From a virus: a stretch of 23,854 nucleotides of DNA. Under the pieces are notes generated by a model. It saw only the letters and a program-made list of their open reading frames with translations, was not told where the DNA came from and did not search any database. The DNA lies in the IMG/VR virus record IMGVR_UViG_3300042878_000770, positions 1 through 23,854 of that record; one strand, written 5' to 3'. A program made the position numbers and the translations under genes. Below are positions 1-23,854 of this stretch, piece by piece (the first letter of the stretch is position 1; every line of letters begins with the position of its first letter).

Positions 1-1805
1 AGTGCCATTACTCCACCTGGTGATTGTGGCTGTGCAGATGAACCTGCGCCACCACCAAGTTGAGCCAACATTGCGTCCATATTTGGTGGACCTGCTGGTG
101 GACCTGCTGGTTGTTCCATACCCATACCTGGTGCTGATAGTCCTGGTTGTGTTTCAGGTGCGCCAGCTGGTGCCATTTCTGCCTGACGTTCTTGCGCACG
201 TTTCTGTGCTGACATGATTGCTTTAGGAAGTGTCATCTTATTAGAAGCAACTTGTTCTGCGATATATGCAAGATCATCTGGCTGGTATGGACCGTTCGGA
301 TCTGCGGCTTGTGCCTGAATAGAAGACAACAATGCAGCTTCGATTCCTTCAGCCACAATGCGGTCCTTTTCCATCTCTGGATCTGCAATAAGTGGGTCGG
401 CTTCACGAGCTGATTCTTTAGACATAAGCCCTGTACCAAGACGCTGACCAAGACCCACAATGAGACTGTTCACATCTGAACCGGCTGCGGAGTATGAAAC
501 ATAATGGAAGTCTGTTTCCCAAAGTTTGTTTGGTGTGTAGTCCTTGACTCCTCCACCCATGCCTGAAACAAAGAATGACTTGGAGTAACTACCCCAATAG
601 GCTTTTTCAATTCCAATAGCAATCTTGTCTTCTTCAACCATTGACGAAGCGAACAAATCTTGGGCTTCTTGTACACGGAAGTCAACTGTTGCTGCAAGGA
701 TGTTTTCTCCACGGCGACCAGTACGGATATTGGTGCCTGACTCTCCACCGAACTCTGCTGGGATAGAACCTTCGAGGCGTTCTTGGCGTTCAAGACGGTC
801 AAGAGCTACGTCTGTTTTGTATCCAGGTGAGATGTTTTGTACCTGAATATCTCCACCCTTTACAACACCAAGTTGCCCTGTTTTACCGTCAGCAATCTGA
901 ATGATCTCTGGGTTTTCACCTGGGCGGGCAATGAGGTATTCATCTGGGAAGATGCCACGCTCAATAGCAATTTCGGTGAGGGCTTGCAATCTTGCACGGG
1001 TGTAGTACATACCCATCAGACCGTCAAATTGTCCGTGTGGCTTGTCAAGGGTGATGCGTTGTGGCACCACTACAAGTGGCATACCTGTTTTGTTGCTGAT
1101 TCGTTCTAGTTCAACAACGTGGGAACCCATGAATGGTGCGCCCGATTCCATTGCAATCCCTTTTTCTGATCCAATAACGCAGGTAACTACTTCGTTGTCG
1201 CAAACGTATTCAAGGATTTTGAACATGGTGTCCCATGATGGTTGTCCTACACGAAGGATTCCGTTTATTTTGTCGCCGTAGTTTTGGGTTAGCCAACGGT
1301 ATGTTCGTGCGTATGTGAAGATGCAGTTATCTGGGACTGGGTTGTCAACATCTATAGTTGGCGCAGGGAAGGTATCAAGCGGGTTGCGAAGCTGCCATTC
1401 AGGGATGCGCTTATCAAAGTTAGGCTTAATAAAAATAGGCGAGTTGCTATATGCAAGTAAGTGCCTAGCACGGCGACGCATCTTCATGTTCATGCGGTTC
1501 TGATCCCAGATAGCAAGCATGGCTCGCTTCCGGTCACGAGCAAGTTGCATAGAGCGATCTTGTCCTTCACGCAAAGCAGGGAAATAAGGCGACGGCATAG
1601 TAGATGCGACACGCATAGACATCTGATCTAAACCCTGAACCAGCAGGTTAGCTACAGAAGAACGAGCTGAACGGTCAAGTTCATTAAGAGGGACAACAAC
1701 ATCACCGTTAGCTAGGCGACGGACCTCACGCATTTGATTGAGAATCGGACCTTGCGCTTCAAGACGCTCTCTGTATAGATCAACGATTTCTTCAACTGAT
1801 TTCAT
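1..1805 (-). CDS. Phage portal protein (3' end beyond window)
   Basis: An open frame runs from ATG at 1805 to the left edge, giving about 601 residues with no stop, so the C-terminus is missing. The portal is the dodecameric ring at the capsid vertex through which DNA is packaged and ejected. Visible features are an Arg-rich segment (RKRAM, MRRRARH), a central region around VVVPQRITLDKPHG, a segment with AEFGGESG and NIRTGRRGE, and a Pro/Gly/Ala/Gln-rich C-terminal part with repeated PAGPP. Its position directly downstream of the terminase, 38 bp away, is the classic packaging-gene order. A Shine-Dalgarno AAAGGTGA precedes the ATG. The call rests on synteny, size and overall style rather than one diagnostic motif. 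A different head protein is possible but less likely. Confidence 0.72.
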   Translation of the reverse strand, partial: MKSVEEIVDLYRERLEAQGPILNQMREVRRLANGDVVVPLNELDRSARSSVANLLVQGLDQMSMRVASTMPSPYFPALREGQDRSMQLARDRKRAMLAIWDQNRMNMKMRRRARHLLAYSNSPIFIKPNFDKRIPEWQLRNPLDTFPAPTIDVDNPVPDNCIFTYARTYRWLTQNYGDKINGILRVGQPSWDTMFKILEYVCDNEVVTCVIGSEKGIAMESGAPFMGSHVVELERISNKTGMPLVVVPQRITLDKPHGQFDGLMGMYYTRARLQALTEIAIERGIFPDEYLIARPGENPEIIQIADGKTGQLGVVKGGDIQVQNISPGYKTDVALDRLERQERLEGSIPAEFGGESGTNIRTGRRGENILAATVDFRVQEAQDLFASSMVEEDKIAIGIEKAYWGSYSKSFFVSGMGGGVKDYTPNKLWETDFHYVSYSAAGSDVNSLIVGLGQRLGTGLMSKESAREADPLIADPEMEKDRIVAEGIEAALLSSIQAQAADPNGPYQPDDLAYIAEQVASNKMTLPKAIMSAQKRAQERQAEMAPAGAPETQPGLSAPGMGMEQPAGPPAGPPNMDAMLAQLGGGAGSSAQPQSPGGVMA

Positions 1806-1843
1806 GCGTCACCTTTGGTTACAAACAATGCAACGATAACACA

Positions 1844-3814
1844 TCATAGCCATTTTGGTCGCCATTGCCTCGGTGGAGGCTTGCCTTGTGTTAGGTTTGG
1901 CAGGTTCAAAATTGCCATCCATAATGCCATAACAATGTCTGTGCCGCTTTTTTTATCTCTAGCCCATTTAGTTAACTCATCTGTAGCTGCCAAAGTTTTC
2001 CAGTTACCACTCATGGAAGGTAGGCGTAAAGCCCCTGAACGAATCACCGCTGGCAATAAGGCTTCAACACCTAGTGATTCATCTAGTTTGTTGCGGCTAG
2101 TGGTATGTGGTATCACATTGACTCTATGTAGAGCCTGCCATTTGCGTACAAAGTCGTGAGCTAAAAGGAACCGTTGGGCTGCGTTGATTTCAACCACCCA
2201 GTGAGAGATGGGATAACCCATTTGGTATGACCGTTCTTGCCATTCGTCCATTAGCCCAGAGTATTGACCGGTCATAGTGTCGTATCCAAGGACTTCTTCA
2301 GCGGATAATTTGACACGCTCGATATCCACTACGTGATAAAGGTTGGTTTGAGGCTGGTAAATAATCCATACAAACGCCCAAAACATTGTAGGGCTGGGGT
2401 CTACCGCCACAATACTGATCCACGGGTGGGCTAAACCTTCAGGGATATGCCCAGGTTGACGGTGGTTATCTACACAGCCTGGATAGTCAACCCCATCTGG
2501 TCCTAACCCGCCAGTAATCCAAGTGCGGTGTACCAGTCGGGTGTCAAGATCAAGGTCTTCTTGCTGATACACCACGTTAAACAGGTCAGGTTTGGAGTAT
2601 CGAATAAATGACAGGTCTTTCCACGGTAAACGGCGGGGATCTAGTAGGGGTCCGTCGGGGTATGGTAAGGATTTGAATGAACGGGACTCTTTACCTGTGT
2701 CTAGTTCCTCATAATATGCTTTATAGATTATTTGGCGGTATTTTTTTTGCCGAACAGGTTGACCTTCTTGAACATCTTCAGGGCTTTCAACATCTGACCC
2801 GTCATAACTGATGTCTTCTTCAATATCGTAGGTTTCTTTTGAGAGGCAATGGGCGTAGAGGTCCCCTGATCCGAGTCTCTGTCCGACAACAGCCAGTAAA
2901 CCACCTGGGTCGCAACGTGCTTCTGCGACTCCATCCCACCGTTCAAGTAATTTATCCCTTGCGACTGATTCACGGGCGTTATCTGGTGAGGCAACGTCGT
3001 CAAAGAGGCAGAGGTCGGCTCGGTGTCCGATGAATTCTGCTTCAATTCCGTAGGCACGTACAGTTGGCTCTTTGTTGTCCAACCCGTTTCCGTCAAGCTG
3101 TTCGACGACAAATTCTTCTGCCCGCCATAAGGCACCTTTGTCCACTGGTTTGAATCGTCCATAGTCAATTGTTAAACATCCTTCTGCATCTATTGCTAAT
3201 CCCTTTTGAACCATCATCGGATCGGGAAGAATTGGGGAAACCCTTTCGAGCGTTTCACGAATACGACGAGAATACATCTTCGCCATGTTCTGAGATACGG
3301 ACCCGATCATTACACGCACACGCCGGTTGCGAACTATTGCCCACACCGCTACATCATGGAACAAAGTTGATTTGCCTGCACCTGGGGGGACGTTGAGAAC
3401 TACGAATTCTTTTTCTTCGGACTCCAATAGTTTAACAAGAGTGAGCGCAGCTTCTACTTGCCACGGACTTGGGACACGCCCTAAATATCGCCGGCGAAAA
3501 TAATCAAAATCTTCTAACCCTCGAAGGGCTTCTTCACACAACATATCGTGCGGAATAGCAGATGGCAGGTCAATGGTATCCATGAAGTCCATGTGCGCAC
3601 GTTCCTGGCGACCACCGTTACCTGCACCAGTGTTGGCTTTATGGTTTGCTTCTTTACGGTTCGCTTCAAGCTCTTTGGCTCGTTTCAACCAACGAGAACC
3701 AGTATTGACATGAACCCCTGTCTCTGCACAGGCATCTTTAATGTTTCGTCCTGAAGCTATTAAAGCAAAGAACTTGGCTTTGTCCTGAATTGGGACAGCT
3801 CTTTTTGTTCCCAT
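1844..3814 (-). CDS. terL: Terminase large subunit with N-terminal HTH
   Basis: This 656-residue protein is the ATPase/nuclease motor that packages phage DNA into proheads. Walker A is at about 143-150 (PPGAGKST) and Walker B at about 268-273 (LCLFDD). A C-terminal RNase H-like nuclease follows, with its first acidic residue in VAVDPS (about 469-474), a second candidate in VVEINA (about 540-545) and a third in TDIVMAL (about 625-631). Residues 1-50 form an extra basic helix-turn-helix-like segment (NIKDACAETGVHVNTGSRWLK) typical of small-terminase or resolvase DNA-binding domains, then a Lys/Asn/Gly-rich linker. No separate small terminase is recognisable nearby, so this segment may supply DNA recognition; that is inference. 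The start at 3814 is kept because the HTH reads straight from it. The portal follows downstream. Confidence 0.95.
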   Translation of the reverse strand: MGTKRAVPIQDKAKFFALIASGRNIKDACAETGVHVNTGSRWLKRAKELEANRKEANHKANTGAGNGGRQERAHMDFMDTIDLPSAIPHDMLCEEALRGLEDFDYFRRRYLGRVPSPWQVEAALTLVKLLESEEKEFVVLNVPPGAGKSTLFHDVAVWAIVRNRRVRVMIGSVSQNMAKMYSRRIRETLERVSPILPDPMMVQKGLAIDAEGCLTIDYGRFKPVDKGALWRAEEFVVEQLDGNGLDNKEPTVRAYGIEAEFIGHRADLCLFDDVASPDNARESVARDKLLERWDGVAEARCDPGGLLAVVGQRLGSGDLYAHCLSKETYDIEEDISYDGSDVESPEDVQEGQPVRQKKYRQIIYKAYYEELDTGKESRSFKSLPYPDGPLLDPRRLPWKDLSFIRYSKPDLFNVVYQQEDLDLDTRLVHRTWITGGLGPDGVDYPGCVDNHRQPGHIPEGLAHPWISIVAVDPSPTMFWAFVWIIYQPQTNLYHVVDIERVKLSAEEVLGYDTMTGQYSGLMDEWQERSYQMGYPISHWVVEINAAQRFLLAHDFVRKWQALHRVNVIPHTTSRNKLDESLGVEALLPAVIRSGALRLPSMSGNWKTLAATDELTKWARDKKSGTDIVMALWMAILNLPNLTQGKPPPRQWRPKWL

Positions 3815-3826
3815 ACTGGGTTTATT

Positions 3827-4087
3827 CTACCACTTAACTTTGTTAGCCCAGTATGCGGCAGACATTTTTCCTTTAGCAATGTTAGAAGCATGACGGTCTT
3901 TGAACGCTTTGTTACGGGCAGACCCGTCAGGGGAACCAGACACTCCTTGTTGTCCAAAGCGGATTAGTTTTACTTCGCTACCGACTTTGGCTACAACCAC
4001 ATGAGATTTAGTTGGATGTTTAGGAGTGGCTTTAGGTTTGTTGTACCCAGATACACCTGCCCGTTTAAGGCGAGAATCTTCAGGCAT
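3827..4087 (-). CDS. Small basic phage protein (DUF5872-like, tentative)
   Basis: An 86-residue basic protein. The N-terminal part contains RAGVSGYNKPKATP and HPTKSHVV. The middle has IRFGQQGVSG and the C-terminus has KAFKDRHASNIAKGKMSAAYW. From memory, short phage proteins with this FGQQG and RHxxNIxxGKxSAxYWA pattern are common near terminase genes, and I associate them with DUF5872; I cannot verify the family name here. No function is established to my knowledge. It sits 12 bp upstream of the terminase and overlaps the preceding gene's stop by one base, so it belongs to the packaging operon. High Lys/Arg content suggests nucleic-acid or virion association, which is inference. Confidence 0.8.
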   Translation of the reverse strand: MPEDSRLKRAGVSGYNKPKATPKHPTKSHVVVAKVGSEVKLIRFGQQGVSGSPDGSARNKAFKDRHASNIAKGKMSAAYWANKVKW

Positions 4088-4719
4088 CAGAAATCTGTTT
4101 TTCTACCCGACGGTAAAGGCTTAGGATATTTCTTTCCTTTTAAGCCTTTACTCCCAGATTTTTTCAAAGCATCATTAACTTCTTTTACCACTTTTTGTGT
4201 ACTTTTACCTTGAAGTGTAATTTCTTTAGAAACTTTAATTGGTTTACCAGAAACAACAATAGGTTCATTACGACCTGCACGACCAACAGACTTAGTGGCA
4301 GGGTCTATCTTTTTTACAGATGAACGAGGGACTTTGCCAACATAGATTGAACCTTTATCGCCTGAATAACTCTTTGCTGATTCGGGATGCAAAACAGAAC
4401 CTTTGGCTTTAGGGTTAAAAGCCCAAACAACATTTTCTTTTGGTGCGTCTTGAGAACCTTTTGTTGGGTTGATTGTTTTAAGATTCTTAGTTGGTGAACC
4501 ATGAATAACGGTTTTACCAAATTTGTAACTGTTCATGGCGGCTGAATAGCCTTTTCCTAAAACTGCTCCACCGAGAACTGCTTTACCCATTTGGCTGTAC
4601 CCACGGGCTTGTTCATTGCGGGATTTGGCAAACCCTGCAATTCGTGCGTCGTCTTCTTTTTTAGTGCGAGCCGTTGAGGCAGATGTTGCTTTACCTGTAG
4701 GTTTTGGTTTCTTAGCCAT
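4087..4719 (-). CDS. Basic protein with possible ADP-ribosyltransferase-like core
   Basis: A 210-residue, very Lys-rich protein. Residues 1-60 are a basic tail with a Gly/Ala stretch (about 45-60). The core at about 70-167 has the order VIHGSPTKNLKTINP (about 71-85), ENVVWAF (about 95-101), GSIYVGKVP (about 123-131) and NEPIVVSGKPIKV (about 151-163). A strand ending in HGS, then an L-x-x-I-x-P segment, a hydrophobic strand and a late strand with a conserved Glu, resembles H-Y-E type ADP-ribosyltransferase-like folds. H73 and E152 would be the candidate active-site residues, but the middle residue is not clear. The C-terminus is again basic. It starts at ATG 4719, overlapping the upstream stop (TAATG). 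It may be a virion-packaged effector or just a structural basic protein. Confidence 0.72.
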   Translation of the reverse strand: MAKKPKPTGKATSASTARTKKEDDARIAGFAKSRNEQARGYSQMGKAVLGGAVLGKGYSAAMNSYKFGKTVIHGSPTKNLKTINPTKGSQDAPKENVVWAFNPKAKGSVLHPESAKSYSGDKGSIYVGKVPRSSVKKIDPATKSVGRAGRNEPIVVSGKPIKVSKEITLQGKSTQKVVKEVNDALKKSGSKGLKGKKYPKPLPSGRKTDF

Positions 4720-4835
4720 TACTTTTTCTTCTTAGGAGCCATCTTCATTTTTTTGCCTGTTTTCTTAGCCGCTACTTTAGCGTCTTTCATTCCAGCTTCT
4801 GTATATGGGAACTTCTTTTTTCCTACCTGTGGCAT
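4719..4835 (-). CDS. 38-residue Lys-rich mini-protein
   Basis: This reads from ATG at 4835 to TAA at 4721-4719 and is fully open. The start is PQVGKKKFPYTEAG, followed by alternating Lys and Ala and a terminal PKKKK. From memory, tiny proteins beginning with a VGKKKFPYT-like motif recur in many phage genomes, which supports a genuine gene. Function is unknown. The stop overlaps the start of the downstream basic protein (TAATG), and the upstream mini-gene ends one base before its ATG, so the genes are translationally coupled. The upstream GGAAAG is a plausible ribosome binding site. Strong positive charge suggests DNA or RNA binding; this is inference. Confidence 0.7.
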   Translation of the reverse strand: MPQVGKKKFPYTEAGMKDAKVAAKKTGKKMKMAPKKKK

Positions 4836-4836
4836 A

Positions 4837-5001
4837 TTACTTTCCTTTTTTCATTCGGGATGCAGCCATGTTATCAACAAGGTTCGGATACGGACGACCA
4901 GCCTTCTTCGCCCTTGCTTTAGCAGAAGCCTTCTGAGATGAAGACAAAGGAGTCGACTTCTTCTTCGGGTTTTTAGTTTCCCAAACAGGCTTTTGTTTCA
5001 T
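4837..5001 (-). CDS. 54-residue Lys/Ala-rich mini-protein
   Basis: ATG at 5001, TAA at 4839-4837. It contains KPVWETKNPKKK near the N-terminus, SSSQKASAKARAKKAGRPYP in the middle and NLVDNMAASRMKKGK at the end. I recall phage mini-proteins with the GRPYPNLVDN signature, so it is probably real although no role is known. The start is inside the ATGA overlap with the end of the next upstream reading frame, and the stop is one base before the next start, giving a chain of coupled small basic genes leading into the terminase. Lys/Ala/Ser composition resembles histone-like or linker tails, but no fold is recognisable. Confidence 0.7.
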   Translation of the reverse strand: MKQKPVWETKNPKKKSTPLSSSQKASAKARAKKAGRPYPNLVDNMAASRMKKGK

Positions 5002-5111
5002 GTGGAAACACTAACACCATGTGCTACGATGATGTCAACTTCACAAGACCTCCACGCTGGGATAGCGTCAAGGCAGGCAGGGTCGTACATCGGTTGCATG
5101 ATGCGGGACAT
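4998..5111 (-). CDS. Possible 37-residue mini-protein
   Basis: ATG at 5111 and TGA at 5000-4998, where TGA overlaps the next ATG as ATGA. The peptide includes IMQPMYDPACLDAIPAWRSC and EVDIIVAHGV, a normal-looking amino-acid mix with two Cys. The frame is open further upstream to a TTG at 5147. ATG at 5099 is another possible start. The four-base coupling to the mini-protein gene downstream is the main support. There is no strong Shine-Dalgarno in front of any candidate start, so the exact start is uncertain and the gene could be spurious. I do not recognise it. Confidence 0.45.
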   Translation of the reverse strand: MSRIMQPMYDPACLDAIPAWRSCEVDIIVAHGVSVST

Positions 5112-5264
5112 TTCACACCAGGGAACTGGGGTAGATGAATCCTGCAATCAGACAATACCGTTATGTAATTATTGATCCTATTGTGTAAGAGATTCAAGCA
5201 GCGTAATGAACGTCATCTCATTAAAACTTTCGGGTGTCGGCTAAAACATTTGGCTACGGCGACC

Positions 5265-5283
5265 TTGGTATCACTTTGGTATC
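5265..5283 (+). repeat. Direct repeat TTGGTATC x2, 11-bp period
   Basis: TTGGTATC occurs at 5265-5272 and again exactly at 5276-5283. An 11-bp spacing puts both copies on the same face of the helix. They lie just upstream of the structured RNA candidate, which suits a protein-binding site controlling it. No binding protein can be assigned. Confidence 0.5.
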
Positions 5284-5306
5284 TAAACTGTGGGGGAAGC
5301 TAAACC

Positions 5307-5426
5307 CTGGACTGTCACGATCTGGTTCCGCCGTTGGCGGCTACCGCCCTCACGTTGTTCGGTTGCTCGCAAAGAAGCAGGAACAAAACCAGTTGACGTG
5401 TCCAGCCCTGTGGGTTTTTCTTTTTT
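5307..5426 (+). ncRNA. Structured RNA candidate, three-way junction
   Basis: On the plus strand several perfect helices nest without gaps. Closing helix: CTGGAC (5307-5312) with GTCCAG (5400-5405), then ACG (5317-5319) with CGT (5397-5399), then CTGGTT (5322-5327) with AACCAG (5387-5392). Inside, arm one is CCGCC-GTT-GGCGG (5328-5340), abutting the closing helix. Arm two is TTGTTC (5355-5360) with GAACAA (5381-5386), extended by TGCT/AGCA (5364-5367 and 5376-5379). GGCGG can instead pair with CCGCC at 5344-5348, giving two mutually exclusive hairpins. A run of T with one C follows at 5415-5426, consistent with a transcript end. Function is unknown; options include an attenuator, a regulatory small RNA or a packaging/processing element. 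The U-tract indicates plus-strand transcription, antisense to the leftward packaging transcript. Confidence 0.6.
5404..5426 (+). terminator. Weak intrinsic terminator-like hairpin and U-tract
   Basis: AGCCC-TGT-GGGTT can form a short stem (one G-T wobble) immediately followed by TTTCTTTTTT. The stem is short and competes with the GTCCAG strand of the RNA's closing helix. GGTTTT at 5413-5418 can also pair with AAAACC at 5385-5390, so alternative folds could toggle termination. Confidence 0.45.
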
Positions 5427-5569
5427 CTTTCCATGCCAACTAAAGCCGGTGACTAGGCAGCTGGTTATCTCCTGCCTCCTCCCCAGCGAACCGTTTAACA
5501 CCACCCTCCGTGGTCAGCCACCACGCACAGTGAACAACCAGACCCCACACACAGCAAAAGAGTGAGAAC

Positions 5570-5683
5570 ATGGCTGAACAGGTATACATATATGTACCCC
5601 CCCGTGGCTCGGCATACCCCCAGTTGCGTTACGCTCTCTACCTACTGGTCGGTAGGCAGCCACTAGATCCCGACGTTACATAA
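5570..5683 (+). CDS. Low-confidence 37-residue frame
   Basis: ATG at 5570 to TAA at 5681-5683. The peptide (MAEQVYIYVPPRGSAYPQL, then RYALYLLVGRQ and PLDPDVT) has a normal composition. AAAGAG upstream is a poor ribosome binding site. It lies opposite a region probably transcribed leftward and contains a CCTAC/GTAGG hairpin (5641-5656), so it may be chance. Unrecognised. Confidence 0.25.
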   Translation: MAEQVYIYVPPRGSAYPQLRYALYLLVGRQPLDPDVT

Positions 5684-5691
5684 CAAACATT

Positions 5692-5757
5692 ATGGGCGCA
5701 CCTAAAACACCCCCCCAGCGTTCCTGGTTTTATAACACTACTAACCGGTCACTCTAA
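5692..5757 (+). CDS. Low-confidence 21-residue frame
   Basis: ATG at 5692 to TAA at 5755-5757, eight bases after the previous small frame: MGAPKTPPQRSWFYNTTNRS plus Leu. Only the tandem spacing and unremarkable composition speak for it. There is no clear ribosome binding site. It could be a leader peptide or noise. Confidence 0.15.
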   Translation: MGAPKTPPQRSWFYNTTNRSL

Positions 5758-5804
5758 GTAGTCGCCCCTCACTCTAAGCGTTCGTGACTTTCCAGCCCCT
5801 CCGC

Positions 5805-5954
5805 CTATGCCTTCTTTTTGTGTGTGTGTTGTGCTTGTTTTGGTGCTGGTTTTTTGGCTGGTGGTTTGGCAGCTTTTGTGACGTTCGGGTGCTTGAAAGG
5901 TTTCTGATCTAATGACTTGCAATGTGTTAGACGGTTGTGGTTAAATAGATCCAT
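5805..5954 (-). CDS. Probable 49-residue basic mini-protein
   Basis: Fully open from ATG 5954 to TAG 5807-5805. The first half is MDLFNHNRLTHCKSLDQKP, then FKHPNVTKAA. The second half is a Lys/Pro/Ala-rich tail (KPPAKKPAPKQAQ, HTHKKKA). The mix of an ordinary N-terminal half and a basic low-complexity tail matches the other leftward mini-proteins at 4719-5001. The ATG directly follows a CGGG...CCCG hairpin and lacks a good Shine-Dalgarno, which weakens the call. The candidate rightward promoter lies inside it, so the two uses of this DNA compete. Function unknown. Confidence 0.4.
   Translation of the reverse strand: MDLFNHNRLTHCKSLDQKPFKHPNVTKAAKPPAKKPAPKQAQHTHKKKA
5917..5946 (+). promoter_or_regulatory. 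Candidate promoter for the rightward gene block
   Basis: TTGCAA at 5917-5922 and TTAAAT at 5941-5946 with an 18-bp spacer resemble vegetative -35 and -10 boxes (4 of 6 at the -10). It lies about 46 bp upstream of the first rightward ATG (5993). A CGGG-TTTTTCG-CCCG hairpin (5955-5969) would fall near the start of the transcript. Confidence 0.4.
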
Positions 5955-5992
5955 CGGGTTTTTCGCCCGCTATACCTAAGAGGGGTAAACAA

Positions 5993-6418
5993 ATGGATAA
6001 GGCAATTTTCACCATAGAAGGTGAACTATATATAGAGGGGCTTCACGATCCCCGCAACCGTTGGAATGGTTGGGCTACCCCAATTTTCCCGATCGAATCG
6101 GTGCAAGTCATCGCTACATTCTTAGACGATAATCTTGCCGACTTTCGGGAGGGTGGCATCGTTGTAATGATCGATGGTGTTCCACATTGGAAAGAACTTG
6201 ACGAATCAGACGGCGAAACAATTCTTTACCCGATCGCTCCGCAAGTGATCGATGGTGTCGAATACTTCGAAGTTGGCGCTGGTGGCTGGGTGTGGGACGA
6301 TGTGGAGTTTCCCGACTTCGGCGATGACGAAGAATCCCACGATTATTGGTTGGGCGAGATCAGAGACTGTCAATATAAGTCGGCTGGTGTTCTAGACATG
6401 ATCGCAGTGGGTAAGTAA
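5993..6418 (+). CDS. Acidic protein of unknown function
   Basis: First gene of the rightward block, 141 residues. The start ATG is preceded by AAGAGGGGTAAACAA, the shared early leader. The protein is acidic, with FTIEGELYIEGLHDP near the N-terminus, VVMIDGVPHWKEL in the middle and an Asp/Glu-rich stretch FPDFGDDEESHDYW towards the C-terminus. Repeated aromatic-rich short strands suggest a small beta-rich fold; no catalytic motif is visible. Its stop overlaps the next ATG (TAATG). Acidic phage early proteins are sometimes DNA mimics or inhibitors of host enzymes, but nothing here proves that. Not recognised. Confidence 0.85.
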   Translation: MDKAIFTIEGELYIEGLHDPRNRWNGWATPIFPIESVQVIATFLDDNLADFREGGIVVMIDGVPHWKELDESDGETILYPIAPQVIDGVEYFEVGAGGWVWDDVEFPDFGDDEESHDYWLGEIRDCQYKSAGVLDMIAVGK

Positions 6419-6618
6419 TGCAATTTACCCACAAACAAATTAAGCAGATCCTATTTAATCAGGCACACGGAAAACCAGTTAACGAAGGCACAGCCGATCC
6501 AGTTTGTGAATGTTGTGTCCGTCTGGCAGATGATCTACCCGACACCTACAACGAAGGTGAGCAACTCTGCGGAGACTGTGAAGCCTATTTCCAACTAGCA
6601 GACAAGGCGGGCAAGTAA
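6418..6618 (+). CDS. Small zinc-finger-like protein
   Basis: A 66-residue protein with an N-terminal helix (FTHKQIKQILFNQAHGK) and a Cys cluster: CECC at about 29-32 and CGDC at about 51-54, compatible with one zinc site joining two knuckles. No DNA-binding or catalytic residues can be assigned. The start overlaps the preceding stop by one base and its own stop overlaps the next start in the same way, so it is translated as part of a tight operon. Unknown function; a zinc-stabilised adaptor is a reasonable guess. Confidence 0.8.
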   Translation: MQFTHKQIKQILFNQAHGKPVNEGTADPVCECCVRLADDLPDTYNEGEQLCGDCEAYFQLADKAGK

Positions 6619-6818
6619 TGAAGTACACAACCACTAACGGCTGGGTAATTAGTACCCGCAAATTAAAGGCAGACGATCGGCTTTATCTGAAGGAACTAGA
6701 GACAGATTCGCAACGTTGCGAATTTGTGGACGAGTGTGTGCCTTTGTATTTGAAAGCTTGGGGGGTCGATCTCATTGACACGACCGCAAGCCTAAAAAAT
6801 GCAGGACTGATCGACTAG
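6618..6818 (+). CDS. Small protein of unknown function
   Basis: 66 residues, starting at an ATG overlapping the previous stop (TAATG). The sequence begins MKYTTTNGWVISTRKLKADD and continues with a helical, charged central segment (LYLKELETDSQRCEFVDEC) and a hydrophobic C-terminal part. No membrane segment or motif is visible. It closes the first coupled gene triplet of the block. A structured 104-bp spacer follows it. Not recognised. Confidence 0.75.
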   Translation: MKYTTTNGWVISTRKLKADDRLYLKELETDSQRCEFVDECVPLYLKAWGVDLIDTTASLKNAGLID

Positions 6819-6834
6819 CGAGAAGCAGCCGAAA

Positions 6835-6901
6835 GGGCGACAAGCAGACAGATAGGTGCAAGTCCTAACCGCCCACAATGCGCCCGCAATAATGCGGGGC
6901 A
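6835..6901 (+). other. Hairpin-rich intergenic RNA element
   Basis: Outer helix GGGCG (6835-6839) with CGCCC (6870-6874) encloses hairpin TAGG-TGCAAGT-CCTA (6853-6867). A second strong hairpin follows: CCCGCA-ATAA-TGCGGG (6883-6898), extended by TGC/GCA across a single bulged G. There is no U-tract, so it is not a standard terminator. It may be an RNA processing or stability element separating two coupled gene groups. The downstream gene starts 21 bp later behind AGAAGGGG. Confidence 0.45.
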
Positions 6902-6922
6902 GGATACCTAGAAGGGGTAGAC

Positions 6923-7282
6923 ATGATAACAAAGCAAGGGCGAGAGATCGCCACACAATTAGCCAAGGCTGGCGCAGAATGGGGAGGTGAGCAACACGGC
7001 GATATTGTGAACACGGTTTCTCTAATCTGTCGGCACTCGAAAACTTACCGCAGGTTTCAGGAGATCCAATGCGGGGACGATGTGCATGATGGCGACTGGG
7101 TAAATAAAAATTGGCAATGGATCCAGAAGCGTGACGACCAGATCGAATCTAGGTTGCTGGTGCTTGCTGAAAGTTTGCCCGCCAATATCCGGCTGCAACT
7201 TGACGGCGACCCTCGTGGACTCGTTGTTCGTCTGATCGTGACAGACAATCTCGGTGTGCCTCGTACTGTGGGGGTGGAATAA
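6923..7282 (+). CDS. Protein of unknown function
   Basis: 119 residues. ATG is preceded by AGAAGGGGTAGAC, a clear shared leader. The N-terminal half looks helical (TKQGREIATQLAKAG) with CRHSKTYRRFQEIQCGDD. The C-terminal half is more beta-like (GLVVRLIVTDNLGVP). The segment YRRFQEIQC has a mildly DNA-binding flavour but no known motif. Its stop overlaps the next ATG (TAATG). Unrecognised. Confidence 0.82.
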   Translation: MITKQGREIATQLAKAGAEWGGEQHGDIVNTVSLICRHSKTYRRFQEIQCGDDVHDGDWVNKNWQWIQKRDDQIESRLLVLAESLPANIRLQLDGDPRGLVVRLIVTDNLGVPRTVGVE

Positions 7283-7611
7283 TGGCTACTCCATATAATC
7301 CAGAATGGGACGAGGACGATTTGGATCTTTGCCCCGTTTGCCAGGATTTGCCTATCCCAGAATTTCAAGGCTGTTCCTGCTGGCTGTGCCGTTGCATGAC
7401 CACCAATCCATCGGGGCTGATGGTTTGCAGCTGTGGGCAGGTTCGCCCAGATGATGTGGAATCAACAACTCGGCGACTGGTTGCGATGGCTAACAAGATG
7501 GAACGAGTCCCAGCAACTGCCGACTGGGGAAGCGTTGCAACGTTGCGAGAAGCGGTCACGATGCTTCGTACTCATGCGTTCCCGTCCGATGATCCGTTAA
7601 TGCTTGACTAG
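7282..7611 (+). CDS. Cys-rich zinc-binding protein, unknown role
   Basis: 109 residues. The N-terminal half carries CPVC (about 17-20), CSCWLCRC (about 31-38) and CSC (about 49-51), enough for two zinc sites. The C-terminal half is helical (RRLVAMANKMERV and TLREAVTMLRTHAF). That layout, zinc ribbon plus helical tail, suits a protein-protein or nucleic-acid adaptor. It is coupled to the preceding gene through TAATG. I do not recognise the family. Together with two other Cys-rich neighbours it gives the block a strong zinc-protein bias. Confidence 0.82.
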   Translation: MATPYNPEWDEDDLDLCPVCQDLPIPEFQGCSCWLCRCMTTNPSGLMVCSCGQVRPDDVESTTRRLVAMANKMERVPATADWGSVATLREAVTMLRTHAFPSDDPLMLD

Positions 7612-7657
7612 CCAGATGGAATTTGTTAAAAACTTAGTAAGCCAAGAAGGGGCAAAC

Positions 7658-7897
7658 ATGAAAACAAAAAAGCAAACACTATGGGCAGTTGAGATACCTC
7701 TCTACGAGTCCTTCATAGCAATAGGAAGCACAGAAAAAATAGCGGTACAGAACTGTGCAGCTCGTGCGCTGGAATATCTAGAGAATCGTGATGTGCTTGA
7801 CGATTCAGGCAAGCACTATACGATTGAGTCTCTTGTCTTTAACTTTGGTTATCGTGCCACCGAGTGCGAACTAGACGGGATCGGCGAACGCCACTAG
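7658..7897 (+). CDS. Small protein of unknown function
   Basis: 79 residues from ATG 7658, chosen because AGAAGGGGCAAAC sits immediately upstream, identical in style to its neighbours. A longer frame from a TTG at 7604 would overlap the previous gene and lacks such a site. The sequence has a beta strand (TLWAVEIPLYESFIAIGS), a helix (EKIAVQNCAARALEYLENRD) and a second strand-rich part. This alpha/beta layout is like small phage proteins of the AcrIIA or Ocr size class, but there is no specific match. Unknown. Confidence 0.78.
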   Translation: MKTKKQTLWAVEIPLYESFIAIGSTEKIAVQNCAARALEYLENRDVLDDSGKHYTIESLVFNFGYRATECELDGIGERH

Positions 7898-7906
7898 AAC
7901 CGAATC

Positions 7907-7948
7907 GGCTGGGGGTTGCCCTTCGCTCGGAGCCACACCGAGCCAGCC
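7907..7948 (+). other. Intergenic hairpin
   Basis: GGCTG (7907-7911) pairs with CAGCC (7944-7948) around an inner helix GCTCGG-AGCCACA-CCGAGC (7925-7943). CTTCGC (7921-7926) could instead pair with GCGAAG further downstream, giving an alternative fold. There is no U-tract. It occupies the 101-bp gap between two genes, ahead of the GGAAGGGG leader at about 7985, and may tune translation or RNA decay. Confidence 0.4.
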
Positions 7949-7998
7949 ACCATGCGAAGCACAACGCCGAGCAGCTGGAACCTTGGAAGGGGTTTGAA

Positions 7999-8388
7999 AT
8001 GTCAGAAAGAATCACAATCAACGGGGCTAGGCGATCACTCGCCCATTATGCCCGCACATTGGCAGGGCATGGCATCATGCCAGCAGACGAAGCGGGTCGG
8101 ATGCGGATCGGCAGCCCATACGGGTTGAGCCTTTATGTGTTCACACACGATCTAGAAGGTTACGGAGTTACTCACAATGTGCCAGGCTTTTGCGGTTCTA
8201 GTAAAGCCCTCGGCACTTCACCCAAAGAGGCACAAGCCCTCATCATCCAAGCGCACAACACAGTCGGCGACCTTTACCGAGGAGCACCGTACAGCCACGA
8301 TGCAGGGAACACGGCACACCAAGCAGTTATGGAGCATTACGGACTCTGGGCTGCGTACGCCAAAATGTTCAAGGTGGAAATCAAGTGA
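7999..8388 (+). CDS. Protein of unknown function
   Basis: 129 residues from ATG 7999, chosen for the GGAAGGGG site ending 7 bases upstream. The frame is open further upstream, but that part covers the hairpin and gives an Arg/His-rich implausible extension. Visible parts are ARRSLAHYARTLAGHGI, a strand-rich middle (YGLSLYVFTHDLEGYGVTHN) and a helical C-terminal half (EAQALIIQAHNTVGDLYRG). No catalytic motif is evident. The stop overlaps the next start (TGATG). Not recognised. Confidence 0.75.
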   Translation: MSERITINGARRSLAHYARTLAGHGIMPADEAGRMRIGSPYGLSLYVFTHDLEGYGVTHNVPGFCGSSKALGTSPKEAQALIIQAHNTVGDLYRGAPYSHDAGNTAHQAVMEHYGLWAAYAKMFKVEIK

Positions 8389-8654
8389 TGGGGCGCAATT
8401 ATTCACCCAACCATCCTGCCGTGATGTCGGCAACGCACCGACCAGCGCAAGATCTGAACCGTCCGTATCGTTTACCGTTAACCGGTTTGGCAGTTGCCAT
8501 GACTGGCGGGACGCTGGCGGTGTCCTTCCTGCCGAACGTCGCAATCTTTGGCTTCCCGTTTGGGTTCGTCTGGGCTGTGCCGTTCATCGCTGGGGCTTTG
8601 GTTTGTTGGAGCCGTTGCTTGGCTTTGCTGGATGAAGAAAAGAAAAGGGGCTAA
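8388..8654 (+). CDS. Small membrane protein, two helices
   Basis: 88 residues from ATG 8388, overlapping the preceding stop. Two hydrophobic segments, LPLTGLAVAMTGGTLAVSFL and VAIFGFPFGFVWAVPFIAGA with its continuation, predict a hairpin in the inner membrane with a charged cytoplasmic tail (DEEKKRG). The position in an early-type block, far from the lysis genes, argues against a holin. A membrane-acting superinfection or takeover protein is possible. Unknown. Confidence 0.72.
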   Translation: MGRNYSPNHPAVMSATHRPAQDLNRPYRLPLTGLAVAMTGGTLAVSFLPNVAIFGFPFGFVWAVPFIAGALVCWSRCLALLDEEKKRG

Positions 8655-8656
8655 CC

Positions 8657-8929
8657 ATGTCTGAAGATACACAACTACAAGCACCTGAACGGGTCACGGA
8701 TCTTCTGGTGCAGGCATACCGCCTGCTACTGGATGCCCAATCAATCGCCGACAGCTCAGACAGAGAAAATATCGGGGTTGCTCTGGACTCGTGTCGATGG
8801 ATGATTGGCGACCTAATCGCCAGCATTTCAGCTGAACCTACAGCGGATAAATTGTTTCCACTTGCTCAACGTTGGGAACTAGATCCTAGCTCTGCGTTTT
8901 CTAATGCTTTAGACGGGGGCGCAGCATGA
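8657..8929 (+). CDS. Small helical protein, unknown function
   Basis: 90 residues, ATG at 8657 behind AAAAGGGGCTAACC. Predicted mostly helical: VTDLLVQAYRLLLDAQSIAD, then NIGVALDSCRWMIGDLIAS and a C-terminal acidic/aromatic part. Single Cys, no motif. It ends in an ATGA overlap with the following zinc-ribbon gene. It could be a small dimeric adaptor; nothing more specific is supported. Confidence 0.78.
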   Translation: MSEDTQLQAPERVTDLLVQAYRLLLDAQSIADSSDRENIGVALDSCRWMIGDLIASISAEPTADKLFPLAQRWELDPSSAFSNALDGGAA

Positions 8930-9120
8930 CCGTTTTAATGAAAATACAATGCGACAAATGCAAAAACATTTCGACCATTTCTCAATACGGAACGCCGACC
9001 GATGCACGAGTAGCAGAGTTTAAGAACGGCTGGTTTTTTGATCCAGACATGGGCGGTTTCGATCTCTGCCCTGCGTGTTGCGGAAGGAATCCGCAGTTTT
9101 GGGATACCGAACCTTTCTGA
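8926..9120 (+). CDS. Small zinc-ribbon protein
   Basis: 64 residues with CDKCKN near residue 9 and CPACCG near residue 49, a typical two-knuckle zinc ribbon with an intervening strand region (ISTISQYGTPTDARVAEFKN). Start overlaps the preceding stop (ATGA). Zinc ribbons of this size often bind nucleic acid or RNA polymerase, but the target cannot be read from sequence. It is the third Cys-rich gene of the rightward block. Confidence 0.78.
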   Translation: MTVLMKIQCDKCKNISTISQYGTPTDARVAEFKNGWFFDPDMGGFDLCPACCGRNPQFWDTEPF

Positions 9121-9362
9121 CCCGTTCAGCATTGGAACGACTGCGTTTGTTTCGTTCAGCACCGGAACGACAACAGTTTGTTGTTGCCTATGTTGTGAAC
9201 GGTTCGCAGGTTAAGTGGCTCACATGGGATAAGCGGAAAGTTTGGCGATGGGGAAAAACAAAACACTTGGCTGCACGATTCCCGACAGAATCACAGGCAG
9301 TGTTGGCAGCTGAAAGCACCTCTATGGTGTGGCAATATCAGTACCAAATACATCGCTACTAA
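9099..9362 (+). CDS. Small basic protein, start uncertain
   Basis: About 87 residues if translation begins at TTG 9099, which has GGAAGGA about 10 bases upstream. The frame is open from TTG 9075, and TTG 9132 or GTG 9195 are alternatives. The N-terminal part is encoded by a 30-bp tandem repeat (RSALERLRLF then RSAPERQQF), which may instead be regulatory DNA. The conserved-looking core is VVAYVVNGSQVKWLTWDKR, then KVWRWGKTKHLAARFPTESQ and a helical end. Such short Trp/Lys-rich proteins recur in phages, with no known role. The strong terminator follows 18 bases after the stop. Confidence 0.6.
   Translation: MGYRTFLTRSALERLRLFRSAPERQQFVVAYVVNGSQVKWLTWDKRKVWRWGKTKHLAARFPTESQAVLAAESTSMVWQYQYQIHRY
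9123..9171 (+). repeat. Imperfect tandem repeat, 30-bp period
   Basis: CGTTCAGCATTGGAACGAC (9123-9141) recurs as CGTTCAGCACCGGAACGAC (9153-9171), differing at two bases. Each unit has CGTTC...GAACG, an inverted repeat that can form a hairpin or a dyad binding site. The repeats lie at the 5' end of the last rightward gene. Confidence 0.7.
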
Positions 9363-9380
9363 TTTTGGTAGTATCAGTTT

Positions 9381-9422
9381 GGCTCCGGCTCGTGTCCCCC
9401 TTCTCACGAGTCGGAGCCTTTT
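9381..9422 (+). terminator. Strong intrinsic terminator closing the rightward block
   Basis: GGCTCCG-g-CTCGTG (9381-9394) pairs with CACGAG-t-CGGAGCC (9405-9418) around a 10-base loop, followed by TTTT. It sits between convergent gene blocks and overlaps the last bases of the leftward WhiB gene. The reverse strand lacks a U-tract, so it acts mainly on rightward transcripts. Confidence 0.85.
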
Positions 9423-9690
9423 ACCGTTTCCAGCTGATGCTGGTCGGCTGCCTAACGTGTTGATCTCTTTGCTTAGGGGTCATACCAGCCCAGAAACCAT
9501 CTCGCCTACCTGTGGCAGCTTCGAATGGTAGGCAGAACTCCAGGCATTGTTTTATGACTGGGCAGCCAGAGCAGTAGTCTCGTGCCGGTTTCCAATAAAA
9601 ATCCCGCACATCTCCGTTGGGTATTTCAGGGAAAAAGATAGACGATGGTGCGCCTTTACAGTTTGCTTTGTCATGCCACTCATCTTTCAT
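9421..9690 (-). CDS. whiB: WhiB-family transcriptional regulator
   Basis: 89 residues. Four Cys fit the WhiB [4Fe-4S] pattern: C11 (NCKG), C40, C43 and C49 (CSGCPVIKQC). The FFPE segment (about 19-22) and the GFWAGMTPKQR turn (about 65-75) correspond to the G-V/I-W-G-G motif and the basic DNA-contacting tail of the family. WhiB-like proteins are restricted to Actinobacteria and their phages. They bind the sigma factor region 4 of RNA polymerase; phage versions such as TM4 gp49 interfere with host WhiB2 and cause superinfection exclusion. Here it is the last gene of the leftward block, coupled by ATGA to the preceding Cys-rich gene. It may reprogram host transcription or division; that role is inferred by family. 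Confidence 0.93.
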   Translation of the reverse strand: MKDEWHDKANCKGAPSSIFFPEIPNGDVRDFYWKPARDYCSGCPVIKQCLEFCLPFEAATGRRDGFWAGMTPKQRDQHVRQPTSISWKR

Positions 9691-9866
9691 TTTCTTTTAG
9701 TTCGTTTCTTTGGTGCGCTGCGTACCGCAGTTGTTTTGTTTTGGTGGCATACACAGGGGCAGGTGTCGTGTATGTCTTGGGTGTATTTTTTTAATGCTCG
9801 TTCTATGGTGCCACAGTGGGTGCAGAACGGATCGGCACGGGTGAATTCCCACAGCTCATGCGTCAT
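9687..9866 (-). CDS. 59-residue Cys-rich mini-protein
   Basis: ATG at 9866, TGA at 9689-9687, the latter overlapping the WhiB start (ATGA). The peptide begins MTHELWEFTRADPF, carries CTHC (about 15-18) and CPCVCH (about 36-41), and ends with a very basic tail (APKKRTKRK). Cys/His spacing supports one zinc site, and the tail supports nucleic-acid binding. The start lies 11 bases inside the methyltransferase C-terminal gene. Function unknown. Confidence 0.65.
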   Translation of the reverse strand: MTHELWEFTRADPFCTHCGTIERALKKYTQDIHDTCPCVCHQNKTTAVRSAPKKRTKRK

Positions 9867-10497
9867 TCATTATTGCCATGAGATGTTGCCCTATCCATTG
9901 TGCTACTGGGCTGGCGACTCCGTTGCCACACATTTTGTATCGGGTGGTGTCTGCGTTTTGTTTTCCGTCTGCACGGGGCAGGGTGTGGTTGTCTGCCCAT
10001 CCCATGAGGCGTTCACATTCGACCGGTGTGAGTCTGCGTACTTGCATTGTTGATTCTTCTCCTTGTTCGGCGGCCACTGATTGTGCGCCTGTTTGGTCAA
10101 GGGTGTATGACGGGTCGCCTTCGTTACCAATGCCGAATCCGTTTTGTTTCTTTTCCATCTCTCGTCCGTCTTGGATGGGGATAGCAATGCAGTCGCCACT
10201 GTCTATCCCGATGCGTAATGCTCGGTAAATGTCTTCTGTTACTGACTGGTTATACCCGTCAAAAGCTATGATCGGCACGTTATTTCCGCCTGTTCCCATT
10301 TTTGCTGACAAAGTATTTACCGTGTTCCCTTTTTGTATTCGTAATCCGTCACGATATGAGTTGTCAAACACAATCAGTAGGGTTGCTCGGCTGTCGCCTG
10401 TGTTGTCAAATGCGTTCAAGGTAGGACACACCCCGCCATGAATCCATGTCTCGAAGTCTTGGTCATGCTGCGCTCGTCGGCGTTTGCTGTACCACAA
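9856..10497 (-). CDS. DNA cytosine-5 methyltransferase, C-terminal part
   Basis: 213 residues carrying the target-recognition region and motifs IX and X. HGGVCPTLNAFDNTGDSRAT (about 20-39) is typical of the recognition region of phage m5C enzymes. Motif IX is RRLTPVECERLMGW (about 154-167), and motif X is in YKMCGNGVASPVAQWIGQHL (about 187-206). It is in the +1 frame relative to the N-terminal gene and overlaps it by 35 bases. The start is TTG 10497 with GGAG seven bases upstream (10508-10505), so independent translation is feasible. It could be a natural second subunit, as in the two-subunit enzyme M.AquI, or the product of a single-base frameshift. Removing one G of GTGG near 10492 would restore one frame reading KLVYSKRRRAQ. 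Confidence 0.85.
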   Translation of the reverse strand: MWYSKRRRAQHDQDFETWIHGGVCPTLNAFDNTGDSRATLLIVFDNSYRDGLRIQKGNTVNTLSAKMGTGGNNVPIIAFDGYNQSVTEDIYRALRIGIDSGDCIAIPIQDGREMEKKQNGFGIGNEGDPSYTLDQTGAQSVAAEQGEESTMQVRRLTPVECERLMGWADNHTLPRADGKQNADTTRYKMCGNGVASPVAQWIGQHLMAIMNDA

Positions 10498-11335
10498 GTT
10501 TGTTCTCCATCACGTATTGATTCCCGACACCTTTATAATCTCTAGCTTGGAGTGACCCAACAATGTTTGGTTGCTGGATTACTACATGACCGTTGTTTGC
10601 ATCTTGATTAACAACAGTTCCATGATGGTAAATGGATGCACTAATAGTATTGGCTATTGGTTGTCCAGATCCAAGTTCGCTACTATTTCCAATGCTTTCT
10701 GCAGCTTCGTTGGTAGCACTTTGCCTCGCCTGTTTGCCCTTCGCAGAATTCCCTCCGCTGCTTTCCCCGACAGTAAGTATTTTTTCGGGACTTCGGCTGG
10801 CGATTGCAGGATCAAAGCAAGAGAGGACGAACACTCGTCTACGCCTTTGGGGGACTCCGAAGTATTGTGCATCCAGCATGGACCACTCCGAGAAACACGC
10901 CCCTGCTTCATCCATTTCGTAGAGGACTTCCCCGAAGTCGGCACCATTATTGGAAGATAAGGCTCCTGCGACGTTCTCCCAAATAGACCAGGTTGGATAT
11001 TTTCCATTAGATAACTCTCTTAATTCTTTGATGATTCGGATTCCTTGGTGAAACAAACCTGACCGTTCTCCGGTTAGACCTGCTCGTTTGCCTGCGACTG
11101 ACAGGTCTTGACATGGTGATCCCCATGCGACGAGATCTACACCGTCACAGTGGTCAAGGATGTATTGACCTGTGAGTGTGGAGACATCATCCCATTTGGG
11201 TATGCCAGGCCAGTGGTGGTCTAGGGTTTGGCGACAGTTTTTATCTAGCTCGCATTGGAATACTGTTGTCATTCCTGCTGCTTCTAGCCCCATGTCGAAT
11301 CCCCCTACGCCACTAAATAGTGACAGGACACGCAT
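10463..11335 (-). CDS. DNA cytosine-5 methyltransferase, N-terminal catalytic part
   Basis: 290 residues. Motif I (SAM binding) is LFSGVGGFDMGLEAAG (about 6-21). Motif IV is SPCQDLSVAG (about 73-82) with catalytic C75. Motif VI is ENV (about 120-122), and motif VIII is QRRRRVFVL (about 163-171). It would transfer methyl from SAM to C5 of cytosine in phage DNA, most likely for protection from host restriction. Motifs IX and X are absent here and lie in the next frame. It ends abruptly with QQTPTSAA in the variable region, exactly where two-subunit m5C enzymes split. The start overlaps the SSB stop (TAATG), giving coupling with replication/recombination genes. No cognate restriction enzyme is visible, so it is a solitary phage methylase. 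Confidence 0.92.
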   Translation of the reverse strand: MRVLSLFSGVGGFDMGLEAAGMTTVFQCELDKNCRQTLDHHWPGIPKWDDVSTLTGQYILDHCDGVDLVAWGSPCQDLSVAGKRAGLTGERSGLFHQGIRIIKELRELSNGKYPTWSIWENVAGALSSNNGADFGEVLYEMDEAGACFSEWSMLDAQYFGVPQRRRRVFVLSCFDPAIASRSPEKILTVGESSGGNSAKGKQARQSATNEAAESIGNSSELGSGQPIANTISASIYHHGTVVNQDANNGHVVIQQPNIVGSLQARDYKGVGNQYVMENKLVVQQTPTSAA

Positions 11336-11742
11336 TAAAAGAAGTCGTCAGCTGCGGGTACTGGTGTTGCTGATGGGAAAATCTTGCCGACTTGCGCCAT
11401 GACATTTTCTGTTTGGTCTTTGACCCATGTGTTCCAGCGGAGTGACACACCAATTTCGTCAGCAATGATCTTGATTGACTTGCCTTTTGTGCCGTCTTTT
11501 TTGGTGAATTCTTCTTGTTCTAGGCGACCTGTAACGATTACGGTTTCACCTTTAGCGCAAGTGGCTGCGAAGTTTTCAGCGAGTGAGCCGAACGCTGTGA
11601 CGTTGTGCCATGTTGTTTTTTTCTTGTCGTCTTTGCCGTAGGTGTCTGCGACTGTGAAGGTGGCGATTGCCATTTGACTGCCGGTGTATTTAAGTTCGGG
11701 TTCTTGTCCGAGCTTTCCGTGGATTGTGATGTGGTTACTCAT
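11335..11742 (-). CDS. ssb: Single-stranded DNA-binding protein
   Basis: 135 residues. An N-terminal OB fold begins HITIHGKLGQEPELKYT and continues with MAIATFTVADTYG, TTWHNVTAFGSLAENF and KGETVIVTGRLEQEE, all in the canonical SSB order. The acidic C-terminal tip (PAADDFF) is the partner-binding tail seen in bacterial SSBs. It coats single-stranded DNA in replication and in the recombination pathway encoded upstream. ATG is preceded by GGAAGGGGTAAACA, the same leader as the first rightward gene. It is coupled to the methyltransferase downstream and overlaps a small zinc protein upstream by 8 bases. Confidence 0.95.
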   Translation of the reverse strand: MSNHITIHGKLGQEPELKYTGSQMAIATFTVADTYGKDDKKKTTWHNVTAFGSLAENFAATCAKGETVIVTGRLEQEEFTKKDGTKGKSIKIIADEIGVSLRWNTWVKDQTENVMAQVGKIFPSATPVPAADDFF

Positions 11743-11902
11743 TGTTTACCCCTTCCGAGGGTTGTAGTGGTTTGGGTTGGTTCGCAGCCTTTAGACAACG
11801 GTGTTGTGGTGGGGTTGAGAGGGTGATGTAGGTCGTCACGGATACTTTGCATCGTGGACAGTGCCAGTGTTGTTTCAGCGAGATGCCCTTCATTCCGTTC
11901 AT
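11735..11902 (-). CDS. Small zinc-ribbon protein, start uncertain
   Basis: 55 residues from ATG 11902, two bases past the HNH stop. The core is KQHWHCPRCKVSVTTYITLS, followed by PPQHRC, suggesting a CxxC plus HxC zinc site, then a Pro/Gln-rich tail. The frame is open upstream to an ATG at 12001 (88 residues), which would overlap the HNH gene by about 100 bases, so the shorter form is preferred. There is no strong ribosome binding site for either. Function unknown. It ends 8 bases inside the SSB gene. Confidence 0.6.
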   Translation of the reverse strand: MNGMKGISLKQHWHCPRCKVSVTTYITLSTPPQHRCLKAANQPKPLQPSEGVNNE

Positions 11903-11903
11903 G

Positions 11904-12335
11904 TTACAGATGGGGTGTGTCAAAGTCAAGAAGTTTTCTTGCTTTTCTACAAGCTCTACATTCACGAGATCCGTTGGGTTTGTTGTATGTATTTGCTTCA
12001 TCGTATTCGTGTCCCCTTGGGCAGTGTGTTTTGTTGGCATAGAAATGTCTGCCTCGATCTACTACGTCTTTCATGTTTTCTGTTTGGGTTCCACCTTCTA
12101 GGTGGTGGGGGTTGACACAGATTCGATTGTCACATTTGTGGCGTACAACTGGCGGGTAGTAGTAGTTAGCTAGGAAGAATGAGAACCGGTGGGCTGATCT
12201 GTGTTTGCCTTGGGCGTATAACTGTCCGTAGCTGTCGCCTCGTAGTGAGCCTTGCCATTCCCAACATTCTTCGGGGGTGAGGATGTTTACTCGTTTCCAA
12301 AATCGTTGGCTGGTTCGGTATGTCACGGTATCCAC
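11904..12335 (-). CDS. HNH endonuclease with zinc knuckles
   Basis: 143 residues from GTG 12335 behind AAAGGGGAACCT. The HNH signature is VRHKCDNRICVNPHHLEGGT (about 64-83), with the metal-binding Cys pair and the catalytic/metal His pair. The N-terminal part (EECWEWQGSLRGDSYGQLYA) matches the usual strand region of phage HNH proteins. The C-terminal part has a second Cys cluster (CPRGHEYDEANT, then CRACRKAR), common in free-standing homing-type HNH enzymes of actinophages. It makes DNA breaks, probably as a homing nuclease. Its insertion between the Rpf-like gene and small replication genes, with a different start codon type, suggests lateral entry; that is inference. Confidence 0.92.
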   Translation of the reverse strand: MDTVTYRTSQRFWKRVNILTPEECWEWQGSLRGDSYGQLYAQGKHRSAHRFSFFLANYYYPPVVRHKCDNRICVNPHHLEGGTQTENMKDVVDRGRHFYANKTHCPRGHEYDEANTYNKPNGSRECRACRKARKLLDFDTPHL

Positions 12336-12362
12336 AGGTTCCCCTTTGTCCTGTGTAAAACC

Positions 12363-12812
12363 TTAGCAGTATCTTTTCCAGCGTTTAACTTTGGGGTGTG
12401 GGGATCGGCAGATGAATCCTTGTAATCCCATGCAGTTTTGGGACTTGATTACAGACCAGCCGTACGGACCTACGGGATGAACGTACTCACCATCGGGTTC
12501 GGTGTGTCCGAGCCAAGCGATGCGGTCTACGATGCGGGCTTGTTCTACGGGGGTGTAGCGGTCTGCGTTGGAGCTGTTACTGAAGCGTTGCCACGTTCCT
12601 TTGGCTATTCCGTAGCCGGAGGTGTAGTTGCGGGTGCTGGTATGCCAGCGGAAATTGGTTTCGCAGCGGGCAACTCTCAAATAGAATCGCCAGGGCATTA
12701 CGAGTGCTTCAATCTCTTTGGGTGTCTTAGATGCGCTTACAGGGGCTTCTGAGAGGATTGTAGAGGGGATGGATAGGGACAGGATGATGGTTATGAGGAT
12801 GCTTTTGCGCAT
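12363..12812 (-). CDS. Secreted Rpf/lysozyme-like transglycosylase
   Basis: 149 residues with an N-terminal signal peptide (MRKSILITIILSLSIPSTIL, then SEAPVSAS; cleavage near 28). The catalytic-domain start RVARCETNFRWH (about 46-57) places an acidic residue at E51, equivalent to the catalytic Glu of Rpf and goose-type/lytic transglycosylase folds. It is followed by SGYGIAKGTWQRFS (about 65-78) and ARIVDRIAWL, which match the Rpf layout. It would cleave the glycan strand of peptidoglycan outside the membrane. Actinobacterial Rpf proteins do this to wake dormant cells. A phage version could help lysis or stimulate growth of slow hosts; that is inference. The start has AAAGGA upstream. It is about 4 kb from the main lysis genes. 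Confidence 0.85.
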   Translation of the reverse strand: MRKSILITIILSLSIPSTILSEAPVSASKTPKEIEALVMPWRFYLRVARCETNFRWHTSTRNYTSGYGIAKGTWQRFSNSSNADRYTPVEQARIVDRIAWLGHTEPDGEYVHPVGPYGWSVIKSQNCMGLQGFICRSPHPKVKRWKRYC

Positions 12813-12847
12813 GGTTTTCCTTTGTTCAGGGGATGGGTCATTTAGGT

Positions 12848-12877
12848 GTCATAGTTCTCCCAACTAGATAGTGTTAA
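12848..12877 (-). promoter_or_regulatory. Candidate promoter upstream of the Rpf-like gene
   Basis: On the minus strand, TTAACA (12877-12872) and TATGAC (12853-12848) are separated by 18 bp, 5 of 6 and 4 of 6 matches to vegetative boxes. It lies in the 70-bp gap upstream of the Rpf-like start at 12812 and would drive the Rpf-like to WhiB part. Confidence 0.35.
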
Positions 12878-12882
12878 ACGGA

Positions 12883-13389
12883 TTAAGTTATCTTAGCAAC
12901 AACCGAATCAGACCAACACACAGGCGTTGACCAGTCTTCAAATCCGTACAGTTGATTCTGTTTAACCCAATAGGTATCAGCAGATCGCAACTCGCCAACA
13001 GCAATGGCATCACTGAGTGGCATCCAGCCGGACATCAACACTCTGTTTTCTTTAACAATGCAAAGGATGTAGTCAGCTGGTTTGTCTTTCGGGTGGACAA
13101 ACAAATGACCATCTCGATGTTCTGTTGACCGGACTTGGTGGATACCTACGTCGCCAGGTAAATCAGACAAGCGTTTGTTGGTTGCTGGTTGCCAATGTTT
13201 GTCAATTGCTTTGGCTACTGCATACTCGGCAATCATACCGATGATGTCTATTTGCCAAAAGTTTTGGCGGTCATCTGCTTTGTAATACTGCGGGCGTTGT
13301 TTAGCGATTGAAGCTATGCGTCGTTGGCATCCGGCCATTGCTGCATGTGCCAGTTCGTATTCGTCAAGGGTTACTATTATTTGCTTCAT
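12883..13389 (-). CDS. PD-(D/E)XK-like nuclease-fold protein
   Basis: 168 residues from ATG 13389, chosen for AAGAAGGTG upstream rather than the longer frame from 13434. The helix GMIAEYAVAKAI (about 51-62) contains E55. It is followed by PGDVGIHQVRSTEHRDGHLF (about 78-97), in which D80 and the Q-V-R segment (85-87) sit where the PD-(D/E)XK core has its acidic residue and (E/Q)xK. Then come YILCIV, VLMSGWM and a C-terminal strand region. I recall this layout in uncharacterised phage proteins close to restriction-endonuclease-like folds. Arg in place of the Lys means activity is uncertain. It lies within the recombination block and overlaps the coiled-coil gene before it by 26 bases. Confidence 0.65.
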   Translation of the reverse strand: MKQIIVTLDEYELAHAAMAGCQRRIASIAKQRPQYYKADDRQNFWQIDIIGMIAEYAVAKAIDKHWQPATNKRLSDLPGDVGIHQVRSTEHRDGHLFVHPKDKPADYILCIVKENRVLMSGWMPLSDAIAVGELRSADTYWVKQNQLYGFEDWSTPVCWSDSVVAKIT

Positions 13390-13582
13390 TAGGTACACCT
13401 TCTTGATTTTCATATTCGGCTTGTGCGTATTCAACCTTTCCTAGTTCACGAGCCAACACTTCTGCGGTTCGTTTCCACTGGTCACGTTCGACCTGTACCT
13501 TGGCGAAGTCTTGTTCTGCAAACTCAATCTCTTTGTCTCGAAGCCATTCGTACGCATCGTCCTGGTGTATGTATTCACTCAT
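13364..13582 (-). CDS. Small coiled-coil protein
   Basis: 72 residues from ATG 13582, whose first base overlaps the upstream stop (TGATG). The sequence EFAEQDFAKVQVERDQWKRT followed by AEVLARELGKVEYAQAEYEN is charged, helical and heptad-like, indicating a coiled coil. No enzyme motif. The gene ends inside the next gene. The function is unknown; such small phage proteins often act as dimeric scaffolds for neighbours. Confidence 0.7.
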   Translation of the reverse strand: MSEYIHQDDAYEWLRDKEIEFAEQDFAKVQVERDQWKRTAEVLARELGKVEYAQAEYENQEGVPNEANNSNP

Positions 13583-13938
13583 CAGTAGCCTGCTTCCTTC
13601 AGTAAGGCTGCGAAGACACGGGCAGGCATGACTGCATACCAATCTCCGACATCCATCGTGCCACGCTTCTTAGCAATGACAGCACCCATATTTACTTCGG
13701 CGTTAGCCATCTCAACCTTCAATTCTTTCATCCATTCAGACAACGTAATTGTCTTGTGGTCTTTCACTTCAATAACGACTGGCGCACCCATGTTGATGTC
13801 GCCCTTGTCAAGATTTCCTGACAACGCACGACGCTCTGTATAGATCCAGCCTTCACCTTTAAGCCATGTGACTACAGCGGTTTCAGCTGCGGTTCCTTTT
13901 TGTTTTGCTTTACTCACTGCGCCGTGCCAGTTCGTCAC
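13582..13938 (-). CDS. Resolvase-like PD-(D/E)XK nuclease
   Basis: 118 residues from GTG 13938. The layout matches small Holliday-junction-resolvase/VRR-type nucleases: helix KGTAAETAVVTWLKGEGW (about 14-31, with E19 or thereabouts), then NLDKGDINM with D47 and VVIEVKDHK with E57 and K59, the D...ExK active site. The rest is helical (LSEWMKELKVEMANAEV) followed by a strand (MGAVIAKKRG). It would cut branched DNA made during recombination or remove packaging blocks. It is placed with the annealing protein, exonuclease and SSB. GTG 13917 is an alternative start. The longer form overlaps the upstream small gene by 29 bases. Confidence 0.8.
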   Translation of the reverse strand: MTNWHGAVSKAKQKGTAAETAVVTWLKGEGWIYTERRALSGNLDKGDINMGAPVVIEVKDHKTITLSEWMKELKVEMANAEVNMGAVIAKKRGTMDVGDWYAVMPARVFAALLKEAGY

Positions 13939-14092
13939 CCAACCGGCGACACTCTGATGAGAGCATGGCGTTAGTATCTTCGAGCAACATCAACTTTTCT
14001 GTTAAACGATTGTTCTCTTTAACAAGCGAAGACACAGCTTCTTGCCACATTCCGCTATCCATTTCATCACTCACTGTCAAAACATCCTTCAT
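13910..14092 (-). CDS. Small helical/coiled-coil protein
   Basis: 60 residues from ATG 14092. The central part (WQEAVSSLVKENNRLTEKLM, then LLEDTNAMLSSECRRLGDEL) is a leucine-zipper-like coiled coil. An internal ATG at 14062 would avoid overlapping the upstream gene and gives 50 residues. No motif beyond the coiled coil, function unknown. It overlaps both neighbours by 26-29 bases, consistent with compact phage packing. Confidence 0.6.
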   Translation of the reverse strand: MKDVLTVSDEMDSGMWQEAVSSLVKENNRLTEKLMLLEDTNAMLSSECRRLGDELARRSE

Positions 14093-14396
14093 AAAATTTG
14101 TGTCCGAAGATTTCAGCAGGGTGAAGACCGAAACGTAGACACCATTTGTCTGCGGTGTAAACGCTTAACCCGTTCTCCCACCAGCGGGCAACAGTATGCT
14201 TGTCCAGGTATTGCAACTGTTCTGCTTTAGTGAGAAACTCAATCAACGGTTTAGCATCCAGCCGGACATCACTAGACATGACAAGTGGGCGGTACTTCTT
14301 ACGGGTCTGGGACATACCGACACGACAAACATCGCATCGGCAGCCCCTTCTACGGTACATAGATGCCCCGTGTTCAGTGATTTCCTTGGCGTTCAC
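14067..14396 (-). CDS. Actinophage-type Cys-rich HTH protein
   Basis: 109 residues from GTG 14396, whose GTGA overlaps the upstream stop. The N-terminal part is HGASMYRRRGCRCDVCR (about 9-25), a Cys/Arg cluster typical of small actinophage regulators. The C-terminal part VARWWENGLSVYTADKWCLR then FGLHPAEIFGHKFY resembles a helix-turn-helix followed by a G-L-H-P-x-x-x-(W/F)-G motif seen in actinophage DNA-binding proteins. Probable transcription regulator acting on phage or host promoters; target unknown. It neighbours a ribbon-helix-helix gene, so the two may form a regulatory pair. Confidence 0.72.
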   Translation of the reverse strand: MNAKEITEHGASMYRRRGCRCDVCRVGMSQTRKKYRPLVMSSDVRLDAKPLIEFLTKAEQLQYLDKHTVARWWENGLSVYTADKWCLRFGLHPAEIFGHKFYEGCFDSE

Positions 14397-14566
14397 GATG
14401 CTGTCACCGCTTGGCGTACCAAGTCACGGATTAACTGTGACCTGCGTACCCCACGTTGTTCGCAAAGGGTAGCGATTTGTGCCAGTTGTGTTTCGGTCAC
14501 TCTGATACCAATAATCTTTGCGGATGCTTCACTAGCTGACGGGTCGACTGTTCTTTTGTTAGCCAT
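14393..14566 (-). CDS. Ribbon-helix-helix (CopG-like) regulator
   Basis: 57 residues, ATG 14566 to TGA 14395-14393. The body KIIGIRVTETQLAQIATLCE (about 18-37) is the basic ribbon strand plus helix 1. RGVRRSQLIRDLVRQAV (about 38-54) is the turn and helix 2, exactly the R-x-S-x-L-I-R-D pattern of the RHH fold. Such proteins dimerise and bind DNA via the N-terminal strand. The start overlaps the SSAP stop and the stop overlaps the following GTG. It is an obvious candidate to bind the palindrome at 16195-16208 or a site in the divergence zone, but this is speculation. Confidence 0.82.
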   Translation of the reverse strand: MANKRTVDPSASEASAKIIGIRVTETQLAQIATLCEQRGVRRSQLIRDLVRQAVTAS

Positions 14567-15225
14567 TACTCGCCGTCCTTAAATGCTACGAGTTCTTTGA
14601 ACGCTGAACGCAATGCTGGTAGGTGTGATTCCATCCAGGGTGTGCCTTCGGGGATGCCAGCGTTAGCTGCTACAACCTTCGGGTCTACGCCTTTGGTTTC
14701 ACAGGCTGCATTGAACTGGTTGACTTGTTCGTCTGATAATGCTGTGAGTGTCTTTGGCTTTGGCTTTGCACCTGCTGTTGGTGCTGGTTGTGCCGGACGA
14801 GCCGCAGGCTTTGACGGTGCAGGGTTGTGGTCAAGGTCTTCCCATTCGTTCTTCGTCCACAAATTGAGGCTGATTCCGAACCGCATGCTCCCGTTACGTA
14901 ATGCATCGCCGTACAAAATTTTATCAAGATCGGGGCTGTTTGATTTGGCTGACCCGATAGCAAGACGTGATGTGCCGAGCAGTGTCAGTTCAAACCACAT
15001 GGTTGCCATGTCATTCACGATGTTCATTGCTGGTCGTCCGTTGTCCCATGCGATTGGAACTAAACGCCAATGCGGGTCAATCTCAATCAAGATACGGGTG
15101 ATGTCTGCGTGACCTACGAAATCAAGTTGGGTTCCACCTTTAGGTAGTTTGCCCACAATCTTCGGATCTGGTACTGCGTACTTGTTCAGTACCTCTAGTA
15201 GTTGTCCAATTGTTTTCTTTTCCAT
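14566..15225 (-). CDS. RAD52-like single-strand annealing protein
   Basis: 219 residues. The core LDFVGHADITRILIEIDPHW (about 34-53), WFELTLLGTSRLAIGSA (about 77-93) and GDALRNGSMRFGISLNLW (about 106-123) matches the RAD52/Sak-type phage SSAP pattern, where the GDALRxxxMRFG helix is most characteristic. A Pro/Ala-rich linker (about 134-156) leads to a small C-terminal helical domain (LSDEQVNQFNAACETKGVD onward), possibly SSB- or exonuclease-interacting. It anneals complementary single strands made by the adjacent exonuclease. Its start overlaps the exonuclease stop (TAATG) behind AAAGGGG, so the pair is made together. RecT-type SSAP is less likely given these motifs. Confidence 0.85.
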   Translation of the reverse strand: MEKKTIGQLLEVLNKYAVPDPKIVGKLPKGGTQLDFVGHADITRILIEIDPHWRLVPIAWDNGRPAMNIVNDMATMWFELTLLGTSRLAIGSAKSNSPDLDKILYGDALRNGSMRFGISLNLWTKNEWEDLDHNPAPSKPAARPAQPAPTAGAKPKPKTLTALSDEQVNQFNAACETKGVDPKVVAANAGIPEGTPWMESHLPALRSAFKELVAFKDGE

Positions 15226-16175
15226 TATTTTTCCCCTTTCAAGAGAAATGTACGGGTTTGTACTTCTTTAGTGAACTCTTTGGCAAGGTCGGGGTGAGCT
15301 GCACGGAAACTTTTAGCGTCAAAGGTTTCTCGTTTCTGCCCCTTCCAAGTAGCAACGGTTGTACCGTTCAAGATAGCGGTATCGGCATCGCCAATCAACT
15401 CACATACCTGTGCTTTTAATTCGTCTTCCAATTGTTTGTATGAAGCCAGTTCGCTACGCACATGACGCAACTGTGTAAGGACTGCACCGAAGTCTTCAGG
15501 TAGTTCAACAGCTCGTGAGGTTGGGCGTTGATACCTGGTTTGGATTGTTTCGTATGACCATTTGACACCGGATGGGGTCATGCCAAGTTCGATGGTGTTA
15601 AGCCAATCAGCTACAGCTGCTATGTGTTCAGCAACTTCTTCTTCGGTGATGACCTGCTCAACGAGAGTAAGGCGCAGGGTGTTGTCAAAGACTGCCCACG
15701 TGACACGCTTCGCATCAGAACAAATGTATTGGGTAATCCCTTGGATACGCCAGTAGTCAGGGAGTGTGCCTGAGTATTCACGGCTGGTGGTTTTGACTTC
15801 GAGGATGTGGCGGGTTTCTTCGTTCCATCCGTCAAGGGTGGAGATGAGATGGCAACCATTGTCTGTGTCGTAACAAAACAGTTCCTTTGGTGTTTCAAAT
15901 TCAACACCGAGCCTGTCGCCAGCCCATGAGATGATGGTGTCTTCAAGGCGGTTGCCTGTTTCCATCGCTGCATTGGGGGTGATAGGGCTAGGTGCAACAC
16001 CTGATAGTTGTTCAGCTGCGTAATGGTCTTTCTTTACGAAAGGATGCAGACCGTAGATGGCTGCTGCTGCTGAGGCTGAGATGCGCCGGTTGCCTTGGGC
16101 ATCCATGTAACGCTGATCTAGCCATGCTTGTGAACCGTGTGGTTCTTTGTGGATACGGTAACGATTGAAAGTCAT
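15225..16175 (-). CDS. YqaJ-type (lambda exonuclease-like) recombination nuclease
   Basis: 316 residues with the YqaJ viral-recombinase layout. GSQAWLDQRY (about 14-23), RISASAAAAIYGLHPF (about 31-46), GNRLEDT (about 74-80), then D115 in LDGW and E126/K128 in LEVKTT form the PD-(D/E)XK site. YWRIQGITQY (about 141-150) is the conserved Gln/Tyr helix. It digests 5' ends of double-stranded DNA to expose strands for the annealing protein. It is the first gene of the recombination operon. ATG 16175 is behind GAAGGGGAAG, and a dyad and a candidate promoter lie 20-70 bp upstream. The C-terminal half has a coiled region (ASYKQLEDELKAQVCE). Confidence 0.92.
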   Translation of the reverse strand: MTFNRYRIHKEPHGSQAWLDQRYMDAQGNRRISASAAAAIYGLHPFVKKDHYAAEQLSGVAPSPITPNAAMETGNRLEDTIISWAGDRLGVEFETPKELFCYDTDNGCHLISTLDGWNEETRHILEVKTTSREYSGTLPDYWRIQGITQYICSDAKRVTWAVFDNTLRLTLVEQVITEEEVAEHIAAVADWLNTIELGMTPSGVKWSYETIQTRYQRPTSRAVELPEDFGAVLTQLRHVRSELASYKQLEDELKAQVCELIGDADTAILNGTTVATWKGQKRETFDAKSFRAAHPDLAKEFTKEVQTRTFLLKGEK

Positions 16176-16194
16176 TTAACTTCCCCTTCTCTGT

Positions 16195-16242
16195 GTAACA
16201 GTTGTTACGTTGCACCGTACAGGAGGGGTGTGTCAATGTCAA
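16195..16242 (-). promoter_or_regulatory. Candidate promoter and operator of recombination operon
   Basis: On the minus strand TTGACA occurs twice (16242-16237 and 16236-16231). The upstream copy is 17 bp from TACGGT (16219-16214), a plausible GC-biased -10. Just downstream, GTAAC-AGTT-GTTAC (16195-16208) is a perfect 5-bp dyad between promoter and ribosome binding site, well placed for a repressor. Confidence 0.5.
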
Positions 16243-16523
16243 GAAGAAAGTAAAACTATTTTTCTGACCATAGCTACAGGGATATAAAACAGGTTGATAC
16301 CTTCACCATCGTGGATGCTTTGTAGCAGTGTCACATGGTTTTCTTTAGCCCCAGGATCACCAACAGGCACAAGGAACCCTACTGATTGCACCAGGACTTC
16401 GCCGTCGTCTTCTACTTCATCAAGGGTGAGCCAGCCTGCGTCACCTCCGCAAGCGTCTGCCCAATAGATGAGAGCCATCGGGTATGCCGGTGGATCTAGT
16501 TCAATCGTCTGTAGGTTCGTCAA
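16239..16523 (-). CDS. Small phage protein of unknown function
   Basis: 94 residues from TTG 16523, selected because GAGGGGGAACCAC sits six bases upstream. A longer frame would run through the zinc mini-protein. The sequence has ALIYWADACGGDAGWLTLDE (about 17-36), EVLVQSVGFLVPVGD (about 42-56) and INLFYIPVAMVRKIV near the C-terminus. From memory, a W-x-D-A-x-x-x-x-x-GW...SVGxLV pattern is frequent in short phage proteins of actinophages and others. Role unknown. The stop abuts the candidate promoter of the exonuclease gene. Confidence 0.72.
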   Translation of the reverse strand: MTNLQTIELDPPAYPMALIYWADACGGDAGWLTLDEVEDDGEVLVQSVGFLVPVGDPGAKENHVTLLQSIHDGEGINLFYIPVAMVRKIVLLSS

Positions 16524-16626
16524 GTGGTTCCCCCTCGGTGCGACATTCAACACAGTAACGACCTGTTTGCGACAGCCAAATTTGTCCACAACTAGGACAC
16601 ATGAATAGGTTACGAAAGTTGGTCAT
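16501..16626 (-). CDS. 41-residue zinc-ribbon mini-protein
   Basis: ATG 16626 to TGA 16503-16501. CPSC at about 10-13 and CVEC at about 25-28 form a textbook two-knuckle zinc ribbon (CPSCGQIWLSQTGRYCVEC), and the C-terminus is acidic (DEPTDD). It overlaps the following TTG start by 23 bases. Small phage zinc ribbons of this kind are common and often of unknown role. Confidence 0.7.
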   Translation of the reverse strand: MTNFRNLFMCPSCGQIWLSQTGRYCVECRTEGEPLDEPTDD

Positions 16627-16646
16627 GTTTCAATCTTAGTTGAAGA

Positions 16647-16781
16647 TTAAGCTGCCTTGTTTTGCTTGTGCTGCAAGGCTTCTAACTGTTGCACAGCATA
16701 GAAGAATTGATCCTGTTGCGTGATAGGAACGTGGATTTTAGATAGAAAATACAGGAGTGTTTCGATGGTTTCGCTTGTCAT
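16647..16781 (-). CDS. 44-residue mini-protein
   Basis: ATG 16781 to TAA 16649-16647: MTSETIETLLYFLSKIHVPI, then TQQDQFFYAVQQLEALQ and HKQNKAA. Two amphipathic helices with a QLEAL segment suggest a small helical dimer. No clear Shine-Dalgarno. It fills the gap between a holin-like gene and a zinc-ribbon gene on the same strand. Unknown function. Confidence 0.5.
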   Translation of the reverse strand: MTSETIETLLYFLSKIHVPITQQDQFFYAVQQLEALQHKQNKAA

Positions 16782-16802
16782 AGGACTCACGACAGTATCA
16801 GA

Positions 16803-17033
16803 TTACCGTGGCTTAGTTACGTAGTCCTCAACTATGGTTAAACGATTCTCGATACGGTCAACAGCATCACGCAAAGATGAACCACCGTTGTTTTTCATGT
16901 TCATTTCAACAGTAGTAATTGCGTTATCTAGTCGCTGTCCCCACCGAAAAAGAGGTCTAACAACACCACGATAGATAACACCGATAGAAACAATAGACCC
17001 AGCAATTGAAGCAAGAACACTGACGACACCCAT
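16803..17033 (-). CDS. Holin-like single-pass membrane protein
   Basis: 76 residues. One N-terminal hydrophobic helix (VSVLASIAGSIVSIGVIY, about 4-21), followed by a basic turn (RPLFRWGQR) and a coiled-coil-like C-terminal part (SLRDAVDRIENRLTIVEDYV). It lies immediately after the endolysin, overlapping its stop by one base (start in TAATG). One membrane helix plus a cytoplasmic coiled coil suits a class III holin or holin regulator of the lysis cassette. Lack of homologs in hand leaves other membrane roles open. Confidence 0.6.
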   Translation of the reverse strand: MGVVSVLASIAGSIVSIGVIYRGVVRPLFRWGQRLDNAITTVEMNMKNNGGSSLRDAVDRIENRLTIVEDYVTKPR

Positions 17034-17560
17034 TATGCAGGCTTAGAGCATGATTCCCATGCTTTAGCGAATTTGTCTGCGTCTTTAGCCATAGCTGGGG
17101 ATAGTTCTACGTGCAACCATTTACCGCCGAAACTTCCGGCGTTATCGGTAGCGGTAAAAATCTTTACCCCTGCTGCGTTTTCACCACGGCTACACCTGAA
17201 GCCCCGACCATAACCTTGATTCTTGTCCTTAGGATTTGCATCAAAGGCATAGTCATGTATTTCCTCAATGCCTAGCTCTTTAGTGTGAGCCAGCAAAAAG
17301 TCCCAGATAGCAACCCCAACCTTGCGATCAGAATATCCAACATCACAGGCAGCCCCAGTGGAATGGACTGATAGGAATTTATCCATACCTGGGTCGCCAA
17401 TCTTTTTACCTGCGGTATGAGAGTTGCGCATAAGTCTGACGGAATAGATACCCATGTTCTTCGTTTTCCATTTGGCAGCACAAAGAGCAACCAGTTTTAC
17501 GGTGCCTGGCTGTGCGCCTTTGCCGTCAAACGCTGGGTAGTAACTGTATTTTCTTGGCAT
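17033..17560 (-). CDS. Endolysin, M15-type peptidoglycan peptidase
   Basis: 175 residues without signal peptide. The zinc-peptidase signature SVHSTGAACDVGY (about 64-76) has H66 and D73 (H-x6-D). GKWLHVEL (about 146-153) supplies E152 and H150, completing the VanY/L-Ala-D-Glu type M15 site. LRNSHTAGKK-like residues near 44-52 are the preceding basic region of the family. It cleaves peptide cross-links of the cell wall at the end of infection, released by a neighbouring holin. ATG has GAGGAA upstream. A two-helix holin candidate lies just upstream and a one-helix one just downstream. Confidence 0.9.
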   Translation of the reverse strand: MPRKYSYYPAFDGKGAQPGTVKLVALCAAKWKTKNMGIYSVRLMRNSHTAGKKIGDPGMDKFLSVHSTGAACDVGYSDRKVGVAIWDFLLAHTKELGIEEIHDYAFDANPKDKNQGYGRGFRCSRGENAAGVKIFTATDNAGSFGGKWLHVELSPAMAKDADKFAKAWESCSKPA

Positions 17561-17563
17561 GAT

Positions 17564-17737
17564 TTATTCCTCGTCTATCCCAATACCAGCGGCGATGGCA
17601 AGGATGTTAATAGCAAAAGCAACTGCGCTAATGTATAGAGCCTTGTCTAGCGTGTCGCCAGACAGGGTGATAAGCATAAGTCCGGTGCTGGTCAACCATA
17701 GTGACAAGCTGATGATAGCTCCTAGATATTTACGCAT
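17564..17737 (-). CDS. Two-helix holin candidate
   Basis: 57 residues from ATG 17737 (a GTG at 17746 is an alternative). Two hydrophobic helices, YLGAIISLSLWLTSTGLMLI and ALYISAVAFAINILAIAAG, flank a short polar turn (GDTLDK), and an acidic tail follows (IDEE). This is class II holin topology. It is directly upstream of the endolysin, three bases apart. The strongest holin candidate by position. Confidence 0.7.
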   Translation of the reverse strand: MRKYLGAIISLSLWLTSTGLMLITLSGDTLDKALYISAVAFAINILAIAAGIGIDEE

Positions 17738-17750
17738 AGGTTGCACTTTA

Positions 17751-18779
17751 TCACTTTCGTTTAGTTGGTATAACCATGAGTGAGGTCATAATTGTGATGG
17801 CGATTAAGGCTCGGCGGGTGCTGACGGGGACCGTGGAACCGATAGGGACGTAGGTGTCTACTGCCCCGCCGAATACGTTGACTGATGCTTCAAAGGATTC
17901 TCGAACTTCTGTTGGTGCATCTTGTACGGCTGACACCAGCTGCACTAACTCGGTATCAGATAGATCATCTAGGACTAAAGCATCGAAGACTTGGGTTGCT
18001 TCTTCAGGGGTGATGGTAGCTAATGCTTCAGGGTCGGTAGCCAGAGCCACTGCTTCTTCGGGGCTTACGACAGGAGGGACTACGATTGGTGGTGTAGTTG
18101 TGGAGGTAGTAGATGTACTTGTTGTTGTGGGTGCCAGCGTTGATGTTGTCGTGGTTGGCACGGTTGATGGAGGCACAGTTGTTTGAGGAATGGGAACAGT
18201 AGATGTGGTGGTTGTTGGCAACACTGTGGTTGTTGTGGGCGTTTCTGTTGTGGTGGTTGTAGATGTTGAAGTTGTTGTTGGTGGCAGTGTCGTTGTTGTG
18301 GTTGTGGTTGTTGTGGTGGTGGTAGACGTAGTAGAAGTCGTCGAAGTAGTCGTCGTTGGCTCCTCAGTGGTAGATGTGGTGTTGGCTGGTTGCCCATTGA
18401 AACTCAACTCGTACCGTTCATTCCAACCAGGGCTACTACGCCAAACATCAGCCTGATAACAGCACGTACCTGCCCGCAGACGGTACCGACCAGGCTGTAC
18501 TTCTATAGAGATGTTGGATTGCAACCCGTAAAAGTCATCGTTAGTTACTAACTCAACACCTTGCTCGTTGTATAGCCACAGTTGAGGGTCAGAGTTAAAC
18601 CCGTCAACCATGTACGTCCGTGCCTGGAACTGTGTTGGCTCGGTGTATTCAAACCAGTAATCAGTGATCCCAGTGATAATTGGATTTTCTGCACTAACGC
18701 TGGACGATAGAAACAGAATGGAAAGTACAACCCCTACGAGGGCGTAACGGCTACGCCTTTTTGCCGAAGGCTGCTGCAA
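17751..18779 (-). CDS. Secreted Thr-rich mucin-like surface protein
   Basis: 342 residues from TTG 18779. A signal peptide spans about 1-30 (LVGVVLSILFLSSSVSA). A compact N-terminal domain (about 31-130) has LWLYNEQGVELVTNDDFYGL and RYRLRAGTCCYQADVWR, the layout of a PPC-like bacterial secreted domain. A roughly 100-residue linker of Thr, Ser and Pro follows (about 132-235). A C-terminal helical domain (EEAVALATDPEALATITPEE onward) and a final hydrophobic helix with a basic tail (RRALIAITIMTSLMVIP then TKRK) suggest membrane anchoring. So it is probably exported and anchored, or virion-bound. Role unknown; host-cell surface masking or attachment are possible. It lies between two holin-like genes, which is odd. 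Confidence 0.75.
   Translation of the reverse strand: MQQPSAKRRSRYALVGVVLSILFLSSSVSAENPIITGITDYWFEYTEPTQFQARTYMVDGFNSDPQLWLYNEQGVELVTNDDFYGLQSNISIEVQPGRYRLRAGTCCYQADVWRSSPGWNERYELSFNGQPANTTSTTEEPTTTTSTTSTTSTTTTTTTTTTTTLPPTTTSTSTTTTTETPTTTTVLPTTTTSTVPIPQTTVPPSTVPTTTTSTLAPTTTSTSTTSTTTPPIVVPPVVSPEEAVALATDPEALATITPEEATQVFDALVLDDLSDTELVQLVSAVQDAPTEVRESFEASVNVFGGAVDTYVPIGSTVPVSTRRALIAITIMTSLMVIPTKRK
18080..18375 (-). repeat. Trinucleotide microsatellite encoding the Thr linker
   Basis: On the minus strand ACN/ACC/ACA codons recur almost without break, giving nearly pure Thr with scattered Ser and Pro. On the plus strand this is GT-rich. Such tracts are prone to length change by slippage, so linker length may vary between phage genomes. 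Confidence 0.8.
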
Positions 18780-18978
18780 CTTCTTCTTTAGTAAGGGTTC
18801 CGTCTTCAGACCATGAACGAAGCAACGCTTCAGTTACTTTACCTGCGGCTACAACACCGGCGATAGCTGCTGACTTCCAGAGTTCAACACCAAAGATTGC
18901 GCCACCTGCTACAGCTGCGAGTGCGGATGAACCGAATACCCCAAAGATTCGAAGAACGAGTGTTTGTAGTTTAATCAT
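18751..18978 (-). CDS. Holin-like membrane protein
   Basis: 75 residues from ATG 18978, chosen for AAAGGA upstream and for the ATGA overlap with the preceding gene. Hydrophobic segments VLRIFGVFGSSALAAVAGGA and AAIAGVVAAGKVTEALL indicate two membrane helices. The acidic end (EDGTLTKEEVAAAFGKKA) resembles small actinophage holins in which an L-x-x-x-E-[IV] motif follows. It is followed by the Thr-rich gene, whose start is 29 bases inside it. It is a second or third holin candidate in the window, so one of them is probably a pinholin, antiholin or unrelated membrane protein. Confidence 0.65.
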   Translation of the reverse strand: MIKLQTLVLRIFGVFGSSALAAVAGGAIFGVELWKSAAIAGVVAAGKVTEALLRSWSEDGTLTKEEVAAAFGKKA

Positions 18979-19271
18979 GGGTTTTCCTTTGGTATCCATC
19001 GGCAGGTTTCTTCGTTAAAGCCTACAGCATTTTCTGGTCGGGGTGATATAAACGCATCCCTTTGTGGGTCGTAGGTTGCGCCTATGCCTGCGTAGTTTTT
19101 GCGGATTGACCCGTTGTAGGAGGTTTGTAGGTATGTTCCTTCACCGAATTGTTGACAGAACGCTTGACCTACGGCTTCTGATTCGTTGCCGTTGGCATCC
19201 AGGATGTCGTCGTTTGAGATGACGATAACTCTGATGACTGTGTTGTTTTCTAGTTGTGCAAAATGTGCCAT
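18975..19271 (-). CDS. Small tail/fibre-associated protein
   Basis: 98 residues from ATG 19271. The pattern MAHFAQLENNTVIRVIVISN, then GQAFCQQFGEGTYLQTSYNG, KNYAGIGATYDPQRDAF and ENAVGFNEETCRWIP is a short conserved protein I recall from cyanophages and other marine/freshwater phages, always next to fibre genes. The order of motifs is the evidence; the exact function is unknown to me, perhaps a fibre chaperone or a small virion protein. It is coupled to the holin-like gene through ATGA. Confidence 0.75.
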   Translation of the reverse strand: MAHFAQLENNTVIRVIVISNDDILDANGNESEAVGQAFCQQFGEGTYLQTSYNGSIRKNYAGIGATYDPQRDAFISPRPENAVGFNEETCRWIPKENP

Positions 19272-19273
19272 GT

Positions 19274-20263
19274 TTATGGTCCCCAATAATTGAATGATGC
19301 GTAACCTGAGCCGCCATTGTATCCGTTAGGTATGTAGTCAAGACCAGCACCACCTGTGCCTCTGTTTGTTACTCCAGCCCCATTAGGTGTGCCTCGTGTG
19401 CCACCCGTACCGACATTGCCGCCACCACCGCCACCACAGAAACCAAAGATATTGGCTGGACCGCCGTTGCCGCCGTTGTTGCCAGAAGCATTACCACCGT
19501 TCCCTCCAAGACCTGCACCACCGCCACCAGCAACCGAAAAAGCATTATCGCCCGCAGAATAACTACCACCAAGGTATCCATTGCCGTCACCGCCGTCGCA
19601 CTCATAACCATCTCTAAAATAATCTCTTCCAGACTGTCCACCAGACGCACCAGAAGTACCAATGCTACTTAGGTTGCCGTCTGCACCTGTGGAGCCAGCA
19701 CCTCCAGCACCAATAGTTACCGTCACACTTGCCCCAACAGCGACATTGTTGTAAGACATTACGGTGCCGCCTGCACCACCGCCTGTTGTACCTGCACCAC
19801 CACCACCGACAACTACCGCACTTATGAGTGTGGTGATAGCCAAACCGTTAGTACCTGATGTTGGTACTGGGTTGGTCCAAGTAGTTGAAGAAAGGGATGT
19901 AACGGTTCTTTCACTGTATGTGGTGAATGTGGTAGTAGCACTGGTTGTGACAAACCCACTGGTATTGGTTGTTCGGAACCAAACCCAATAAGTAGTTCCA
20001 TTTGCCAACCCCGTAGCGTTGTAAGTACAAGCCGTGTTGGTAGCACCCTGGGTGATGGTTGAGTTAGTAGAAGCAGTGAACCACGCTGAAGGGCTTACCA
20101 TATACGCATTTGTTGCATACTGAAACTCAACTAAAGTAATATTTCGGTTGCCTGTAGCGTTTACAGTTCCATTAAAGACAGCACTGTTTTGGTTGAAGTT
20201 AGTGGTAGACCCGACAGTTAAAGTGGGGGCTACGGCTACACCAGAAGAAGCACCAATCAGCAT
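19274..20263 (-). CDS. FN3 plus Gly-rich tail fibre protein
   Basis: 329 residues from ATG 20263, coupled to the upstream fibre gene via TAATG. Residues to about 125 form a fibronectin-III-like sandwich (VEFQYATNAYMVSP, then YNATGLANGTTYWVWFRT). Downstream comes a linker and a long Gly-rich region with many GGGGAG, GGNGG and GGNASG runs, typical of receptor-binding tips whose Gly-rich loops form a polyglycine-type surface. It ends in a short aromatic stretch (YASFNYW). Probably the host-range determinant, exposed at the fibre tip. Low-complexity DNA here could recombine. Confidence 0.8.
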   Translation of the reverse strand: MLIGASSGVAVAPTLTVGSTTNFNQNSAVFNGTVNATGNRNITLVEFQYATNAYMVSPSAWFTASTNSTITQGATNTACTYNATGLANGTTYWVWFRTTNTSGFVTTSATTTFTTYSERTVTSLSSTTWTNPVPTSGTNGLAITTLISAVVVGGGGAGTTGGGAGGTVMSYNNVAVGASVTVTIGAGGAGSTGADGNLSSIGTSGASGGQSGRDYFRDGYECDGGDGNGYLGGSYSAGDNAFSVAGGGGAGLGGNGGNASGNNGGNGGPANIFGFCGGGGGGNVGTGGTRGTPNGAGVTNRGTGGAGLDYIPNGYNGGSGYASFNYWGP

Positions 20264-21234
20264 TAGGCTACGGTGTCTCCAGTTAACACCCATTCAGTAT
20301 CAGAAATTTTTACTAAAGAAGCAACAGAGTATTGTACTCGCAATTTCAAACCGTTAGCAGAACGCACAGTAACCGCACCAGTGCCAGTAGCACCTACAAT
20401 TGTTACCTGTCCAGCACCGTAGTTGACCACAGTAATAACTGTGCCATCAGCAAAATCAACAGGAGAACCACCCGAAGCAGAAGGAACAGTAAGCGTCATC
20501 GCTGTTCCCTTATTGCATTGCATCGTGCAGTTAGCATCAACCAAAGCAAGAGTAAAACTATCTGTCTTGGAGGTCAACGTAGGGGCTGCAAGTTTAGGGG
20601 AAGTAACAGCCGCATCAAGAATCTTTGCGCTTGTGACAGCACCAGTAGTGAGATCACCAGCCACAATAGAGTTAGACAAAGCTAGTTTACTGTAAGCAAT
20701 TGCAGCAGAAGCATTAACATCGGCATCAACAATAGCCCCATTAGCAATCTTGGCTGAAGTAACAGCTGAATCAGCAATACCAGCCTCAACAATTTGTCCC
20801 CACTTGAAACCATTAGTAGCTGTACTGTCAGCCTGCAACACGTGAGCATTCGTACCAACACCAAGACGGTTAATAGATGAACCATCAGTACCAATAACAT
20901 CACCCTTGGTGGTCATCACGGAAGCAATCTGGTTAGCTTCGTCAGCTTCGTCAGCAGTGAACACAGGGTAGATAGCTGCACCAGCACTATGAACAAGTGG
21001 CGCAGAAGTGTCATCTTGGGATCGAACAACAGTCAAAGTCACCCCAGAAACAGCTGTGACCTTAACTTTTTCTTCCTTTGAAGTACCAGGGGCAACAACA
21101 CAATAAAATGGGAAAGAAGTAGCCCACCCAGTAACAGTATCCACAACAAAAGAAGTATCACTATCAGCTGGGCTATTGGTCAGCACAGCCTGAGCAGGTG
21201 CGCCTTTATATCCTTTTCGTACTGGTAAAGCCAT
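20263..21234 (-). CDS. Tail fibre protein
   Basis: 323 residues; ATG 21234 has GGAG upstream. An N-terminal beta-like region to about 105 leads to MTTKGDVIGTDGSSINRLGV (about 107-126) and TNAHVLQADS, a common fibre motif (TKGDxIxxxG...RLxVGTNxxVLxADS). Repeated short units such as AVTSAKI, IVDADVNASAAI and AVTSAKILDAAVTSPKL follow, characteristic of trimeric beta-helical fibres. The last about 100 residues form another beta-rich domain. It connects to the baseplate/tail protein upstream and passes to the Gly-rich tip downstream. Confidence 0.85.
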   Translation of the reverse strand: MALPVRKGYKGAPAQAVLTNSPADSDTSFVVDTVTGWATSFPFYCVVAPGTSKEEKVKVTAVSGVTLTVVRSQDDTSAPLVHSAGAAIYPVFTADEADEANQIASVMTTKGDVIGTDGSSINRLGVGTNAHVLQADSTATNGFKWGQIVEAGIADSAVTSAKIANGAIVDADVNASAAIAYSKLALSNSIVAGDLTTGAVTSAKILDAAVTSPKLAAPTLTSKTDSFTLALVDANCTMQCNKGTAMTLTVPSASGGSPVDFADGTVITVVNYGAGQVTIVGATGTGAVTVRSANGLKLRVQYSVASLVKISDTEWVLTGDTVA

Positions 21235-21243
21235 TATATTCTC

Positions 21244-23091
21244 CTAGTTTTCTACAGATCGCATTGTAACAGTAGCCGTACCATCCCAAGACCAGGTGTT
21301 CCCTGTGCTGTCTGTGGGTTGCCATTCGACATCTTCAGTGATGACACTATATGAAGTGGTGCCTAACTGGAGGGTGACGATGCGAGGGTTGCGGATAAGA
21401 CTATTAAGGTTGTCTAGTTCTGCTTCGGGGTCCATATAGATGTCACGGTCACGAGGGCGAATCTTGGTGTGAAGAAGGACAGGGATGGAGAATACTTCTG
21501 ACCTGAAGGGGGCTGCGTAGGCTCGTGCCATCCAGCGTGTAACTATAGGGCTGTCGGTTAATTTAACAGTTCCTTTAGTTAGTACCAGTTTGAAATCGGC
21601 TTCAATGGTTTTCGTGTCGGTACCTTGGTAGGTGTATTCAATTCCACTTTGGTCAGGAAATGTGCCGAGCAGAGTATAACCAGAATGGTCGTTAGATATA
21701 TAAGCTGCAACAGATCCAAGTAGAGGTTCGGTTCGGACATCAAATTTGGCTACGAACTTACGGTCTGGGATACCCCAACGGTGTGTGCCAAATTCTATTT
21801 CGCCTGATGGGACAACAGTTGTTGTGTTTTCAGCGACAACACCGATACCGTTGATAGAGAACACCCGTTTAGAATCAAATGTGACAACGCTTTGCACGAC
21901 CCCTGTGTTTGTATACATGAGGTCCGTAGCAAAAGCGGGGGTATTTGCGCTTGTGTTAACAGACAAATCTAAACGACCTAAACCGCTGGAAGTACCATCG
22001 TAGTTTGTCCAAGTGAACCAAACAAAACGTCCATCGCCGGTGAAATCGTTTACTGAACCGGATGTTGGGATGACAGAGCCAAGAAGTAAGTTGCCTGATG
22101 CGTCTGTGGTAGCCATGCGGATACCTTTGTTTGTGCCGATAAAGATGAATCCAAGATACGAGTCAATGCTTGAAACTATTTCTCCATAAGGTAATTGCCC
22201 TGCTACAGAACAGTCATCTAAAGCTGTTGCTTCTGCCTTTAATGTTGTTTTGTAAATTAGACTTATATCGCCTGCGAATCCAGCTATATAGATAAATCCG
22301 TTACCGCCAGCACTGCCAACGAAACGCATTGCAGCATTACGATTTGTGTGTATTGTTGTACCACCGCCAGCCGTGCTTACATCCATGATGATGTTTGCTT
22401 GGGTGCCGATGATACGTCCGTTGGCGTAAGCCAAAGAAGTGAAAGTGTGGGAGCCTGTTGTGTGGGAAGAAATGCTTGTACCAGCACTGTCATGCACATA
22501 AACACTGTCAGTGGCGTAGCCAATAAACACTCTTGTACCGTCAGAACATAATGACTCAATATCTTTGGCTTGCGCACCCGTAGAAATGGTTGTCCAGCTG
22601 CCACTGCCCGTGCTGGCACGTTTCAAAGATTGCCCGTCAGCAACATAAATGTATCCACCAGCAACACACATCAACTGTTTAGCAGCAGTAGTCGGTGCGC
22701 CCGAACCAACATTCAATGCCGTAGTGTTCAGCAAAGATACCTGCCCTTTAATCCAAGGGTTTATACCTTTAGATTTATAGAACATATAGTCCTTGGCTTC
22801 AGCTGTGTCGGCATACTGTTGACCAGCACCAAGATGCCACGAATCCTGACCACGCCTCCACAAACCACCAGGGTTAATAGCCGCCTCACCAGGGGCAGTC
22901 GAAGTGTCTTGCGAATCACGCACCCGTTGCTCATGGCTACGCACATACCTGCCTGATTTCATATCAATCAGATACGGGCGACCATTGATAGCGACAGGGT
23001 AAACCGATGGGACAACATTGGTTTGTGCTGTACCCGAAAAGAACGCTGGAGAATCAAAAAATGGGATACTGAACGTGGGTGCTGCGACCAC
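21244..23091 (-). CDS. Large tail (baseplate/propeller-like) protein
   Basis: 615 residues from GTG 23091 behind GAGG. The N-terminal segment (PVAINGRPYLIDMKSGRYV, then QDTSTAPGEAAI, LWRRGQDSWHLGAGQQYAD and KGINPWIKGQVSL) is a recognised actinophage tail-protein N-terminus. The body contains repeated blades with GYIYVADG, RVFIGYATDS, NGFIYIAGF, LGFIFIGTNKG and RFVWFTW motifs, consistent with a beta-propeller. The C-terminus is beta-rich. In short-tailed phages an adaptor gene followed by a propeller-containing nozzle protein is a usual order. No tape measure is seen next to it. Identity as nozzle or baseplate protein is inference. Confidence 0.75.
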   Translation of the reverse strand: MVAAPTFSIPFFDSPAFFSGTAQTNVVPSVYPVAINGRPYLIDMKSGRYVRSHEQRVRDSQDTSTAPGEAAINPGGLWRRGQDSWHLGAGQQYADTAEAKDYMFYKSKGINPWIKGQVSLLNTTALNVGSGAPTTAAKQLMCVAGGYIYVADGQSLKRASTGSGSWTTISTGAQAKDIESLCSDGTRVFIGYATDSVYVHDSAGTSISSHTTGSHTFTSLAYANGRIIGTQANIIMDVSTAGGGTTIHTNRNAAMRFVGSAGGNGFIYIAGFAGDISLIYKTTLKAEATALDDCSVAGQLPYGEIVSSIDSYLGFIFIGTNKGIRMATTDASGNLLLGSVIPTSGSVNDFTGDGRFVWFTWTNYDGTSSGLGRLDLSVNTSANTPAFATDLMYTNTGVVQSVVTFDSKRVFSINGIGVVAENTTTVVPSGEIEFGTHRWGIPDRKFVAKFDVRTEPLLGSVAAYISNDHSGYTLLGTFPDQSGIEYTYQGTDTKTIEADFKLVLTKGTVKLTDSPIVTRWMARAYAAPFRSEVFSIPVLLHTKIRPRDRDIYMDPEAELDNLNSLIRNPRIVTLQLGTTSYSVITEDVEWQPTDSTGNTWSWDGTATVTMRSVEN

Positions 23092-23094
23092 GAC

Positions 23095-23854
23095 CTAACC
23101 TCTTTGCAGAAATGTAGGATATTGCCGAGCAAGTTTAGCTGCTTCGGCGGTGATGCGATCACGACGCATACGAATAAGGCTAGTGATACTGCCCGATACT
23201 GCACCGGCTGTGACTTCATCTGCACGACGGGTGTCACCTTGGGATTCTGTGAAGTTGCGTTTTACTTCTCGTGGGGCTACCAAACGGATTTGCGCCCCAA
23301 TAACAAGAAGGTCTTCAGCTGATTCAGGGAACCCAGCGTTCAATTGGATGCCTTCTGCTTCGGTAGTAACCTTAGTAAACGGGGATCGGTATGTGACACG
23401 GACATCACCAGGGCGTACACCTTGGTCGAATTGTAGTGCTAACCCTGAGCCGAAATCTTTGGTTGGCATATCACGAAGAAGTTTGACGTTGCGTACCTGC
23501 TGGTAGTCAGACGATAAATACCTTGCACGGACTTCGATGATGTCAATAACACCGGCGACTGATGGCAGGTTGATTTGACGGTCTGAACCATTGTAGTTCA
23601 GGTCAAGGATTTTAACTTGGAACAAGCCGTTCATAGGGCTGGATAGGTCGGCTAGTTCATCGTTGATGGCTTCTAGGATTTGCGCCCGTGGGAACCGTGG
23701 GTTGACAATGAGCATGGAGTTGACAACATGGGCGGCTGCGACAGTAGCGTTAAATGCCCGTTCAACGGTTACGGTTTTGCTGGCTTCCGACACAGACCAG
23801 ACATACATTTGTTCCGCATCAACTTCAATGATGGTACCGGCACGGACCCCGCCA
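23095..23854 (-). CDS. Head-tail adaptor protein (5' end beyond window)
   Basis: About 252 residues are visible and the frame stays open to the right edge, so the true start lies outside. The first visible residues (GGVRAGTIIEVDAEQMYVWS) are followed by VTVERAFNATVAAAHVVNSM, NPRFPRAQILEAINDELADL and a beta-rich middle, ending in a helical basic part (RRDRITAEAAKLARQYP). This VTxERxxxGTxAxxH...PRFPxxxILxAIN pattern is typical of phage head-tail connectors or neck proteins, which I recall from metagenomic phage annotations. It sits just upstream of the large tail protein. Two proteins from this region normally form the neck, and the missing partner would lie to the right. Confidence 0.7.
   Translation of the reverse strand, partial: GGVRAGTIIEVDAEQMYVWSVSEASKTVTVERAFNATVAAAHVVNSMLIVNPRFPRAQILEAINDELADLSSPMNGLFQVKILDLNYNGSDRQINLPSVAGVIDIIEVRARYLSSDYQQVRNVKLLRDMPTKDFGSGLALQFDQGVRPGDVRVTYRSPFTKVTTEAEGIQLNAGFPESAEDLLVIGAQIRLVAPREVKRNFTESQGDTRRADEVTAGAVSGSITSLIRMRRDRITAEAAKLARQYPTFLQRG

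Follow-up and report, generated by a model that had tools for sequence, protein, structure and literature searches.

What is encoded in the zone where the leftward and rightward gene blocks of an uncultured phage diverge? The DNA analyzed here (the window) is a stretch of 23,854 nucleotides corresponding to positions 1 to 23,854 of IMG/VR virus record IMGVR_UViG_3300042878_000770. An earlier note, made from the letters alone, proposed that positions 5307 to 5426 are an undescribed structured RNA that folds into a three-way junction. The proposal of an undescribed, noncoding, structured plus-strand RNA in this zone held, in that a covarying core without an Rfam match was found there. Its placement was revised: the flagged stretch corresponds to only the variable tail of a larger predicted noncoding RNA gene. 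On the plus strand, the whole gene is predicted to span positions 5037 to 5430 (∼390 nt) rather than to start at 5307, with its ends put at a promoter-like site and at a U-rich tract. Comparison of relatives established a conserved, structured, noncoding RNA of the plus strand at a fixed site in these phages.

Fold, extent, and coding status of the RNA

In the noncoding region upstream of the terminase large subunit gene (terL), conservation peaked at about 5085 to 5310, 5′ of the flagged stretch, and dropped inside it. The predicted core, positions 5047 to 5296, comprises at least eight helices, a GNRA hairpin, a pseudoknot, and a lone covarying long-range pair and terminates in GUGGGGG. All elements are on the plus strand. 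Hairpin P1 (5049 to 5073) has covarying pairs at 5050-5072, 5051-5071, and 5054-5068, and two-sided changes were found in P2 (5082 to 5109; 5082-5084/5107-5109 and 5088-5091/5100-5103). The loop of P2 at 5094 to 5097 (UUGC) is predicted to form the pseudoknot with 5198 to 5201 (GCAG); this interaction was paired in all 62 class A sequences, the class to which the window belongs, and varied from U-A to C-G. Hairpin P3 (5118 to 5129) carries the GNRA loop, with C-G, A-U, U-A, and G-C alternatives at 5119/5128 and 5120/5127. P4 (5136-5141/5191-5196) and a variable extension, P5 (5144-5148/5180-5184 and 5151-5155/5172-5176), both covaried; P5 is missing from compact relatives. Hairpin P6 (5205 to 5222) also covaried and was the weakest helix of the compact alignment (62.5% paired). 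Hairpin P7 (GGUGUCGGCU...CGGCNACC; 5232 to 5264) is nearly invariant and kept in all of classes A and B; because of this invariance, its pairing lacks proof from covariation. Four pairs of hairpin P8 (5267 to 5283) had two-sided changes, and the lone pair 5261-5288 was a standard pair in 77 of 78 sequences, taking the forms G-C, C-G, and U-A. The invariant GUGGGGG (5290 to 5296) closes the core.

The strongest covarying pairing columns grouped into helices with 44 and then with 97 distinct sequences. Those at the top included 5088-5091/5100-5103, 5119-5120/5127-5128, 5138-5140/5192-5194, and 5267-5271/5279-5283. In order to avoid circularity, 14 compact relatives of other lineages were aligned, and one structure was written that included the pseudoknot and the lone pair. 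In this alignment 95% of the cells were paired, and two-sided changes occurred in 19 of the 40 pairs (72 cells in all). Not one of 500 shuffles scored as high, and versions of the structure slid along the alignment were 31 to 48% paired. A covariance model made from those 14 distant relatives only, with the pseudoknot and the lone pair outside it, matched the window once (5081 to 5298, plus strand; E value, 9.1e-29) and matched each of 78 chosen loci once.

G-U pairs were counted 151 times and A-C 7 times. This excess establishes the molecule as an RNA of the plus strand, and it rules out DNA inverted repeats in place of an RNA. Protein coding was also ruled out: the lengths of the P7-P8 module populated all remainders modulo 3 (50, 37, and 44 of 131), and the frame at 5234 was open to 69 codons in just 12 of 137 distinct relatives. 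The open reading frames across the region therefore look like by-products, as had been suggested.

The stretch from 5307 to 5426 is, as judged by comparison with relatives, a hypervariable, fast-evolving 3′ domain of the larger RNA. The nested helices of the earlier note are present in its MFE fold (-39.4 kcal/mol; a closing stem, a GGCGG/CCGCC arm, and a third arm), but this fold was not unusually stable (z, -1.31; equaled or bettered by 22 of 200 shuffles) and the opposite strand folded more stably, so that stability of this stretch alone is no evidence. When the window was aligned with 18 relatives that have a comparable 3′ domain, the outer closing stem (5307-5317/5394-5405) paired in just 2 to 8 of the 19 sequences, with the exception of a single pair (17 of 19). 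The three-way junction was thus rejected as a conserved fold. What persists is the inner helices and the U-rich tract. The conserved parts are 5328 to 5340 and 5343 to 5367. The hairpin 5328-5330/5338-5340 was kept in all 19 sequences, with G-C replaced by A-U in two. GGCGG had been thought able to pair on either side; the covarying option is the one at 5328 to 5340, not that at 5336 to 5348. The helix 5343-5348/5361-5367 was kept in 13 to 19 sequences, and its pair 5344/5366 is A-U in 13 of them and a C-C mismatch in the window. By eye, the palindromic CTACCGCC/GGTTG unit of the 3′ domain, resembling a mobile repeat, seems to occur twice in tandem on the minus strand 3′ of the RNA core in one relative (L065).

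A promoter-like extended -10 word, TGCTACGAT, lies at 5022 to 5030 on the plus strand, with a predicted transcript start at about 5037. The word TGNTANNNT preceded the RNA in 76 of 98 nonredundant relatives, compared to 22 in shuffles, and was accompanied by a -35-like hexamer at the right spacing in 28, compared to 2.4 in shuffles. At the other end, a U-rich tract (5412 to 5430, plus strand) marks a probable terminator region, in agreement with the U-rich end near 5426 that had been noted. Such a tract was found in 35 of the 98 relatives, mostly 124 to 136 nt past GUGGGGG, and an A-rich tract was found in none; a clear U-rich tract is missing in two-thirds of them. A consensus scan placed plus-strand promoter clusters at the 5′ edge of the RNA and 400 to 900 nt downstream, ahead of the early genes, such that the RNA and the early genes have separate predicted promoters. 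The same scan detected a minus-strand cluster at the 5′ edge of the RNA, directed at terL, and none inside the RNA. Words resembling a tRNA T arm (GGTTCGACTCC) abut the RNA promoter in L126, L357, L195, L184, L350, and L354; neither ARAGORN nor Rfam detected a tRNA at these words.

Distribution, classes, and genomic setting

The RNA is found across a large group of uncultured actinobacterial phages, adjoining a DNA-packaging gene. Its constant neighbor is terL (1844 to 3814, minus strand; terminase large subunit by PHROGs), which was divergent from the RNA in all 193 loci holding both, at 189 to 2,214 nt from the P7 module. Hundreds of homologs of the window's TerL occur in viral contigs, and the nearest named phages listed share 25 to 28% identity with it. 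The covariance model matched 65 of 80 terL loci of a first set, and the 15 loci without a match have at most ∼1.8 kb of upstream sequence. It matched 55 of 80 in a second, more distant set, and most of the others have a third version in the equivalent position. Each of six records of 39 to 42 kb has a single copy of the RNA, and its distance from the contig ends varies. The idea that the site is a genome end (cos) was rejected, since contig ends do not cluster there and the distance from RNA to end varies in near-complete contigs.

Named phage records gave no DNA match. Bacterial genomes were scanned with a pattern that proved too loose. Among the matches listed, L293 was the only locus with a well-placed GUGGGGG; it lies in a GC-rich stretch and was judged to be a chance match. 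The RNA may be present in prophages.

Three classes, each of them structured, occur as alternatives at the same site. In class B, P2 and the pseudoknot differ from those of class A, and P7, P8, and GUGGGGG are retained; in class C, the sequence is different throughout, and the GNRA hairpin and the G-run are retained. Compensatory changes were found in 28 of 52 pairs in class B and in 6 of 45 pairs in class C (RNAalifold consensus). From its position, GNRA hairpin, and G-run only, we infer that class C is homologous to classes A and B and not a functional replacement. On a TerL tree, the class labels require 13 changes, and in the case of class B the well-supported branches demand no fewer than 10. 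The classes have thus been exchanged independently of TerL.

A second conserved noncoding block, E2 (5555 to 5626, plus strand), is a putative separate neighbor of the RNA and consists of AAAAGAGTGA, an AT-rich part, and CTCGGCATACCCCC. In relatives it consists of AAAAGAGTGA, an AT-rich part, and CTCGGCAGACCCCCAGTT and lies 105 to 425 nt past the RNA core. It is possibly an origin, a packaging site, or a control site.

The ends of the window overlap those of a near-identical relative, so that the two together form a circle of 39,733 bases. Recognized proteins include the terminase, portal, major head protein, tail fiber, WhiB, SSB, a RecE-like exonuclease, an annealing protein, RusA, and a DNA methyltransferase. 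The N terminus of TerL bears a helix-turn-helix with a further match to a terminase small subunit family, as if the subunits were fused. The near-identical relative encodes, next to its portal gene, a 1,577-residue protein (L493:10940-15673, minus strand) that matched nothing in PHROGs or Pfam. The WhiB gene (9421 to 9690, minus strand) indicates an actinobacterial host. Together with a genome of ∼40 kb, WhiB fits the actinophage family that has two isolates on 'Ca. Planktophila' (PMC10202952).

Type II hammerhead ribozymes, which are common in bacteria (PMC3088659), were found in relatives at L195:6831-6892 (plus strand), L357:10440-10504 (minus strand), and L062:3072-3139 (minus strand), with pattern matches in ∼20 further loci and none in the window. 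In many relatives they lie 0.7 to 1.5 kb downstream, on the strand of the RNA, between the early promoters and the early genes.

Comparison with known RNAs

A search of the window with Rfam 15 gave no match at the gathering cutoff, and Rfam searches of 12 homolog loci gave none at E values up to 5. Class C loci gave weak matches, all below the cutoff. ARAGORN detected no tRNA or tmRNA in the window, and the Rfam models for GOLLD, ROOL, and phi29 pRNA matched neither the window nor the 12 homolog loci. The papers covered here, a partial and openly accessible share of the literature dealing with large RNAs of phages and with candidate motifs, contain no description of such an RNA at terL. A resemblance to RNase P seen by eye (UAGAUGAAU and GUAAGAG) was dropped because support from Rfam was absent.

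Like GOLLD and ROOL, the present RNA is phage encoded and noncoding, has an elaborate covarying structure that includes a pseudoknot, and has no known function. In GOLLD, a conserved region is likewise combined with a variable one (PMC12286853). However, GOLLD is often >800 nt, and examples of ROOL measure ∼660 nt, near tRNA islands, whereas the present RNA is ∼390 nt or less and lies beside terL. The pRNA of phi29-like phages is likewise a small structured phage RNA near packaging genes, but there is no match to it in sequence or structure, the present classes exchange independently of TerL, and the terminase belongs to the TerL type. In its exchange of variants at a single site, the present RNA is reminiscent of immunity cassettes, and the c4 RNA of P1-like phages is also a phage RNA. 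The c4 RNA is an antisense RNA (Rfam RF01695), and the present RNA does not match it. By analogy only, a structured transcript that has a G-run, heads toward a conserved block, and is encoded by an element in which no initiator was recognized resembles ColE1 RNA II; unlike that system, the consensus scan gave no RNA I-like antisense promoter, and a role at an origin is putative. The RNA family and its architecture are new in that Rfam 15 holds no match, and the mechanism may prove to be a familiar one.

Possible roles of the RNA

The explanation to which we give about an even chance is that the locus is a stand-alone noncoding RNA gene, a transcription unit of its own whose product acts in trans during infection. 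Host RNA polymerase would transcribe the RNA from its own promoter, apart from the late and early operons, and the transcript would finish at the U-rich tract. The compact folded core would bind a partner and act in trans, with the hypervariable 3′ domain as an accessory. Classes swap between phages whose TerL proteins are very similar, so the partner would more likely be a shared phage or host component than TerL, for example, the host transcription or translation machinery. Consistent with this explanation are the covariation far above controls, the match of the independent model, the pseudoknot and lone pair that hold outside that model, the plus-strand G-U excess, the promoter-like site, the U-rich end, the separate early promoters, the single copy per genome, and the exchange of classes. 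Counting against it are the unchanging location next to terL and the presence of block E2, both of which would also suit a local role, and the lack of a clear U-rich tract in many relatives.

A rival explanation, unlikely in our estimation, is that of a replication-origin RNA: much as ColE1 RNA II does, a transcript running toward E2 would prime replication by host enzymes or license it, with the invariant G-run pairing with a C-run on one DNA strand in E2. No polymerase, primase, helicase, or initiator was recognized among the proteins scanned (small frames were scanned in part, and several large proteins had no match), the G-run is retained in all classes, and E2 with its C-run lies downstream. 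The cumulative GC-skew minimum lay no more than ∼1.1 kb past the RNA module in three of six genomes, but it was elsewhere in the other three, and the gene strand switch is also here. DnaA-like words were enriched just downstream of the RNA in a subset of loci, but none is near the RNA in the genome of the window. Being inconsistent among genomes, GC skew and DnaA-like words were rejected as proof of an origin. The consensus scan revealed no antisense control promoter within the RNA, and in a third of the relatives the U-rich tract precedes E2. It seems unlikely that an exchangeable structured RNA whose G-run anneals to a downstream C-run block replaces an initiator protein here.

We consider it quite unlikely that the RNA is a cis-acting leader of the early operon (a riboswitch, attenuator, or antiterminator). 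The RNA does lie upstream of the early genes on the same strand, and its U-rich tract could serve as a regulated terminator. However, control of the early block in cis, as proposed in the earlier note, loses weight, since the early genes possess a promoter cluster of their own 400 to 900 nt downstream. In addition, the first gene lies at a long and variable distance.

A packaging RNA like phi29 pRNA, with the terminase or portal as its partner, is about as unlikely. The divergent position of terL in every locus holding both, the single copy per genome, and the N-terminal helix-turn-helix on TerL would suit such a role, but the repeated class changes on the TerL tree show no tight match between RNA core and TerL, small open reading frames often intervene between the RNA and terL, and the pRNA family was unmatched in the Rfam scans. 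Finally, it is hardly credible that 5307 to 5426 constitutes a three-way-junction RNA of its own or runs antisense to the packaging transcript. The junction is possible in this one sequence, but it has an unconserved closing stem and no excess stability and lies ∼270 nt downstream of the promoter-like site, and the RNA does not overlap terL and is conserved according to plus-strand RNA pairs.

The RNA belongs to a family that is unmatched in Rfam 15, covaries strongly, and occupies a fixed site across a large set of environmental phage contigs. If the phage isolates on 'Ca. Planktophila' (PMC10202952) carry it, the role of an RNA that is universally kept and yet swaps classes would be directly testable.
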